A stretch of DNA of 64,000 nt from Schaalia sp. ORNL0103 (GTDB taxonomy: Bacteria; Actinomycetota; Actinomycetes; Actinomycetales; Actinomycetaceae). Below are positions 1-64,000 of this stretch, in pieces. A program made the translations under genes and the position numbers. The notes beneath the pieces were generated by a model. The model made no database searches and was not told the origin of the DNA. It worked only from the letters and a program-made list of their open reading frames with translations. The stretch is from positions 620,001 to 684,000 of the forward strand of contig NZ_JAHXSA010000001.1 of assembly GCF_019429565.1 (NCBI RefSeq), read 5' to 3'. Positions within the stretch are counted from its first letter, which is position 1. Each line of letters starts with the position of its first letter.

Positions 1-702
1 GTCGATCGCCTCTTCCTCGGTGTCGGCCATGTGGTGGGCGACGCCGGACTGGAAGTTGTGGATCGTCGCGCCGCCGAGCTCGTCGAGCGTCACCTTCTCG
101 CCGGTCGTTGCAGCGACGACGTCCGGACCGGTCACGAACATGTGCGAGTTCTCGCGCGTCATGACGATAAAGTCGGTGAGGGCTGGCTGATACACGGCAC
201 CACCGGCGCAGGGTCCCAGGATGATCGAAATCTGGGGAACCAGGCCCGAGGCCTCGCACGTCTTCTTGAAGATTCGGCCGTACTGGGCCAGGGCGACGAC
301 GCCCTCCTGGATGCGGGCGCCGCCCGAATCCTGAATGCCAACGATCGGAATGCGCATGCGGATGCCCCGGTCGATCAGGTCGACGATCTTGTCGCCCTCG
401 ACCTTGCCCAGGGTGCCACCGAGCACCGAGAAGTCCTGCGCGTAGGCGGCGACCATCCGCCCCTGCACGCGACCGTAACCGGCGGCCACAGCTGAACCGA
501 TCCGACCTTCGCGCACAGAACCACCGATGAACTGACCGACCTCGTGCCACACGCCGTCGTCAAAGAACAGAGACAGACGCTCACGCGCCGTCAGCTTCTT
601 TTTCGCGTGCTGGCGCTGGGCGGCCTTCTCCTCGGCGGCCTGAGCGATCGCGTCCTGGGCCTGAATGAACCCGTCACGCGTGAGCGGGCTGGGGGTGCTC
701 AT
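1..702 (-). CDS. accD: Acyl-CoA carboxylase carboxyltransferase (beta) subunit, partial
   Basis: This is the N-terminal 234 codons of a biotin-dependent acyl-CoA carboxylase carboxyltransferase, cut by the left edge of the window. It would transfer carboxyl from carboxybiotin to acetyl- or propionyl-CoA to give malonyl- or methylmalonyl-CoA. Visible signs are the basic region KKKLTARERL near residue 40, GGTLGKVEGDKI near 95 and DSGGARIQEG near 120, which fit the crotonase-fold N-terminal half of AccD/PccB proteins. The ATG lies in an ATGA overlap with the stop of the biotin carboxylase gene, so the two are translationally coupled and the products should form one complex. Whether it prefers acetyl- or propionyl-CoA cannot be read from this fragment. 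Confidence 0.93.
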   Translation of the reverse strand, partial: MSTPSPLTRDGFIQAQDAIAQAAEEKAAQRQHAKKKLTARERLSLFFDDGVWHEVGQFIGGSVREGRIGSAVAAGYGRVQGRMVAAYAQDFSVLGGTLGKVEGDKIVDLIDRGIRMRIPIVGIQDSGGARIQEGVVALAQYGRIFKKTCEASGLVPQISIILGPCAGGAVYQPALTDFIVMTRENSHMFVTGPDVVAATTGEKVTLDELGGATIHNFQSGVAHHMADTEEEAID

Positions 703-2492
703 TGTGCCTCCTCTTCAGTGGCGATGTGGGCGATGCGAGTCCCGGCGGTCACGGTGTCGCCCTGCTTGACCGACAGGGAGGTGACGGTGCCCGCACGCGG
801 GGCCAGCAGCGGCTTTTCCATCTTCATGGCCTCAAGGACGGCTACGAGCTGGCCTTCCTCGACCTGGTCACCCTCGGATACGGCCAACGCAACGACGATC
901 GCCTGCATGGGAGCGACAATGTCGCCGGGAGCGCCCTGGTGAGGGCCAGCCTGAACGGCGGAGGAACCCGCGCGACGCGAGGCCGAGCGCAGCGGCTGGG
1001 GCGGACGAGGGGCCGCGGCGGCAGGCGCGTTGAACATGCCGGCCGGCAGCGTCAGTGACACCCGGCGGCCATCCAGCTCGATGATGTAGGTCTGACGCGG
1101 CAGGTCGGCCGTCGACGAGGCCTCAGCGGGCACAGCCAGGTCCGAGTAGTCGTGCTGGGGCATGAACGTCGTCTCGAACCAGCGCGTGGAGACGTTGAAG
1201 CCGCCGACGCCGCAGAAGTCGGGATCGTTGATGATGTCCTGGTAGACGGGCACCGGGGTGGCCACGCCCTGCACCGAGAACTCGGCCAGCGCGCGGCGCG
1301 AACGGGCCAGGGCCTGCTCGCGATCCGCGCCCGTGACGATGATCTTGGCGATCATGGAATCGAAGGCGGTCTGCACGGAGTCGCCCTGATCGATGCCCAG
1401 CTCCAGACGGATGCCGGGGCCCAGGGGCCAGTGCACCTCATCCAGGCGGCCAGCCGTGGGGGTCAGGTCCTTCGACGGGTCCTCGGAGGTCACGCGGAAC
1501 TCGAAGGAGTGGCCGCGAGGCTCCGGGGGAGTGGTCAGCGGCAGTCCCTGCGCGATACGAATCTGCTCGCGCACCAGGTCGATGCCCGTGACTTCCTCGG
1601 ACACGGGGTGCTCGACCTGCAGGCGCGGGTTGACCTCGAGGAACCAGATGTTACCGTCGGGCTCGAGCAGGAACTCCACCGTGCCCACGCCCACGTAGTC
1701 AACGTGCTCGAACAGCGCGCGCGACGCGTTCACGAGCGTCTCGTGCGCACCCTCGGGCAGGAAGGGCGCTGGCGCCTCTTCGACCAGCTTCTGGTTGCGA
1801 CGCTGCACCGAGCAGTCACGCGTCGAGATGACGTGGAAGTTGCCGTGCGCGTCGCGCGCGGACTGCGTCTCGACGTGACGGGCGACCTCGACAAAACGCT
1901 CGACGAAGTGAGCGCCCAGGTCGGCGGCGTCCGTGTGACGCGCGAAGAACAGGTCGAGGTCCGCCTGCGAGCGGATAATGCTGATGCCTCGGCCGCCGCC
2001 ACCATCGGCGCGCTTGAGCACCACGGGGTAACCAGCGGAGGCGATGAAGGCCTCGACCTCTTCGCGCGAGGTCACGGGCTCGGACACGCCGGGGACGGGA
2101 GCCACGCCGCACGCCTCTGCCACGCGGCGAGCCTTGATCTTGTCGCCCAGCGCGTCGATGACGGACGACGCGGGGCCGAGCCACGCGATACCGGCATCCT
2201 CGACAGCCCGTGCGAACTCGGAGTTCTCCGAGAGGAACCCGTAGCCGGGATGAATCGCATCCGCGCCCGTCTCCAGAGCGATCGCCAGGATCTTGTCACC
2301 GTTCAGATACGTCGACGCCGCGTCGTCGCCACCCAGGGACAGGGCCTCGTCGGCCTCGCGCGTATGAGGCGCGGCCATATCCTGATCGGCGTAAACCGCG
2401 ATCGTCGCAATGCCCATATCGGTGGCCGTGCGGCACACGCGCAGAGCGATTTCGCCACGGTTGGCGACGAGGATTCGATTAATTGTTCGCAC
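699..2492 (-). CDS. accA: Acyl-CoA carboxylase biotin carboxylase/biotin carrier (alpha) subunit
   Basis: This 597-residue fusion carboxylates its own biotin with ATP and bicarbonate. Residues 1-110 are the biotin carboxylase N-domain (ILVANRGEIALRV), 115-325 the ATP-grasp domain (glycine loop GGGGRG near 165, EVNPRLQVEHPVSE near 290), and 335-445 the biotin carboxylase C-domain. An Ala/Pro linker follows, and then a biotinyl domain with EAMKMEK, the lysine near 557 being the biotinylation site. This is the actinobacterial AccA/PccA layout of a fused BC-BCCP. It starts at GTG with AAGGAGAAGC upstream. The preceding birA gene overlaps its start by 14 bp and accD overlaps its stop, giving one operon that holds the enzyme and its modifier. 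Confidence 0.96.
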   Translation of the reverse strand: MRTINRILVANRGEIALRVCRTATDMGIATIAVYADQDMAAPHTREADEALSLGGDDAASTYLNGDKILAIALETGADAIHPGYGFLSENSEFARAVEDAGIAWLGPASSVIDALGDKIKARRVAEACGVAPVPGVSEPVTSREEVEAFIASAGYPVVLKRADGGGGRGISIIRSQADLDLFFARHTDAADLGAHFVERFVEVARHVETQSARDAHGNFHVISTRDCSVQRRNQKLVEEAPAPFLPEGAHETLVNASRALFEHVDYVGVGTVEFLLEPDGNIWFLEVNPRLQVEHPVSEEVTGIDLVREQIRIAQGLPLTTPPEPRGHSFEFRVTSEDPSKDLTPTAGRLDEVHWPLGPGIRLELGIDQGDSVQTAFDSMIAKIIVTGADREQALARSRRALAEFSVQGVATPVPVYQDIINDPDFCGVGGFNVSTRWFETTFMPQHDYSDLAVPAEASSTADLPRQTYIIELDGRRVSLTLPAGMFNAPAAAAPRPPQPLRSASRRAGSSAVQAGPHQGAPGDIVAPMQAIVVALAVSEGDQVEEGQLVAVLEAMKMEKPLLAPRAGTVTSLSVKQGDTVTAGTRIAHIATEEEAQ

Positions 2493-3363
2493 GCTTCTCC
2501 TTGGTGTCGTGAACGGTTGTCAGAGGTAGTCCGGTTGCCAGGACATCTCCGGCGTTAATGTCGTGAGTGCGGCCATCGTCCGTGGCTACGAGGAGGGAGC
2601 CGGTCGGGCTTAGCCCCAGGGCAACGCCTTCCATCGCCGGGTGACCATTCGGATCAGTCGGTTTCGCGAGCGCGATGCGCGTCCCCAGAAGCGGCAATGC
2701 GTTCGCGGCCTCGTCAGCCAGGCCGCAATCATGGGCGTTTCCATGGGCAACGAGGCCTCGGATGCGAGAGTCGAGTCCGGTAAGGATCTGGGCAAGCAGG
2801 GTGTGGGAGACGGAGGTGGGATCAGCGCCGGCCTCGGCGTCGCCCTCGGCGTACAGGGAGGTGGCCTGCGGCGTAGCGAGATGATCGGAGTCCTGGGCGA
2901 TGTTGATGCCGTAGCCAAGGATCGCGCTCGTCGTAAACGGGGACGAGGCCGGGGCGAGCTGGGCGAGGATGCCGCAGATTTTGCGTGCTCCGTCGACGAG
3001 CACGTCGTTGGGCCACTTGAGAGAAACGGTGTGGCCGAGGGGGGAGAGACGAGGGGAGAGTGCGTCGCGCACGGAGAGCGCACACGCGTGTACGAGCCAG
3101 CCGAGCATCTCAGTGGGAAATGAGGTGGGGAGGGAGACGATGGTGGAAGCGAGGAGGGCCTGACCATCCGGGGTTGTCCACGTGCGCCCGAGGCGGCCGC
3201 GGCCCGCGCTCTGACGATCGGCAATGATCGTTGTCAGGTGGGGAGTGGCGGTCGTCGTGTCGGCGAGCAGGGAAGCTGCGAGATCGAGGGTGGAGGACGT
3301 GTCGCTGACGTAATAGACGGGGGAGTGAACGCCCGCAATGGGGATGCGTGTTGCGCGCTGCAT
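2479..3363 (-). CDS. birA: Biotin--[acetyl-CoA-carboxylase] ligase
   Basis: Biotin protein ligase makes biotinyl-AMP and attaches biotin to the carrier lysine encoded just downstream. The biotin/ATP loop is seen as GRGRLGRTWTTP near residue 70, with KWPNDVLVDG near 130 and the small C-terminal domain after about 230. The frame stays open upstream, but the ATG at 3363 has an excellent ribosome site (AGGAGGTGGC), giving 294 residues; the longer form is not needed. There is no room for an N-terminal helix-turn-helix, so this is a group I ligase without the repressor function known from E. coli BirA. It is the first gene of the carboxylase operon and overlaps the next start by 14 bp. Confidence 0.94.
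   Translation of the reverse strand: MQRATRIPIAGVHSPVYYVSDTSSTLDLAASLLADTTTATPHLTTIIADRQSAGRGRLGRTWTTPDGQALLASTIVSLPTSFPTEMLGWLVHACALSVRDALSPRLSPLGHTVSLKWPNDVLVDGARKICGILAQLAPASSPFTTSAILGYGINIAQDSDHLATPQATSLYAEGDAEAGADPTSVSHTLLAQILTGLDSRIRGLVAHGNAHDCGLADEAANALPLLGTRIALAKPTDPNGHPAMEGVALGLSPTGSLLVATDDGRTHDINAGDVLATGLPLTTVHDTKEKRANN
2942..2954 (+). repeat. 13-mer GACGAGGCCGGGG, copy in birA
   Basis: Exact copy of the dispersed 13-mer, inside the antisense strand of birA. Confidence 0.9.
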
Positions 3364-3681
3364 GCCACCTCCTGTCGGGTCTTCCTCGTGTTTGACAGGG
3401 GAGATAATCCTCCCCGAGTACTTCAAAGTTTGTCTTAAAAATCAAACCTACGCATGCGTTTCTTAAAAAATTGGAACAGTTTTCGGCAAATCACTACGGA
3501 TCCGTAACCAACGCGGAACCCTTGTGAGGAGCGGGAGCGGGGAAATCCCGAGAAAAGACGCTGAGATGAGGATCACCGACCCCTGCGTCCCGCTGGGTGG
3601 CTCACTGGCCCGTGTGGGGTCGGTACCATAGGGGGGAACACGCGCGCGTGGGCGCGCCCCAAACCACCCGAACGGAGAAAC
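3364..3681. promoter_or_regulatory. Divergent intergenic region birA/ettA with two palindromes
   Basis: About 318 bp between divergent genes and unusually A/T-rich for this window (runs of A/T near 3430-3475). It holds two perfect palindromes, ACGCATGCGT at 3450-3459 and TACGGATCCGTA at 3495-3506, and a small hairpin GGGGAG/CTCCCC at 3398-3415 in the birA leader. TACCAT near 3625 could be a -10 box for ettA, but no good -35 was found. No gene was seen. Confidence 0.45.
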
Positions 3682-5364
3682 GTGGCGGAGTTTATTTATC
3701 AGATGATCAAGGCTCGCAAGGCCATCGGTGACAAGGTCATCCTCGACGATGTCACCATGAGCTTCTTCCCGGGCGCCAAGATCGGTATGGTCGGCCCGAA
3801 CGGTGCCGGCAAGTCCTCGATCCTGAAGATCATGGCCGGCCTGGATGAGCCCAGCAACGGCGAGGCTCGCCTGACCCCCGGGTATACGGTCGGCATCCTC
3901 ATGCAGGAACCCGTTCTCGACGAGACGAAGACTGTCATTGAAAACGTGCGACTGGGTGCCGCCGATATCTTCGGCAAGCTCGCCCGCTTCAACGAGATCT
4001 CCGAAGAGATGGCGAATCCTGACGCTGACTTTGACGCGCTCATGGAAGAAATGGGCAAGCTGCAGACGGAAATTGACGCCGCCAATGCCTGGGATATTGA
4101 CTCTCAGCTCGATCAGGCGATGGACGCCCTGCGTTGCCCGCCGCCGGACCAGCCTGTGTCCGTCCTCTCCGGTGGTGAACGTCGCCGCGTGGCCCTGTGC
4201 AAGCTCCTCATCGAGGCCCCCGACCTGCTGCTCCTCGACGAGCCCACGAACCACCTCGACGCCGAGAGCGTGCTCTGGCTCGAGAAGCACCTCGCGTCCT
4301 ACCCGGGCGCGGTCATTGCCGTCACCCACGACCGCTACTTCCTCGACCACGTTGCCGGCTGGATCGCCGAGGTTGATCGCGGCCACCTCTACCCCTACGA
4401 GGGCAACTACTCCACCTACCTGGAGACGAAGGAAAAGCGTCTGTCCGTTCAGGGGCAGAAGGATGCCAAGCTGGCCAAGCGTCTGAAGGAAGAACTCGAG
4501 TGGGTTCGCTCTAATGCGAAGGGCCGTCAGGCAAAGTCGAAGGCCCGTCTGGCCCGCTACGAGGAGATGGCTGCCGAGGCCGAGCGCACCCGCAAGCTCG
4601 ACTTCGAGGAAATTCAGATTCCGCCGGGCCCGCGCCTGGGTAGCGTCGTCATTGAGGCGAAGGATCTTCAGAAGGGCTTTGGCGATCGCTCGCTCATCAA
4701 CGGCCTGTCCTTCTCGCTGCCGCGTAACGGCATCGTCGGCGTCATCGGCCCGAACGGCGTCGGTAAGACCACCCTGTTCAAGACGATCGTCGGCCTCGAG
4801 CCTCTCGACGGCGGCGAGCTGACGATCGGCGAGACCGTCAAGATCAGCTACGTCGACCAGTCGCGTGCCGGCATCGACCCGGACAAGACCCTGTGGGAGG
4901 TTGTCTCGGACGGCCTGGACTTCATTCAGGTCGGCAACGTGGAAATGCCCTCGCGCGCCTACGTCTCCGCGTTTGGCTTCAAGGGCCCGGACCAGCAGAA
5001 GCCGGCCGGCGTCCTGTCCGGTGGTGAGCGCAACCGCCTGAACCTGGCTCTCACCCTCAAGCAGGGCGGCAACCTCCTCCTGCTGGATGAGCCGACCAAC
5101 GACCTCGACGTCGAGACCCTCGGCTCCCTGGAAAATGCCCTCCTGGCGTTCCCCGGCTGTGCCGTCGTCGTCACCCACGATCGCTGGTTCCTTGACCGCG
5201 TCGCCACCCACATCCTTGCGTGGGAGGGTACCGAAGAGGCGCCCGATAACTGGTACTGGTTCGAGGGCAACTTCGAGGCGTACGAGAAGAACAAGGTGGC
5301 CCGCCTGGGCGAGGCTGCCGCGAACCCACATCGCGTGACGCACCGCAAGCTGACGCGCGACTGA
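3682..5364 (+). CDS. ettA: Energy-dependent translational throttle protein EttA (ABC-F ATPase)
   Basis: EttA is a soluble twin-ATPase ABC-F factor that binds the ribosomal E site and gates the first peptide bonds according to ATP/ADP level. Two ABC domains are visible: Walker [10 protein letters not shown] near residue 40 with signature [11 protein letters not shown] and Walker [13 protein letters not shown] near 190; and Walker [10 protein letters not shown] near 355 with [13 protein letters not shown] and [12 protein letters not shown] near 470. The linker has the charged coiled P-site tether ([17 protein letters not shown]). There are no membrane segments. The length of 560 matches EttA at about 555, longer than antibiotic-resistance ABC-F proteins need. 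The GTG start has GGAGAAAC upstream. Confidence 0.95.
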
Positions 5365-5375
5365 TTCACGCAGTA

Positions 5376-5407
5376 TGAGGGGGAGGGCCTGGCGGTCCTC
5401 CCCCTCA
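5376..5407 (+). terminator. Hairpin terminator after ettA
   Basis: A 14-bp G/C-rich stem (TGAGGGGGAGGGCC / GGTCCTCCCCCTCA, one G-U pair) with loop TGGC begins 11 bp after the ettA stop. There is no strong T tract. Confidence 0.7.
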
Positions 5408-5561
5408 TTGCGTCTATTTGTGGATTCGGTGTGCGGTACCGTGTCGTGGGTGCCAGTCTGAGTCAATAGTTTGACAGAGCGTTGGATTGTAGCCCTGCGT
5501 CGTGGGATGCGCTCCTGTCAGCGGTTGTTTGTTTGTGAATTGCTCGTGTTACGGATCCCAC

Positions 5562-5594
5562 TTGCCTTTTGCGCAGGTCACATCTAGTATGTGA
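5562..5594 (+). promoter_or_regulatory. Promoter with overlapping operator for the EIIB-malQ operon
   Basis: TTGCCT (5562-5567), a 17-bp spacer and TAGTAT (5585-5590) form a sigma-70/SigA-type promoter with the expected start near 5597. The perfect inverted repeat TCACAT-N5-ATGTGA (5578-5594) sits across the -10 box, the usual place for a repressor operator. Which regulator binds it is unknown. Confidence 0.65.
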
Positions 5595-5633
5595 TACGAA
5601 TCGCAAACTTACGACGGCGCGAAAGGGGCTCCG

Positions 5634-5918
5634 ATGGCGATTGAACAAGCGCTCATCGACGCGCTGGGTGGACACCTCAATATCGTCGAGGTAGAACCCT
5701 GCACGATGCGAATCCGTATTCAGGTGAAATCTCAACGGGACGTCGATGAGGCGGCGCTGCGAGTGGATGGCGTATTAGCCGTCGTGCGCTCCGGCGACGT
5801 TGTTCAGATCGTGTGCGGTGCTCAGTCCGACAATGTGGCAGCTGCGATGATCTCAATCCTTGAACGCGTGGCCCATGACACGCCTGCGGAGTCTTTGTCG
5901 CAGCGCGTCCACGCCTAG
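5634..5918 (+). CDS. Stand-alone PTS glucose-family EIIB domain protein
   Basis: This 94-residue protein is a single EIIB domain of the glucose/N-acetylglucosamine PTS class, which accepts phosphate from EIIA on a cysteine and passes it to sugar at an EIIC porter. The active-site strand is seen as VEVEPCTMRIRIQV with the cysteine near residue 23, and the second half (VVRSGDVVQIVCGAQSD) matches the family fold. No EIIC gene lies nearby, so the partner porter must be elsewhere, as with the split IIB/IIC systems of Streptomyces. It is the first gene of an operon with malQ, which follows after 8 bp. A regulatory rather than transport role is possible. The upstream GAAAGGGG is a good ribosome site. 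Confidence 0.8.
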   Translation: MAIEQALIDALGGHLNIVEVEPCTMRIRIQVKSQRDVDEAALRVDGVLAVVRSGDVVQIVCGAQSDNVAAAMISILERVAHDTPAESLSQRVHA

Positions 5919-5926
5919 TATTAAAG

Positions 5927-8110
5927 ATGTCATCAGCCCGCAACGTAGAAGGCTTTTTCGTGGATATTCACGCACCCGCATCTGACAACATCGATGAGCT
6001 GCGCCGTATCGCCGATGCTAATGGCGTAGCCACCGGATTCTGGGATTGGTACGGGAATTGGGTGGGCGTGAGCGCATCTACTCTCCTGAAGGTCCTGGGC
6101 GCTCTTGGACTGCCCCTCGACGAATCGTCCACGGTGGGGGATGTGCACGAGGCTCTGCGCCTGACCGAAGAGCGCGAATGGCGTCGTACCCTGCCTCCGA
6201 CGATCGTCGCCCGCCAGGGTGGCGGCTACATGTTCCCGGTGCACGTGCCGGACGGCTCGTGGGTGAACGTTCAGTGGGTGCTGGAGGACGGCCGTAAGGG
6301 CTCGTGTGATCAGGTGGATCGCTACGTCGCTCCGCGCATGATCGATGGTGAGCTCGTCGGACGTGCGACCTTTGACGTCCCGCACTGGCTGCCGCTCGGC
6401 TGGCATCGCCTCGTGGCGACTGTCGAGGGCGGACACGTGGAGTCCGCGACCCTCATCATCGTGCCGAACACGCTGTCCCTGCCGCTCCTGGAGTCCTCGC
6501 GTCGCGTGTGGGGTGTGAACGCTCAGCTGTACTCGACGCGCTCGTCCTCCTCGTGGGGCATTGGTGACGCCACCGATCTGGCTGACCTGGCTGCTGTGTG
6601 TGCGGACAAGGGTGCCGATTTCTTGCTCATCAACCCTGTCCACACATCGCAGCCGGTGTCTCCGCTGGAGAACTCTCCCTACCTGCCGGTGTCGCGCCGT
6701 TGGCTCAACCCGATCTACATTCGTCCCGAGAGCATTGAGGAGTACGCCTCCCTGCCCCAGACTTCGCGCGCGGCCATCGAGCAGCTGAGCGACGAGACTC
6801 GCCAGTTCGCCATCCGCGAGGACCTGATCGACCGTGATCGCTCGTGGGAGGCCAAGCGCAAGGCCCTCGAGGTTATCTTCGCTGCTCCGCGTTCCTACCA
6901 TCGCCAGAGCCAGCTGGATCGCTTCATCGAGCGTGGCGGTTCGGAGCTGTCGAACTATGCACTGTGGTGCGCTCTCGTCGAGCGCGAGGGCACGATCGAA
7001 CTGCCCGAGGACCTTGCTCGTTCGTCTGCGCCTCGCGTCGAGCTTGAGCGCCTCGAGCTGGCCGAGCGTGTTGACTTCTACCAGTGGTGCCAGTGGGTCG
7101 CCGCTGAACAGCTCGAGCACGCCCAGCATGTGGCGCGTGAGGTCGGCATGGAGATCGGCATCATGGCTGACCTGGCCGTCGGCGTACACGGCTACGGTTC
7201 CGAAAAGTGGAGCCGTCCCGAGCTCTTCGCCTCGGGTATGAGCGTCGGTGCCCCGCCGGACGTCTACTCGCAGCAGGGACAGAACTGGTCGCAGCCGCCG
7301 TGGTCGCCCCGCAGCCTCGCGGAATCGGGCTACCTGCCTCTGCGTGACATGGTGCGCGCCGCTCTGGCCAACGCCGGCGCCGTTCGCATCGACCACATCC
7401 TGGGCATGTTCCGCCTCTGGTGGATCCCCGATGGGTGCGCTGCCACCGAAGGTACGTACGTGTACTACGACCACGAGGCCATGATGGGCGTCATCCTACT
7501 GGAGGCCCAGCGTGCGGGTGCCGTCGTCATCGGCGAGGACCTCGGCGTCGTCGAGCCGTGGGTGCGCGATTACCTGCGCGAGCGCGGCGTCCTCGGCACC
7601 TCAGTTGTGTGGTTCGAGAAGGAGGGCGGTGGCTGGCCGCTGCGTCCCGAGCACTACCGTGACCGTGCGCTGGCAGCCGTCAATATCCACGACCTGCCGC
7701 CTACGCTCGGCTACATTCGCGGCATCCAGACAACGCTGCGTTCCGAGCTTGGTCTGCTGACGGACGACATCGAGACGGTGCGCGCCGGCGATCGTCTGGA
7801 ACTCGAACAGATGGGCGCGCGACTGCACGAGTACGGCTGCATCGACGGCGCGGAGCCCAGCGAGCGTGAGACCGTCGAGGGTCTGTACCGCTACGTCGCG
7901 AAGACACCGTCGAAGCTGGTGGTCGCCTCTCTCGTGGATGCGGTCGGGGATGTGCGCCCGCAGAACATGCCGGGCACGGGTGCTGACCTGTACCCGAACT
8001 GGTGCGTGCCGCTATGCGACTCCGACGGTGAAGAAGTTGCGATCGACGACCTGCCCACTAATGAGCGCCTGACTTCTCTGTTTGCGCTGCTGCGCGGGTC
8101 CGTCCGCTGA
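5927..8110 (+). CDS. malQ: 4-alpha-glucanotransferase (amylomaltase)
   Basis: This is a GH77 disproportionating enzyme that transfers maltodextrin segments between chains and releases glucose, feeding starch or maltose catabolism in the cytoplasm. The 727 residues have the actinobacterial N-terminal extension (about 1-160), and the barrel carries RIDHILGMFRLWW (nucleophile Asp, near residue 488) and GEDLGVVEPWV (acid/base Glu, near 536). The gene starts 8 bp after the EIIB gene. TAGTAT ends 5 nt before the ATG, so an additional leaderless transcript is possible. A PTS domain gene with malQ suggests that a PTS sugar or PTS phosphorylation state is linked to maltodextrin use. This link is an inference. 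Confidence 0.95.
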   Translation: MSSARNVEGFFVDIHAPASDNIDELRRIADANGVATGFWDWYGNWVGVSASTLLKVLGALGLPLDESSTVGDVHEALRLTEEREWRRTLPPTIVARQGGGYMFPVHVPDGSWVNVQWVLEDGRKGSCDQVDRYVAPRMIDGELVGRATFDVPHWLPLGWHRLVATVEGGHVESATLIIVPNTLSLPLLESSRRVWGVNAQLYSTRSSSSWGIGDATDLADLAAVCADKGADFLLINPVHTSQPVSPLENSPYLPVSRRWLNPIYIRPESIEEYASLPQTSRAAIEQLSDETRQFAIREDLIDRDRSWEAKRKALEVIFAAPRSYHRQSQLDRFIERGGSELSNYALWCALVEREGTIELPEDLARSSAPRVELERLELAERVDFYQWCQWVAAEQLEHAQHVAREVGMEIGIMADLAVGVHGYGSEKWSRPELFASGMSVGAPPDVYSQQGQNWSQPPWSPRSLAESGYLPLRDMVRAALANAGAVRIDHILGMFRLWWIPDGCAATEGTYVYYDHEAMMGVILLEAQRAGAVVIGEDLGVVEPWVRDYLRERGVLGTSVVWFEKEGGGWPLRPEHYRDRALAAVNIHDLPPTLGYIRGIQTTLRSELGLLTDDIETVRAGDRLELEQMGARLHEYGCIDGAEPSERETVEGLYRYVAKTPSKLVVASLVDAVGDVRPQNMPGTGADLYPNWCVPLCDSDGEEVAIDDLPTNERLTSLFALLRGSVR

Positions 8111-8127
8111 CAGACGACAATAGGTCG

Positions 8128-8171
8128 ATGCATGAACCCCGCGACCCGAAAGGGTCACGGGGTTCATGCAT
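8128..8171. terminator. Bidirectional terminator between malQ and EIIA
   Basis: A 20-bp stem (ATGCATGAACCCCG plus GACCC, one mismatch) with a GAAA tetraloop is centred between the convergent malQ and EIIA genes. Confidence 0.85.
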
Positions 8172-8182
8172 ATGAGCGGGGA

Positions 8183-8656
8183 TCAGTCTCCATCGGGGAG
8201 GGAAAATAGCGGATCGAGAACCCCCACTGTGTGCAGTGCTTCATCGAACTCGGGAGAGACTGGCTCTCCGGGTGGGGTGACGACGATGACCGGCACGCAG
8301 GGGGATAGCCCCGCCCCTCGGGCGGGGCCGAGATCCCAGTGGATGAGGGGAGTGCCCGCGTCGACGATATCGCCCTCCTCGACGAGGGGAGCAAAGCCTC
8401 GGCCGCGCAGGCCGACGGTGTCGATACCCAGATGAATGAGGATCGAGAGCCCGCGCGTCGAGGTGATAATTGCCGCGTGCGATTTGAGCTTGGTGACCAC
8501 TCCGTTGATGGGGGAGTGAACGGTCACGCACGTGACATCGGCTTCCGGCAGGAGCGCGCGTCCATCCCCGACGACGCCACTGGCGAAGACGGGATCCGGT
8601 ACCTCGGCCAGTGGCAGGACGTGCGCGCTGAACGGTGCGCGGACGAGGAAGCTCAC
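8183..8656 (-). CDS. PTS glucose-type EIIA protein (Crr-like)
   Basis: This 157-residue soluble EIIA accepts phosphate from HPr and passes it to the EIIB encoded upstream. The phosphorylation site is ILIHLGIDTVGL near residue 85, with the partner site VHSPINGVV and a histidine in KLKSHAAI about 15-20 residues earlier, the standard Crr arrangement. The open frame continues upstream, but the GTG at 8656 overlaps the EIIB stop as GTGA and begins the domain exactly, so this start is preferred. No EIIC is nearby; in Streptomyces IIA, IIB and IIC are also separate proteins. EIIA may also act as a regulator of non-PTS permeases, which the sequence cannot show. Confidence 0.88.
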   Translation of the reverse strand: MSFLVRAPFSAHVLPLAEVPDPVFASGVVGDGRALLPEADVTCVTVHSPINGVVTKLKSHAAIITSTRGLSILIHLGIDTVGLRGRGFAPLVEEGDIVDAGTPLIHWDLGPARGAGLSPCVPVIVVTPPGEPVSPEFDEALHTVGVLDPLFSLPDGD

Positions 8657-8883
8657 CGGCTGGCGTGCATCTGCTCGACGAGGTCCTCGGAATCGGGGCC
8701 CATAACGACCTGCACGGCGTCGCCGACGATGACGACGTCGAAGGCTCCGGCCTCGCGCAGCTTGGCCTCGTCGATGAGGTCGGTGTTGGCTGCGTCCAGG
8801 CGGATGCGCGTAATGCACGCCTCGAGATTGGAGATGTTGTCCCAGCCGCCCAGGGCCTCGATGATGGTCGTTGCGGTGTCCAT
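8653..8883 (-). CDS. PTS glucose/N-acetylglucosamine-type EIIB protein
   Basis: A 76-residue EIIB domain protein with the canonical cysteine motif EACITRIRLD near residue 22 and a C-terminal GDAVQVVMGPDSE segment. It is the size of Streptomyces NagF, a stand-alone IIB. ATG is preceded by GGAGGACACC, a strong ribosome site. Its stop overlaps the EIIA start, so the two proteins are made together and probably serve one porter encoded elsewhere. It keeps the family motif better than the EIIB at 5634, so the two IIB proteins probably have different partners. Confidence 0.9.
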   Translation of the reverse strand: MDTATTIIEALGGWDNISNLEACITRIRLDAANTDLIDEAKLREAGAFDVVIVGDAVQVVMGPDSEDLVEQMHASR

Positions 8884-8908
8884 GGTGTCCTCCTTGGCTC
8901 AATGACCG

Positions 8909-8923
8909 AAACCGCTGCGGTTT
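8909..8923. promoter_or_regulatory. Palindromic operator upstream of EIIB-EIIA
   Basis: The perfect inverted repeat AAACCGC-T-GCGGTTT lies 26-40 nt before the EIIB start, just downstream of a possible -10 box TACCAT on the minus strand. Its A/T-flanked CG-centred form resembles LacI-family operators; the regulator is not in the window. Confidence 0.5.
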
Positions 8924-8989
8924 GCCTCACACTTATGGTATCGCGACCGTGCGCGGAAGGGCACACTTGCAGCCACCGAGCGCGTCACA

Positions 8990-10255
8990 TTATGAGATGG
9001 TCGGGGAGGCACTGGAGCCTCGGATACGGGCAGCCGGGGTGAAGGCCATGGCGATGCCAGCGGCGACGGCGAGCGCCGTGAATAGGTACATCGCAGCCTC
9101 GATCCCGGTGTGGGAGGCAACGATGCCGGAAGCGAATGAGCCGAGGGGCATGACGCCCCAGACCGCGAAACGAAAGATCGCGTTCATGCGGCCGAGCATG
9201 TCGGGCGGACAGATTTCCTGGCGCAGGCTCATCTGGGTGACGTTGTAGATCGTCAAGAAGTAGGAGGAGATGACGCCGGCGGCAGCAATGATCCATGCGG
9301 CCATGCCCGGGGCGTGAATGGAGGCCGGCTGGGCGACAATCACGAGAATGCCGATGATATTGGTGATGACGAGGGTGCGCCCGATTCCCAGGCGCGTGAT
9401 CCACGCCGGCCTCGTGAGAGCGCCAAGGATGCCGCCGAGCGCGCCTGCGCTGAGGAGGAGCCCGAGCTGTGTCGCGCTCATGCCGAGGGTGCGCAGCACG
9501 AGGAGGGGCAGCAGCACCCGGATGCCCGCGTTTGCAAAGGCCGCGGCGGCAATGCAGGAAAAGAGCGGGTAGAGAATGCGTTGGCCGCGCACGAAGGCGA
9601 GGCCCTCGCGTATCTGGGCGCCGAGGGTGGCATCGCTGCGCACAGGAGTGGGCTCGGGCGTGCGAATGCGCCAGATCGCCCACGTGGACGCAACGTAGGT
9701 GGCGGTGGTCAGCAGGTAGACCAAGGGAGCAGCCACGATGCCGAGGAGCCAGCCGCCCAGCCCCGGACCCCCGGCAAGGCCGACCTGGTACGAGGCCTCG
9801 AGGCGCCCGTTGGCCGCGCCGATGTACCGCTTGGAGGCGATCAGCGGGACGTAGGACTGGTAGGCCACGTCGAAGAAGACGGTGGATAGGCCGAGGATGG
9901 TTGCGACGACCATGAGGTGTACGAGGGTCAGTGACGAGAGGATGTAGGCCAGGGGGATAGACGTCAGGGCCGTGATGCGCGTGAGGTTCGCGGCGATCAT
10001 GACGCGGCGCTTGCGCCACCGGTCCACCCAGGCGCCGGCGGGCAAGCCGACAAGCAAAAATGCGAGGGTCTGCAGGGCGGAAAGCAGTCCGATCTGGGTT
10101 TCGCTGGCGTGCAGGAGGCTGATCGCGATCGCCGAGGTCGCCAGGGCTCCCACCTGGAAGCCGATCTCTGCGGCGGTTTGACCCGCCCACAGGTGCATGA
10201 AGGCGGAGTTACGGGTGAGGGGATGGTGCAGCCAGCGCCGCAGTGCCTCGCTCAC
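8990..10255 (-). CDS. MFS transporter
   Basis: This 421-residue protein has about twelve hydrophobic segments and belongs to the major facilitator superfamily. Between the second and third segments it has the loop motif GAWVDRWRKRRVMI (the MFS DRxGRR-type A motif). The general form is that of MFS_3/EntS-like exporters, but no substrate can be named. The open frame runs much further upstream, overlapping a HAD gene in another frame; the GTG at 10255 overlaps that gene's stop as GTGA and places the first membrane segment about 25 residues in, so it is the likely start. It is co-transcribed with the HAD hydrolase. Confidence 0.85.
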   Translation of the reverse strand: MSEALRRWLHHPLTRNSAFMHLWAGQTAAEIGFQVGALATSAIAISLLHASETQIGLLSALQTLAFLLVGLPAGAWVDRWRKRRVMIAANLTRITALTSIPLAYILSSLTLVHLMVVATILGLSTVFFDVAYQSYVPLIASKRYIGAANGRLEASYQVGLAGGPGLGGWLLGIVAAPLVYLLTTATYVASTWAIWRIRTPEPTPVRSDATLGAQIREGLAFVRGQRILYPLFSCIAAAAFANAGIRVLLPLLVLRTLGMSATQLGLLLSAGALGGILGALTRPAWITRLGIGRTLVITNIIGILVIVAQPASIHAPGMAAWIIAAAGVISSYFLTIYNVTQMSLRQEICPPDMLGRMNAIFRFAVWGVMPLGSFASGIVASHTGIEAAMYLFTALAVAAGIAMAFTPAARIRGSSASPTIS

Positions 10256-11151
10256 CGTGCATCGCCGAGGCCTTGGCCCCCCGTGCGCTCGTCTGCCGTC
10301 AGGCTGGCGGCGCGCAGAGCCCATGCCAGGCCATCTTCGGAGATGGAGGGGGCGACGATGTCCGCGACGTCCACGAGGGCCTCGCAGTCGTGTCCGATGC
10401 TGACGCCGAGGCCGGCCGTTGCCACGGCCTCTACGTCGTTGTTGGAGTCGCCGAGCGCGACGGTGTGGGACAGAGGAATGCCCACGTGCTCGCAGATCGC
10501 ACGGATGCCGACTGCTTTCGACAGATGCGCGGGAACGACCTCGAAGGGGACGTAGCCTGCGGCACCTACGGAGCCGATGATCGCGCGATAGCCGTCCGGT
10601 AGCGCTGCGTTGACCCGTTCCATCGATGCCTTTTCCGGGGGCACGTAGGCCGTCACTTTCGTAAAGGCCCCGCCGTCGATGTCCACGATGAAGGGAGTGA
10701 TCGACCGAGCGTATTCGATCCAGTCCTCGGGATGCTTGCCCGCGCGGGGGACGAAGAAATCGAGGTAGCCATCGCTGGGCCCCATCTGGTCGGGACCCTG
10801 CCAGATGTAGAAGGCGTCGAGTTCCTCCCAGAGAGCAGTCAACGCATCGACGTGCTCGCGGGGCATGCGCTCGTCCAGGAGAATCGCATTGCCGACGGCC
10901 GCGTATCCTCCGGCACCGCCGACGAGCCCCTCGAAGCCGACATCCCAAAAGCGCGGGTAGACCTCGGGTGCGGAGCGTCCCGTGCATGCGAACAGTCGGT
11001 GGCCTCGCGCTCGGACCTGGTCGAGAGCTTCGAGCGCAGATTCCGGGATCCGCTGGCGTGAATCGCACAGGGTTCCGTCGATGTCGACGAAGACGGCGCG
11101 GGGATATGCGGCCTCGCTTTCGCTGCGCGGGGGGACCTCGGTGTCAGTCAT
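10252..11151 (-). CDS. HAD-superfamily (Cof-type) hydrolase
   Basis: A 299-residue HAD-IIB phosphatase likely to act on a sugar phosphate or similar small molecule. Motif I is VFVDIDGTLCDSRQR near residue 25, motif II FACTGRS near 55, and motif IV GDSNNDVEAV near 235, with the large cap between them that is typical of the Cof family. The stop overlaps the MFS start. On the minus strand TAGAAT ends 6 nt before the ATG and no ribosome site is seen, so the message is probably leaderless. The substrate is unknown. Confidence 0.88.
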   Translation of the reverse strand: MTDTEVPPRSESEAAYPRAVFVDIDGTLCDSRQRIPESALEALDQVRARGHRLFACTGRSAPEVYPRFWDVGFEGLVGGAGGYAAVGNAILLDERMPREHVDALTALWEELDAFYIWQGPDQMGPSDGYLDFFVPRAGKHPEDWIEYARSITPFIVDIDGGAFTKVTAYVPPEKASMERVNAALPDGYRAIIGSVGAAGYVPFEVVPAHLSKAVGIRAICEHVGIPLSHTVALGDSNNDVEAVATAGLGVSIGHDCEALVDVADIVAPSISEDGLAWALRAASLTADERTGGQGLGDAR

Positions 11152-11157
11152 GGAACT

Positions 11158-11163
11158 ATTCTA
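11158..11163 (-). promoter_or_regulatory. -10 box of a probable leaderless promoter (HAD-MFS)
   Basis: TAGAAT is followed by six bases and then the ATG of the HAD gene on the minus strand. This places transcription start at or next to the A of ATG. Confidence 0.6.
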
Positions 11164-11281
11164 TCCCAGTACGAAAACGGCCCCACTCGTGCAGAATACG
11201 CCGCGCAAACGACAAATCGTGCGCACGGTCGATTGACAGGAGTGCCCGTGGCCCACACTGGAACCATCGACGATACCCGCG

Positions 11282-13741
11282 ATGGAGCACGAAAGGCAGT
11301 TCACGACGATGGAACACGCAGCACTGACGGACGCCAACGACCTCACCCTCCTGCAGGCCGCGGCGCTCCTCTCGGGTTCGAGCGCCTGGGACTCCCGCCC
11401 GATCCCCGCGGCGGGCGTTCCCTCCTTCGTCATGAGCGACGGTCCCCACGGCGTTCGCCGCCAGCTCGGGGACGCCGACCACCTGGGTATCGCGGAGTCG
11501 GAGAAGGCAACCTGCTTCCCGACGGCCTCAGCCGTCGCGGCCACGTGGAACCCGGAGCTGGCGCGTGACATGGGTGAGGCGCTGGGGCTGGAAGCGCGAG
11601 GCCTCGGTGTCAACGTCCTGCTCGGTCCCGGCCTCAACATCAAGCGTTCTCCCCTGTGTGGGCGTAACTTCGAGTACTTCTCCGAAGATCCGATCCTTTC
11701 CGGAAGCATGGCCGCGGGCCTCGTCGAAGGAATCCAATCCACGGGTACCGCAGCCTGCCCCAAGCACTTCGCCGTCAACTCTCAGGAACTGCGCCGCATG
11801 GCCTCGGATTCCATCGTGGATGAGCGCACGATGCGTGAGATCTACCTGACCGGCTTCGAGATCGTCTGCCGAGCGGCCAAGCCGCGGGCGATCATGAGCT
11901 CCTACAACCTCGTGAATGGCACCTACGCGCACGAAAACAAGCACCTGCTGACCGACATCCTGCGCACCGAGTGGGGTTTCGACGGCATGGTCATCTCGGA
12001 CTGGGGCGGTTCGAACAGCGCTGTTGAGGCTGCCCGCGCTGGTGGCAGCCTCGAGATGCCCGCCCCCGGCCTGGCGGGTGCCCGCCAGATCGTCGCGGCC
12101 GTCGAGGCCGGGGAATTGGACGCGGCCGACGTCTACGCGCGCGCCCAGGAAGTCCTCAACGTTGCGAGTGCGAGCGCCGGCTTGTCTGCGCCCAGGCCCT
12201 ATGACCTTGGGCAGCACCACGAGCTGGCTACGCGCATCGCCGCCGAGGCGATCACGCTCCTGCGTAACGAGGAGGAGCTCCTGCCCCTGAGCGCCGGCAC
12301 GAGCGTCGCCCTTATCGGCGATCTCGCCGACACGCCGCGCTTCCAGGGATCGGGTTCCTCCCAGGTCAACCCCACTCGTGTGGAGGCTCCGCGTGAACTG
12401 CTTGAAGCCGGGGGAGAGGCAGCTCGAGGCCTCGTTCTCGAGGGATATGCGAGCGGGTATGAGCGTCATGGCAGCACGAGCGACGCTCTCATCGCCGAGG
12501 CCGTGGCCCTCGCCGAGCGCGCTGACGTAGCGCTTGTCTACGTCGGCCTCGACGAGCTGGCCGAATCCGAAGGCCTGGATCGCCCCCACATGCGCCTGCC
12601 CGAGGGCCAGGATCGCCTCATCGAGGCGGTCGTCGCAGCCAATCCGTGCACCGTCGTCGTCCTGACCGGCGGTGCCAGCGTCGAGATGCCGTGGGCCTCG
12701 TCCGTTCCCGCGCTCGTCAACGGTTACCTGACCGGGCAGGGAGGTGCCGCCGCGATGCTCGACGTTCTGACCGGCGTCGTCAATCCGTCGGGACGCCTGG
12801 CCGAAACCTACGCGCTCTCCTACGAGGACCACCCGACTGTCGCATGGTACCCGGCGACCGGACCGCTCTCGTACTACCGCGAAGGCCCGTTCGTCGGCTA
12901 CCGCTACTTCACGACCGCGGGCATCGACGTTGCATTCCCCTTCGGCTATGGCCTGTCCTACTCGAGCTTCGAATACTCCGACCTCGCCGTGGACGAGGAG
13001 GGGGTGACCCTCACGGTCACCAACACCTCTGCGCGCGACGGTGCCGAGGTCGTCCAGCTCTACGTGAGTGCACCTGGCGGCGTGTTCGGTCCCGCCCGCG
13101 AGCTCAAGGGCTTCGCCAAGGTCAAGGTTGGTGCCGGAGCATCGGTGAGCGTGAGGATTCCCTTTGACCGATACACGTTCCGTCACTGGGAGACGTCGCG
13201 CGCAGCGTGGGAAACCGAGGCAGGAACCTGGACGATCCACGTGGGGCGCAACGTCTCCGACACTCCGCTGAGCGCCACCCTCGAAGTCGAAGGAGCCGCG
13301 CCCTCGCCGATCGACCCGGCCCTCGGCCACTACCTGAGCGCCGACGTCGCGCACGTCACCAACGGCGAGTTCGCCGTCCTGCTGGGACGCACGATCCCGA
13401 CCGCTCACCCCGCGGACGACCTCGTTGCCTCCGACCCGCTGTCCGAGATGACGCGCGCCAAGACCTGGCTTGCCCGCGTCGCCGGACGCAAGCTTCATGC
13501 CCTCAAAGCGAAGGTGGACGCGAAGGGAACCCCGGACCTCAACATCCTCTTCGTCCTCAACATGCCTTTCCGCGCCATCGCGAAGATGAGCAACGGTGCT
13601 GCAAGCCCCGACATGGTGGACGCGATCCTCCTGGCCGTCAACGGGCACCCCCTCCGAGGACTCACCCGCGCCGCCCTCGGCTTCATCTCCAACGCCCGCG
13701 CCAACAAGGCCACCCAGCGCGACCTCGACCAGACCCGATGA
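11282..13741 (+). CDS. Glycoside hydrolase family 3 (beta-glucosidase-like)
   Basis: This 819-residue cytoplasmic enzyme (no signal peptide seen) is expected to release terminal beta-linked sugars. The N-terminal barrel shows KHFAVNSQE near residue 165 and the nucleophile Asp in MVISDWGGSN near 240. The alpha/beta C domain follows (FQGSGSSQVNP near 355). A fibronectin III-like domain (VVQLYVSAPGG, ELKGFAKV) lies around 590-660. The last 140 residues form an extension seen in other actinobacterial GH3 enzymes. A second ATG at 11309 is about equally possible; neither has a convincing ribosome site. The sugar specificity cannot be read from sequence. The GtrA gene begins 45 bp downstream on the same strand. 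Confidence 0.92.
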   Translation: MEHERQFTTMEHAALTDANDLTLLQAAALLSGSSAWDSRPIPAAGVPSFVMSDGPHGVRRQLGDADHLGIAESEKATCFPTASAVAATWNPELARDMGEALGLEARGLGVNVLLGPGLNIKRSPLCGRNFEYFSEDPILSGSMAAGLVEGIQSTGTAACPKHFAVNSQELRRMASDSIVDERTMREIYLTGFEIVCRAAKPRAIMSSYNLVNGTYAHENKHLLTDILRTEWGFDGMVISDWGGSNSAVEAARAGGSLEMPAPGLAGARQIVAAVEAGELDAADVYARAQEVLNVASASAGLSAPRPYDLGQHHELATRIAAEAITLLRNEEELLPLSAGTSVALIGDLADTPRFQGSGSSQVNPTRVEAPRELLEAGGEAARGLVLEGYASGYERHGSTSDALIAEAVALAERADVALVYVGLDELAESEGLDRPHMRLPEGQDRLIEAVVAANPCTVVVLTGGASVEMPWASSVPALVNGYLTGQGGAAAMLDVLTGVVNPSGRLAETYALSYEDHPTVAWYPATGPLSYYREGPFVGYRYFTTAGIDVAFPFGYGLSYSSFEYSDLAVDEEGVTLTVTNTSARDGAEVVQLYVSAPGGVFGPARELKGFAKVKVGAGASVSVRIPFDRYTFRHWETSRAAWETEAGTWTIHVGRNVSDTPLSATLEVEGAAPSPIDPALGHYLSADVAHVTNGEFAVLLGRTIPTAHPADDLVASDPLSEMTRAKTWLARVAGRKLHALKAKVDAKGTPDLNILFVLNMPFRAIAKMSNGAASPDMVDAILLAVNGHPLRGLTRAALGFISNARANKATQRDLDQTR

Positions 13742-13785
13742 CGCGGCCCCGGCCTCGTTCAACACACCGACGTAAAGGACAACTC

Positions 13786-14397
13786 ATGCAGGCTCTCAAG
13801 CGCTGGTGGACTGCCTTCGAAGACAAGCACACCACGGCCGCCCAGTTCATCATCTTCTTCATCCTCTCCAACGGCATTACGGTGCTGCAGCTGGTTCTCA
13901 TGCCGGCGTTCAAGGCGGTTTTCGCGCACACGAGCCTCGTCGATACTGCCTTCCAGTTCCTGCCCGTCGGCGTCTCGCACGGGCACACGGTCTTCCTCTT
14001 CGACTACCCGGCCGGTTCGATGTCGGTGGGCGGGGGTGGTGGCCTCGCGTACTTCCTCGCCGTCGAGATCACCCTGCTGATCGCCCAGGTCATCAACTTC
14101 TTCGCTCAGCGCAACGTCACCTTCAAGTCCAACTCGTCGGTGGGCAAGGCGGCCTTCTGGTACGCGGTCGCTTACGTGGTCATCACGATCGCGGCGGCCG
14201 CCCTTCAGGTCCTATACAAGGACCCGATCTACGCGTGGGCGATTTCGACGATGGGCGCGGGCGGCGAAACCTTCGCCGATGTCATCACGATGATCATCAA
14301 CGCCGCCATCTCCTTCTGGGTGTTCTTCCCCATCTTTAAAGTGATCTTCAAGCAGGAACCCTCTCAGGAGGACGCGCAGGTCAGCGCAGCACAGTAG
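13786..14397 (+). CDS. GtrA-like membrane protein
   Basis: A 203-residue protein of the GtrA family with about four membrane segments (FIIFFILSNGITVLQL, YFLAVEITLLIAQVI, YAVAYVVITIAAAALQV and the C-terminal IINAAISFWVFFPIF). The family signature NFFAQRNVTFKS is present near residue 110. GtrA proteins are thought to move or handle polyprenol-linked sugars in O-antigen, arabinogalactan or other glycan synthesis, often with a GT2 enzyme, and a GT2 gene follows here after 31 bp. The ATG at 13786 has AAAGGACAAC upstream. The large periplasmic insert between segments two and three (residues about 45-80) is longer than in small GtrA proteins. Confidence 0.85.
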   Translation: MQALKRWWTAFEDKHTTAAQFIIFFILSNGITVLQLVLMPAFKAVFAHTSLVDTAFQFLPVGVSHGHTVFLFDYPAGSMSVGGGGGLAYFLAVEITLLIAQVINFFAQRNVTFKSNSSVGKAAFWYAVAYVVITIAAAALQVLYKDPIYAWAISTMGAGGETFADVITMIINAAISFWVFFPIFKVIFKQEPSQEDAQVSAAQ

Positions 14398-14428
14398 ACT
14401 ACTGGCAGACTTCACGAGAGGAGACTCC

Positions 14429-15439
14429 ATGAGCGTGCCGCTGCTGACGGTGATCGTGCCCGCCTACAACTCCGAGGATTACCTCGACCGGGCGCTGACC
14501 ACGCTCGTCGGATACGGAGACGAACTCGAGGCGATTATCGTCAACGACGGTTCGAAGGACCGCACCGCCCAGATCGCCGACGAGTGGGCTGCCCGCTACC
14601 CCTCCGTGACAGTCATCCACCAGGAGAACAAGGGCCACGGCGGCGCCGTCAATGCCGGCCTCGCCGCCGCCACCGGCACGCACGTGCGCGTCGTCGACTC
14701 CGATGACTGGCTGGACCGACGCGCCACGAACGCCGTTCTCGACGTCCTGCGCGAGGAGCGCGAGGCCGGGCGCGACTTGGATCTACTCGTCACCAACTAC
14801 GTCTACGACAAGCAGGGAAAGTCGGTCAAGGCCGTCATCCGCTACCGTAACGTTCTGCCTCGCGGACGTACCTTCGGTTGGGCCGACCTGCGCCGATGCC
14901 GCTACGACCAGTACCTCATGATGCACGCCCTGACGATGCGTACGGAGGTCGTGCGAGCCTCCGGTCTGGTGATGCCCGAGCACACGTTCTACGTGGACTA
15001 CCTCTACTCGTTCGTTCCGCTGCCCTACATTTCCACGATCCGCTACCTGGACGTGGACCTGTACCACTACTTCATTGGCCGTGACGACCAGTCCGTGAAC
15101 GAGAAGGTCATGATCACGCGCCTGGATCAGCTCGCGCGGGTGAACGAGGCGATGACCCGTGCGCTGCCTCCGCGCGCCGAGGTTGAGGACAAGCTGTGGC
15201 GCTACATGGTCCACTACCTGCGTATCAACGCCGTCGTCTGCTCCGTCATGGCTCAGCTGTCGGGCACGCCCGAGCATCTGGCCCTCAAGGAACAGATCTG
15301 GGAGACCATGGACCAGATCAATCCCGAGGCCACGGATCGACTGCGCCAGGATCTGCTCGCCGGCCTCGTGCGCCACGCGTCGCCAAAGGTCGTTCGCGGC
15401 GGCTACAAGGTCGCGGCGGCTGTCCTCGGCTTCAACTAA
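14429..15439 (+). CDS. Family 2 glycosyltransferase
   Basis: A 336-residue GT-A fold enzyme that transfers sugar from a nucleotide or polyprenyl donor. It begins with the family motif VIVPAYNSEDYLDRAL, followed by IIVNDGSKDRT near residue 38, KGHGGAVNAGL near 70 and the metal-binding VDSDDWLD near 90. There is no membrane anchor, so it acts in the cytoplasm or at the membrane face. GAGAGGAGAC precedes the ATG. It is expected to work with the GtrA-like protein upstream, for example in decorating a wall polysaccharide. The acceptor is unknown. Confidence 0.92.
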   Translation: MSVPLLTVIVPAYNSEDYLDRALTTLVGYGDELEAIIVNDGSKDRTAQIADEWAARYPSVTVIHQENKGHGGAVNAGLAAATGTHVRVVDSDDWLDRRATNAVLDVLREEREAGRDLDLLVTNYVYDKQGKSVKAVIRYRNVLPRGRTFGWADLRRCRYDQYLMMHALTMRTEVVRASGLVMPEHTFYVDYLYSFVPLPYISTIRYLDVDLYHYFIGRDDQSVNEKVMITRLDQLARVNEAMTRALPPRAEVEDKLWRYMVHYLRINAVVCSVMAQLSGTPEHLALKEQIWETMDQINPEATDRLRQDLLAGLVRHASPKVVRGGYKVAAAVLGFN

Positions 15440-15449
15440 GGGACGGCCG

Positions 15450-15971
15450 TCAGCGCCCGGCGAGCACCAGCTCCGTCCAATGGACGGTCAGGCGCTTACC
15501 GATGTGCGGGTATTCCACGTCCTCCTCGCGCTTGCGCCATGCAAAGCCGAGCTTTTCTGAGACCCTTCGCGAGGCGTCGTTTCCGTCGAAGTATTTCAAA
15601 ATGATCGTCTCGACGCCCAGCTCACGCGCGCGCTCGATGATGGCGTGACCCGCCTCCGTCGCGTATCCGTTGCCCCAGTAGGGCGCGCCGATCCAGTATC
15701 CGATGTCAGCGACGGTTGCCTCGGGGGAGTCTTTGTCAATGCGCAGCGCGATCGAGCCCACGATGTCACCGGTCGATCCGAGCGTCACCGCGTAGCTGTC
15801 GGGTGCCGCCAGGACGGTCGCCAGCGCCTCGTGGGCATCGTCGATGCACTCGAAGGGTTTCCATCCGCACAGCATCCCGATGCGGGGATCGCGGGCCAGC
15901 TCGTAGAGCTCCGGTGCGTCCCAATCGGTCCAGGGACGTAAGCGCAGGCGCGGGGTGTCGATGATCGTCAT
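15450..15971 (-). CDS. GNAT-family N-acetyltransferase (RimJ/RimL-like)
   Basis: A 173-residue acetyltransferase of the RimJ/RimL branch, which acetylates protein N-termini or small amines with acetyl-CoA. It has the typical start TPRLRLRPW, the motif IGYWIGAPYWGNGYATEA (acetyl-CoA loop) near residue 90 and the late strand RVSEKLGFAWRKR. The ATG at 15971 has AGGAGGACG upstream and overlaps the kinase stop as ATGA. Coupling to a two-component system is unusual for this family and may be only positional. Confidence 0.86.
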   Translation of the reverse strand: MTIIDTPRLRLRPWTDWDAPELYELARDPRIGMLCGWKPFECIDDAHEALATVLAAPDSYAVTLGSTGDIVGSIALRIDKDSPEATVADIGYWIGAPYWGNGYATEAGHAIIERARELGVETIILKYFDGNDASRRVSEKLGFAWRKREEDVEYPHIGKRLTVHWTELVLAGR

Positions 15972-17341
15972 TCGTCCTCCTGGGCATTCGTGGACGGGAG
16001 CAGTACCGTCAGCGTGAACCAGTGGTCCGCCACGTCCGTGACGGCCTGGCCGCCGTACTTGCGGGCTGTCCACTGGATGGATTTGACGCCCCAGCCGTGT
16101 TGAACGGTGTCGGGCTTGATCGTCGTGAGGCGCCCGCCGGCGTCGGTGTTGAGGTGACCGTCGAACCAGTTGTCGACCCGGATGATCGCCATCTGCCCCT
16201 GACGGAAGAGCGCTAGTTTGATGAGGCGCTTGGCGGGATCGTCGACGCGCCGCGAGGCCTCGATCGCGTTATCGAGGGCGTTGCCGAAGAGGGTAGCGAT
16301 GTCCATTGACGACATGGAGCCCAGCAGGGCGCCGTCGGCGACTGCCGTGAAGTTGATGCCGGCTGCAGCGCACGCACGGCCCTTTGTTGTGAGGATGACG
16401 TCGAGGACCGCATTGCCGCTGTGGTACTGCTGGCCGATCTGCTCGATCGAAGACTCGAGTAAGGCGAACGATGCGGCGGCGCGTCCCGGGTCTAGCTCCG
16501 CGCGGATCGCCTCCACCTGGTGCTTGAGGTCGTGGTGAGCGCGCGCCACCTGCTCCATGTCCTCCTTAGCTGCCAGATACTGGTGGTGCTGGGCATCCAG
16601 GGAGGCCTGGATGGACGCGAGTTCGCGCTCGGTTGCGCTCTGCTGGATGCGCTCGAATTGCGCGAACAGGATCGCATAGCCGGCCAGGTCCACGAGGGTA
16701 CGGATATAGAAGACCTCCCAGCCTGCGCGCCCGGAAAATGGGGTGGCCGTCGAGACGAAGCTGAGGTTGGACAGGGCAAAAATAGAAATGCCGATAAAAA
16801 CGCCAGAGGCAAGGTCTGCGAAACGGAGAGCCGGCAGCGCCCCCTGGCGGTAGACGCGTCGTTCGAAGAAGTAGACGACGGCCAAGCACGTCGACGCAAT
16901 CGCGGCAAAACCGCTGAACGACAACGGGTGCCAGTAGGGCTTGTCGGCGTGGGAGTAGACGACGACTTGCCAGGCGAGGGAAGCAGCGAGCTCGGCAACG
17001 ATGAAGGCGCGTACGCTCATATGCGTTACCCAGCGCCAGTCCAGCGCGGTGCCCACGCGGATGACACACCACACGAGCGCGTACGCCGTCATCATGCCCG
17101 GCACCCACAGGGACAGGGGAGCGCGGCCGAGCAGTTCCTGGGCGCCGACGAGCACCACGAGGCCACCGACAGCCGCAGTGGCGAGCCGCCAGCGGGGGAC
17201 AGCAGCGTTCGGGTTCAGCGCATTGGACGACGCCGAGCGCGCGACGACGAAGACGTACACAAGAGCGGCGCCCCACTCCGCGAGGGCGGTGAACAGGCGC
17301 GGGATGTCCGGCAGGGACTCGAACACGTCAGTGGATCCCAC
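15968..17341 (-). CDS. Sensor histidine kinase, AgrC/GHKL type
   Basis: A 457-residue membrane kinase that would phosphorylate the LytTR regulator encoded upstream. The first 210 residues hold about six membrane segments. A coiled linker follows (about 215-265), then the phosphoacceptor box RAHHDLKHQVE near 270, where HDLKHQ is typical of the AgrC/ComD class, and the GHKL ATP domain with LFGNALDNAIEAS near 355 and GWGVKS near 425. Such kinases usually sense peptide pheromones, but no pheromone gene or AgrB-like protease was found nearby. The start is uncertain: GTG 17341 overlaps the regulator by 14 bp, and GTG 17326 is also possible. Confidence 0.9.
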   Translation of the reverse strand: MGSTDVFESLPDIPRLFTALAEWGAALVYVFVVARSASSNALNPNAAVPRWRLATAAVGGLVVLVGAQELLGRAPLSLWVPGMMTAYALVWCVIRVGTALDWRWVTHMSVRAFIVAELAASLAWQVVVYSHADKPYWHPLSFSGFAAIASTCLAVVYFFERRVYRQGALPALRFADLASGVFIGISIFALSNLSFVSTATPFSGRAGWEVFYIRTLVDLAGYAILFAQFERIQQSATERELASIQASLDAQHHQYLAAKEDMEQVARAHHDLKHQVEAIRAELDPGRAAASFALLESSIEQIGQQYHSGNAVLDVILTTKGRACAAAGINFTAVADGALLGSMSSMDIATLFGNALDNAIEASRRVDDPAKRLIKLALFRQGQMAIIRVDNWFDGHLNTDAGGRLTTIKPDTVQHGWGVKSIQWTARKYGGQAVTDVADHWFTLTVLLPSTNAQEDE

Positions 17342-18038
17342 CCGCGAAGCTCGCCAGAGCCGTCATGAACGCCTTTTTACGAGGCCGGGAGATGCGCAAG
17401 CTGTCCCCGCCCGTCATCAGGCACTCCTGGTCGGCGACTCCGCGAACGTGGGCGAGATTGACGAGGTAGCACGAATTCGAACGGAAAAAGTCGTGACCGG
17501 CGAGCTGTTCCTCCATGGCCTTTAATGTCGAGGTGATCGAGTAGGTGTCGGAGACCGTGTGCACGTCCAGGCGGTGCTTGATTGACTCGACGTAGACGAT
17601 GTCCGCGACGTCGATGCGGTGGGTCGACGTGCCCGACTGCAGGAGGACCGAGGCACCGCGCCGCTTGGCGACAGCCTCGAGGCACCGCGACAGTTCCTGG
17701 GAGAACGCGAACCAGGGCAGCGGCTTCATCAGGTAGGAGAGTGCCCCCACCTGGTACCCGTGGATTGCGAACTGTGCGGCTGACGTGATGAACACGAGGA
17801 CGACCGCCTGATCGACCTCGCGGATTGCGCGCGCCGCGGTCATGCCGTCCACGTGGGTCATCTGGATGTCCATGAGGATGATGTCGTACACAGGCTTGTA
17901 GTCACCGATGATGGCGCCGCCGTCCTCGAAATAGGTGACCTCGAAAGAGACGTTGTTTTCTTCGCTGTAGCGCGCGAGGTAGTCGGCGAGGAGCTGGCGT
18001 GAGACGGCCTCGTCCTCGACGACGGCGATGCGTACCAT
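17328..18038 (-). CDS. LytTR-family response regulator
   Basis: A 236-residue transcription factor with a receiver domain (acidic pair VVEDEAVS near residue 7, phosphoacceptor Asp in IILMDIQM near 56, SYLMKPLP lysine near 107) and a C-terminal LytTR DNA-binding domain (VESIKHRLDVHT, FFRSNSCYLVNLAHV). LytTR regulators bind paired direct repeats in promoters of virulence, bacteriocin or competence genes. GGAGGTTCGG precedes the ATG. It is paired with the AgrC-like kinase that follows. Its targets are not evident in the window. Confidence 0.93.
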   Translation of the reverse strand: MVRIAVVEDEAVSRQLLADYLARYSEENNVSFEVTYFEDGGAIIGDYKPVYDIILMDIQMTHVDGMTAARAIREVDQAVVLVFITSAAQFAIHGYQVGALSYLMKPLPWFAFSQELSRCLEAVAKRRGASVLLQSGTSTHRIDVADIVYVESIKHRLDVHTVSDTYSITSTLKAMEEQLAGHDFFRSNSCYLVNLAHVRGVADQECLMTGGDSLRISRPRKKAFMTALASFAGGIH

Positions 18039-18057
18039 GATCCGAACCTCCTTCGCG

Positions 18058-18069
18058 TATCAGCTGATA
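18058..18069. promoter_or_regulatory. 12-bp palindrome in the leader of the two-component operon
   Basis: TATCAGCTGATA is a perfect palindrome 20-31 nt before the regulator ATG, in the 138-to-161-bp gap to glf. It could be an operator; LytTR proteins usually bind direct repeats, so it need not be autoregulatory. Confidence 0.35.
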
Positions 18070-18187
18070 GGAACAAGGATAAGTGAGCGCCAGCGCGCCG
18101 TTGCCACGAGTCCACGCTCCGGCCTCGTCGATCACATGCCGGCGCACCCGCAGGTGGGGGCCGCTACCATTGTCCTGACTACCGTGA

Positions 18188-19342
<1,155 letters not shown>

Positions 19343-19358
19343 AGGGGCTCCTGTTCGC

Positions 19359-20297
19359 ATGGCGTCGGTTCTTTGGTCGGTCCTCTCGATCGCACTCATT
19401 ATCGGCGTCGGCTGGGTGGCTCGTCGCGCGGGTGCGCTCGGTCCCGAGGCGGCGGGTTCTCTCGCGTCGGTGACGTACTGGGTGGCGTCCCCGGCCATGC
19501 TCTTCCACGCGATCGTCTCAACGGGGACATCTGGCGTATTCGGGGCTCCGCTCGCCGTGGCAGCCGCGTCGGGTGTGGGCACAGCGCTCCTCTTCGTGGC
19601 CGTCGCCCGCCTGGTCTTGCACCTCACGCGGGGCGAGACCACGTTGGGGGCCATGGCCTCGTCCCTCAATAACGGCGCGTATATCGGCATCCCGATCGCC
19701 GTCTACGTGCTGGGTGACGCTTCTGCTGTCGTGCCCATCCTGGTGTTTCAGCTCGGTTTTTTCACCCCGATGTTCTTCGTGTTGGCGGATCTGGCCGGCT
19801 CGGGCCAGCGCCCTTCTGCGACCGGCATCGTGAGGGTCATCGCGCGCAACCCCATGGTCATTGCGGCGGCGTGCGGTTTTCTCTTTTCCGCGGCCGGGTG
19901 GTCGATGCCGACGCTCCTCGACGTGTCGACGTCCATGCTGGGGGCAGCCGCGCCCCCGATGATCCTGCTGTCATTCGGCGCCGCCCTTGTGGACCGCCGC
20001 ACCGCGACCGGCGACGCGAGGGCACCTGCTATCGCGTGCGCCGCCGTTGCTAAGCTCGCCGTGCAGCCTGCCATCGCGTGCGGCGTCGGGATGCTCCTTG
20101 GGCTGACCGGTCCGGCGCTCATGTCGGTGACCATCATGGCGGCGCTGCCCTCCGCGCAGAACGCCTACATCGCCGCGACGCGCGCCAAGGCGGGGGAGCG
20201 CATCGCGCAGGGAACGGTCCTCGTGACGACCTTTGCATCGCTGCCCGTCGTCGTTGGAATTGCAGCGATTTTCCATGCGTGTGGGGTTGTTTCCTAA
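19359..20297 (+). CDS. AEC-family (auxin efflux carrier-type) permease
   Basis: A 312-residue protein with about ten membrane segments in two inverted halves, as in the AEC family of bile/organic acid and amino acid permeases. It starts MASVLWSVLSIALIIGVGW and has a conserved polar stretch SLNNGAYIGIPI near residue 105. The frame is open upstream into glf, but the ATG at 19359 with GAAGGGG 11 nt before it fits best. Malate or other organic acids are common substrates in this family; the substrate here is unknown. It follows glf by 16 bp. Confidence 0.85.
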   Translation: MASVLWSVLSIALIIGVGWVARRAGALGPEAAGSLASVTYWVASPAMLFHAIVSTGTSGVFGAPLAVAAASGVGTALLFVAVARLVLHLTRGETTLGAMASSLNNGAYIGIPIAVYVLGDASAVVPILVFQLGFFTPMFFVLADLAGSGQRPSATGIVRVIARNPMVIAAACGFLFSAAGWSMPTLLDVSTSMLGAAAPPMILLSFGAALVDRRTATGDARAPAIACAAVAKLAVQPAIACGVGMLLGLTGPALMSVTIMAALPSAQNAYIAATRAKAGERIAQGTVLVTTFASLPVVVGIAAIFHACGVVS

Positions 20298-20481
20298 CTC
20301 GGGTTTGTCGGCATGAGCTCTGCTCTCTGGGCGTCCGAGCAGACCCCGGTCAGCAAAGAACCCGTCAAAAAGAGGCCAAAAACACGTTCTGTATCGTGGA
20401 CTCTGGGAGACTTCCAGGTGTAACAGCCCTAGTCTGGCTGGGAATTATCCCGTATAGACACGAATGCAAGGAACTCACTTC
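20298..20481 (+). promoter_or_regulatory. Leader region upstream of the NSS transporter
   Basis: The 184-bp gap has no gene. TAGTCT near 20430 and GTATAGA near 20453 are candidate -10 boxes without convincing -35 partners. GGGAATTATCCC near 20440 is a perfect 12-bp palindrome that could be an operator. No known riboswitch fold was recognised. Confidence 0.3.
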
Positions 20482-22068
20482 ATGTCATCCTCCGCACCCA
20501 AATCCGCGCCCCGCGCGCGCGACTCGTGGAGCGGCCAGACAGGCTTCCTCCTGGCAGCCATCGGCTCGGCCATCGGCCTGGGCAACATCTGGCGTTTCCC
20601 CGGCGTCTCCTACTCCAACGGCGGCGGCGCCTTCCTGGTCCCGTACCTGGTTGCCCTGATCTTCGTCGGCATCCCCATGCTGTGGCTCGACTACGCGGTC
20701 GGCCACAAGTTCCGCGGTTCACCGCCGTGGGCGCTGCGCAAGATCATCGGCGGCGGCGAGTTCGTCGGATGGTTCCAGACCTTCGTCTGCTTCGTCATCA
20801 TGGTCTACTACGGTGCGGTCCTCGCGTGGGGCGTGCAGTACACCATCTACTCCGTGAACGAGGCCTGGGGCGCTGACCCGACGACCTTCTTCACCGACTC
20901 TTTCTTGCAGGTTGTTCCCGGCGACACCTTCTCGTGGGCGCCCGCATGGTCGGTGATGATTCCTCTCGCTCTCGTGTGGATTCTCGTGCTCTTCGTCATT
21001 GGCCGCGGCCTGTCCAAGGGCGTCGAGGCGGCGAACAAGATCTTCCTGCCGCTCCTCGTCATCCTCTTCCTCGCGCTCGTCGTTCGAGCGCTGTTCCTGC
21101 CGGGTGCCGTCGAAGGCCTCAACGCCTTCTTCACGCCGAACTGGAGCGCGCTTGCTGATCCCAAGGTGTGGCTGGCCGCATTCGCGCAGATCTTCTACTC
21201 GCTGTCCGTGGGCTTTGGCATCATGCTGACCTACGCCTCGTACCTCAAGCCCAAGTCGAACCTGACCGGCACCGCGCTCGTCGCAGGCTTCGCGAACTCG
21301 TCCTTCGAAATCCTCGCGGGCATCGGCGTCTTCAGCGCCATCGGTTTCATGGCGCACCAGGGCGGCGTGAGCGTCTCCGAGGTTGAGGGTCTGACCGGAC
21401 CGATTCTCTCCTTCGTGACCTTCCCGAAGATCATCTCGATGATGCCCGGCGGGCCCCTCTTCGGCGTGCTCTTCTTCTCGTCCCTGGTCCTGGCTGGCGT
21501 CACCTCCCTGCTGTCCCTGCTCCAGGTCGTTTCCGGCGGCCTGCAGGACAAGTTCGGCTGGTCGCCCGCCCGCTCGGCTCTCGTTCTTGGCGTCCCTGCG
21601 ACCGTTATTTCGCTGGTGCTCTTCGGCACCCGCTCGGGCCTGAACAACCTCGACATCGTCGACAACTTCATCAACTCGGTCGGCGTCGTGTCCTCGGCGA
21701 TCATGTTCGCCGTGCTGTGCGCGGTCGCCGGCCCCCGCCTTGGGGTTCTCCGCGCACACATCAACTCGGTGTCTAGCGTGAAGGTCCCCAAGCTCTGGGA
21801 GCCCCTCGTCGGTATCGTCATCCCGGTCGTCCTCTTCGTCATGATGGCGATGTCCATCGTCGACCTGCTGACCAAGGGCTACGGGGACTACCCGAATGGC
21901 TACGTGCTCCTCTTCGGTTGGGGCTCCGTGGCGGTCGCTGTCGTTGCGTCTCTGATTTTCACTCTTATTCCGTGGAAGCACCGCCCGGTGGACACCCACG
22001 CGGCGGTCGCTCAGATTCTCGCTGACGACGCCGACGACACCGCTTCGATTGAAGGAGGCGCCAAGTGA
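20482..22068 (+). CDS. Neurotransmitter:sodium symporter (NSS) family transporter
   Basis: A 528-residue sodium-coupled amino acid importer with about eleven to twelve membrane segments. The NSS signature is clear in segment 1 (AAIGSAIGLGNIWRFPG near residue 27) and in the unwound helix 6 region (SLSVGFGIMLTYASYL near 240). The ATG at 20482 with AAGGAACTC upstream is preferred over an ATG six codons earlier that lacks a ribosome site. The next gene, overlapping as GTGA, codes for a tiny membrane protein of the MetS type, so this is probably a MetP-like methionine/alanine importer, as known from Corynebacterium glutamicum MetPS. Confidence 0.92.
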   Translation: MSSSAPKSAPRARDSWSGQTGFLLAAIGSAIGLGNIWRFPGVSYSNGGGAFLVPYLVALIFVGIPMLWLDYAVGHKFRGSPPWALRKIIGGGEFVGWFQTFVCFVIMVYYGAVLAWGVQYTIYSVNEAWGADPTTFFTDSFLQVVPGDTFSWAPAWSVMIPLALVWILVLFVIGRGLSKGVEAANKIFLPLLVILFLALVVRALFLPGAVEGLNAFFTPNWSALADPKVWLAAFAQIFYSLSVGFGIMLTYASYLKPKSNLTGTALVAGFANSSFEILAGIGVFSAIGFMAHQGGVSVSEVEGLTGPILSFVTFPKIISMMPGGPLFGVLFFSSLVLAGVTSLLSLLQVVSGGLQDKFGWSPARSALVLGVPATVISLVLFGTRSGLNNLDIVDNFINSVGVVSSAIMFAVLCAVAGPRLGVLRAHINSVSSVKVPKLWEPLVGIVIPVVLFVMMAMSIVDLLTKGYGDYPNGYVLLFGWGSVAVAVVASLIFTLIPWKHRPVDTHAAVAQILADDADDTASIEGGAK

Positions 22069-22226
22069 CCGCTCCCGCCATCGCTCTGATGATCCTGACG
22101 ATCCTGCTCGTGTGGGGTGGCCTCGTCGCGTCCGTCGTGCTGCTGCAGGTCCTCTCGGTGCCCACCGATGAGGAGACCGAGGCCGCGCAGCGCGCTATCG
22201 AAGCCGCTGAAGCCGCGAAGCAGTAG
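22065..22226 (+). CDS. Small MetS-type subunit of the NSS transporter (53 aa)
   Basis: This short gene codes for 53 residues: one membrane helix (IALMILTILLVWGGLVAS, about residues 5-30) and a charged, alanine/glutamate-rich tail (PTDEETEAAQRAIEAAEAA). It starts at a GTG inside the stop of the NSS gene, after GGAGG in the end of that gene, and ends at TAG. Size, topology and position match MetS, the small subunit required by the methionine/alanine NSS importer MetP. It is below the length cut-off of many gene finders. Function is inferred from family and coupling. Confidence 0.85.
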   Translation: MTAPAIALMILTILLVWGGLVASVVLLQVLSVPTDEETEAAQRAIEAAEAAKQ

Positions 22227-22235
22227 GGTGGCATC

Positions 22236-22982
22236 GTGAAGCTCGTTGCCTTCGATCTCGATGACACCCTGGCGCCCTCGAAGTCGCCGCTGCCCGCCCG
22301 CATGGACGAGGCGTTGCGTTCCCTGCTGGACCACGTGGAGGTGTGCATCATCTCCGGCGGCCAGATGGGCCAGTTCCGCACCCAGGTGCTGGACAACCTG
22401 CACGCCACGGATGAGGAACTCTCTCGCCTGCACCTGATGCCCACCTGCGGCACGCGCTACTACCGCTATGAGGGTGGCGCGTGGGTCGAGCGTTACGCGC
22501 ACGACCTGGATCCCGAGGTGGCCGCCCGCGCGATCGCCTCGCTCGAGCGTCACGCGCGTGAGCTCGGCCTGTGGGAGTCCAACCCGTGGGGCAACATTAT
22601 CGAGGACCGCGGTTCGCAGATCACCTTCTCCGCGCTGGGTCAGGAGGCTCCGCTCGACGCGAAGCGCGCCTGGGATCCGGACGGCACCAAGAAGGCCGCT
22701 CTGCGTGACGCCGTGCAGCCCGACGTACCCGAGCTCGATGTTCGCGGCGGTGGCTCGACCTCGGTCGACATCACCACCCGTGGCATCGACAAGGCGTTCG
22801 GCATGGGCAAGCTCGTCGAAGAGACGGGCATCCCTGCTTCCGAGATGCTCTTCATTGGCGACCGCCTGGATCCGGAGGGCAATGACTACCCGGTCAAGGC
22901 CGCCGGCTACGCGACGCGCGCCGTGTCCGGATGGGAAGAATGCGTGGACGTCATCGACGAGATCGTGGCATCCATGAGCTGA
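22236..22982 (+). CDS. HAD-IIB phosphatase (phosphomannomutase-like fold)
   Basis: A 248-residue HAD protein with motif I AFDLDDTLAPSKSP near residue 5, motif II CIISGGQMGQF near 38, and motif IV FIGDRLDPEGNDYPVKAAG near 210. The last motif closely resembles that of the eukaryotic-type phosphomannomutase/HAD-IIB group (GDxxxxGGND). It may be a phosphomannomutase-like enzyme or a sugar-phosphate phosphatase; motif comparison alone cannot decide. AGGGTGGCATC precedes the GTG start, 9 bp after the MetS-type gene, so it may share its transcript. Confidence 0.8.
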   Translation: MKLVAFDLDDTLAPSKSPLPARMDEALRSLLDHVEVCIISGGQMGQFRTQVLDNLHATDEELSRLHLMPTCGTRYYRYEGGAWVERYAHDLDPEVAARAIASLERHARELGLWESNPWGNIIEDRGSQITFSALGQEAPLDAKRAWDPDGTKKAALRDAVQPDVPELDVRGGGSTSVDITTRGIDKAFGMGKLVEETGIPASEMLFIGDRLDPEGNDYPVKAAGYATRAVSGWEECVDVIDEIVASMS

Positions 22983-23000
22983 CCCGTCGCAGTAAACGAT

Positions 23001-23013
23001 GACGAGGCCGGGG
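23001..23013 (+). repeat. 13-mer GACGAGGCCGGGG, intergenic copy
   Basis: Exact copy forming the left arm of the terminator at 23002-23037. Confidence 0.9.
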
Positions 23014-23037
23014 CTGGGGAACCAGCTCCGGCCTCGT
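23002..23037. terminator. Terminator built from the GACGAGGCCGG motif
   Basis: A 16-bp stem (ACGAGGCCGGGGCTGG / CCAGCTCCGGCCTCGT, one G-U pair) with GGAA loop lies between convergent HAD-IIB and rRNA methyltransferase genes. The left arm is an exact copy of the repeated 13-mer, the right arm a one-base variant of its complement. Confidence 0.8.
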
Positions 23038-23095
23038 TGTGTGCGGCTGCGGTGCTTGCGGCGATTGTACGGCCGCCGCACAATGCGGTGACGCG

Positions 23096-23968
23096 TTACT
23101 GCGCGCCGACGCCCCTGGTCGCCCAAAACACGACGGCAGACGCGGCAGCGACGTTGAGCGAGTCAACCCCGTGGTCCATGGGGATTTTGACAGTGTAGTC
23201 GGAGGCCGCGATAGTGCGCCGTCCCAGGCCGTCGCCTTCGGTGCCCATCACCATCGCGAGGCGGGCGTCCGGCCCCTGGAGGGCGGGCAGCGCAGCGAAG
23301 TCGTCGAGGGACACCGAATCGTCCGACAGCGCCAGCGACGCGACCGTGAAGCCAGCCTCCTGGAGCGTGGCGATGTCGCCGGGCCAGGACTCGAGGCGGG
23401 TCCACGGCACCTGGAAGACGGTCCCCATGGAGACGCGCACGGATCGTCGATAGAGGGGATCAGCGCACTGCGGGGTCACGAGGACAGCGTCGACGCCGAG
23501 CGCGGCGGCGCTGCGGAATGCGGCGCCGACGTTCGTATGGTCGACGAGGTTTTCCAAGACGACGACGCGACGTGCCGGGGCACCGCCGTGAGCGGTTGCG
23601 AGCAGGTCGGCGAGGGGCGGCAGGACGGGGCGCTGCATGGCGGCGAGGGCGCCGCGGTGCAGGTGGAAGCCCGTCATCTGCTCCAAGACGTCCTCGTCGG
23701 CGACGAAGATTGGAACGTCCGCGCCGTCGGGGGCACCCGTTGCTGCCTCGATGAGGTCGGTCAGGGTCGGCAGCCAGCGCCTCGACATGAGGAAGGAGCG
23801 CGGGCTGTGGCCGGCGCGGATCGCGCGTTTAATGACGTTCGCGGACTCAGCCATGTACAGGCCGCGTTCCGGTTCGATCTTGGAACGAAGTTTGACGTCT
23901 TTGAGGCGCGTGTAGTCGTCCAGGCGCGAATCTGCGCTCAGATCCGCGCTGGTGAGCTCGATAATCAC
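23096..23968 (-). CDS. TrmH/SpoU-family (SPOUT) RNA methyltransferase
   Basis: A 290-residue SAM-dependent ribose 2'-O-methyltransferase. The N-terminal substrate-binding region (ADSRLDDYTRLKDVKLR) is followed by the trefoil-knot domain with motif 1 NVGAAFRSAAALGVD near residue 155, motif 2 AMVMGTEGDGLG near 245 and motif 3 IPMDHGVDSLNVAAAS near 265. The conserved serine/asparagine in motif 3 is present. Whether the target is 23S rRNA or tRNA cannot be told. It sits 9 bp after pyrD in the same direction, so it is probably in that transcript. Confidence 0.9.
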   Translation of the reverse strand: MIIELTSADLSADSRLDDYTRLKDVKLRSKIEPERGLYMAESANVIKRAIRAGHSPRSFLMSRRWLPTLTDLIEAATGAPDGADVPIFVADEDVLEQMTGFHLHRGALAAMQRPVLPPLADLLATAHGGAPARRVVVLENLVDHTNVGAAFRSAAALGVDAVLVTPQCADPLYRRSVRVSMGTVFQVPWTRLESWPGDIATLQEAGFTVASLALSDDSVSLDDFAALPALQGPDARLAMVMGTEGDGLGRRTIAASDYTVKIPMDHGVDSLNVAAASAVVFWATRGVGAQ

Positions 23969-23977
23969 GGCGGTCCC

Positions 23978-25042
23978 TTACGCCCGCTGGAGGGCGCGCG
24001 AGACCTCGCCCGGCCAGGACGGGCCCTCGAAGATGAAGGCAGAGAACGCCTCGACCAGGTCTGCGCCCGCGCTGATCATGCGCAGCGCGTCCTCGGACGA
24101 CGAGATGCCGCCGGTGCCGATGAGGATCTGCTCGTCGTCAAGGTGTCGTGCCACCAGGGAGACGACCTCCAGCGCACGGGGCAGAAGCGGAGCGCCGGAG
24201 ACGCCGCCTTCGCCCAGGTCGTGGTTGATCGTCGTGTTCGTGGCGACGACGCCCGCCAGGCCAAGCTCCTTCGTCAGCTCGACGACGGCGACGATGTCCT
24301 CGTCGGCCAAGTCGGGAGCGATCTTGACAAAGAGCGGCATGACGCGATCGGGAGCACCTGCCTCGCAGCCGCGGCGAGCGGCCTGTAGGATCGGGCGCAG
24401 GTGATCGACGGACTGCAGGTCGCGCAGGCCGGGCGTGTTGGGGGAGGAGACGTTCACGACGACAAAGTCCACCCAGTGGGCGAGCGTCTTCGCGCAGTAC
24501 TCGTAGTCCGCGGGGGCGTCCGCCTCAGACGTCACCTTGTTCTTGCCGACGTTGGCGCCAACGATCGCGGCGCGGCCCGCAGGAGTCGAGCGCAGCTCGC
24601 GCAGCTTCTCGGCGGCGGCATCTGCTCCGGCATTGTTGAAGCCCATGCGGTTACGCAGGCCGCGTTCCTCCATGAGTCGCCACAGGCGCGGCGCGTCGTT
24701 GCCGGGCTGGGGACGAGGAGTCACGGTACCGATCTCGACGAACGCGTAGCCGAGGGCACACATACCGAGCACTGCCTCGGCGTCCTTGTCCATGCCAGCT
24801 GCCAGACCCAGACGGGACGGGAGGCGACGCTCACCCAGGGTCAGGGGAACCTCGACGCCGCCAACCATTCGCGTGGGGGAGTGCGTCGGATCGAGGTGGC
24901 CCAGCGTGGCGCGCATGAGTCCACGCGTCGGGGCGAATCGTCCGGCCAAGGAAATCGCTCCCAGACCCCAGTGGTGTGCATCCTCCGGGTTGGAACGCGA
25001 GATGAAGTGTGTGAAAGCCCAGTTGTACGCGCGTCGGATCAT
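23978..25042 (-). CDS. pyrD: Dihydroorotate dehydrogenase (quinone), class 2
   Basis: This FMN enzyme oxidises dihydroorotate to orotate in pyrimidine synthesis, passing electrons to quinone at the membrane. The 354 residues show the class 2 N-terminal helices (AYNWAFTHFISRSNPEDAHHW), LRNRMGFNNAGAD near 130, the catalytic serine motif NVSSPNTPGLRDLQ near 198 and the FMN-phosphate loop GTGGISSSEDA near 310. TATCCT ends 7 nt before the ATG, which suggests a leaderless start, although AGGAAG in the same stretch could act as a ribosome site. A quinone-linked enzyme is notable because no respiratory genes are in the window. Confidence 0.96.
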   Translation of the reverse strand: MIRRAYNWAFTHFISRSNPEDAHHWGLGAISLAGRFAPTRGLMRATLGHLDPTHSPTRMVGGVEVPLTLGERRLPSRLGLAAGMDKDAEAVLGMCALGYAFVEIGTVTPRPQPGNDAPRLWRLMEERGLRNRMGFNNAGADAAAEKLRELRSTPAGRAAIVGANVGKNKVTSEADAPADYEYCAKTLAHWVDFVVVNVSSPNTPGLRDLQSVDHLRPILQAARRGCEAGAPDRVMPLFVKIAPDLADEDIVAVVELTKELGLAGVVATNTTINHDLGEGGVSGAPLLPRALEVVSLVARHLDDEQILIGTGGISSSEDALRMISAGADLVEAFSAFIFEGPSWPGEVSRALQRA

Positions 25043-25060
25043 GCTTCCTAGGATAGTTGA

Positions 25061-25615
25061 TCAGTCCCACCATGCCCACCACCACCGCATGGATGATCCG
25101 TCTCGAATGAGCACACGCATTTCATCCGGCGGGACCGCATCCGCGCCGAGGCCAAGCACCGAGGCGAGGGTCAGCCAGTGCTGGTAGCTCGGATAGCGCT
25201 CCTCGTCGATGGGAGATCCGGTGTGAGCAATGATCGCAGATTCGGGGACGAGCACCGTGTCGATGCTGACGCGTTCGTCTCGTCGTGGCGCGCGAATGAC
25301 GTAGCCTTCGAGACTGAGCCCGTCGATGCGGGAGGCGGCCCGTAGGAGGTCTACGATCCGTGGGGCGTTGTTCTGCCGATCGTTGCGCGCGTCCTTCGGC
25401 AGCAAGGATGCGAGCCGACGGGCATCCGTCCCCGATAGGTCCGCGAAGCGCGCGTAGTCGCCCAGGTCCCACCCATCGCACAGGTAGGGAGCTAACAGAG
25501 CGGAGATGCCTCGATCCTCAAGCCAGCGAGGTGGGCCGTACATGCCTTCGGGGCAGGGCTCCTCCTCATTGAGCATGACGTTGCAGGTGGCGGGCAGCGT
25601 GATCGTTGTGTGCAT
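25061..25615 (-). CDS. Hypothetical protein
   Basis: I do not recognise this 184-residue protein. It is soluble by appearance, acidic, and starts MHTTITLPATCNVMLNEEE. It has tryptophan-rich ends (GPPRWLEDRG near residue 30; the C-terminus is MRWWWAWWD) and a middle part with ARRLASLLPKDARNDRQ near 80. ATG at 25615 is preceded by AAGGAAGC; the frame extends upstream but without a ribosome site. It lies 18 bp before pyrD on the same strand and directly downstream of an array of DnaA-box-like sites. No function is proposed. Confidence 0.7.
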   Translation of the reverse strand: MHTTITLPATCNVMLNEEEPCPEGMYGPPRWLEDRGISALLAPYLCDGWDLGDYARFADLSGTDARRLASLLPKDARNDRQNNAPRIVDLLRAASRIDGLSLEGYVIRAPRRDERVSIDTVLVPESAIIAHTGSPIDEERYPSYQHWLTLASVLGLGADAVPPDEMRVLIRDGSSMRWWWAWWD

Positions 25616-25709
25616 GATGCTTCCTTGTCGTTCGAGACGGAGCGCCGATGCTCCGACACGGACAGGATCATGCACGCGAGGACGTGGCGGCCAGCGCCGC
25701 GGCACACCC

Positions 25710-25778
25710 TGTGGATAACGGGAGAGCCGCCAGGTGCCCTGTGGATAAAACGCGTCGGCCCCGCGCCCATGTGGATGG
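25710..25778 (+). repeat. Three DnaA-box-like sites at exact 30-bp spacing
   Basis: TGTGGATAA occurs at 25710-25718 and 25740-25748, and TGTGGATGG at 25770-25778, all in one orientation. The complement of the first two, TTATCCACA, is the perfect DnaA-box consensus. They lie upstream of the hypothetical gene at 25615; the third falls in the loop region of the next terminator. Confidence 0.7.
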
Positions 25779-25791
25779 GGCGGGGCCGACG
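25753..25791 (-). terminator. Terminator after the DUF3043 gene
   Basis: A 17-bp stem with one bulged base (CGTCGGCCCCGC and CCCAT against their complements, loop GTGG). On the minus strand it begins 10 bp after the DUF3043 stop and is followed by CGTTTTAT. Confidence 0.8.
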
Positions 25792-25801
25792 AAAAAGACG
25801 A

Positions 25802-26422
25802 CTACTTCGGGAACTGTCCGCGGTCGACCTGCGGGCGAGGCGAACGCCAGCGCCGCGGCATGATCATGCGGGAGAATGCGTAGTAGGCGGTGCCGGAGGG
25901 AATGTCCTCGCGGGGGTGTGCCTCGGTGAAGACACGCTTGATCTTGCGCCACACGAAGAATGCCTCGATGGCGGTGATGATGAAGGATCCGTACATGAGG
26001 ATGGACGAGCCATAGAGCATGTAAGCCTGGTACTGCAGCGGGACCTTGTTGCCGAACATCGACAGCACCATGATCAGGATGATGGACACCATCATGACGG
26101 CGAGAATCCACTCGGAGAAGGAGTGTCGCGCGTCGACGTAGTCACGCACGAAACGACGTGCGCGTCCCTTGTCGCGGGCCGGCAGGTACTTTTCCTCGCC
26201 GGTGATCATCGCGCGCTGTTCAGCGTCGAAACGCGCGTTGCGGGCGGCGCGGGCGGCACGCTTGGCCTCCTTGCGGTCCTTGGGGACCAGGGGGCGGATG
26301 CGGGCGGCCTCGGCTGCCTTACGCTTCGGCGTGGGGCGGCCTTTCTTGCCGTCGGGCGTCGTGGAGACGGGCTCGACATTCATCGAGGTCTCGTCGTTGT
26401 TGTTCTTGCTTCGTCCAAACAC
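25802..26422 (-). CDS. DUF3043 membrane protein
   Basis: A 206-residue protein of the actinobacterial DUF3043 family. The N-terminal 90 residues are highly basic and alanine-rich (KRKAAEAARIRPLVPKDRKEAKRAARAARN). Two membrane segments follow (EWILAVMMVSIILIMVLSM near 110 and YMLYGSSILMYGSFIITAI near 140) and a short cytoplasmic tail. The function is unknown. Its mycobacterial counterpart, as I recall Rv2206, also neighbours the glycerate-kinase-like and ErpA genes. It starts at GTG with TAGCCT six bases before it, indicating a leaderless message. Confidence 0.88.
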   Translation of the reverse strand: MFGRSKNNNDETSMNVEPVSTTPDGKKGRPTPKRKAAEAARIRPLVPKDRKEAKRAARAARNARFDAEQRAMITGEEKYLPARDKGRARRFVRDYVDARHSFSEWILAVMMVSIILIMVLSMFGNKVPLQYQAYMLYGSSILMYGSFIITAIEAFFVWRKIKRVFTEAHPREDIPSGTAYYAFSRMIMPRRWRSPRPQVDRGQFPK

Positions 26423-26428
26423 GCTTCA

Positions 26429-26474
26429 AGGCTAGCGGATAGCCCACCCGCCTCGCACTCCCATGGTCTACCCT
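26429..26474. promoter_or_regulatory. Divergent leaderless promoters in a 58-bp gap
   Basis: On the minus strand TAGCCT (26429-26434) ends 6 nt before the DUF3043 GTG. On the plus strand TACCCT (26469-26474) ends 6 nt before the M20 ATG at 26481. Neither gene has a ribosome site, so both messages probably start at the start codon. Confidence 0.65.
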
Positions 26475-26480
26475 GGTCGT

Positions 26481-27854
26481 ATGGCTGATACTTCACATGC
26501 ACTGTCCACGTCCGTTTTGAAGGAGCGCCTGGAGGCTGCTTTCCCGTCCCTGCTGGAGGAGCTCACGCAGCTCGTTGCGATTCCGTCGGTGTCGTCGGAT
26601 CCCGCTCATGCGGCTGACGTGGAGCGCAGCGCTGAGCATATCCGTGAGCGTTTCGCCGCTCTGGGCTTGGAGGCCAAGGTTCTCCGTGAGACCGCCGCTG
26701 ATGGCACCGAGGGCAAGCCTGCCCTCGTCGCGCACACGCCTCACATCGAGGGCGCGCCGACCGTCCTGCTGTACGCGCATCACGACGTGCAGCCGGTGGG
26801 CGAGCTGAGCCGCTGGAGCATGGACCCCTACAAGGCTGAGGTTCGCGGCGATCGCATCTACGGCCGTGGTTCCTCCGACGACGGCGCCGGCATCACGGTG
26901 CACCTCGGTTCCCTGTCGATTCTGGGCGATGACCTGCCGGTCAACGTCGTCGTATTCATCGAGGGCGAGGAAGAGATCGGTTCCCCCTCGTTCACGGCGT
27001 TCCTCGATGCCCACAAGGATGAGCTCGCCGCCGACGTCATCGTTGTGACGGACTCGTCGAACTGGAAGGTGGGCGAGCCTGCCGTCACGTCGACGCTGCG
27101 TGGCAACGCGATCGTGACCATCGACGTGACCGTCGCCGATCACGCGGTGCACTCGGGCGCGTTCGGTGGCCCGCTGCTCGACTCCGTCGCGATTTCCTCG
27201 ATGCTCATCGCCTCGCTCTTCGACGAGAAGGGTGATGTGGCGGTGCCGGGCCTGGGCGGCTCGGATCACGCGGACGTGGATTGGCCGGAGGAAGAGCTGC
27301 GCGCCGCGGCCGGCATGGTTGAGGGACTGCAGCTGGCGGGCTCGGGTGACATCGCCGCCCGTATGTGGACCAAGCCGTCGATCTCGGTGATCGGTTTCGA
27401 CGCTCGCCCGGTCTCCAACGCCTCGAACACGATCGCCCCGCACACGCGCTTCCGCCTGTCGATGCGCACCGTGCCGGGTGTGGATCCCACCGAGGCTCAG
27501 GCGAAGCTCGTCGACTACCTGCTCTCCCATGCGCCCTTCGGTGCGCGCGTCGAGGTCACCGCCGAGGACGCGGGAGCCGGCTACCAGGCCGACATGGATT
27601 CCCCTGTTACGAAGGCTCTGCACGAGTCCCTTACCGAGGCCTGGGGCGTTCCCTCGGTCAACATCGGTGTGGGCGGCTCGATCCCGTTCATCTCGGACTT
27701 CCAGCGCATCTTCCCGAACGCTCAGGTCGTCGTCACCGGCGTCGAGGATCCGCTGACGAACGCCCACTCTGAGGACGAGTCGCAGTCGATCTCCGACCTG
27801 AAGGCCGCGATCCTCGCCGAGGCGCTTCTGCTGACGCGCGTGGCGTCCCTGTGA
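26481..27854 (+). CDS. M20-family metallopeptidase (dipeptidase)
   Basis: A 457-residue zinc dipeptidase of the M20/ArgE-DapE class. Motifs in order are LLYAHHDVQPVG (zinc His) near residue 93, YGRGSSDDGAG (bridging Asp) near 128 and FIEGEEEIGSPSF (catalytic Glu) near 157, with a lid domain about 195-330 and GVGGSIPFISDF near 400. The ATG at 26481 is chosen because of the -10 box six bases before it; an ATG at 26463 lies upstream of that box. The stop overlaps the next gene as GTGA. Confidence 0.92.
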   Translation: MADTSHALSTSVLKERLEAAFPSLLEELTQLVAIPSVSSDPAHAADVERSAEHIRERFAALGLEAKVLRETAADGTEGKPALVAHTPHIEGAPTVLLYAHHDVQPVGELSRWSMDPYKAEVRGDRIYGRGSSDDGAGITVHLGSLSILGDDLPVNVVVFIEGEEEIGSPSFTAFLDAHKDELAADVIVVTDSSNWKVGEPAVTSTLRGNAIVTIDVTVADHAVHSGAFGGPLLDSVAISSMLIASLFDEKGDVAVPGLGGSDHADVDWPEEELRAAAGMVEGLQLAGSGDIAARMWTKPSISVIGFDARPVSNASNTIAPHTRFRLSMRTVPGVDPTEAQAKLVDYLLSHAPFGARVEVTAEDAGAGYQADMDSPVTKALHESLTEAWGVPSVNIGVGGSIPFISDFQRIFPNAQVVVTGVEDPLTNAHSEDESQSISDLKAAILAEALLLTRVASL

Positions 27855-28819
27855 AACGTGTCGTTGTCGCCGGTCGGTGGGATGGGGGAGTTCCCGCCGC
27901 GCCGACCGGCGAGGCGCTCGACGCCATCCGCCGGGGTGTCGTAGCCGGCGCTTCGGAGCCGACAGTGCTCACGGCTCCGTTCGGAACCGGACCCACCTTC
28001 GACGAGGCCGTGGCTGCGTTGGGTTCCCAGGCCTCGTTCGTGCGCGTGCCCACCCAGGCCTCGTCGTCGCGCGAGGCGGGCGAGCGCGTGGCGGATGCAC
28101 TCCGCAACGGCGGCACCGTGATTGTCGAAGGTGGACATAATTCCTCTCCCGATTGCGGCGTCGGGTTTCTCGAAGGTCTCCTGGATGTCCCCAGCATCGA
28201 TCCGAGGCAACCTGAGGCATTCGCCGATGCCCTCACGCGCGCGCAGAGCCTCGTGGCCGAAGCGGGTGTGGACCTCGTGTGCGCGGCTTCGACCCAGCGC
28301 CCGCTTTTGGGCCTCGACTCGGTGCTCGCCGTTGCTCCAGATCTGGAGCCGATTGAGGCACAGGACACCGCTCTTACTGCCGCTCTCACGCAGGCGTTCG
28401 CCCATCGTCCGCTCGGGCGCCACCAGCTGCTCGACGGAGCGGACGTGCACCCGGCACGCCAGCGTGGTTCCGGCGCTGGCGGCGGCGTTGGAGCCGTCAT
28501 TGCGGCCATCGGTGGGCGCATCGCATCGACGGGGGATCTTTTGTCGTCGCTACTGGGCTTGGAAGCGATCATCGATGGCGTCGATCTCGTGATCGTCGCC
28601 GAGCCCGAACTGGCCTCCCCGGTGCTCGCTGAGTCGACCCTTGACTGCGTGGCTCGCGTTGCTGCGACGCATGCCCTGCCGGTTGTCGCCATCACCCACA
28701 GGTCCAGCCTGTCGCACTTTGAGAAGGCCGAATGGGGGCTTCACGGTGTCTTTGAGACGGAGGGATCCGTCACGCTCGAAGACGCTGGACGCCGCGTCGC
28801 CCGTACCTGGTTACGCTAA
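27851..28819 (+). CDS. Glycerate kinase family protein (divergent, short)
   Basis: A 322-residue protein that resembles type 2 glycerate kinases (GlxK/GarK). The strongest match is the glycine-rich RGSGAGGGVGAVIAAIGGRI stretch near residue 205, followed by GDLLSSLLGLEAIIDGVDLVI. The N-terminal lobe is reduced; ordinary members have about 375 residues. In mycobacteria a similar gene (Rv2205c, from memory) also lies beside the ErpA gene. Enzymatic activity is therefore uncertain; a changed substrate is possible. GTG start overlaps the M20 stop, so both are translated together. Confidence 0.72.
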   Translation: MKRVVVAGRWDGGVPAAPTGEALDAIRRGVVAGASEPTVLTAPFGTGPTFDEAVAALGSQASFVRVPTQASSSREAGERVADALRNGGTVIVEGGHNSSPDCGVGFLEGLLDVPSIDPRQPEAFADALTRAQSLVAEAGVDLVCAASTQRPLLGLDSVLAVAPDLEPIEAQDTALTAALTQAFAHRPLGRHQLLDGADVHPARQRGSGAGGGVGAVIAAIGGRIASTGDLLSSLLGLEAIIDGVDLVIVAEPELASPVLAESTLDCVARVAATHALPVVAITHRSSLSHFEKAEWGLHGVFETEGSVTLEDAGRRVARTWLR

Positions 28820-28871
28820 GCGCGCACTCCACCCGTGGCGCAGGGCGCCTGCGGGGGAGTAGTGTGTCAAG

Positions 28872-28887
28872 CGAATACATCTATTCG
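28872..28887. promoter_or_regulatory. Inverted repeat upstream of erpA
   Basis: CGAATA-CATC-TATTCG is a perfect inverted repeat 18-33 nt before the erpA ATG, at the position expected for the -10 region or transcription start. It is a candidate operator; it does not match the IdeR/DtxR consensus. Confidence 0.45.
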
Positions 28888-28904
28888 TCACGAAAAGGAG
28901 CATC

Positions 28905-29258
28905 ATGTCCGAGTCCGCAATTCAGGCTCCCACCCACGAGGTCATCCTCACCGACGTCGCCGCTGCGAAGGTCAAGAGCCTCCTCGAGCAGGAGGGTCGC
29001 GATGACCTGCGCCTGCGCATTGCCGTTCAGCCGGGCGGCTGCTCCGGCCTGATCTACCAGCTGTACTTCGACGATCGCACGCTCGACGGCGACGCGATTC
29101 GTTCCTTCGACGGCGTCGAGGTCGTCGTCGACCGCATGAGCGTGCCCTACCTGAGCGGTGCCACGATCGACTTCGCTGACACGATTGAGCGTCAGGGCTT
29201 CACGATCGATAACCCGAACGCCCAGAACACCTGCGCCTGCGGTGAGTCCTTCCACTGA
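28905..29258 (+). CDS. erpA: Iron-sulfur cluster insertion protein ErpA (A-type carrier)
   Basis: A 117-residue HesB/IscA-family protein that carries and inserts Fe-S clusters into apoenzymes. The three ligand cysteines are in place: QPGGCSGLIYQ near residue 44 and the C-terminal pair in NTCACGESF near 112-114. ATG follows AAAAGGAGCATC. As in mycobacteria (Rv2204c, from memory), it is next to the glycerate-kinase-like gene. Its upstream inverted repeat suggests separate control from the M20 operon. Confidence 0.93.
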   Translation: MSESAIQAPTHEVILTDVAAAKVKSLLEQEGRDDLRLRIAVQPGGCSGLIYQLYFDDRTLDGDAIRSFDGVEVVVDRMSVPYLSGATIDFADTIERQGFTIDNPNAQNTCACGESFH

Positions 29259-29277
29259 GCAGAAAGAACACCATCTC

Positions 29278-30279
29278 ATGATGTCCTCTCTGCGCCGCTT
29301 CGGTGCCCTCGCCGGCGCAGCCGCGCTTGTCCTCGGACTCGCGGCATGCACTGACGCGACCTCGTCGTCTACGTCTTCCGCCCCCGCGGACATCGATTAC
29401 TCCGCCTGCTCGACGGACGATTCCGCCGAACAGGTCGCGAACGTTGACCGTAGCGGCAAGGGTAACTTCCCGGCTGTCTCCGGTGACGACACCCCCGTGA
29501 TCGCCGCAGGCAAGGGAAGCGAGCCGACCGACAAGGTCCTTGTCAAGACCCTCAAGCAGGGTGACGGAGCGGTCGTGTGCCCGGGCGCGACGATCAAGGC
29601 GAACTACGTGGGCGCCCTGTGGGACGGCACCGTTTTTGACTCGTCCTACCAGCGCGGCGAGGCCAGCGAGTTCTCCCTTAACCAGGTCGTCAAGGGCTGG
29701 ACCTACGGCCTGGCGCACACCCACGTCGGCGATCGCGTCGAGCTCGTGATTCCGGCCTCTCTCGGCTACGGCGACCGGGCGAATGCAAAGATTCCCGCTA
29801 ACTCGACCCTCGTCTTTGTCGTGGATATCGTGGGCGTCGCGACGCAGGACGTCGCAGATGACTCCGTTCTCAGCAGTGGAGTCGCGACCGACGAGGAGCT
29901 TCCCGCGGGGATCACCGTTTCCGGTGACCCCGGCGCCGAGCCCACCCTGACGATCGACGAAAGCGTTGCTGCCCCCACCGAGCAGAAGATGTACACGATT
30001 TACAAGGGCACGGGAGAGGCGCTGACCTCTGATCAGACTGTCCTGTACAAGCAGGTCGTTGGTGGTTTTGGCGCTAAGGGCCAGACTCAGTCGTCGTGGA
30101 GCCAGGAACCTCTTGAGGCTCCCGTCGCGCAGGCTGATCTCGTGGGAGTGACCGTGGGATCGCGCATCCTCATCGTGGCCCCGATCCCGCCTCAGGAAGC
30201 GCAGTCCGGCCAGGAGGCGACCCCCACGCAGGCGACGGTCTTCGTCGTCGACATCGTGGGTACTTCTTCGATGCAGTAA
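29278..30279 (+). CDS. FKBP-type peptidyl-prolyl isomerase lipoprotein
   Basis: A 333-residue exported foldase. It has a lipoprotein signal (LVLGLAAC, lipid-modified cysteine near residue 24) and a Ser/Thr linker. The FKBP domain spans about 85-185 (TIKANYVGALWDGTVFDSSY, VKGWTYGLAHTHVGDRVELVIP, GYGDRANAKIPANSTLVF). A second, degenerate FKBP-like region follows at 230-333 and ends FVVDIVG. The protein should help proteins fold outside the membrane. Two adjacent ATG codons at 29278 and 29281 can start it; the ribosome site AGAAAGA is weak. It begins 19 bp after erpA, in the place where mycobacteria carry cytochrome oxidase genes. Confidence 0.93.
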   Translation: MMSSLRRFGALAGAAALVLGLAACTDATSSSTSSAPADIDYSACSTDDSAEQVANVDRSGKGNFPAVSGDDTPVIAAGKGSEPTDKVLVKTLKQGDGAVVCPGATIKANYVGALWDGTVFDSSYQRGEASEFSLNQVVKGWTYGLAHTHVGDRVELVIPASLGYGDRANAKIPANSTLVFVVDIVGVATQDVADDSVLSSGVATDEELPAGITVSGDPGAEPTLTIDESVAAPTEQKMYTIYKGTGEALTSDQTVLYKQVVGGFGAKGQTQSSWSQEPLEAPVAQADLVGVTVGSRILIVAPIPPQEAQSGQEATPTQATVFVVDIVGTSSMQ

Positions 30280-30301
30280 CCGCGTCACGGCCTTGGTCGA
30301 C

Positions 30302-30340
30302 GGTAGCGGGCGGCTCCCAGTGGGGGAGCCGCCCGCTACC
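30302..30340 (+). terminator. Terminator after the FKBP gene
   Basis: A 17-bp perfect G/C-rich stem (GGTAGCGGGCGGCTCCC and complement) with a 5-nt loop begins 22 bp after the stop. TAGAAT just after it (30344-30349) is the probable -10 box of the next operon. Confidence 0.85.
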
Positions 30341-30394
30341 CGTTAGAATGGGGTCATCGCGTCGATTTGGCCGACATATGCAAGGAGAGCTTCC

Positions 30395-30787
30395 ATGAGT
30401 GAAGAAACCGTCACTATCCTGGTTTTCAGCGACGACAAGGATCGCCGTCACGCCGTCGTCAACGGCATTGGCCTGCGTGCTTCCAAGGACACGCCCCGCA
30501 TCGAGTGGGTCGAGGCCGCAACCGGTTTCGGCGTTCGCGATGCGTTCGATCAGCAGGATTTTGCGTTGCTGATCCTCGACGCTGAGGCGAAGAAGGAAGG
30601 CGGCATGTCCATCGCTCAGGACCTGCGCGAGACCCGTGACGGCGTTCCCCCGATCGTTTTCCTGACCGCCCGCGCCCAGGACGAGTGGCTGGCTACGTGG
30701 GCCGGAGCAGCCGCCGTCGTGGCCGATCCGATCGACCCGATCATTCTTCAGGAGACCGTCGCCGACGTGCTGCGCGGAGCCAAGTGA
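30395..30787 (+). CDS. Receiver-like protein (response-regulator fold)
   Basis: A 130-residue stand-alone protein with the receiver fold. The acidic pair is visible in VFSDDKDRRH near residue 13, the would-be phosphoacceptor in LLILDAEAKKEGG near 57, and the Thr in VFLTARAQ near 88. The conserved lysine that normally follows beta-5 is replaced: the sequence reads AVVADPIDP where KP is expected. There is no output domain. It may be a phosphorylation-independent adaptor. AAGGAGAGC precedes the ATG, and the stop overlaps trpD by one base. Confidence 0.78.
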   Translation: MSEETVTILVFSDDKDRRHAVVNGIGLRASKDTPRIEWVEAATGFGVRDAFDQQDFALLILDAEAKKEGGMSIAQDLRETRDGVPPIVFLTARAQDEWLATWAGAAAVVADPIDPIILQETVADVLRGAK

Positions 30788-31842
30788 TGGCCACGCAGGA
30801 GTGGGCACCGATTATTGCTGCCCTCACCGCCGGAGAGAGCCTCGACTACGGCCAGGCGTACTGGCTGATGGACCAGGTCATGAGCGGCGAACTCGGCGAG
30901 GCTCGTCTCGCGTCGTTCCTCACCGCGATGGCCATCAAGGGCGCCACGGTCGATGAGATCCACGGCCTGGCCGACGGCATGCAGGATCATGCGGCGCACG
31001 TCGAGCTGCCCAGTCGTGCTCTAGACATCGTGGGTACGGGTGGAGACGGATACAAGACCGTCAACATTTCGACGATGTCCGCCATCGTGCTCGCCGCGAT
31101 GGGGATCCCGCTCGTCAAGCACGGTAACCGTGCATCGACGTCGAAGTCTGGCTCCGCGGACGTTATCGAGGCGCTCGGTGTCAACCTTGACCTCGATGCC
31201 GACGCGCTGCGCCGCGTCTTTGACGAGGTTGGCATCGCGTTCCTTTTCGCGAACAAGATGCATCCGTCGATGCGCTTTGCGGCCCCCGTGCGCCGCTCTC
31301 TCGGCTTCCCGACGGCGTTCAACGTGCTGGGGCCGCTGACCAACCCGGCACGCGTGCAGGCCTGCGCGATTGGTGCGTCTCGCGAGGAGAACGCGCGTCT
31401 CATGGCGGGCGTGTACGCGTCGCGCGGGCTCAGCGCACTCGTGTTCCGCGGCGCGAACACCGGCCTCGACGAGCTGACGACGACCGACGCCAATCAGATC
31501 TGGCTCGTGTCGGGTGGAGCGGTTGTGGAAACCGTGTTCGATGCGCGCGAATCCCTGGGCATGGCCTCCTCCTCGATTGAGGACCTCGCGGGTGGCGAGG
31601 CGGCCGAGAACGCGGCCGTCGCTCGCGACGTCTTGTCGGGCGGTGGGGCGGACGCGGTTCGCGACGCCGTCGCCCTCAACGTCGGAGCCGGCATCCTGGC
31701 CTGGGAGGGCCTGGAGAACCCTGTGACGCGCTCCGATTTCGAGCCTCGCATGCGCGGCGCTGTCGAGCGCGCCCTGGCGGCGTTGGCCGACGGTTCGGGC
31801 GCTCGACTCATCGAGCGTTGGGTGGCTGCTTCGAACGCGTAA
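30787..31842 (+). CDS. trpD: Anthranilate phosphoribosyltransferase
   Basis: TrpD joins anthranilate and PRPP in the second step of tryptophan synthesis. The 351 residues contain the PRPP loop GTGGDGYKTVNISTMSA near residue 80, KHGNRASTSKSGSADV near 107 and the anthranilate-site HPSMRFAAPVRRSLG near 157. The ATG at 30787 overlaps the stop of the receiver-like gene. No other trp gene is in the window; trpD standing alone next to the DEDDh/GIY-YIG nuclease gene is also the mycobacterial order. It converges on that gene with a 14-bp gap. Confidence 0.95.
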   Translation: MATQEWAPIIAALTAGESLDYGQAYWLMDQVMSGELGEARLASFLTAMAIKGATVDEIHGLADGMQDHAAHVELPSRALDIVGTGGDGYKTVNISTMSAIVLAAMGIPLVKHGNRASTSKSGSADVIEALGVNLDLDADALRRVFDEVGIAFLFANKMHPSMRFAAPVRRSLGFPTAFNVLGPLTNPARVQACAIGASREENARLMAGVYASRGLSALVFRGANTGLDELTTTDANQIWLVSGGAVVETVFDARESLGMASSSIEDLAGGEAAENAAVARDVLSGGGADAVRDAVALNVGAGILAWEGLENPVTRSDFEPRMRGAVERALAALADGSGARLIERWVAASNA

Positions 31843-31856
31843 GAGAAATGCCTGCG

Positions 31857-33590
31857 TCAGGTGCGCGGGTCGTGACGCTGCTGGGCGGTTGCGTGGGCTA
31901 AAAGCTCGCGCAGCCGCCCGTCGCGTAGCGGGCTGTCGACGGGCTGCGCCCAGGGGAGGGAGCCGTTCCATTCGACGAGGCGTGTCCCTTCGCGGCACAG
32001 CTCGGCGCACAGGAGTGACGTCTCCGCCCACGAGGCGACGGATGCGGCCATCCCACCGGTCTCGATCGGCTCCGTGGAGGTCAGAACATCGATCCACGGC
32101 GACGGGTCGGAGCGCGGGGGCACGACGACCGAACTGAGGTGGCGGCCGTAAGAGGCGACATGCAGAATCCAGCCGAGTTCTCCACCGTCGCGACGCGCGC
32201 CCCAGACGATACGCGGGGCCGCCAGGATGGGGCGCATGGTGGAGCGCTCGACACCCGCGATGTAGGCGCTCAGTTCGTCGCGCGCTCCAGCCGCCGCCTC
32301 GAACAGCCCCTGTGTGGACAGGCGCTCCATCAGAGAAGTGAGCGCGTTTGGCACCGCTAATGACGAGGCTTCCACGGCCTCGTCGACGATGGTGCCCGAG
32401 GAGTCGTGATCGGCCTGGGCGAGGACCCGCTCGATCGCTCCTGCAGCCCGCTGTGCGTGCGCGCGCGTCCCGAAGGGACCGAGGGCGCGGGGCAGGTCGT
32501 CGAGCGTCACGGACGGAACGACGCGGGGGCGACCGGCCTCGGCGATAACCCAGTGCTGGGATCCCTGACGCCTCGACGCGGAGTTGTAGGGCGGGGCGAG
32601 GGCCTTGATGTCGCGCAGTTCTCGGATCCTCGCCTCGAGAATTGAGGCGGTCGGATAGGGGCGCACTCCCGCGGCCAGGGACACCATGCGCTGCACCTTC
32701 GGGCGCTTTTCTGCTTTCGTGTAGTAACTGCCCACGCGCGACTTCAGGGACGAGGCCGACCCCACGTAGAGGGTGTCTCCCGCGGTATCGATGAAGTGAT
32801 AGACCCCGGGAGAGGTTGGCAGGTCCGTGACGAAGTCGGGCGTTGATGGGCGCCGCGCCGGAGCCTGATCCGTCAACACGATCAGGTCCTCCACATCGGT
32901 CGCGCCAGCTACGGCGAGCAGGTCGATGAATCCCAGGAGGATCTCTGCCGTCGCGCGCGCGTCTCCGAGTGCTCGGTGCTCGGGAACGGTGGTGGTACCG
33001 AAGTAGGAGGCGACCGTGCCCAGTTTGTGGTTGCGCACGAGCGGGCGTGGCAGGGCGAGCCGAGCGAGTGCCAACGTATCGACGACGCGCACGCGCGGCC
33101 ACGGGCGCGCACACGTGCGGGCCGCACGGCGGAGGAAGCCCACGTCAAAGGACGCGTTGTGCGCAACGATGACGGGGGAATCCGAAGCTCCAAGGCCTGA
33201 CCACTCCATGAAGCGTTCCAGAACGGATGCGATCGGGTCCGCGTCGGCCACCATCGCGGGAGTGATGCCGGTCAGAGATGTGATAAACGGTGGAATCGGA
33301 CGCGAGGGCTTCACGAGGGAAGAAAACTCGTCCACGACTGCTCCGTCGCGGACGCGCACAGCGCCGATCTCAGTAATTTCTGCGCCTGCCCCCAGGCCTG
33401 TCGTCTCGAGGTCGACGACGACCCAATGCCCGCCCGAGGCCGGCGTCCCGACGGCATCGAGGCTGGGTTGAAGCTCCACCGACGAGGCCCTCGACAGGGC
33501 CGCAGAGACCGCTGATCGAGCGAAAGGACGAGCCGATTCGCCGGGCGCTATGGTTTCCCCACAATCGCGCACGGGAGTTCGTTTCGTCAT
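31857..33590 (-). CDS. DEDDh exonuclease / GIY-YIG endonuclease fusion protein
   Basis: A 577-residue nuclease. Residues about 50-225 form a DnaQ-like 3'-5' exonuclease: Exo I VVDLETTGLG near 58, Exo II IVAHNASFDVGFL near 140 and Exo III HRALGDARATA near 205, with all four acidic residues and the His present. Residues about 265-345 form a UvrC/Cho-type GIY-YIG domain (PGVYHFIDTAGDTLYVGSA). The C-terminal 200 residues show no motif I know. Similar fusions occur across actinobacteria (Rv2191 in my memory) and are thought to act in DNA repair. TAGTAT ends 7 nt before the ATG, so translation is probably leaderless. Confidence 0.9.
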   Translation of the reverse strand: MTKRTPVRDCGETIAPGESARPFARSAVSAALSRASSVELQPSLDAVGTPASGGHWVVVDLETTGLGAGAEITEIGAVRVRDGAVVDEFSSLVKPSRPIPPFITSLTGITPAMVADADPIASVLERFMEWSGLGASDSPVIVAHNASFDVGFLRRAARTCARPWPRVRVVDTLALARLALPRPLVRNHKLGTVASYFGTTTVPEHRALGDARATAEILLGFIDLLAVAGATDVEDLIVLTDQAPARRPSTPDFVTDLPTSPGVYHFIDTAGDTLYVGSASSLKSRVGSYYTKAEKRPKVQRMVSLAAGVRPYPTASILEARIRELRDIKALAPPYNSASRRQGSQHWVIAEAGRPRVVPSVTLDDLPRALGPFGTRAHAQRAAGAIERVLAQADHDSSGTIVDEAVEASSLAVPNALTSLMERLSTQGLFEAAAGARDELSAYIAGVERSTMRPILAAPRIVWGARRDGGELGWILHVASYGRHLSSVVVPPRSDPSPWIDVLTSTEPIETGGMAASVASWAETSLLCAELCREGTRLVEWNGSLPWAQPVDSPLRDGRLRELLAHATAQQRHDPRT

Positions 33591-33648
33591 ACAGTTGATA
33601 CTAATTCGTTCGCGCGCTCGCGCGCCCGTCGAGACTTCAGGAGTGACA

Positions 33649-34461
33649 GTGGCGTTCTATCAGGCTCTCAAGGCGACCGGCAGCCCCATTCTGAAGGCGG
33701 CCTATCACCCGTGGATCCGAGGCAAGGAGAACATTCCCGCCGAGGGACCCGCTATCCTCGCGTCCAACCACAACGCCGTGTGGGACTCGGTATTCCTGCC
33801 GATGATGCTTGACCGTGAGGTCGTTTTCATGGGTAAGGCCGACTACTTTACGGGCACGGGTCTCAAGGGGTGGATGACAAAGGAATTCATGCGCGCCGTC
33901 GGCACCATCCCCGTTGACCGCACCGGCGGACGCGCTTCGGAGGCGGCACTGAAAGCGGGACTGAAGCGACTGCGCGAGGGCGAGCTCTTCGGCATCTACC
34001 CAGAGGGTACCCGCAGCCCCGACGGGCGGCTGTACCGTGGCAAGACCGGCGTCGCGCGCCTCGCACTCCTGTCCGGCGCCCCCGTTATCCCGGTGGCCAT
34101 GATCGGCACCCATGCGGCGCAGCCCATTGGCCAGAAGATTCCCTCGCGCACGAACATCGGCATGGTGATCGGTGAGCCCCTGGACTTCTCGCGCTACCGT
34201 GGCCTCGACAAGGACCGCTACGTCCTGCGTGCGATCACCGACGAGATCATGTACAACCTGATGCTCCTGTCTGGCCAGGAGTACGTGGACCTGTACGCCG
34301 CCGACGTGAAGGCTCAGCTGGCAGCCGAGGGCGCTTTCGAGGGTCCCGTGCCCTCCAACGGCCGGCCCGCGCCCGGTGGGCGCACCGCCCCCGAGGTGCC
34401 CGTTCCGACCGCTCCCGAGGAGGAGGGCAGCGAGGACGAGAAGGCCTCGGACAAGGAGTAA
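33649..34461 (+). CDS. 1-acyl-sn-glycerol-3-phosphate acyltransferase (PlsC-like)
   Basis: A 270-residue membrane-bound acyltransferase of phospholipid synthesis. The HX4D catalytic motif is SNHNAVWDSVF near residue 40, the acceptor motif is YPEGTRSPDG near 117, and PVIPVAMIGTH follows near 147. No clear membrane helix is present, so it is probably peripheral. The last 40 residues are a Pro/Glu-rich low-complexity tail. The GTG at 33649 with AGGAG five bases before it sets the start; the open frame upstream crosses the divergent promoter of the nuclease gene. Confidence 0.9.
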   Translation: MAFYQALKATGSPILKAAYHPWIRGKENIPAEGPAILASNHNAVWDSVFLPMMLDREVVFMGKADYFTGTGLKGWMTKEFMRAVGTIPVDRTGGRASEAALKAGLKRLREGELFGIYPEGTRSPDGRLYRGKTGVARLALLSGAPVIPVAMIGTHAAQPIGQKIPSRTNIGMVIGEPLDFSRYRGLDKDRYVLRAITDEIMYNLMLLSGQEYVDLYAADVKAQLAAEGAFEGPVPSNGRPAPGGRTAPEVPVPTAPEEEGSEDEKASDKE

Positions 34462-34521
34462 CAGGGCCGGGCCGTCACCGATGGTTGGTGCGTGCAATCG
34501 CGTTTCGTGGGACGGGCGTCC

Positions 34522-34552
34522 TTGGCGAAACGTGATGTGGGCCGGGTAGAAT
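34522..34552 (+). promoter_or_regulatory. Promoter of the PPi-phosphofructokinase gene
   Basis: TTGGCG (34522-34527), a 19-bp spacer and TAGAAT (34547-34552). This gives a leader of about 55 nt before the ATG at 34614. The spacer is longer than ideal. Confidence 0.5.
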
Positions 34553-34613
34553 GAACTGTGCCCTGCGCACGCGCGCGGGCCCGTACCTAACCAACCTGAG
34601 AAAGGTGACATTC

Positions 34614-35831
34614 ATGTCGGTCCGTCGTGTTGCCCTGCTGACCGCAGGTGGCTTCGCCCCGTGCCTGTCCTCCGCCGTCGGTGGACTCATCGAGCGCTAC
34701 AACGAAATTGATCCCACGGTTGAGATCATCGCTTACCAGAACGGCTACCACGGCCTGCTCACCGGCAACTACGTGCTGGTGGACGAGGAAGCGCGCAAGC
34801 ACGCCGCCGTCCTGCACCGCTTCGGCGGCTCCCCGATCGGTAACTCCCGCGTCAAGCTGACGAACAAGAAGAACCTGGTCGAGCGCGGCCTCGTGTCCGA
34901 GGATGAGGATCCGCTGCAGAAGGCCGCCGAGCAGCTGCGCGCCGACGGCGTCGACGTCCTGCACACCATCGGTGGCGACGACACCAACACGACGGCCGCC
35001 GACCTGGCCGCCTACCTGGAGGAGCACGACTACCACCTGACCGTCGTGGGCCTGCCCAAGACGATCGACAACGACGTTGTGCCGATCCGCCAGTCCCTGG
35101 GTGCATGGACCGCCGCTGAAGAGGTCTCCGAGTACTCCCAGAACGTCATCGGCGAGCACCGCTCCAACCCGCGCATGCTCATCATCCACGAGATCATGGG
35201 CCGCCACTGCGGTTGGCTGACGGCCGCCGGTTCGAAGTGCTACCACGACTGGCTGAAGACCCAGGAGTGGGTGCCCTCGATCGGCCTGTCGCAGGAGCGT
35301 TGGGACATCCACGCCATCTTCCTGCCCGAGATGAAGATCGACCTGGACGCCGAGGCTGCGCGCCTGAAGGCCATCATGGATGAGCAGGGCAACGTCAACA
35401 TCTTCCTGTCCGAGGGCGCCGGCGTCCCCGAGATCATCGCGGAGATCGAGGCTGCCGGTGGCGAGGTCCAGCGTGACCCCTTCGGTCACGTCAAGCTCGA
35501 CACGATCAACCCCGGCCAGTGGTTCGCCAAGCAGTTCGCCGAGAAGATCGACGCCGAGAAGGTCATGGTCCAGAAGTCGGGCTACTTCTCGCGTTCCTCG
35601 CGTGCCAATGCCGACGACCTGCGTCTCATCAAGTCGATGACCGACCTCGCCGTCGAGTGCGCCTTCAAGGGCGAGTCCGGCGTTATCGGCCACGACGAGG
35701 AGGACGGCGACCGCCTGAAGGCCATCCCGTTCCCGCGCATCGCGGGCGGCAAGCCCTTCGACATCTCCCAGCCCTGGTTCCTCGAGATGATGGCCGAGAT
35801 CGGCCAGACCGTCGAGCCTGCCGGCGAGTGA
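34614..35831 (+). CDS. pfp: Pyrophosphate-dependent 6-phosphofructokinase
   Basis: This 405-residue glycolytic enzyme phosphorylates fructose 6-phosphate. The donor can be judged from two positions: GGDDTNTTA near residue 122 has Asp where ATP enzymes have Gly, and LPKTIDNDV near 147 has Lys in place of Gly. Both mark PPi users and make the reaction reversible. MGRHCGWLTAAG near 200 binds substrate. ATG is preceded by GAAAGGTGACATTC. Use of PPi saves ATP in a fermentative cell. No second phosphofructokinase is in the window. The donor assignment rests on known family rules, not assay. Confidence 0.92.
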   Translation: MSVRRVALLTAGGFAPCLSSAVGGLIERYNEIDPTVEIIAYQNGYHGLLTGNYVLVDEEARKHAAVLHRFGGSPIGNSRVKLTNKKNLVERGLVSEDEDPLQKAAEQLRADGVDVLHTIGGDDTNTTAADLAAYLEEHDYHLTVVGLPKTIDNDVVPIRQSLGAWTAAEEVSEYSQNVIGEHRSNPRMLIIHEIMGRHCGWLTAAGSKCYHDWLKTQEWVPSIGLSQERWDIHAIFLPEMKIDLDAEAARLKAIMDEQGNVNIFLSEGAGVPEIIAEIEAAGGEVQRDPFGHVKLDTINPGQWFAKQFAEKIDAEKVMVQKSGYFSRSSRANADDLRLIKSMTDLAVECAFKGESGVIGHDEEDGDRLKAIPFPRIAGGKPFDISQPWFLEMMAEIGQTVEPAGE

Positions 35832-35880
35832 GTCGCTTCGCGTGATTCCTTCGATCACTCCCGGACGCGGCGGAGAGCCT

Positions 35881-37281
35881 GTGCGCAAGCCTCGCTCCCG
35901 CCGCGTCCCCGAGCGTCTCTGGTCGCCCGAGTCTGGGGATCTTGCTCCCTGGGACACGTGGCGCGGCCTGGACGCTGCCCAACAGCCTTCCTACGCGGAC
36001 GCGGAACACCTCAGTGACGTGACGGCGCAGCTGCGCCGTCAGCCGCCGCTCGTGTTCGCCGGGGAGGTTGACGACCTGCGCACGTGGATGGGTGCGGCTG
36101 CCCGCGGCGAGGCCTTCGTCCTGATGGGCGGGGACTGTGCCGAGACCTTCGCCGAGGCGACGGCGGACCATGTGCGCCTGAAGATTCAGACGCTGCTGCA
36201 GATGGCGGTCGTCTTGACGTACGGCGCTTCGCTGCCGGTCATCAAGGTCGGCCGTATCGCCGGCCAGTACGCTAAGCCGCGTTCGTCGGATATGGAAACG
36301 CGCGACGGCGTCACGCTGCCCAGCTACCGCGGCGATGCCGTGAACTCCTTTGAGTTCACTCCCGAAGCGCGCGAGCCCGACCCGCAGCGCCTGCTGTCGC
36401 TGTACAACCACGCGGCTTCGACCCTGAACCTTATCCGTGCCTTCACGAAGGGCGGTTACGCCGACCTGCGCCAGGTGCACCGCTGGAATCAGGGTTTCAT
36501 GTCGAACCCGGCCTATGCGCGCTACGAGTCGCTGGCAGAAGACATCCACCGGGCGATCAAGTTCATGGGTGCCGCGGGCGTTGACTTTGAGACGCTGCGC
36601 GACGTGGACCTGTTCTCGTCGCACGAGGCGCTGCTGCTCGAGTACGAGTCGGCGATGACGCGCATTGATTCGCGGACGGGCGAGCCCTACAACACGTCTG
36701 CCCATTTCCTGTGGGCGGGGGAGAGAACGCGCGAGGAGGAGGGCGCTCACATCGAGCTGCTGTCGCGCGTTCGCAACCCGATTGGGGTTAAGCTCGGCCC
36801 GTCGACCACGCCGGATCAGATGCTCTCGCTCATCGATCGCCTCAACCCGGATGGTGAGGAAGGACGCCTGTCGTTCATTACGCGCATGGGCGCCGGCCGC
36901 ATCCGCGAGGCGCTTCCGCCGCTGCTGGAAGCCGCGCGTGAGGACGGTCGTCCGCTCACGTGGATGACGGATCCGATGCACGGCAACACGATCACGTCGT
37001 CGACCGGCTACAAGACGCGTCGCTTTGAGACGGTCATGGACGAGGTGCGTGGCTTCTTCGAAGCACACGAGGCCGCGGGAACTGTCCCGGGCGGCTTGCA
37101 CGTCGAGCTCACCGGTGACGATGTCACCGAGGTGATCGGCGGCAGTGAGCACATCGATGACGAGTCGTTGCGTGACCGTTACGAGACGCTCGTGGATCCG
37201 CGCCTGAACCACCAGCAGAGCCTGGAGATGGCTTTCCAGGTCGCACAGTACCTGGCGAAGGGTTCCTCCGCCGAGGAGTGA
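35881..37281 (+). CDS. Class II 3-deoxy-7-phosphoheptulonate (DAHP) synthase
   Basis: DAHP synthase starts the shikimate pathway from phosphoenolpyruvate and erythrose 4-phosphate. The plant/mycobacterial class II form is shown by LMGGDCAETF (metal-binding Cys) near residue 85, PVIKVGRIAGQYAKPRS near 120, WAGERTRE near 280 and WMTDPMHGNTI near 362 (metal-binding His). The GTG at 35881 with GGAGAGCCT upstream is preferred; a GTG at 35842 would add 13 residues. In mycobacteria the same enzyme (AroG) is encoded beside pknL, as here, and interacts with chorismate mutase. Confidence 0.94.
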   Translation: MRKPRSRRVPERLWSPESGDLAPWDTWRGLDAAQQPSYADAEHLSDVTAQLRRQPPLVFAGEVDDLRTWMGAAARGEAFVLMGGDCAETFAEATADHVRLKIQTLLQMAVVLTYGASLPVIKVGRIAGQYAKPRSSDMETRDGVTLPSYRGDAVNSFEFTPEAREPDPQRLLSLYNHAASTLNLIRAFTKGGYADLRQVHRWNQGFMSNPAYARYESLAEDIHRAIKFMGAAGVDFETLRDVDLFSSHEALLLEYESAMTRIDSRTGEPYNTSAHFLWAGERTREEEGAHIELLSRVRNPIGVKLGPSTTPDQMLSLIDRLNPDGEEGRLSFITRMGAGRIREALPPLLEAAREDGRPLTWMTDPMHGNTITSSTGYKTRRFETVMDEVRGFFEAHEAAGTVPGGLHVELTGDDVTEVIGGSEHIDDESLRDRYETLVDPRLNHQQSLEMAFQVAQYLAKGSSAEE

Positions 37282-37299
37282 GTTCACCGCACATAAGTT

Positions 37300-37312
37300 C
37301 CCCGGCCTCGTC
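37300..37312 (-). repeat. 13-mer repeat, left arm of terminator
   Basis: Exact copy on the minus strand, paired with the copy at 37320. Confidence 0.9.
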
Positions 37313-37319
37313 TGTCATG

Positions 37320-37332
37320 GACGAGGCCGGGG
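37320..37332 (+). repeat. 13-mer repeat, right arm of terminator
   Basis: Exact copy on the plus strand, 7 bp from its inverted partner. Confidence 0.9.
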
Positions 37333-37364
37333 ATACTTATGACGGGCGAGTGTCTCGGGCGCGT

Positions 37365-39308
37365 TCAGACGATCGTGATCGTGACGACGCTGCCCTTTTT
37401 CAGCATTGTTCCGGCGGCGGGATCGGTCTGTCGGACGGTTCCGAAGAAGCCACCGAGGATTGCCTCCTCCTGCACGGTGAACCCGGCTGCCTCGAGGGCG
37501 GCGCGAGCATCCTGGCGCTGGCGGCCGACGACGTCGGGCACCGCGACCTTCTCGGGTCCCTTCGACACCGTGTAGGCGACGGTGTCGCCACGGTGCAGGA
37601 TCGTGCCCTCATTGGTCTGCTGCGAGATGACCTGGCCTTCGGCGACCGTGTCGGAGAACGCCTCGGTCGGCGTAGCCACGAGGCCAAGGCCCTCAATGGA
37701 GCTCTTTGCGGCATCGGCGCTCATCCCGTTCAGCGACGGTACGGTGAGGGGCTCACGGCCCTTCGACAGCACCACATCGACGGCGCTGTCGTGCGCCAGC
37801 TGTGAACCAGAAGCCTGGGACTGTGAGATGACCTGGCCCTGCGGGACGTCCTCGGAGTATGCATCGGTGATGGCACCCAGGGCGAGGCCGGCATCGGTAA
37901 GGGCCTTGCGTGCGTCCTCCTGGTTCTTACCGACGACGTCAGGGACCGTCTTCATGTCCACGCCCTTGGAGACGTGGAGCTGGACCTCGGCGCGCTTGTG
38001 GACGGGCTCGCCGCCTTCCGGATCGGAGCGAGTGATTGAACCGGCAGCGACGTCGTCAGAGAATTCCTCCTCAACGGAAGAAGCAAGTCCCATCGCATTC
38101 AGCTCGGCCTGAACATCCGCGAGGGGACGACCATCCGTCGCGGGCATGGTCAGGTAGGAGCCTGGGCCGTATTCGGTCCACCACCAGCGTCCGCCAACGA
38201 CTGCGGCGGCGAGGAGCAGAACGATGAGGGTAGCCCACAGGGCGGCGCGCTTGTACGTCTTGGTACCGCCGTTCTCCGAAGCATTGGGAAGCGGGGCCGA
38301 CGTGTGGACAGTGGCGACCGTCGATGGCGCCGGGAGGGGCAGAGGCCTCGTAAACTGAGCCGAGATCAGCTCGGTGTTGAGCGCGCTCGTTTCCGAGGCG
38401 CCCGCCCGGTCAGCCGGCGCGATGTCCGCGCGGCGGTTGGCCAGCTCCGACGGAATGGTGGCAGCAGCGCGAGTGACGAGGTCGATCGCGTCCGAGGCAT
38501 CGGCGGGGCGCGATGCGGGGTCGCGGGCGGTCAGGGCAGCGACGAGGTCGTCGATCTCTCTCGGAATCCACGGCTGGGTCTCCGACGGGCTGGGTACGTC
38601 GTCGGAGACGTGATGCGTCGCGATCTGCAGAGGTGACTCACCCGCCCACGGAACGGAGCCCGTCAGCATTTCGTAGAGCATGATGCCGACCGAATAAATG
38701 TCTGAGCGTGCGTCGGCTTGAGCGGTCGTCGCGATCTCCGGGGCGATGTACGCAACCGTGCCGAGCATGTTGCCCGTCGAAGACATGGACACTTCGGAGG
38801 CAGCTCGTGCGAGACCAAAGTCGGTCACCTTCGCGGGTCCGTCGGACGGAACGAGAATGTTTTCGGGCTTGACGTCGCGGTGAATAACGCCGACGCGGTG
38901 GGCGGCGCGCAGAGCCTCAAGAATGTCAGTCGTGTAGCGCAGAGCCTGCGGGATCGTGAAGGCACCCTGCGCGCGCAGCAGCTGGCGTAGGTTCGTGCCG
39001 TCGATGAGCTCCATGACGAGGAACCCCTGGCCTGTGACCACGCCCTGGTCAAACACGGAGACGACGCCGGGGTGAACGATGCGCGCGGCGGAGCGCGCCT
39101 CGCGGCGGAAGCGTGCGACGAAATCCTCGGAGTCTGCCAGGTGCGGGTGCATGACCTTGAGGGCGACGGGGCGATCAAGGCGTTCATCCTGCGCGATGTA
39201 GACGGTGGCCATGCCGCCACGCGCCAGCCTGCGCGTCACCCGGTACCGTTCGTCGACGAGGAGGCCGATCAACGGGTCCGTCTGGTCGAATGTTTGTTCA
39301 TCGCTCAC
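37365..39308 (-). CDS. PASTA-domain Ser/Thr protein kinase (PknL/PknB-like)
   Basis: A 647-residue eukaryotic-type kinase. The cytoplasmic kinase domain (about 15-280) has the P-loop RLARGGMATVYIA, catalytic loop IHRDVKPENIL, DFGLA and APEI. A membrane helix lies near 350-372 (LWATLIVLLLAAAVVGG). Outside the membrane are four PASTA repeats (about 380-647) that normally bind muropeptides or lipid II. It likely adjusts wall growth and division. TAGAAT ends 7 nt before the GTG, so the start is probably leaderless. Position between DAHP synthase and a Rv2175c-like gene matches PknL of mycobacteria, although there the kinase lacks PASTA repeats as I recall. Confidence 0.95.
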   Translation of the reverse strand: MSDEQTFDQTDPLIGLLVDERYRVTRRLARGGMATVYIAQDERLDRPVALKVMHPHLADSEDFVARFRREARSAARIVHPGVVSVFDQGVVTGQGFLVMELIDGTNLRQLLRAQGAFTIPQALRYTTDILEALRAAHRVGVIHRDVKPENILVPSDGPAKVTDFGLARAASEVSMSSTGNMLGTVAYIAPEIATTAQADARSDIYSVGIMLYEMLTGSVPWAGESPLQIATHHVSDDVPSPSETQPWIPREIDDLVAALTARDPASRPADASDAIDLVTRAAATIPSELANRRADIAPADRAGASETSALNTELISAQFTRPLPLPAPSTVATVHTSAPLPNASENGGTKTYKRAALWATLIVLLLAAAVVGGRWWWTEYGPGSYLTMPATDGRPLADVQAELNAMGLASSVEEEFSDDVAAGSITRSDPEGGEPVHKRAEVQLHVSKGVDMKTVPDVVGKNQEDARKALTDAGLALGAITDAYSEDVPQGQVISQSQASGSQLAHDSAVDVVLSKGREPLTVPSLNGMSADAAKSSIEGLGLVATPTEAFSDTVAEGQVISQQTNEGTILHRGDTVAYTVSKGPEKVAVPDVVGRQRQDARAALEAAGFTVQEEAILGGFFGTVRQTDPAAGTMLKKGSVVTITIV

Positions 39309-39315
39309 TTGCTTG

Positions 39316-39384
39316 ATTCTATGGGAGTTTTCGCGAAATCATGGGAAGTGCCCACGTCGGTGCGGCGCATGAATGGGGTAGTCT
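39316..39384. promoter_or_regulatory. Divergent leaderless promoters, kinase and Rv2175c-like gene
   Basis: In the 83-bp gap, TAGAAT (39316-39321, minus strand) lies 7 nt before the kinase GTG and TAGTCT (39379-39384, plus strand) lies 7 nt before the ATG at 39392. Confidence 0.6.
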
Positions 39385-39391
39385 TGCGCTC

Positions 39392-39745
39392 ATGACCAGT
39401 GTTGATATCACCGTGCTCTCCACCGACGAGGTCTGCCGTCTCCTCGGCATCGAGGAACGCCGCCTCAAGCAGCTGATCCGCGATCGTGTGCTCATCGAAG
39501 CGCGCGACGCCAGCGGGGCGCGCGGCGTCCCGCAGGAGGTTATCGTCAAGGGCGACAACGGGTGGGAGCCGCTGCCGTTCCTGCAGGGCACACTGACTCT
39601 GCTGGCCGACGACGGCTTCACGGCGGAGGAAGCAGCGGCGTGGCTGTACACCGTGCAGGACGAGCTGGGCGAGCGCCCGATCGATGCGCTCACCTCGGGC
39701 CGTCATCACCGAGTGAATCGAATCGCCTCGACGCTGGCCTTCTGA
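39392..39745 (+). CDS. Rv2175c-like winged helix-turn-helix DNA-binding protein
   Basis: A 117-residue protein with an N-terminal helix-turn-helix (LSTDEVCRLLGIEERRLKQLIRDR, residues about 9-33 in parts) and the C-terminal domain of the Rv2175c family (PFLQGTLTLLADDGFTAEEAAAW, ending in basic HHRVNRIASTLAF). In M. tuberculosis the homologue binds DNA and is a substrate of the neighbouring kinase PknL. The divergent kinase gene here supports the same relation. The upstream frame is open, but the -10 box before ATG 39392 sets the start. Confidence 0.85.
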   Translation: MTSVDITVLSTDEVCRLLGIEERRLKQLIRDRVLIEARDASGARGVPQEVIVKGDNGWEPLPFLQGTLTLLADDGFTAEEAAAWLYTVQDELGERPIDALTSGRHHRVNRIASTLAF

Positions 39746-39760
39746 GGCTAGCCCGTCTTG

Positions 39761-40864
39761 TCAGGCCCGCCTGGCGGTCAGGATTGAGCACAGTTCGCGC
39801 AGCATGGCGCGAGCATCCTCATCGAAGGTGCTGGCCTCGAGGGCGGCGTCTCCGTCGGCGACGAGCCGTGCAATTTCGGCCTCGTGCGCTGCGCGCCCGT
39901 TGCGCTCCACGATGTCGGTAGCAGTCGCGATCTGCTCTGCCGAGGCCTCGGCCACCCCGAGGACGTCGGTGAGGGCGCGCCGCTCGGCGGGGGAGGAGGC
40001 CTCCCACGTGAGCGCCAGGAGTGCGGTGCGCTTTCCCTCGCGCAGGTCGTCGCCGGCCGGCTTGCCTGTCACTGCCGGGTCTCCGAAGACCCCGAGATCA
40101 TCATCGCGCAGTTGGAAAGCCAGGCCCCACGGGGTCAGAATCGTCTCGAGAACATCGAGCAGGTCGGCGACGCAATCGAACGATGAAGCTCCGCAAATCG
40201 CGCCGAGGAGCGCCGGGTGGACGACCGAGTAGTGGGCCGACTTGTGCAGTGCCACCTCGAGCGAGTCGCTCGTGCTGAGTGCATCGGTGCGCTCAGGATC
40301 AAGCGGGGTTTGTTCGGCGGTGATGTCGAGGTACTGGCCCAGCGCGACCTCCGCGTGCATATCGGCGAACCGGCGCGAAAAAGCACGCGCGCAGTCCTCG
40401 CGCAGGTCCAGGGCCTGTTCGTCCGCGGCAGCCGTTGCCGCCGAAAAGAGGAAGTCGCCGACCAAAATAGCACCGTGTCGACCGAAGTCCGTCGATGATC
40501 CGATCCACGACTGTACGGCGTGGTAATCCGCAAGCGTGCGGTGAGGGGTGGGCATGCCGCGTCGTTCGTCGGCCTTGTCGATGATGTCGTCGTGGACGAG
40601 GGCGCTCGCCTGATAGAGCTCCAGTGCCGCGCTGAGATGGGGGAGCGAGACGTTCTCGATGGATGTTCCGGAACTGAGTGCGTAGCCCACGTGGGCCATG
40701 AGGGCGCGGAAACGCTTTCCTCCGGATACGGAGGCGAGGACCGCACGAGAGAACTCCTCAGAACGGTCGGAAGTGCCTGCGCGGGCGAGGAGATGTGCGA
40801 GGCTGGTGGCCGTCGCCTCGTCGATTGATGGACGCAGCGTTGCGAAACTGTCGCTCAGAGTCAT
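39761..40864 (-). CDS. Polyprenyl (geranylgeranyl-type) diphosphate synthase
   Basis: A 367-residue trans-prenyltransferase that extends allylic diphosphates with IPP for quinone or carrier-lipid side chains. The first aspartate-rich motif is LVHDDIIDKADER near residue 90, the second is LRDDDLGVFGDP near 250, and GGKRFRA near 50 binds IPP. The residues before the first motif (SALV) give no clear chain length. TAGAGT ends 6 nt before the ATG, so it is probably leaderless. It ends 15 bp from the convergent Rv2175c-like gene, as idsA2 lies near Rv2175c in mycobacteria. Confidence 0.93.
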   Translation of the reverse strand: MTLSDSFATLRPSIDEATATSLAHLLARAGTSDRSEEFSRAVLASVSGGKRFRALMAHVGYALSSGTSIENVSLPHLSAALELYQASALVHDDIIDKADERRGMPTPHRTLADYHAVQSWIGSSTDFGRHGAILVGDFLFSAATAAADEQALDLREDCARAFSRRFADMHAEVALGQYLDITAEQTPLDPERTDALSTSDSLEVALHKSAHYSVVHPALLGAICGASSFDCVADLLDVLETILTPWGLAFQLRDDDLGVFGDPAVTGKPAGDDLREGKRTALLALTWEASSPAERRALTDVLGVAEASAEQIATATDIVERNGRAAHEAEIARLVADGDAALEASTFDEDARAMLRELCSILTARRA

Positions 40865-41025
40865 GAGGCCACTCTAACCGAGGTTCGAGTGCACGCGTGA
40901 GCCCAAGGCGGGGGATCCTCACACCTACCGTCAGGAAAACTAAACGGCAAGGCACTAGACTTGGCGCTGGTATGCCGATTTGCAATCGGCTCCGTTGTGC
41001 ATGCCCATCAATGAAAGGGACCCGT

Positions 41026-42696
<1,671 letters not shown>

Positions 42697-42713
42697 CGCG
42701 CTATCGACATATT

Positions 42714-42745
42714 CGAGGGCCGGGAACAATCGTTCCCGGCCCTCG
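42714..42745 (+). terminator. Terminator after sigA
   Basis: Perfect 14-bp stem CGAGGGCCGGGAAC and its complement, loop AATC, 17 bp after the sigA stop. Confidence 0.85.
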
Positions 42746-42822
42746 TGACAACATCGTCACAATGCGTGCATGTGCGGGTGGCATCGTCGCGTATTGAGGT
42801 TTTCGTAGGGCAGGATGATCAC

Positions 42823-43221
42823 ATGCTTGAGGGTGCACTGATTCTCGTTTTGACCGTCGTTCTGGTACTCGTCGTCGCTGGCGGCGTCGTCGCTGTGCTG
42901 GCGCTCTCGCGCCGTAGCGCGGACGAGTGGAAGGGCGTCATCAAGCGAGAGAGCGAAGAAATCGCCGACGAGGTGAAGACCCATCACTCGCTACCCAAGC
43001 GTGCCTCCTCCTCACCAGACGGACCCGTGGTTCCGCGTACGGCGTCCCTGCACTCGCTCCTGCAAAGTGCTGACTCGAAGAGTGCCTACTTCGACGCTGA
43101 CCGTCTACCCGGCATCGACCGTCTCGAAACTGTGACTGACCGCGTGAGCGTGCGGTTTGACCGTAGCCGTCGTAGTGCTGACGGAGGCGGCGAGTCCGTG
43201 CAGGAGTCACCGCAGTCATAA
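42823..43221 (+). CDS. Small single-span membrane protein, function unknown
   Basis: A 132-residue protein with one N-terminal membrane helix (ALILVLTVVLVLVVAGGVVAV, residues about 4-24) and a polar, mostly disordered cytoplasmic part (KGVIKRESEEIADEVKTHH, then Ser/Asp-rich). It is not recognised as a named family. The frame is open from 42745, but the ATG at 42823 places the helix at the N-terminus and has AGGATGATC before it. It lies between sigA and ftsY, the latter starting 58 bp downstream, so it may be an envelope protein of the same region. Confidence 0.65.
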   Translation: MLEGALILVLTVVLVLVVAGGVVAVLALSRRSADEWKGVIKRESEEIADEVKTHHSLPKRASSSPDGPVVPRTASLHSLLQSADSKSAYFDADRLPGIDRLETVTDRVSVRFDRSRRSADGGGESVQESPQS

Positions 43222-43279
43222 GGCAGTGATGCCGCACTCAGCTTTTCTGTCAAGAGCGTCCATAGGGGATAATGACCCT

Positions 43280-44521
43280 ATGGACGCTTTTATTTCCACC
43301 CTCCAATCGCCGTGGGCAGTCGTTATCGCCCTGGCTGTCGCCGTGCTTATCGGCGTCGTTATTTGTCTTGTCGTGAGTTCGCGTCGCCGTCCCTCGCAGG
43401 ACGTGACCCCTCAGCCGCAGGCTCAGGCTCCCGTCGAGGCTCGTCCCGATTCGCCTGCCGAGGCGTCGCTTGATACAGCGGACCAGCCTCGAGCGGGTCC
43501 GGTAGATGAGCTCGAGCCCACCCCCGAGCAGAGCCCTGAGGCTCCCGCAACCCCGGCCTCGTCCATCGAGCGCCCCGAACCCGTGCGCGGCCGCATGGAG
43601 CGCCTGCGCGAACGCCTCGCGTCTTCCGGCTCGCTGGGGCGTGCGATCCTCGGCGTTCTCAGCCGCGGCCAGCTCGGTGCCGCCGACTGGGAGGAGATCG
43701 AGGAGTCTCTCCTCATCGCTGACCTCGGCCTCGAGGCCACTGACACGCTGATGGAAGCCCTCAAGCGTCGCGTCGCGGTCGAGTCCGTGACTGACGAAGC
43801 GCGCATCCGCGAGATCCTTCGCGAGGAACTCCTCGCCCTCGTCGATCCCTCCATGGATCGCTCACTCAACCTCGAGCGCCCCGAGGTCGACGGCTCCGTC
43901 AAACCCGCAGTCGTCCTGATGGTCGGTGTGAACGGCACCGGAAAGACCACGACCGTTGGCAAGCTCGCGCGCATTCTCGTCGCGGAAGACAAGTCCGTGA
44001 TTCTGGGGGCCGCCGATACCTTCCGCGCGGCCGCCGCCGATCAGCTGGCGACGTGGGGCGAACGCGTTGGCGTCGATGTCGTGCGCAGCGACCGCGAGGG
44101 TGCCGACCCAGCCGCTGTTGCTTTCGAAGCCGTGCGCGAAGGTGTCGAGCGTGACGTCGACGTCGTTCTCGTCGACACCGCGGGACGCCTGCAGAACAAG
44201 TCCACGCTGATGGACGAGCTCGGCAAGATCAAGCGCGTCATGACCAAGCAGGCCCCGGTTTCCGAGGTCCTCCTGGTGCTCGACGCGACCACCGGCCAGA
44301 ACGGCATGAAGCAGGCCGAGGTCTTCGCGGAAGCTACCGGCGTGACCGGTATCGTTCTGACGAAGCTCGACGGTTCCGCCAAGGGTGGCATCGTCGTCTC
44401 CGTCCAGCGTGCGCTGGGCGTTCCCGTCAAGTTCGTCGGCCTCGGCGAGGGGGCCGATGATCTGGCCCCCTTCGATCCGCAGGGCTTCGTCGACGCGATC
44501 GTGGGTTCCGCGCAGGGCTGA
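43280..44521 (+). CDS. ftsY: Signal recognition particle receptor FtsY
   Basis: The SRP receptor GTPase, 413 residues. It has an N-terminal membrane helix (VVIALAVAVLIGVVICLVV, about 13-31), a Pro/Glu-rich acidic linker to about 100, the N domain, and the G domain with VGVNGTGKTTTVGKLA near 218, DTFRAAAADQL near 245, DTAGRLQNKSTLMDEL near 300 and TKLDGSAKGG near 365. It docks the Ffh complex from the next gene at the membrane. GATAAT ends 6 nt before the ATG, giving a possible leaderless start. Confidence 0.96.
   Translation: MDAFISTLQSPWAVVIALAVAVLIGVVICLVVSSRRRPSQDVTPQPQAQAPVEARPDSPAEASLDTADQPRAGPVDELEPTPEQSPEAPATPASSIERPEPVRGRMERLRERLASSGSLGRAILGVLSRGQLGAADWEEIEESLLIADLGLEATDTLMEALKRRVAVESVTDEARIREILREELLALVDPSMDRSLNLERPEVDGSVKPAVVLMVGVNGTGKTTTVGKLARILVAEDKSVILGAADTFRAAAADQLATWGERVGVDVVRSDREGADPAAVAFEAVREGVERDVDVVLVDTAGRLQNKSTLMDELGKIKRVMTKQAPVSEVLLVLDATTGQNGMKQAEVFAEATGVTGIVLTKLDGSAKGGIVVSVQRALGVPVKFVGLGEGADDLAPFDPQGFVDAIVGSAQG
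43551..43563 (-). repeat. 13-mer repeat in ftsY
   Basis: Exact minus-strand copy in the low-complexity linker region of ftsY. Confidence 0.9.
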
Positions 44522-44542
44522 ACCCCGCCACCATGACGCGTG

Positions 44543-44577
44543 CCTCGGCCCCGGTGAGACGACTCCCGGGGCCGAGG
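44543..44577 (+). terminator. Terminator between ftsY and ffh
   Basis: 12-bp stem CCTCGGCCCCGG and complement with an 11-nt loop, 21 bp after the ftsY stop. Confidence 0.75.
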
Positions 44578-44623
44578 TGCGCTAACCTGTGCCTAGTACA
44601 GCCGCCATCTTGGGAGTAAACAC

Positions 44624-46207
44624 GTGTTTGGAAACCTGTCAGATCGTCTGAGCCAGTCGTTCCGTAGCCTGCGCAGCCGCGGCGTCCTGACCGAGTCGGA
44701 CGTCGATCACGCGATTTCCGACATTCGTCGCGCCCTTATCGACGCGGACGTTGCGCTCCCCGTCGTTCGCCAGTTCACCACGCAGGTGCGCGAAAAGGCA
44801 TACGGCGCAGCCCGCTCCAAGGCGCTCAACCCCGGCCAGCAGGTCGTCTCCATCGTGCACGAGGAGCTCGTGGAGATCCTCGGTGGCGCCACGCGCGAGC
44901 TGACCTTCGCGGAGTCCGGCCCGACCGTCTTCATGCTCGCCGGCCTCCAGGGTGCCGGTAAGACCACGCTCGCCGGAAAGCTGGGTAAGTGGCTGCGCGA
45001 GGAGGGCAAGACCGTCCTGCTCGTCGCCTCCGACCTCCAGCGCCCCAACGCCGTCCAGCAGCTCCAGGTTGTCGGCGAGCGAGCCGGCGTCAAGGTGTGG
45101 GCACCCGAGCCCGGTAACGGTGTGGGCAACCCCGTCGAGGTCGCGCGTAGCGGCGTCGAGTTTGCCCGCCAGAGCGGCATCAACGTGGTCATTGTCGATA
45201 CGGCCGGCCGTCTTGGTGTCGACCAGGAGATGATGGAGCAGGCGATCGCCATCCGCGATGCCGTCAACCCCCACGAGATCATGTTCGTCCTCGACGCCAT
45301 GGTCGGTCAGGACGCGGTCTCCACCTCCACAGCCTTCCGTGACGGCGTCGGCTTCACTGGCGTCGTCCTGTCCAAGCTGGACGGCGACGCGCGCGGTGGT
45401 GCCGCGCTGTCCGTTCGCGGCGTGACCGGTGCGCCGATTCTGTTTGCCTCGACGGGCGAGGGCCTCGACGACTTTGAGCGCTTCCACGCCGACCGTATGG
45501 CCGGCCGCATCCTCGACATGGGTGACATCCTCACCCTCATCGAGCAGGCCGAAAAGAAGATGGATGCCGAGGAGGCGGAGAAGGTTGCGGCCAAGGCAAT
45601 GGCCGGCCAGCTCACCCTTGGCGACTTCCTGAGCCAGCTTCAGCAGATCAAGAAGCTCGGCTCGATGAAGAAGATGCTCGGCATGATCCCGGGCGCCGCG
45701 CAGATGCGCGAGCAGATCGAGAACTTCGATGAGCGCGAGGTCGACCGTGTGGAGGCCATCGTCCGCTCGATGACCCCGGCCGAGCGCGAGGACGTGTCGA
45801 TCCTTAACGGCTCGCGTCGAGCGCGTATCGCACGCGGTTCCGGCACGACTGTCACCGAGGTGAACCAGCTCGTCCAGCGCTTCGAGGCTGCGCGCGAGAT
45901 GATGGCGCAGATGGGCCAGATGGGTGGCGGTGTTCCCGGTATGGGCGCACTGCCCGGCCGCGGCGGCAAGGCGAAGCAGAAGGCCAACGCTCGCAAGGCT
46001 CAGGCCCAGCGTGCTCGCATGAAGAAGAGCGCACGCTCCGGTAACCCCGCGAAGCGTCGCCAGCAGGAGCTGGAGGCCATGCTGCCTCCGTCTGAGCGCA
46101 GCGCGCCCCAGGGTTCCTCCTTCGGTGTTGCCCAGGAGGCCCCCGCTCCGCGTCCGACGATCGACGATCTGCCGGATGACGTCAAGCGCATGCTCGGCCA
46201 TCTCTGA
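44624..46207 (+). CDS. ffh: Signal recognition particle protein Ffh
   Basis: The SRP54 GTPase that binds signal sequences and 4.5S RNA, 527 residues. The N domain is followed by the G domain with GLQGAGKTTLAGKLGKW near residue 108, DTAGRLGVDQEMM near 190 and SKLDGDARGG near 247. The M domain has the methionine-rich RNA- and signal-binding part (SMKKMLGMIPG near 350; RRARIARGSG near 398). The last 100 residues form a Lys/Arg/Ala- and Gly/Met-rich tail. GTG start, with GGGAG upstream. Gene ends 3 bp before the amidohydrolase start. Confidence 0.97.
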   Translation: MFGNLSDRLSQSFRSLRSRGVLTESDVDHAISDIRRALIDADVALPVVRQFTTQVREKAYGAARSKALNPGQQVVSIVHEELVEILGGATRELTFAESGPTVFMLAGLQGAGKTTLAGKLGKWLREEGKTVLLVASDLQRPNAVQQLQVVGERAGVKVWAPEPGNGVGNPVEVARSGVEFARQSGINVVIVDTAGRLGVDQEMMEQAIAIRDAVNPHEIMFVLDAMVGQDAVSTSTAFRDGVGFTGVVLSKLDGDARGGAALSVRGVTGAPILFASTGEGLDDFERFHADRMAGRILDMGDILTLIEQAEKKMDAEEAEKVAAKAMAGQLTLGDFLSQLQQIKKLGSMKKMLGMIPGAAQMREQIENFDEREVDRVEAIVRSMTPAEREDVSILNGSRRARIARGSGTTVTEVNQLVQRFEAAREMMAQMGQMGGGVPGMGALPGRGGKAKQKANARKAQAQRARMKKSARSGNPAKRRQQELEAMLPPSERSAPQGSSFGVAQEAPAPRPTIDDLPDDVKRMLGHL

Positions 46208-46210
46208 GGC

Positions 46211-47317
46211 ATGGAGTTCAGTGGGCTCGCCCTGTGGGCGGATAACGAGTCCGAGCGCCCGTCGTGGGTGCGCGGCACGTGGCGCGTCGATGGGGGAGCG
46301 ATCCGCCGCGTCTCTGATAGGGAAGAGTCGCCGTCGGTGGGATTCATCGTCCCCGGCATGGTGGATACGCACTGCCACATTGGGTACTCGGAGACCGGTT
46401 CGGTGTCCGAAGCAGAAATGGTGGAGCAGGCGCGCGCGACGCTCGCGAGCGGCGTCACCGTCGTGCGTGACTGTGGCGTGCCGGTCGATAACTCGCCTGC
46501 CGCTCGCGCAACCGGTCTGCACCTGATCCGCTGTGGTCGCCATGTTGCGCGTCCGAAGCGCTACATGCGTGACCTGCCGCTGGACGTTGACGATCAGAGC
46601 GAGCTTCCCGTGGTCCTCGCGTCGATGGCTCACTCCTCCGACGGGTGGGTGAAGATCGTCGGAGACTGGATCGACCGCAGTGCCGGGGCAGACTCGGACC
46701 TCATGCCCCTGTGGGACCCCGCGGTGTTGGCTGACGCTGTCGCCGCCGTGCACGAGGCCGGGGCAAGGATTGCCGTGCATGCGTTCTCGCACCGCGTCAT
46801 CGACTCGCTCATCGAGGCCGGCGTTGACGACATTGAACACGGCAGCGGTATCGATGAGGATCAGGCCAGCGAGATTGCCACACGCGGCATCGCGGTGACG
46901 CCGACGCTGCGCCAGGTTGAGCTCTTCAAGGACTTTGCGGCCCAGGCGGGGGCGAAGTACCCCGTCTACGCGGCGACAATGCAGGCAATGTACGACGCGC
47001 GACACTCACACTTCGAGATGCTCGTCGACTCCGGCGTCCTTCTCCTCATGGGAACCGACTCGGGTGGCTACCAGGATCACGGCACGATCGCCGGCGAGCT
47101 TGACCTGTGGCTCCAATGGGGCGCGCCCGCTGAGTTCACGATCGACGCTGCGACGTGGGTGAGCCAGCGCTACCTCGGTTACCCCGGCCTCGTCGAGGGG
47201 GGTCCCGCTGATTTCGTCATCCTGGACGAGGATCCGAGGGCTAATCCGACGATCCTTGCGAACCCCGCGCGTGTCACGGTGGGTGGAACGCCCGTGTGGG
47301 AGCGTCCGTCCGCCTGA
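46211..47317 (+). CDS. Amidohydrolase-superfamily metalloenzyme
   Basis: A 368-residue enzyme of the imidazolonepropionase/prolidase-like amidohydrolases. The metal motif is GMVDTHCHIG near residue 52, a second histidine is in AVHAFSHRVI near 185, with IEHGSGI near 205 and the metal Asp in LMGTDSGGYQ near 280. It likely hydrolyses a cyclic amide or amidine or a dipeptide; the substrate is not evident. It follows ffh by 3 bp and is probably read from the same message, a position with no obvious functional reason. Confidence 0.88.
   Translation: MEFSGLALWADNESERPSWVRGTWRVDGGAIRRVSDREESPSVGFIVPGMVDTHCHIGYSETGSVSEAEMVEQARATLASGVTVVRDCGVPVDNSPAARATGLHLIRCGRHVARPKRYMRDLPLDVDDQSELPVVLASMAHSSDGWVKIVGDWIDRSAGADSDLMPLWDPAVLADAVAAVHEAGARIAVHAFSHRVIDSLIEAGVDDIEHGSGIDEDQASEIATRGIAVTPTLRQVELFKDFAAQAGAKYPVYAATMQAMYDARHSHFEMLVDSGVLLLMGTDSGGYQDHGTIAGELDLWLQWGAPAEFTIDAATWVSQRYLGYPGLVEGGPADFVILDEDPRANPTILANPARVTVGGTPVWERPSA
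47182..47194 (-). repeat. 13-mer repeat in the amidohydrolase gene
   Basis: Exact minus-strand copy near the 3' end of the gene. Confidence 0.9.
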
Positions 47318-47532
47318 GCTCGCGGCAGTGATCGATTTAACCGATTCGCGCGACACGGCACTCGCTCCTGACTTGGGATTCAGGGGCGAAATATGGCATA
47401 ATCGCTAGCTGTACCCGGCGGTTCGTAGACCCTCTCACTGCGTGCCGTCGTGTCCCGGTCCAATGCGACCCCTGTGTTTCCCACCTTGGGACGCAAAGGT
47501 CCACACCAATCTGAAATGGAGAGACCACTCAA
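47318..47532 (+). promoter_or_regulatory. rpsP promoter and 124-nt leader
   Basis: TTGGGA (47373-47378), 18-bp spacer and CATAAT (47397-47402) give a start near 47409, so the rpsP message has a leader of about 124 nt. No coding frame or known ribosomal-protein leader fold was recognised in it. Confidence 0.6.
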
Positions 47533-48000
47533 GTGGCAGTTCGAATTCGCCTGAAGCGCGTGGGTAAGATCCACGCTGCCCAGTACCGTGTTGTCGTTGT
47601 CGATTCGCGCAAGAAGCGTGACGGCCGCGTCATCGAAGAGGTCGGTTACTACGATCCTCAGCCGAACCCGTCGATCATCCGCATCGACTCTGAGCGTGCC
47701 CAGTACTGGCTCGGTGTTGGCGCTCAGCCTTCCGACCAGGTCCGCAAGCTGCTGGTCCTGACCGGTGACATCGCCAAGTTCAACGGCAAGGCCGACGCTG
47801 TTTCCCGCGTCATCGTCTCCGAGGCTGACAAGGCCGCCCAGGCCGAGCAGGCCATCAAGGACGCCGAGGCTGCTGCCGAGAAGTCCAAGGCCGCTGCTTC
47901 CGCCAAGAAGGCCGAGGAAGAGGCCGCCGCTGCTGCAGCCGCTGCTGAGGCTGAGGCCGGCGAGCAGGCTTCCGAAGAGGCTGCCGGAGAGGATGCCTGA
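47533..48000 (+). CDS. rpsP: 30S ribosomal protein S16 with long Ala/Glu tail
   Basis: S16 binds 16S rRNA early in 30S assembly. The conserved part is residues 1-80 ([34 protein letters not shown]). Residues about 95-155 are an Ala/Glu/Lys-rich low-complexity tail, giving 155 residues against about 85 in E. coli; actinobacterial S16 proteins commonly have such extensions. GTG start follows GGAGAGACCACTCA. It heads the rpsP-khpA unit, with rimM-trmD after a terminator. Confidence 0.96.
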
Positions 48001-48002
48001 GC

Positions 48003-48242
48003 ATGCTCGCCGACGCGTTGGAGCACCTGGTCAGCGGCATCGTTGACCACCCCGAAGATGTCGAGGTGACGCCTCGTTCCATGCGACGTGGCCAGCTTCT
48101 TGAGGTTCGCGTGAACCCCGAGGATCTGGGTCGCGTCATCGGACGCGGCGGTCGGACGGCTCGCGCGCTGCGCACCGTCATGGGTGCGTTGTCCACGCGT
48201 GGCACCGTCCGCGTCGACGTCGTCGACACGGATCGCGAGTAA
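48003..48242 (+). CDS. khpA: KH-domain RNA-binding protein KhpA
   Basis: A 79-residue single KH domain protein with the GxxG loop in VIGRGGRTARALRTVM near residue 45. KhpA proteins bind many RNAs and, with KhpB, influence division and envelope growth in Gram-positive bacteria. The ATG is 3 bp after the rpsP stop, so translation is coupled. The rpsP-khpA-rimM-trmD order is standard for Gram-positive bacteria. Confidence 0.93.
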   Translation: MLADALEHLVSGIVDHPEDVEVTPRSMRRGQLLEVRVNPEDLGRVIGRGGRTARALRTVMGALSTRGTVRVDVVDTDRE

Positions 48243-48257
48243 GACTCGCACACGTCA

Positions 48258-48288
48258 CGAAGGGGTCCGGCACTGCCGGGCCCCTTCG
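48258..48288 (+). terminator. Terminator after khpA
   Basis: Interrupted stem CGAAGGGG plus CCGGCA and complements. TATCCT just downstream (near 48293) may be the -10 box for rimM. Confidence 0.7.
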
Positions 48289-48331
48289 TTGTATCCTTCG
48301 GGGGAGTCCCCGTTTATCGTCAGGAGAATAC

Positions 48332-48844
48332 ATGCAGCTCACAGCCGCTATCGTCGGCCCTGCCCACGGCTTGCGAGGCGAGGTCATCGTGGACGTGCGC
48401 AGCGACGATCCCGAGGTCATGGCACCCGGTTCGCGCTTGGACATTGCGGGAGATCAGCGTAGCCTCACTGTGCGCACCGTTCGCGTGCACAAGGATCGCG
48501 TGCTTGCATCGTTTGAGGAATGCGTGACTCGCGAGGATGCGGAGGCTCTGCGCGGTGCCCGCCTGCTCGTCGATGCTCACCCCGAGGAGGACGCCTGGTA
48601 TCCGCATGAACTCAAGGGTCTCCAGGCGCGTACTCCGTCCGGCGATATCCTCGGTACCGTCAGCGGACTGACCCCGGGCGCGGCTCAGGATTTGCTTCTC
48701 GTTGCCACGGATCGCGGCACTGTCATGGTTCCTTTCGTGACGGCCCTCGTCCCGACGGTCGATGTCGAGGGTGGATTTGTCGTCATCGATGCGCCGCCCG
48801 GCCTGTTTGACGACGATGCCGTGTCGGAGCGCGAGGGCGACTGA
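48332..48844 (+). CDS. rimM: Ribosome maturation factor RimM
   Basis: A 170-residue 16S processing factor that binds S19 during 30S assembly. The N-terminal RimM domain starts LTAAIVGPAHGLRGEVIVDV; the PRC-barrel domain is about 95-165 (WYPHELKGLQ, LLLVATDRGTVMVPFVTALVPTVD). ATG is preceded by CAGGAGAATAC. It is followed after 4 bp by trmD. Confidence 0.95.
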   Translation: MQLTAAIVGPAHGLRGEVIVDVRSDDPEVMAPGSRLDIAGDQRSLTVRTVRVHKDRVLASFEECVTREDAEALRGARLLVDAHPEEDAWYPHELKGLQARTPSGDILGTVSGLTPGAAQDLLLVATDRGTVMVPFVTALVPTVDVEGGFVVIDAPPGLFDDDAVSEREGD

Positions 48845-48848
48845 CACC

Positions 48849-50201
48849 GTGCGTTTCGACCTTATTTCGATTTTCCCTGACTATTTTGCGCCTCTCCGCC
48901 TCTCGCTGATGGGGAAGGCAGAGGACGCCGGCCTCGTGCAGCTCCAGGCGCACGACCTGCGCGAGTGGGCGACCGGCAAGCATCGCAGCGTTGATGACAC
49001 CCCCTACGGCGGTGGCGCGGGAATGGTAATGCGTGCGGATGTATGGGCGCGCGCCCTCGACGAGGTCCTCGCCGTGCCGCTAGCGGAGCGTGACGGCGAT
49101 GGGACTCAGGCCTCGCCGCGTCGCGTCCTCGCGATCCCGACGCCGTCGGGAACGCCGCTGACCCAGGCGCGGGTTGAGGATCTCGCGCGCGCCGATCAGA
49201 TCATCGTCGCCTGTGGGCGCTACGAGGGGATCGACGCGCGTGTCGCCGAGCACTACCGTGAAGCCGGCGTCGAGGTCGTCGAGTTTTCGATCGGTGACTA
49301 CGTCCTGAACGGCGGCGAGGTCGCAGCGATGGTTCTTACTGAGGCTGTTGCGCGTCTTCTCGAAGGATTTATGGGAAACCCGGACTCCCTCGTTGAAGAG
49401 TCTCACTCGGGTGCGGGACTCCTCGAATACCCCGTGTTCACCAAGCCCAGGGAGTTCCGCTCCCTTGAGATCCCCGAGGTGCTTCTCGGCGGTAATCACG
49501 CGGCGATTGAGCGTTGGCGCCGAGATCGGGCGATTGAGAAGACCGCTCGCGTGCGCCCCGATCTCGCGTTGTCGCTGGATGCTTCGTCGCTGACGCGCGA
49601 GGACCGCGCGATGCTAGCCCGCTGCGGTGTTGCATATCCGCGAGCTGGCGCGGCGGAACGGCTCGACGTGCGACAGGCTGAGCTTGAGGACGTCGTCGCA
49701 GTCAGCGAGCTTGCGGCGCGCACGTTCCCGGATGCTTGCCCGGAGAACCTGCCCGAGAAAGCGATTGCGGAGCACATCGCCACGCAGTTGAGCGCCGACG
49801 TGTTTGACGCTCTTATTTCCGATCCCGAGCATCACCGCCTGTTCGTCGCCGAGGTCTGGGGTGGCCTCGTCGGTTACGTGCTCACCCACGTCGGACCCGA
49901 TGCGCTGCCGAGCGATCTCGTACGTCCCGGACGTGTGGAGGAAGGTAGTGCCTACCTGTCCAAGTGCTATGTTGACGAGGCGTGGCGTGGCAGCGGTGTT
50001 GCGGACGCGCTCATCGAGCGTGCCGTCGCCGATGCGCGAGACTTGGGGCATGCCGCTGTTGTGCTTGGCACCAATCGAGGGAATAAGGAGGCGCAGGCCT
50101 TCTACAAGCGCCACGGATTCCGCAAGCGATCGAGCAGAACCTTCGATGTGGGCGGTGTGCGTAACTATGACGTCGTCATGGTGCGTGATCTCACCGCATA
50201 A
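48849..50201 (+). CDS. trmD: TrmD tRNA (guanine37-N1)-methyltransferase fused to a GNAT domain
   Basis: Residues 1-250 are TrmD, which puts m1G at position 37 of tRNAs and prevents frameshifting: DDTPYGGGAGMVM near 55, CGRYEGIDARV near 118 and the knot SIGDYVLNGGE near 145 are complete. Residues about 270-450 form a GNAT acetyltransferase domain (VSELAARTFPDACPENL, LSKCYVDEAWRGSGVADALI with the acetyl-CoA loop RGSGVA, EAQAFYKRHGFRKR). No stop or start interrupts the frame. Ordinary TrmD has about 245 residues. The GTG start follows rimM by 4 bp. The acetyl acceptor is unknown. Confidence 0.94.
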   Translation: MRFDLISIFPDYFAPLRLSLMGKAEDAGLVQLQAHDLREWATGKHRSVDDTPYGGGAGMVMRADVWARALDEVLAVPLAERDGDGTQASPRRVLAIPTPSGTPLTQARVEDLARADQIIVACGRYEGIDARVAEHYREAGVEVVEFSIGDYVLNGGEVAAMVLTEAVARLLEGFMGNPDSLVEESHSGAGLLEYPVFTKPREFRSLEIPEVLLGGNHAAIERWRRDRAIEKTARVRPDLALSLDASSLTREDRAMLARCGVAYPRAGAAERLDVRQAELEDVVAVSELAARTFPDACPENLPEKAIAEHIATQLSADVFDALISDPEHHRLFVAEVWGGLVGYVLTHVGPDALPSDLVRPGRVEEGSAYLSKCYVDEAWRGSGVADALIERAVADARDLGHAAVVLGTNRGNKEAQAFYKRHGFRKRSSRTFDVGGVRNYDVVMVRDLTA

Positions 50202-50373
50202 CGCGTCCGCGGACTAGCCCTGGTGCGTCCTGCTGTGGGATAATAAGCGGGATTGTGCGCGGTTCATCCTGCCGCAGGGGGACACCGAGGCGCACGATCA
50301 CACGTCAAATGAGCGGGTTCGACCCGCCCAACCAGGCGCTTCCGACCTGCGGCAGTTGCGTCAAGGAGAAGAA

Positions 50374-50730
50374 ATGCAGAAGCTGGACGCCGTTGATGCG
50401 GCTTCGCTGCGCGATGACATCCCCTCGTTCCGAGCTGGCGACACCCTCAAGGTGCACGTCAAGGTCATCGAAGGTAACCGCTCTCGTATCCAGGTCTTCC
50501 AGGGTGTCGTGATCGCTCGTCGCGGTCACGGTGTGTCCTCCACGTTCACCATCCGCAAGGTTTCCTTCGGTGTGGGCGTCGAGCGTACCTTCCCGGTTCA
50601 CGCCCCCACGATCGACCACATCGAGGTCGTCACCAAGGGCGACGTGCGTCGCGCTAAGCTCTACTACCTGCGTGAGCGTCACGGTAAGGCCGCGAAGATC
50701 AAGGAACACCGTTCCGGCAAGTCCGCCTGA
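50374..50730 (+). CDS. rplS: 50S ribosomal protein L19
   Basis: L19 lies at the 30S-50S interface. The 118 residues contain [42 protein letters not shown] and [12 protein letters not shown], as in the family. ATG at 50374 has AAGGAGAAGAA upstream. GGATAATAAG near 50237 may be the -10 region of its promoter, giving a leader of about 125 nt. Confidence 0.97.
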
Positions 50731-50767
50731 GGCTTGCCAGGCATACGCCTTGGCATTTTTCACGGAA

Positions 50768-50798
50768 AGGCCCGACACCGCGCGCCGGTGTCGGGCCT
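50768..50798 (+). terminator. Terminator after rplS
   Basis: Perfect 13-bp stem AGGCCCGACACCG and complement with loop CGCGC. TATCCT follows near 50805 as a possible lepB -10 box. Confidence 0.85.
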
Positions 50799-50840
50799 CG
50801 CCGTATCCTGGGATGGTTGACGCAACGACAAGGAGATTGC

Positions 50841-51587
50841 ATGACCCCGACAGCAGGACCGGCGCTCGGACCGCTGCATTCGCCTTCTCTACGGGATCGT
50901 GATCGCGCGGAGGCTCGCGCTCGTCGCAACCCGCTCGTGTGGCTGCGCGAGATCCTCATGATCATCGTCGTTGCCCTCGTGATTTCGTCGCTGCTGCGTG
51001 CCTTCATCGTCCAGGTGTTCTGGATTCCCTCACCGTCGATGCACAATACGCTGGTGGAGGATGACCGCATTGCCGTCTCGCGTATCGACGCGCTTCGTTC
51101 GAACGTGCACCGCGGGGATGTCGTTGTCTTCGATGACACGCTTGGCTGGCTGGGCTCGTCGCAGGCGACTTCTCCCTCAGTACTGCGCAGTCTGGGGGAG
51201 TTCACCGGTTTCGTTCCGGGAGGCAGTGAGCAGACGCTCGTGAAGCGCGTCATCGGCGTCGGTGGGGATCGTGTGTCATGCACCAGTGCGAACGGCAAGG
51301 TGAGCGTCAACGGAGTTGAGCTTGACGAGACCTACGTGCCCGATGGGCAGGTGCCGTGTGGCGAGCGCACTTTTGATGTTGTCGTTCCCGAGGGCCACCT
51401 GTGGGTGATGGGTGACAACCGTTCGAACTCGGCTGATTCTCGCTACCACATGGGCTCGGGACAGTCGCCCTATGTGCCCGTTTCCTCGGTCGTCGGAACC
51501 GTTCAGGCGGTCATCTGGCCAACGTCGCGTTGGACCACGGACATCGCGCACCACGAGGTATTCGCGTCTGTTCCGGACGCCTCATGA
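50841..51587 (+). CDS. lepB: Signal peptidase I
   Basis: A 248-residue membrane peptidase that removes signal peptides of exported proteins. A membrane helix spans about 35-60 (EILMIIVVALVISSLLRAFIV), then catalytic Ser in PSPSMHNTL near 70, catalytic Lys in LVKRVIGVGGDRV near 135, and GDNRSNSADSRYH near 195. ATG 50841 has AAGGAGATTGC upstream. The stop overlaps rnhB. Confidence 0.95.
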   Translation: MTPTAGPALGPLHSPSLRDRDRAEARARRNPLVWLREILMIIVVALVISSLLRAFIVQVFWIPSPSMHNTLVEDDRIAVSRIDALRSNVHRGDVVVFDDTLGWLGSSQATSPSVLRSLGEFTGFVPGGSEQTLVKRVIGVGGDRVSCTSANGKVSVNGVELDETYVPDGQVPCGERTFDVVVPEGHLWVMGDNRSNSADSRYHMGSGQSPYVPVSSVVGTVQAVIWPTSRWTTDIAHHEVFASVPDAS

Positions 51588-52255
51588 CGACCGCCTCGCG
51601 TGACCTTGAGGTCTCTCTCGCGCGTCGGTGGGGGATCGTTGCGGGGATGGATGAGGTGGGGCGCGGGGCTCTGGCCGGTCCTGTCGCCGTGGGTGTGGCG
51701 CTCATTGGCATCGATGCCCCACCAGTTCCTGAAGGCCTCACCGACTCGAAAGCGTTGACCGCTCGTCGGCGCGAGGCCCTCGTCGATCCCGTGCGTGAAT
51801 GGGCGCTGGCCTGTGCAGTTGGGTACGCCTCCCCGCAGGAGATCGATGACTGGGGCATCATCGCCGCGCTTCGCCTCGCGGGCCGGCGCGCTCTCGCCGA
51901 GGTAGCCAGCCACGGCCTCGTTCCCGGTGGTGTTCTGCTGGACGGCTCCCACAATTGGCTCTCCGCACCCGACGATCTGTTCGGTGCCATCGACGGGCCT
52001 GAGGATCCTTTCGGCATCGAACTGCCCGTCCAGATGCAGGTGAAGGCCGACGCGTCCTGCGCGGTCGTTGCCGCGGCGTCCGTCCTCGCGAAGGTTGAAC
52101 GCGACCACCTCATGCAGGAACTTGAGGATCCGGGCTACGGATGGGCATCGAACAAGGGCTACGGGTCGGCCGCCCACACTCGCGCGATCGTCGAGCTCGG
52201 CGTGTCGGATCAGCATCGTCGCTCGTGGAAGATGCCGACGCAGGCCACAAAGTAG
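51584..52255 (+). CDS. rnhB: Ribonuclease HII
   Basis: RNase HII removes ribonucleotides and RNA primers from DNA. The 223 residues show the DEDD site: GMDEVGRGALAGPV near 20, the central Asp in LDGSHNW near 130, and KADASCAVVAAASVLAKVERD near 160. ATG in an ATGA overlap with lepB, so it is coupled. The lepB-rnhB-DUF2469-yraN order is common to actinobacteria. Confidence 0.96.
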   Translation: MTTASRDLEVSLARRWGIVAGMDEVGRGALAGPVAVGVALIGIDAPPVPEGLTDSKALTARRREALVDPVREWALACAVGYASPQEIDDWGIIAALRLAGRRALAEVASHGLVPGGVLLDGSHNWLSAPDDLFGAIDGPEDPFGIELPVQMQVKADASCAVVAAASVLAKVERDHLMQELEDPGYGWASNKGYGSAAHTRAIVELGVSDQHRRSWKMPTQATK

Positions 52256-52309
52256 GGCGCGCCGGGGTGGCGTGGCTCGGCTGGGCGCGCGGCCCGGCAT
52301 GATGGTTGC

Positions 52310-52609
52310 GTGAGCGAAGAAATCGAAGGTTACGAAAACAATCTGGAGCTGGAACTCTTCAAGGAGTACCGCGACGTCATCGGGTTGTTCAAGTACGTCG
52401 TGGAAACCGAGAGGCGTTTCTATCTGTGCAACCACGTTGATGTGCAGGCACGCCCGGTCGGCGGCGACGTCTTTTTCGAGCTGACGCTCAGTGACGCGTG
52501 GGTCTGGGACATCTACCGCTCGTCGCGCTTCGTGCGCTCGGTGCGCGTCATCACCTACAAGGACGTCAACGTCGAGGAGCTCTCCAAGCCGGAGCTCGAC
52601 ATCCCGTAA
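52310..52609 (+). CDS. DUF2469 family protein
   Basis: A 99-residue acidic protein conserved in actinobacteria downstream of rnhB (Rv2901c in mycobacteria, from memory). It has ELELFKEYRDVIGLFKYVVETERRFYL-type sequence (seen in pieces from residue 10) and VFFELTLSDAWVWD near 58, and no catalytic motif is known. CATGAT ends 6 nt before the GTG, a possible leaderless start. Its function is unknown. Confidence 0.92.
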   Translation: MSEEIEGYENNLELELFKEYRDVIGLFKYVVETERRFYLCNHVDVQARPVGGDVFFELTLSDAWVWDIYRSSRFVRSVRVITYKDVNVEELSKPELDIP

Positions 52610-52631
52610 TCTGTGATCGCCCGGTCATCGG

Positions 52632-52670
52632 TTATCCACAGGCCTTTTCGCGAACCGCTCCCTATCCACA
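52632..52670 (-). repeat. DnaA-box pair with 30-bp spacing
   Basis: TTATCCACA (52632-52640) and CTATCCACA (52662-52670) read on the plus strand; both are in the same orientation and exactly 30 bp apart. The second lies in the loop of the terminator below. Confidence 0.7.
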
Positions 52671-52680
52671 GGGGGCGGTT
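52653..52680 (+). terminator. Terminator after DUF2469 gene
   Basis: 10-bp stem AACCGCTCCC / GGGGGCGGTT (one G-U) with loop TATCCACA, followed by TTCGC. The loop is a DnaA-box-like sequence. Confidence 0.65.
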
Positions 52681-52722
52681 TTCGCATTGTGTCACTGAGC
52701 GTCTCGGGCGCACTGTGGGTGC

Positions 52723-52733
52723 GGAGGTGATCC
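52723..52733 (+). promoter_or_regulatory. Full-length anti-SD complement before yraN
   Basis: GGAGGTGATCC is the complete complement of the 16S rRNA 3' end (GGATCACCTCC) and abuts the GTG start of yraN. It fixes that start; core GGAGG is six bases away. Confidence 0.75.
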
Positions 52734-53177
52734 GTGATGGGATGCTCAATACGGCCCGATCGTCGGGCCATTGGCGCTGCGGGCGAATATACCGCTCGAC
52801 TGGCGCTCGAAGAGGCAGGTCTACGCCTTCTTGACACCAACTGGCGTGATGGTCGCCGGGGCGAACTCGATATCATCGCGCGTGACGAGACCGATCCGTC
52901 GCGTTCGTGGACCGTGATCGTAGAGGTGCGCACCAGGGTTGGGCGCAGGAAGGGGAGTGCGCTTGCGTCGGTCGACCATCGCAAGGTGGCACGGCTTCGA
53001 GCACTGACGGGTGCGTGGTGCAGGGCCCAGGGTCACCTTGCTTCGCGTGTGCGTATCGACGTCGTTGCCATCACCGTGGACGCGCGGACTCTGGAATCCT
53101 GGCCGGCTCCCATGGACGAGGCCGTGGATCTTCGCGCTCTGGGGGCACAGGTCATGTGGTTGCGGGGTGTGCAATGA
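52734..53177 (+). CDS. YraN (UPF0102) endonuclease-fold protein
   Basis: A 147-residue protein of the UPF0102 family with a restriction-endonuclease-like core: AAGEYTARLALEEAGL near residue 14, RRGELDIIARDE near 40 and VIVEVRTRVG near 60, where Arg stands in place of the usual Lys. The GTG start follows a perfect ribosome site. The stop overlaps comM as ATGA. The yraN-comM-dprA cluster suggests a role in DNA processing, but no activity is established. Confidence 0.92.
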   Translation: MMGCSIRPDRRAIGAAGEYTARLALEEAGLRLLDTNWRDGRRGELDIIARDETDPSRSWTVIVEVRTRVGRRKGSALASVDHRKVARLRALTGAWCRAQGHLASRVRIDVVAITVDARTLESWPAPMDEAVDLRALGAQVMWLRGVQ

Positions 53178-54721
53178 GAGGGCCGGGGCTTGCGCGCACG
53201 TATTCCATGAGCATCGTCGGCATCGAGGGGCACCTTGTCGACGTGGAGACATACGCGGGGTCGGGCCTCGTGGCGTTCACGCTCGTCGGCCTGCTCGACA
53301 CCTCCGTGCGCGAGGCACGCGATCGCGTGCGCGCTGCGTTCGAGTCGTGCGGCCTGGACGTCTTGGACCAACGCATCACCGTGAATCTGTCCCCCGCGGG
53401 CATTCCGAAGTCGGGGTCGGCTTTTGACCTCTCGATCGCGGCGTCCATTGCTCTGGCCACGGGCCTTGTCTCGCCGGTGGCTTTTGAGGACGCGGTCCTC
53501 GTTGGTGAGCTTGCGTTGGATGGAAGTATTCAGCCGGTGCGCGGAGTGCTGCCGGCTGTCCTCGCGGCGCGTTCGCGGGGCGTTCGCCGTGTGATAGTAC
53601 CGTCGGCATGCGCCCAGGAAGCGCGTCTGGTCAGCGGCATTGAGGTCTTGGACTTCGCACATCTGGCTGACCTGATCGCGTGGGCCGGGGGAGAGGCTGT
53701 GAAGGCTCCGTTCCACGGGAGGATGGGTGTGCGCCGCGAGGGGGAACGTGACGGTGATACGACCCTCGCAGACATGGCCGACGTGCGTGGTCAGCCGGAA
53801 GCAATTGCGGCTCTGGAAGTTGCCGCTGCCGGTGGGCACCACGTGTTTCTTCTGGGAGAGCCCGGATCCGGCAAGACGATGCTCGCCTCCCGACTCCCGA
53901 CGATACTTCCAGATCTCGACGCCGACACCGCTCTCGTCACCACCTCGTTGCATTCGGTGGCGGGCCTGTTGCCCCCCTCGATATCGCTGATGACGCGGCC
54001 TCCATTCCAAGCCCCACACCACTCGGTGACCATGCCAGCACTGATTGGTGGCGGCACGCGCACGCTCGTCCCCGGGGCAGCGTCGCTGGCGCATGGAGGG
54101 ATCCTCTTCCTGGACGAGGCCGCCGAGTTTGCTCCCTCCGTCCTTGACTCGCTGCGCGAACCCCTTGAATCGGGTGTCATCCATGTGCACCGCTCCGGCG
54201 TTCAGGCGCGTTATCCCGCCGCATTCCAACTGGTGATGGCGTCAAATCCCTGCCCGTGCGGAGGCGGATACGGAGGGCGTCGATGCACCTGTTCCTCGAT
54301 GAATCGACGCAGGTATCTCGCGCGTTTGTCCGGGCCGTTGCTGGATCGGATGGACATCCGCATCGACGTGCATACTCCCAGCCGGGCGGATCTGGCGTCG
54401 ACACAGACACGCGATTCCGCGTCGATACGTGAGCGTGTTATCGAGGCGCGCTCGAGGGCTCGATCGCGCCTTAAGGGGACGCCGTGGACCATGAACGCGC
54501 AGCTTCCGGGAGCGTGGCTGCGACACCACTCAGGCATCGATGCCTCTCTTATTCATCAACTTGATCGGCTCGTCGATTCCGGTCACTCGTCTATGCGCGG
54601 AATCGACCGGATGCTACGCCTGGCATGGACGCTCGCCGATCTCGAGGCCGCGCCACGGCCGACCTTTGACCACATTGTTGCAGCGCAGCAGCTGCGGAAC
54701 GGAGCGGATCACTATGAATGA
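53174..54721 (+). CDS. comM: ComM/YifB-family AAA+ ATPase (Mg-chelatase-like)
   Basis: ComM is a hexameric helicase that extends branch migration during natural transformation in Haemophilus and Vibrio. The 515 residues have the ChlI-like N-terminal domain (VDVETYAGSGLVAFTLVGL), Walker A GEPGSGKTMLASRLP near 235, Walker B GGILFLDEAAEF near 315 and the Mg-chelatase C-terminal domain with a Cys cluster (NPCPCGGGYGGRRCTC near 358). ATG overlaps yraN's stop, and dprA starts 8 bp before this stop. The family is widespread, also in species not known to take up DNA. Confidence 0.92.
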   Translation: MRGPGLARTYSMSIVGIEGHLVDVETYAGSGLVAFTLVGLLDTSVREARDRVRAAFESCGLDVLDQRITVNLSPAGIPKSGSAFDLSIAASIALATGLVSPVAFEDAVLVGELALDGSIQPVRGVLPAVLAARSRGVRRVIVPSACAQEARLVSGIEVLDFAHLADLIAWAGGEAVKAPFHGRMGVRREGERDGDTTLADMADVRGQPEAIAALEVAAAGGHHVFLLGEPGSGKTMLASRLPTILPDLDADTALVTTSLHSVAGLLPPSISLMTRPPFQAPHHSVTMPALIGGGTRTLVPGAASLAHGGILFLDEAAEFAPSVLDSLREPLESGVIHVHRSGVQARYPAAFQLVMASNPCPCGGGYGGRRCTCSSMNRRRYLARLSGPLLDRMDIRIDVHTPSRADLASTQTRDSASIRERVIEARSRARSRLKGTPWTMNAQLPGAWLRHHSGIDASLIHQLDRLVDSGHSSMRGIDRMLRLAWTLADLEAAPRPTFDHIVAAQQLRNGADHYE

Positions 54722-55874
54722 CACAGAACTGTGGGAGGCTGCCTGGTGGTCTGCCGTCGCTGAGCCGGCCGATCCGTGCGCACGCATCCTTCGTCAGGCC
54801 TTAGGGGATCGAGATGCGCGCGCGTGGCTGATCGGGGCCTGGTCGGCACCGCCGTTGGCTCTTGCCCGTCACTCGAGGATTGACTGGCACACGCAGTGGA
54901 ATCGGTGGAGGCAGCGCGCCCTCTCGGTCGACATCGACAGTGAGCTGACACGTGTCGCTCGTGCGGGCGGCGGATTCATGACACCCGGCGATCCACGCTG
55001 GCCAGACCACCTTGCGTGCCTGGGGGAGGATGAGCCGATGGGGCTGTGGTTCCTCGGCGACCTGCCCGAGGCTCCGCAGGCGGATCATCATCTGTCTATC
55101 GTGGGAGCTCGCGCGTCCACCGGCGCGGGAAACAGGTGCGCACGCAACATGGCAGCATTCGTCGCTTCCGCAGGCGTGACGGTGGTGTCTGGGGGAGCGA
55201 TTGGCATTGACATCGAAGCTCACCGGGGTGCGCTGTCCGCGCGTGGGCGCACGATCTGCATCCTCGCTGGTGGCGTGTGCAATCCGTACCCCGCATGCCA
55301 CGGTGGCGACTTTCGTGCTGTCATCGACGGCGGTGGTGCCCTCATCTCCGAGGTTGCACCAACCGCCAGGCCGGCGAAGTGGCGTTTCCTGACCCGTAAT
55401 CGCCTGATTGCTGCATGGAGTGGGGCAACCGTGGTCGTCGAGGCGGGAGCGCGCTCCGGTGCCCTTGCGACGGCGCGTCGTGCCATGGAATACGGGCGTG
55501 AGCTAGGCGCAGTCCCCGGCGCGGTCGACGCGCCGATGTCGGTGGGGTGCCTCGAGCTTGCGCGCAACGGAGCGACGATCATCCGCGATGGGCGCGACGC
55601 CCTCGAACTCGTGCGCCCGGTGAGCGTTGACGCCGCCCAGCCTCTGTTCGGTATGCCCGTCGACGACGATCACGGGGTTGATGCCCTAGAGCCAACTCTG
55701 CGTCGGGTGTGGGAGGCGCTTCCCAGGAGCGCTCCCGCGTCGGTCGAAGCGATCTGTGTCGCCGCGGCCCTGTCGCGCGAAGAAGTGAACTACGCGCTCA
55801 TGGAGCTCTCGGTTGCGGGCCTAGTGGCCGGATCGACGCGTGGCTGGACGCGAATAGGGGGAGGCAGACCGTAG
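54714..55874 (+). CDS. dprA: DNA-processing protein DprA
   Basis: DprA loads RecA onto incoming single-stranded DNA during transformation. The 386-residue protein has an N-terminal extension (about 1-115) and the Rossmann core with SIVGARASTGAGNRCA near 125, VVSGGAIGIDIEAHRGAL near 155, ISEVAPTARPAKWRFLTRNRLIA (in parts) near 215, and ALATARRAMEYGRELGAVPG near 255. The usual SGxARGID reads SGGAIGID here. A winged-helix C-terminal domain (VEAICVAAALSREEVNYALMEL) ends it. ATG overlaps comM by 8 bp, so the two are translated together. Confidence 0.93.
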   Translation: MNDTELWEAAWWSAVAEPADPCARILRQALGDRDARAWLIGAWSAPPLALARHSRIDWHTQWNRWRQRALSVDIDSELTRVARAGGGFMTPGDPRWPDHLACLGEDEPMGLWFLGDLPEAPQADHHLSIVGARASTGAGNRCARNMAAFVASAGVTVVSGGAIGIDIEAHRGALSARGRTICILAGGVCNPYPACHGGDFRAVIDGGGALISEVAPTARPAKWRFLTRNRLIAAWSGATVVVEAGARSGALATARRAMEYGRELGAVPGAVDAPMSVGCLELARNGATIIRDGRDALELVRPVSVDAAQPLFGMPVDDDHGVDALEPTLRRVWEALPRSAPASVEAICVAAALSREEVNYALMELSVAGLVAGSTRGWTRIGGGRP

Positions 55875-55877
55875 GAT
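55872..55877 (+). promoter_or_regulatory. -10 box of a probable leaderless promoter (xerC-like)
   Basis: TAGGAT is followed by six bases and the ATG at 55884; it overlaps the dprA stop codon, so the recombinase gene may have its own promoter. Confidence 0.55.
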
Positions 55878-55883
55878 ATCGAT

Positions 55884-56795
55884 ATGGCAGGCAACGTGGG
55901 GGAGCGCTGGGAAGAGTACCTGCGCCTTGGGCGGCGGATGAGCTCCCACACAGTTTCCGCGTACCTCGGGGATCTTCACTCGCTCATGGAGTTCCTCTCG
56001 CTCGACGCGGACGTGACCCCTGAGCAGTTGCGAGAGGCACTCACACACCGCGCAGTTCGTTCCTGGCTAGCTCGCACCCTCGCGGATGGGGGAGCGCGCT
56101 CGACGATCGCGCGCCACACCGCCGCGATTCGCAACTTCACCTCCTGGGCAATGCGTGAAGGAATCCTGGCGAGCGACCCCGCTGCGCTCCTCTCATCTCC
56201 GCGTGCCGACCAAAGGCTACCGTCTCCACTCGACGAATCCGATGCGAGGCTGCTTCTCAACGCCGCTCGGGATGAAGCTGCGGCGGGAGGGGCCTCCCAG
56301 ATTCGCAATTGGGCGATCCTCGAGCTCACGTATGCCTGCGGGCTTCGCGTCTCCGAGGTGTGCGGCCTCGATATCTCGTCCTTGAACCGTGAGGCCCTCA
56401 CCGTGCGCGTCGTCGGTAAAGGCAACAAAGAGAGGGTGGTTCCCTACGGTCCTCCTGCTGCCGACGCCCTCGACCATTGGCTGGTACGAGGCCGTCCCCA
56501 GTTGGCCGGGGAACGCAGCGGGGACGCTCTCTTCCTCGGCGATAAGGGTGGTCGCATCGATCCGCGCGTTGTGCGTTCGATGGTGCACAAGATGGCGGCT
56601 CGTGCGGGCGTGCACGACATTGCGCCACACGGGCTGCGCCATTCCACGGCGACGCACCTGCTGCAGGGTGGAGCCGACCTGCGTGCGGTCCAGGAGATGC
56701 TCGGTCACTCGTCGCTATCGACCACTCAGCGCTACACCCACGTGGATACCGCTCGTCTGAGCGCGATCTATCAGCGGGCGCACCCCCGCGCCTAG
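55884..56795 (+). CDS. xerC: Tyrosine recombinase XerC-like
   Basis: A 303-residue site-specific recombinase. The core-binding domain is about 1-90 (YLRLGRRMSSHTVSAYLGDL) and the catalytic domain carries all residues of the site: Arg in CGLRVSEVCGL near 155, Lys in GKGNKERVVPYG near 180, HGLRHSTATHLL near 250, LGHSSLSTTQRYTH with Tyr near 286. It lies in the conserved comM-dprA-xerC-rpsB region of actinobacteria, so it is the chromosomal dimer resolution XerC rather than a mobile-element integrase. Confidence 0.94.
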   Translation: MAGNVGERWEEYLRLGRRMSSHTVSAYLGDLHSLMEFLSLDADVTPEQLREALTHRAVRSWLARTLADGGARSTIARHTAAIRNFTSWAMREGILASDPAALLSSPRADQRLPSPLDESDARLLLNAARDEAAAGGASQIRNWAILELTYACGLRVSEVCGLDISSLNREALTVRVVGKGNKERVVPYGPPAADALDHWLVRGRPQLAGERSGDALFLGDKGGRIDPRVVRSMVHKMAARAGVHDIAPHGLRHSTATHLLQGGADLRAVQEMLGHSSLSTTQRYTHVDTARLSAIYQRAHPRA

Positions 56796-56861
56796 GACCC
56801 GAGGGCTGGGAGACGCTGTTTCACTGGTGATCGCAGACCTCGTTCGGCAATTCGCATGAGG

Positions 56862-57392
56862 CTATCGAGCCAACACGTCGTCCCAGGGGAGAAGACGCGG
56901 GCGCCCGAGCGTCATACGTATTGGATCGATGTACGTGCGCCTGCCGGTCTTTGCGCCCCAGTGCAGTGTGGGTGAGTCCCCTTCGACAACGCCTATCAAG
57001 TCTCCTTTCTGAACGTGATCGCCGACCGCGACGGATGGCGTCACGGGCAGATACGTCGACCAGACGACGCGGCCGCCGACCTCGTGCCGAATCGAAATGA
57101 CGCCGCGGCCCGCGATGGGACCGGCAACGGTCACAGTGCCCGATGCGCACGCGTACACCGGGGAGGGAGCGGGATACTGCAACGTCACCCCGCGACGCCC
57201 GGGAAGCCAGTCGTGGGCGGGCGGAGAGAACCCTTCGACGACGGCCACGGGCCCACCTGTCGGCCACTGCCACCGCTCGCGGTGCGGGGCTGCTGCGCCT
57301 GGCGGTACCGCGATGATGAGCAGTGTTACGACGAAAGTGACGGTTAGTGAAGCGGCGCTGAATCGGCCACGGTTCGGGATTACTGAGGTCAT
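56862..57392 (-). CDS. Degenerate M23 (LytM-like) domain protein, exported
   Basis: A 176-residue exported protein with an N-terminal hydrophobic signal (FSAASLTVTFVVTLLIIAVPPG, in parts). The LytM fold is recognisable from TVTVAGPIAGRGVISIRHEV and the end LHWGAKTGRRTYIDPIRM. The zinc motif HRGVDL is replaced by RRGVTL near residue 70, and the first histidine of HxH by Thr (PTLHWG). Three of four zinc ligands are therefore missing. It is probably inactive as an endopeptidase and could act as an EnvC-like activator. It faces rpsB, as Rv2891 does in mycobacteria from memory. Confidence 0.85.
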   Translation of the reverse strand: MTSVIPNRGRFSAASLTVTFVVTLLIIAVPPGAAAPHRERWQWPTGGPVAVVEGFSPPAHDWLPGRRGVTLQYPAPSPVYACASGTVTVAGPIAGRGVISIRHEVGGRVVWSTYLPVTPSVAVGDHVQKGDLIGVVEGDSPTLHWGAKTGRRTYIDPIRMTLGRPRLLPWDDVLAR

Positions 57393-57800
57393 GACATCAG
57401 CGTGAGGCGATGCGCCGCACAGGTCTAGTCGCCCGGCGCCGGTTGTGGATACTGCTGCGACGCGAAAGGACCCTGTGGATAACGAGCGAAAACGGCGTGT
57501 CTGTGGCGAACTGCCCGGGCCTCGTCGACGATGAATCCAGTAGGCAACGTCTCATCCCCCTGGTTTCGAACATTTGTGCACTTGTGAGGTAAGATAGCCG
57601 GGCACTTGCCCTGTGCAGGTGACTTCGCGTGCCATTATCGCGACCCACGGGAAACCGCCAGGGGAGCGAGGCGCGGCGGCTTCGGTCCTTTCGGGGATGG
57701 TCGCCGGTCATGGCACCAGGGTGCGCAACGCGCACAGCAAACCGATAACCCCGGGGGAAACCCCACTGATCACTCGCGACTTGCGGGGAAAGGACGATCC
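57393..57800. other. 408-bp intergenic region with DnaA boxes and rpsB leader
   Basis: The gap between the divergent M23 and rpsB genes has no coding frame I accept. It contains DnaA-box-like TGTGGATAC (57444-57452) and TGTGGATAA (57474-57482), exactly 30 bp apart, a weaker TGTGGCGAA at 57502, and one copy of the 9-base GGCCTCGTC repeat (57518-57526). TAAGAT at 57590-57595 is a likely rpsB -10 box, leaving a leader near 200 nt with small hairpins such as GGGCA/TGCCC at 57600-57611. Confidence 0.6.
57444..57482 (+). repeat. DnaA-box pair with 30-bp spacing near rpsB
   Basis: TGTGGATAC and TGTGGATAA in the same orientation, starts at 57444 and 57474. The second has the perfect DnaA-box core. 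Confidence 0.7.
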
Positions 57801-58631
57801 ATGGCAATCGTTACCATGCGTCAGCTCCTCGAGTCCGGTGTCCACTTCGGCCACCAGACTCGCCGTTGGAACCCGAAGATGAAGCGCTTCATCCTCACCG
57901 AGCGCAACGGCATCTACATCATCGACCTGCAGCAGACCATTGCTGACATCGACATTGCCTTCGACTTCGTGAAGCAGACCGTCGCCCACGGTGGCACCCT
58001 GCTCTTCGTGGGCACCAAGAAGCAGGCCCAGGAAGCCGTGGCCGAGCAGGCCCAGCGCGTCGGCATGCCCTACGTGAACCACCGTTGGCTCGGCGGCATG
58101 CTCACCAACTTCTCGACCGTTGCCACCCGTCTGCAGCGCCTGAAGGAACTCGAGCAGATCGACTTCGACGACGTGGCCTCCTCCGGTCACACCAAGAAGG
58201 AACTGCTCATGATGCGCCGCGAGAAGGACAAGCTCTCGCGCACCCTGGGCGGCATCCGCGACATGACCAAGGTTCCCTCGGCCGTGTGGATCGTCGACCC
58301 CAAGAAGGAGCACCTCGCGGTCTCCGAGGCTCGCAAGCTGCGCATCCCGATCGTCGCCATCCTCGACACCAACGCCGATCCGGACGAGGTCGACTACCGC
58401 ATTCCCGGCAACGATGACGCCATCCGCGCCGTCGCGCTGCTGACCCGCGTGATCGCCGACGCCGTCGCCGAGGGCCTGATCGCTCGCTCCGACGTCCGCA
58501 AGGGCAAGGGCGAAGAAGCCGCCGCTGAGCCGCTGGCTGAGTGGGAGCGTGAGCTCCTCGAGGGCGAGGTCAAGGCTGACGAAGCTGCCGCCGCTGAGGT
58601 CGCCGAAGAGTCGACCACCAAGCAGGACTGA
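57801..58631 (+). CDS. rpsB: 30S ribosomal protein S2
   Basis: S2 is needed for S1 and initiation on the 30S subunit. The 276 residues begin [26 protein letters not shown] and have [16 protein letters not shown] near 155 and the C-terminal acidic Ala/Glu tail after 230. ATG is preceded by GGGGAAAGGACGATCC. It is followed by tsf after 25 bp, the usual rpsB-tsf operon. Confidence 0.97.
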
Positions 58632-58656
58632 ACTTTTTACTGAGAGGAATCATCCG

Positions 58657-59484
58657 ATGGCGAATTTCACCGCTGCAGATGTGAAGGCGCTGCGTGAGCA
58701 GACCGGCGCCGGCATGATGGATGTCAAGAAGGCTCTGACCGAGGCCGACGGCGACGCCGAGAAGGCTCTCGAGATCATCCGCCTGAAGGGCCTGAAGTCC
58801 CTGTCCAAGCGCGAGGGCCGCCAGGCCTCCGCCGGCCTGCTGGCCGCGCAGACCGACGGCACCGTCGGCGTGCTGGTCGAGGTCAACTCCGAGACGGACT
58901 TCGTCGCGAAGAACCAGAAGTTCATCGACTTCTCCAACGAGGTCCTGGCCGCCGCCGTCGCTTCTGGCGCCGCCGACCTGGACGCGCTGCTCGCCGCCCC
59001 CATGGGCGAGGGCACCGTCAAGGACCGCCTGGACGCTTTCGCCGCGATCATCGGCGAGAAGCTGCAGGTTGGCCGCATCGTGCGCGTTGAGGGCGAGAAC
59101 GTCGACCTCTACCTGCACCAGACCAGCCCGGACCTGCCCCCGCAGGTTGGCGTCTTCGTCGTCACCGATGCCGCCGGCAAGGCCGTTGCCCACGACATCG
59201 CGATGCACGTCGCCGCCTACATGCCCGCTTACCTCGATCGCGACTCGGTTCCCGCCGACGTGCTCGAGAAGGAGCGCGCCACCCTCGAGAAGATCACCCT
59301 CGAGGAGGGCAAGCCCGCCAACATCGTTCCCAAGATCGTTGAGGGCCGTCTGAACGCGTTCTACAAGGACAACTGCCTCGTTGACCAGGCCTACGCCCGT
59401 GACCCCTCGAAGTCCGTCGGCCAGGTCCTCAAGGAGGCCGGCGCCACGGTCACCAACTTCGTGCGCGTGCACGTCGGTGCCTGA
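58657..59484 (+). CDS. tsf: Elongation factor Ts
   Basis: EF-Ts exchanges GDP for GTP on EF-Tu. The 275 residues start NFTAADVKALREQTGAGMMD with the conserved DVKKAL, then VEVNSETDFVAKNQKF near 75 and GRIVRVEGENVDLYLHQ near 135. ATG 58657 has TGAGAGGAATCATCC upstream; the frame open from rpsB's end is not used. A strong terminator ends the operon. Confidence 0.97.
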   Translation: MANFTAADVKALREQTGAGMMDVKKALTEADGDAEKALEIIRLKGLKSLSKREGRQASAGLLAAQTDGTVGVLVEVNSETDFVAKNQKFIDFSNEVLAAAVASGAADLDALLAAPMGEGTVKDRLDAFAAIIGEKLQVGRIVRVEGENVDLYLHQTSPDLPPQVGVFVVTDAAGKAVAHDIAMHVAAYMPAYLDRDSVPADVLEKERATLEKITLEEGKPANIVPKIVEGRLNAFYKDNCLVDQAYARDPSKSVGQVLKEAGATVTNFVRVHVGA

Positions 59485-59510
59485 TCTGGCCACCTCGTCA
59501 GCTTGCTGAC

Positions 59511-59552
59511 AAAGGGAAGCGGTCCCGCCGAACGGCGGGGCCGCTTCCCTTT
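59511..59552 (+). terminator. Rho-independent terminator after tsf
   Basis: A 20-bp interrupted stem (AAAGGGAAGCGG and CCCGCCG with complements) ending in a T run. TAGTAT right after it (59560-59565) is a likely -10 box for pyrH-frr-cdsA-rlmN. Confidence 0.92.
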
Positions 59553-59614
59553 TACCAGGTAGTATGGTTCTTAACCGTTCCGCCCTTCCCGGGCCGTTAC
59601 AAAGGAGAAGCGTC

Positions 59615-60325
59615 ATGTCGACGAACCGCCGCGTTTTGCTCAAGCTGTCCGGAGAGGCATTCGGGGGTGGATCGATCGGTTTGGACCCCAAGGTTGTCCG
59701 TAACATCGCGGAGCAGGTCGCGTCTGCTGTTCGTGAGGGCATCCAGGTGGCGATCGTCGTTGGTGGAGGCAACTTCTTCCGTGGCGCCCAGCTCGCCCGC
59801 GAGGGGCTTGAGCGCTCACGTGCGGACTACATGGGCATGCTCGGCACCGTTATGAACGCGCTCGCACTCCAGGACTTTATCGACCAGTCCGGTGTCCCTG
59901 CCCGTGTGCAGACGGCCATTACGATGGCTCAGGTTGCCGAACCCTACCTGCCGCTTCGAGCGATTCGTCACCTGGAGAAGGGACGTGTCGTTGTCTTCGG
60001 CGCTGGCGCGGGCCTGCCGTACTTCTCGACCGATACGGTGTCCGCACAGCGTGCTTTGGAGATTCATTGCGATGAGCTGCTCGTCGCCAAGAACGGCGTG
60101 GACGGTGTTTATGACGATGATCCGAACAAGAATCCCGATGCTCACCGCTTCGACACGCTGACCTATTCTGAGGCTCTGCGTCGCGATCTCAAGGTGATTG
60201 ACGGTTCGGCGCTCGCCCTGTGCCGCGACAACGGACTGACGACGCGCATCTTTGGCATGGGTGGCGACGGAGCCGTGACCCGCGCGCTGATGGGCGATGA
60301 AATCGGTACCCTAGTGACGGCGTGA
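59615..60325 (+). CDS. pyrH: Uridylate kinase
   Basis: The hexameric bacterial UMP kinase makes UDP for nucleic acids and UDP-sugars. The 236 residues show [13 protein letters not shown] near 5, [14 protein letters not shown] near 50, [17 protein letters not shown] near 68 and the nucleotide-binding [14 protein letters not shown] near 130. ATG 59615 has AAAGGAGAAGCGTC. It starts the pyrH-frr-cdsA-rlmN-DivIVA transcript. Confidence 0.97.
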
Positions 60326-60363
60326 TATAACCTTCACAGACCACTGACTTAAAGGAGCTCATA

Positions 60364-60921
60364 GTGATCGACGATATTCTCCTCGAGGCCGAGGAAAAGA
60401 TGGACAAGGCCGTGGAAGCGGCCAGCCACGAGTTTTCGAACATCCGCACTGGACGCGCGACGTCTTCGATGTTCGAGCAGCTTCTGGTGGACTACTACGG
60501 TGCGCCGACGCCGATGCAGCAGCTTGCTAGCTTCCAGATTCCCGAGGCCCGTACCGTCCTGATCTCTCCTTTCGATCGCACCGCGACCCAGGAGATCATC
60601 CGTACTCTGCGTGAGTCGGACCTCGGTGTGAATCCGACCGACGATGGCAATGTCGTGCGCGTCGTTCTGCCCGCCCTGACGGAGGAACGCCGTAAGGAGT
60701 ACGTGAAGCAGGCCAAGAGCAAGGCTGAGGACGGTCGCGTGTCCGTGCGCGGCGTGCGTCGTAAGGCGAAGGATCAGCTTGACCGCCTGAAGAAGGACGG
60801 CGAGGCCTCTGAGGATGACGTCGAGCGCGCCGAAAAGCAGCTTGATGGCCTCACGAAGGCCCACACCGAGCAGATCGACAAGATGCTCGCGACGAAGGAA
60901 AGTGAACTGCTGACGATCTGA
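60364..60921 (+). CDS. frr: Ribosome recycling factor
   Basis: RRF splits post-termination ribosomes with EF-G. The 185 residues have the family features RTGRATSSMFEQLLVDYYGAPTPM (seen in parts, near 25), RTVLISPFDRT near 65 and RRKAKDQLDRLKKDGEASEDD near 135. GTG start follows AAGGAGCTCATA. It lies 38 bp after pyrH and overlaps the cdsA start by one base. Confidence 0.97.
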   Translation: MIDDILLEAEEKMDKAVEAASHEFSNIRTGRATSSMFEQLLVDYYGAPTPMQQLASFQIPEARTVLISPFDRTATQEIIRTLRESDLGVNPTDDGNVVRVVLPALTEERRKEYVKQAKSKAEDGRVSVRGVRRKAKDQLDRLKKDGEASEDDVERAEKQLDGLTKAHTEQIDKMLATKESELLTI

Positions 60922-61832
60922 TGGCGTCGACGGATCGTTCACTTCTTGCCCGAGTCTTCTCCCCGGGCCCCACTCGTGACAATCATCCCGCGGGTGGGGC
61001 AACGGGGAAGGCTGGGCGTAATCTTCCGCAGGCGATCACGACCGCAGTTGTCCTGATCGCTGCTGTTGCCATTCCTCTGTTCACGTCGCTCCCTGCGTTT
61101 GTGGGCGTCATTGCCTTCGTGTGCCTGGTTGGAATCTGGGAACTCGCGGGCGCCTTCGCGCGCATGGGCATCACACTGACGGTGACGCCTCTGTATGTCG
61201 GTGCTATCGGCATGGTGACCTGCGCGTGGTGGCTGGGCACAGAGGGTATGCTCTTCGCCCTGTACATCACCGTGTTCGTCTGCGCGGCGTGGAGACTCCT
61301 GGACCGTCGTCAAGAGTCCCGGATGAGCGACGTCGTGTCGTCAACGTTTGCGGCCGTCTACGTGCCGTTCCTGGCCTCGTTCGTGGTGCTCATGATGGCG
61401 GCGTGGCACAACGCCTGGGTGTTCGTCGTCTTTGAGCTCATGGTCATCGCTAACGACACCGGTGGCTGGGCTGCCGGTGTCATGTTCGGTAAGCACCCGA
61501 TGGCTCCCGCTCTGTCTCCGAAGAAATCCTGGGAGGGCTTCGCAGGTTCTGCCCTGACGGCCATCGCTGTCGGTGTGGTCGGTCTGTGGTTGCTGGGAGC
61601 TTCCTGGTGGTGGGGTGTCGTTGCGGGTATCTCTATCGCCTTTGTGGGTACGATGGGCGACCTGACCGAGTCTCTCATTAAGCGTGAGGCCGGCTTGAAA
61701 GACATGTCGCAGATCCTGCCGGGCCACGGTGGTGTTCTCGACCGAGTGGACGCGCTGCTCATGAGCGCGCCGGTCGCCTACTTCATTTTCGCGTGGGCGC
61801 TGCCGGGTATTTCTTGGGAGTCTAGCCATTGA
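60921..61832 (+). CDS. cdsA: Phosphatidate cytidylyltransferase
   Basis: CdsA makes CDP-diacylglycerol from CTP and phosphatidic acid for phospholipids. The 303-residue membrane protein has about eight hydrophobic segments and the C-terminal signature: [12 protein letters not shown] near 200, [18 protein letters not shown] near 245, and [15 protein letters not shown] near 268. A positively charged N-terminal 35 residues precede the first helix. Its last bases overlap the TTG of rlmN. Confidence 0.95.
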
Positions 61833-63109
61833 GCCAATCGACGAAGGGGCCCCGCGGGGCGCAGGCACATACGCCGAACGCCCTGGGCGTGTCGGATCTT
61901 CAGCGTCGCAGCCCGCGCCGTGAGGTTCGTCCGACCGATCAGCCGCCGGAGGGCGCGACGCATAAGGACGCCAAGCCGGTCCTGTCGTTCACCGCGAAGC
62001 GGCGTGGAAAGGCTCCGTCGCATCTCGCTGATCTGGATGCCGCGTCCCGTAAGCAGGTGCTGAAGGACCTGGGGTTGCCCGCTTTTCGCGCCGATCAGCT
62101 GTCGCGCCATTACTTCACGCATTTTGAGGCCGATCCCGCGAACATGAGCGATATCCCGGCCGGGATGCGCGACGCTGTCTCGGATGCCCTGCTGCCGAAT
62201 CTTGTGACGAAGGTTGTGTCACTGGAGGCTGACGGCGGGCGCACGATCAAGGATTTGTGGCGCCTGTACGACGGCGCGCAGGTCGAGTCTGTTCTCATGC
62301 GCTACCCCCAGCGAACGACGCTGTGCGTCTCGTCGCAGGCGGGCTGCGGCATGGCGTGTCCATTCTGCGCGACGGGACAGATGGGCCTGACGCGTAACCT
62401 GTCGACCGCGGAGATTGTCGATCAGGTTCGCGAGGCCCAGGCCTCGTGCCGAGACGGCAAGCTCGCGGGTGGGCCGACGAAGCTGTCGAATGTTGTCTTC
62501 ATGGGCATGGGCGAGCCCCTCGCTAACTACAAGACGGTTGTCGCCGCGCTTCACCGTTTGATTGATCCGGCGCCCGAGGGATTCGGTATGAGCGCCCGAA
62601 ATATCACCGTGTCGACGGTAGGCCTGGTCCCTGCGATCAAGAAGCTGGCGGGGGAGGGTATGCCGGTAACGCTCGCGGTCTCGCTCCATGCGCCGGACGA
62701 CGATCTTCGCGACGAGCTGATTCCCATCAACTCGCGGTGGAAGGTCGGTGAGCTCCTTGATGCGGCGCGCGGGTATTTCCTGGCGACGGGGCGGCGCGTG
62801 TCGATCGAGTACGCGCTCATTAAGGACATGAACGATCAGGAATGGCGCGCGCAGCTGCTGGCCGATGAGCTGAACAAGCGTGGCCATGGTTGGGTGCACG
62901 TCAACCCCATTCCCCTGAATCCGACGCCTGGGTCCATCTGGACGGCATCGACGCGGGCTGCTCAGGAGGCGTTCGTCAAGCGCCTGCAGGACAACGGAAT
63001 TGCGACGTCGATCCGCGATACGCGCGGCTCGGACATTGACGGCGCGTGCGGGCAGCTGGCGACGGCGGTTGCTGACGGTAAGCGCCCGGTTGGGGAGGAG
63101 CACGCGTGA
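61829..63109 (+). CDS. rlmN: 23S rRNA/tRNA adenine-C2 methyltransferase RlmN
   Basis: A radical-SAM enzyme that methylates A2503 of 23S rRNA and A37 of some tRNAs. The 426-residue frame starts at TTG in a TTGA overlap with cdsA. The first 60 residues are a variable basic extension. The cluster motif is [14 protein letters not shown] near 175, with [13 protein letters not shown] near 220, and the catalytic C-terminal cysteine in [12 protein letters not shown] near 408. Both active cysteines are present, so it should be active and not a Cfr-type enzyme by this evidence alone. Confidence 0.95.
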
Positions 63110-63510
63110 TCAGGACAGATTTTTCTCGCAGTTTCTTGCGCATGGGATACGACGTGAGCGAGGTCCTGACCTTTCTCGGGGACGTCGAGCGCACGCTGAC
63201 GGGCCAGGAGACGGACCCCGAAAAGGTCGTGACCGCTCAGAAGGCTCTGGATGTGGAGTTTTCTGCGAAGCTGCGCGGCTTCAATGACGAGGAGGTCGAC
63301 GCGGAGATCGACCGTCTCATTGAGATGCTGCGTCATGCCGAGCGCAGACGAGCGGCGCAGCATGAGAATAGTGCGGGCAGTCACGTCGACGCTGCGACGC
63401 TCCCAGGTGCGGAGCCGACTACCGCTTCCTCTGAGTATGCTGATTTCGGCACGCCTGAGGCCGTCGAACAGATTCTTCGTTCCATGACACAGGAAAAGGA
63501 GCAGTCATGA
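63106..63510 (+). CDS. DivIVA-motif protein (short)
   Basis: A 134-residue protein with two copies of the DivIVA-type motif (aromatic, then GYDxxEV and a helix): [19 protein letters not shown] near residue 10 and [20 protein letters not shown] near 55. The rest is helical and polar. DivIVA proteins mark curved membranes and poles in actinobacteria. It lacks a long coiled coil, so it is not the polar growth factor Wag31 itself. GTG start overlaps rlmN; the stop overlaps the next gene as ATGA. Confidence 0.78.
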
Positions 63511-64000
63511 CTGAGTTTCCTAGGGTTGGTCTCTTCTCGAAGGGCTACGACTGCGCACAGGTCGATGCGTTCTTTGAAGACGCTCGCCGTGCCTACGAGG
63601 GTGGTGTTCCCCCGGAGCAGTTCAGTTCAGAGCAGGTGCGCCTGGCCACTTTTGAGCTGAAGAATCGCGGCTACAACATTGACGCCGTGGACGGCGCGAT
63701 GAACCGCCTGGAGGCGGCTTTCGTGAACCGTGATCGCGCGGATTCCGTCGCAGCTGAGGGTGAGGCAGCGTGGTATGACCGCGTCGCCGATCGTGCGACG
63801 ACCCTGTACCCGCGTCTGCAGCGCCCTCGCGGCGAGCGCTTCGCGCACCCGACGTCGGGACGTGGTTACTCCTGCGAGGAAGTTGACGATCTGCTGGATC
63901 GTATTGCAGCGTACTTCGACGAGGCCGGGGAGCTGACCGCTGACGAGATTCGTCTGTCGACCTTCCGCCCCAAGCGCGGCAAGAAGGCGTACATGGAGGG
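63507..64000 (+). CDS. DivIVA-motif repeat protein, partial at right edge
   Basis: At least 164 residues, open at the right edge. The same motif recurs about every 50 residues: GLFSKGYDCAQVDAFFEDAR near 8, ELKNRGYNIDAVDGAMNRLE near 52 and TSGRGYSCEEVDDLLDRIAAY near 115, with the start of a fourth (TFRPKRGKKAYMEG) at the edge. The ATG overlaps the preceding gene, so the two are made as a pair. A role in septum or pole placement is possible by family only. The sequence also carries a copy of the 13-mer repeat. Confidence 0.78.
   Translation, partial: MTEFPRVGLFSKGYDCAQVDAFFEDARRAYEGGVPPEQFSSEQVRLATFELKNRGYNIDAVDGAMNRLEAAFVNRDRADSVAAEGEAAWYDRVADRATTLYPRLQRPRGERFAHPTSGRGYSCEEVDDLLDRIAAYFDEAGELTADEIRLSTFRPKRGKKAYME
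63918..63930 (+). repeat. 13-mer repeat in the DivIVA-motif gene
   Basis: Exact plus-strand copy near the right edge of the window. Confidence 0.9.

Follow-up and report, generated by a model that had tools for sequence, protein, structure and literature searches.

In the 64-kb stretch of the Schaalia sp. ORNL0103 genome analysed here (the window), the gene of a hypothetical protein of 184 aa is preceded by three 9-bp boxes, TGTGGATAA at 25710 and 25740 and TGTGGATGG at 25770, located on a common strand in exact 30-bp steps (Table 1). An earlier note on this DNA had described these three sites in one orientation and in 30-bp register; the positions are confirmed, and the register extends to the whole genome. 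The third box, which lies within the hairpin loop downstream of the neighbouring DUF3043 gene, has retained its place and spacing in G058 (CCATCCACA) and G011 (CCTTCCACA). A search in Rfam at 25710-25778 gave no match to an RNA element, and the searches in Pfam, NCBIfam and PADLOC revealed no match for the 184-aa protein. Relatives of this protein in G058, G011, G001, G002 and G022 are likewise preceded by a box pair. The same window encodes a response regulator, of the LytTR type as read by eye, at 17328-18038 on the minus strand.

Table 1. Boxes, predicted promoter elements and genes in the window.
Feature	Position	Strand	Remarks
Hypothetical gene downstream of the boxes, 184 aa	25061..25615	-	
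Predicted -10 (~25664-25669) and predicted transcription start (~25657)	25657..25669	-	Predicted by analogy with the 51/52-nt rule
Proximal box of the hypothetical gene (TTATCCACA on the minus strand)	25710..25718	-	Kept in G058 and G011
Distal box of the hypothetical gene, 30 bp farther upstream	25740..25748	-	Kept in G058 and G011
Terminator-like hairpin of the upstream DUF3043 gene	25755..25793 (limits approximate)	-	Fold -36.6 kcal/mol, z -6.6
Third, weaker box (CCATCCACA), another 30 bp upstream	25770..25778	-	Within the hairpin loop 3' of the DUF3043 gene
DUF3043 gene, upstream neighbour	25802-26422	-	
Distal box of the yraN-comM-dprA operon (TTATCCACA)	52632..52640	+	
Proximal box of the yraN-comM-dprA operon (CTATCCACA)	52662..52670	+	
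yraN (UPF0102)	52734..53177	+	
comM (Mg-chelatase-like competence protein)	53207..54721	+	
dprA (DNA processing protein A)	54714..55874	+	
M23 peptidase gene	56862..57392	-	Leaderless; proximal box to ATG exactly 51 nt
Proximal box of the M23 peptidase gene (GTATCCACA)	57444..57452	-	
Distal box of the M23 peptidase gene (TTATCCACA)	57474..57482	-	

The perfect 9-mer TGTGGATAA is present four times in the window, at 25710, 25740, 52632 (minus strand) and 57474, against 0.05-0.09 copies expected from Markov models, in agreement with the excess claimed in the earlier note. Both further perfect copies are partnered at exactly 30 bp, by TGTGGATAG at 52662 (minus strand) and TGTGGATAC at 57444, giving three independent 30-bp pairs in the 64 kb (25710/25740, 52632/52662 and 57444/57474). 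Same-strand TGTGGA pairs at exactly 30 bp number four in the window versus 0.006 expected, for a spacing that was picked post hoc. The genome-wide statistics, based on pattern searches, show the same excess of 30-bp spacing: TGTGGATA-N22-TGTGGATA was found nine times in the 2.35-Mb genome and its reversed-pattern control not once, and about half of the 28 TGTGGA pairs spaced 15-45 bp apart lie at 30 bp, no rival spacing being comparably common. A longer motif, searched with up to three mismatches at spacing 30, gave 16 sites genome-wide and none in the control. Arrays of three boxes (30 + 30) are present in more than one species at ssb and at the hypothetical gene of the window, and others are found elsewhere; the proposed regulon defined by the box pair comprises about 15 promoters in this genome. 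A 19-bp tandem repeat, TGTGGATAGGTTACGACGA, at G000 C1:420823-420868 contains the 8-mer common to the boxes and lacks the promoter layout; similar repeats are carried by G010 and G011.

The boxes, read as TTATCCACAG, always face the gene start in a single orientation. Among the 119 pairs from the family, 52 have an ATG exactly 51 or 52 nt past the proximal box (30 + 22 pairs), the background being 1.8 per offset, and two sites from the mismatch search, found blind to gene starts, both have the ATG at +52. The promoters aligned by their ATG have an A at -11 in 83% and a T at -7 in 87% of cases, together with a weak TTG at -35 to -33; this register and these promoter features would place the box centres near -56 and -86 of predicted leaderless promoters. 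The simplest reading is that these would be leaderless sigma-70-type promoters, where the start codon coincides with the predicted transcription start, the proximal box would occupy positions -60 to -52 (centre about -56) and the distal box would lie one spacing higher, approximately 80-88 bp upstream. Where a gene has a leader, as the hypothetical gene of the window does, the ATG is found farther downstream. The element keeps a fixed distance to the gene start, as expected of a competence regulon.

Gene starts and names were taken from our own ORF calls and profile searches, and most target identities in the Schaalia sp. ORNL0103 genome are backed by Pfam or NCBIfam. The targets related to DNA uptake and processing include comEA, directly followed by comEC, as well as ssb and yraN(UPF0102)-comM-dprA; the pilus targets are an Flp-type pilin (DUF4244) in the tad locus and the CpaE-like gene heading that locus. 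The remaining targets are genes of an M23 peptidase, TagI, an FtsK/EccC-like ATPase, a WXG100 protein, a WXG-like protein, three DUF559/AbiEi-like proteins, a TPR protein and the 184-aa hypothetical protein of the window. The WXG100 target scored above the cut-off, and the FtsK protein, read as a fragment, matched EccCa with an E-value of 6e-25, but its score was far below the curated cut-off. In related species, the pair is additionally located upstream of comF, CpaB, prepilin peptidase and recA, the comF and prepilin peptidase fragments being below the Pfam cut-off and identified partly by reading the sequence, and upstream of a TadA-like ATPase identified by sequence reading only. One element thus precedes both uptake genes (comEA/EC, comF, pilus) and DNA-processing genes (ssb, dprA), as a competence regulon should; tagI and the genes of the WXG and DUF559 proteins are not classical competence genes.

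Some of the less characterised targets can be described further. The DUF559/AbiEi-like paralogues occur several per genome, each with its own box pair and leaderless start, e.g., at L062 1588-2682 (G000 C3:11524), L063 on the minus strand (C3:82230) and L413 (C1:334967); paralogues behind pairs are also present in G001, G002, G011, G022, G058 and G008, and the matches to AbiEi in PADLOC are weak. The TPR protein is encoded behind a pair between rpsT and lepA (L042 1628-2644, G000 C1:517384), shows weak similarity to RNPP_C and FxSxx-COOH TPR proteins and has no DNA-binding domain. Two related proteins of 76 and 69 aa, belonging to no known family, are encoded behind 28-bp pairs at L137 and L139 (G033 C1:1237132 and C1:1624421). 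At L381 6306-8314 (G000 C2:60500-72500), a single box pair is followed by a WXG-like gene and then by an open frame of 564 aa in the same direction, possibly forming a secreted-effector operon.

A comparison of eight orthologous promoters with those of the close relative G058 indicated that the boxes are 99% identical (142/144 positions), the linkers 68% (115/168) and the flanks 82-83% (upstream 200/240, downstream 336/408). The linker is the fastest-changing part of the region in this comparison, yet its length is constant, and the element is kept between species at orthologous genes, which is also a property of a competence regulon. In a survey of comEA in 40 genomes of the family, 21 genomes had a strict TCCACA pair in sense orientation and none had one in antisense orientation, against 0.03 pairs expected from Markov resampling; 20 of these 21 loci have an ATG or GTG at 50-53 nt. 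The other 19 comEA loci have no strict pair, and several of them have one-mismatch versions; loss of ComEC as the cause of the missing boxes was ruled out, ComEC being present in 56 of the 56 genomes tested. The named species with a pair at comEA include Schaalia odontolytica, whose ComEA is 92% identical to the ComEA fragment of our genome. In Streptomyces, Microbacterium and Glutamicibacter, the search at comEA revealed no box pair, which covers the Micrococcales sampled (a set without M. luteus). Two records, L271 (titled Xylanimonas cellulosilytica) and L273 (Sanguibacter keddieii), encode ComEA proteins 93% and 85% identical to our own and have the same 30-bp pair; they look like mislabelled Schaalia relatives.

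The spacing of the boxes is near-constant within a species and differs among species, the overall range being 24-32 bp. It is 30 bp in the group of Schaalia sp. ORNL0103, 29 in G001, 28 in G034 and G033, 27 in G008 and G007, 26 in most pairs of G022 and 25 in G072, with a mix of 29 and 30 in G002. The argument of the earlier note that 30 bp, about three helical turns, would present the boxes on one face of the DNA does not hold generally, since relatives have spacings of 25, 26, 27, 28, 29 or 30 bp, and helical phase in itself is not the governing principle. The simplest idea is that a dimer or oligomer with a species-tuned geometry would explain the spacing, and the species-specific values offer a natural experiment on the co-evolution of a transcription factor and its operator. 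G028 contains 11 pairs of 24 bp, TGTGGATACAGTCCCCTCGCGCGGTGTGGATA, that are nearly identical and have a conserved linker (e.g., C45:82916-82947, L178), one of them at comEA, and 32-bp pairs beside the 24-bp ones; this looks like an amplified or lengthened operator.

The box pairs, their constant distance to gene starts, their conservation and most of the gene identities were read directly from the sequences. On this basis, we find it very probable that the boxes serve as operator of a regulon for competence (DNA uptake) in Actinomycetaceae and act as a twin-box activator site. Each regulated promoter would be of the sigma-70 type, combining a good -10 with a weak -35, and would have two, sometimes three, direct repeats of (T)TATCCACAG upstream of it. 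The predicted factor would bind the boxes, probably as a head-to-tail dimer or oligomer with a geometry that sets the spacing of the species, and would most likely recruit RNA polymerase to the predicted start positions; the position of the boxes and the weak -35 are the features that suggest activation and not repression. The programme switched on in this way would include the Flp/Tad pilus, ComEA-ComEC and ComF for uptake, SSB, DprA and ComM, plus RecA in one genus, for the handling of single-stranded DNA, and also the M23 peptidase, TagI, type VII secretion-like proteins and DUF559/AbiEi-like proteins, and the cells may be naturally transformable.

Other roles of the boxes have to be weighed against this operator. 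The earlier note had suggested a DnaA titration, reactivation or regulatory site; the fixed distance to the starts of competence genes supports the regulatory part, and the same register speaks against the other two. As in datA/DARS-type DnaA sites, the 9-mer matches the DnaA consensus exactly and several sites are scattered across the genome, but here they are direct repeats with a fixed spacing in each species and a fixed distance to the starts of competence genes, whereas sites of the titration type would be expected to be independent of gene orientation and distance. Sites acting on replication timing, and not on the neighbouring gene, would give no reason for the constant orientation, the constant start-codon distance and the common gene function, and this role is rejected as highly improbable because the register to the start codons is fixed. 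The idea of a small mobile or amplified repeat could draw on the near-identical pairs of G028 with their one linker and on the 19-bp tandem repeat with the same 8-mer, but it is practically untenable for our genome, where each site has a different linker, the boxes are constant and the linkers change faster than the flanks. The sites behave like putative protein-binding sites and not like a duplicated repeat, as the earlier note had argued. It also seems rather improbable that the boxes bind a repressor holding the competence genes off. Position by itself is no proof of activation, and mutations in the gene of a DNA-binding protein of M. luteus raise comEA expression (PMC8467076), but the boxes are located upstream of the -35, off the promoter core, and this position combined with a weak -35 is the usual activator layout.

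The identity of the binder is a separate question within the operator reading. DnaA itself, bound to twin DnaA boxes, could activate the competence genes and couple uptake to the state of replication. DnaA is a known transcription factor, and the boxes of our genome are mostly the perfect 9-mer TTATCCACA, unlike those of G008 and the distal box of G034. A single Bac_DnaA_C hit was obtained in each of the 25 genomes tested, so DnaA is single-copy, no paralogue competes for the role, and a DnaA paralogue was rejected as the binder. The box composition of oriC and of the competence sites can be compared as a test of DnaA in G000, G007, G008 and G034 only, with a clear outcome only in G034, where pairs were searched by TCCACA alone; the pairs of G001, G002, G011, G022, G033 and G072 were found with TGTGGATA, which biases their box composition, and the evidence unaffected by this bias is limited there to the comEA test, the start-codon register and the searches with TCCACA. 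In G034, all 12 of the 12 distal boxes read TTCTCCACA and the oriC-like cluster has a C at that position in none of its 7 boxes, although the numbers are small. In G008, TTR is found in 1 of 18 boxes and the oriC boxes are mixed as well (2/6), so this genome does not decide for or against DnaA. The domains of DnaA are flexibly linked, and a fixed species-specific spacing is not a trait expected of it. The evidence leans slightly against DnaA, which we regard as an unlikely binder, and a dedicated factor other than DnaA is probably responsible. Two candidates for such a factor were discarded: the HTH_17 protein suggested by the genetics of M. luteus (PMC8467076) has no close orthologue in the regulon-bearing G033 and G034, and a stand-alone winged-helix protein encoded 2.3 kb from ssb has close matches confined to the genus.

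Several known systems resemble the proposed operator. In streptococci, the alternative sigma factor SigX reads a single promoter element, the CIN-box, that defines the late competence regulon; here too, one common element would mark such a regulon, but it consists of an ordinary -10 and upstream twin boxes and not of a single element read by a sigma factor. The K-boxes of ComK in Bacillus are also two short boxes with discrete spacing upstream of late com genes, read by one master factor (PMC3536758); unlike the present TTATCCACAG direct repeats with one main spacing per species, they have the form AAAA-N5-TTTT and are spaced 8, 18 or 31 bp apart, with several spacings per genome (PMC3536758). 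No box sequence is common to both, and the element is therefore not assigned to the ComK systems. In Vibrio cholerae, TfoX and QstR co-regulate competence genes with a secretion system used on neighbours (PMC6237807), and a similar junction of competence and secretion is predicted here from the genes, although the former involves type VI secretion and a LuxR-type regulator and the latter WXG100/EccC-like genes with a putative antibacterial use. It is possible, if doubtful, that an activator with DnaA-like specificity, or DnaA, reads a two-box ruler reset in each species (24-32 bp) and switches on uptake together with type VII-like secretion, which would make neighbour killing and DNA capture one programme. 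M. luteus, from the same phylum, uses Flp/Tad pili, ComEA, ComEC and DprA as its transformation machinery, and the box-bearing genes correspond to the gene set of this Flp-pilus-dependent transformation (PMC4322843).

A search of open-licence papers revealed no earlier description of the paired element, and a 2026 study of the model species M. luteus lists the upstream regulators of transformation as still to be identified (PMC12849477). The paired element points to a candidate circuit controlling natural transformation in a phylum with no known example of one, and it supplies exact sites to mutate and a probe for fishing out the factor. S. odontolytica and its relatives are oral bacteria, and S. 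odontolytica is a host of Saccharibacteria; the regulon predicts that these species would be transformable and, if true, it would make several genes of unknown function candidate competence genes.
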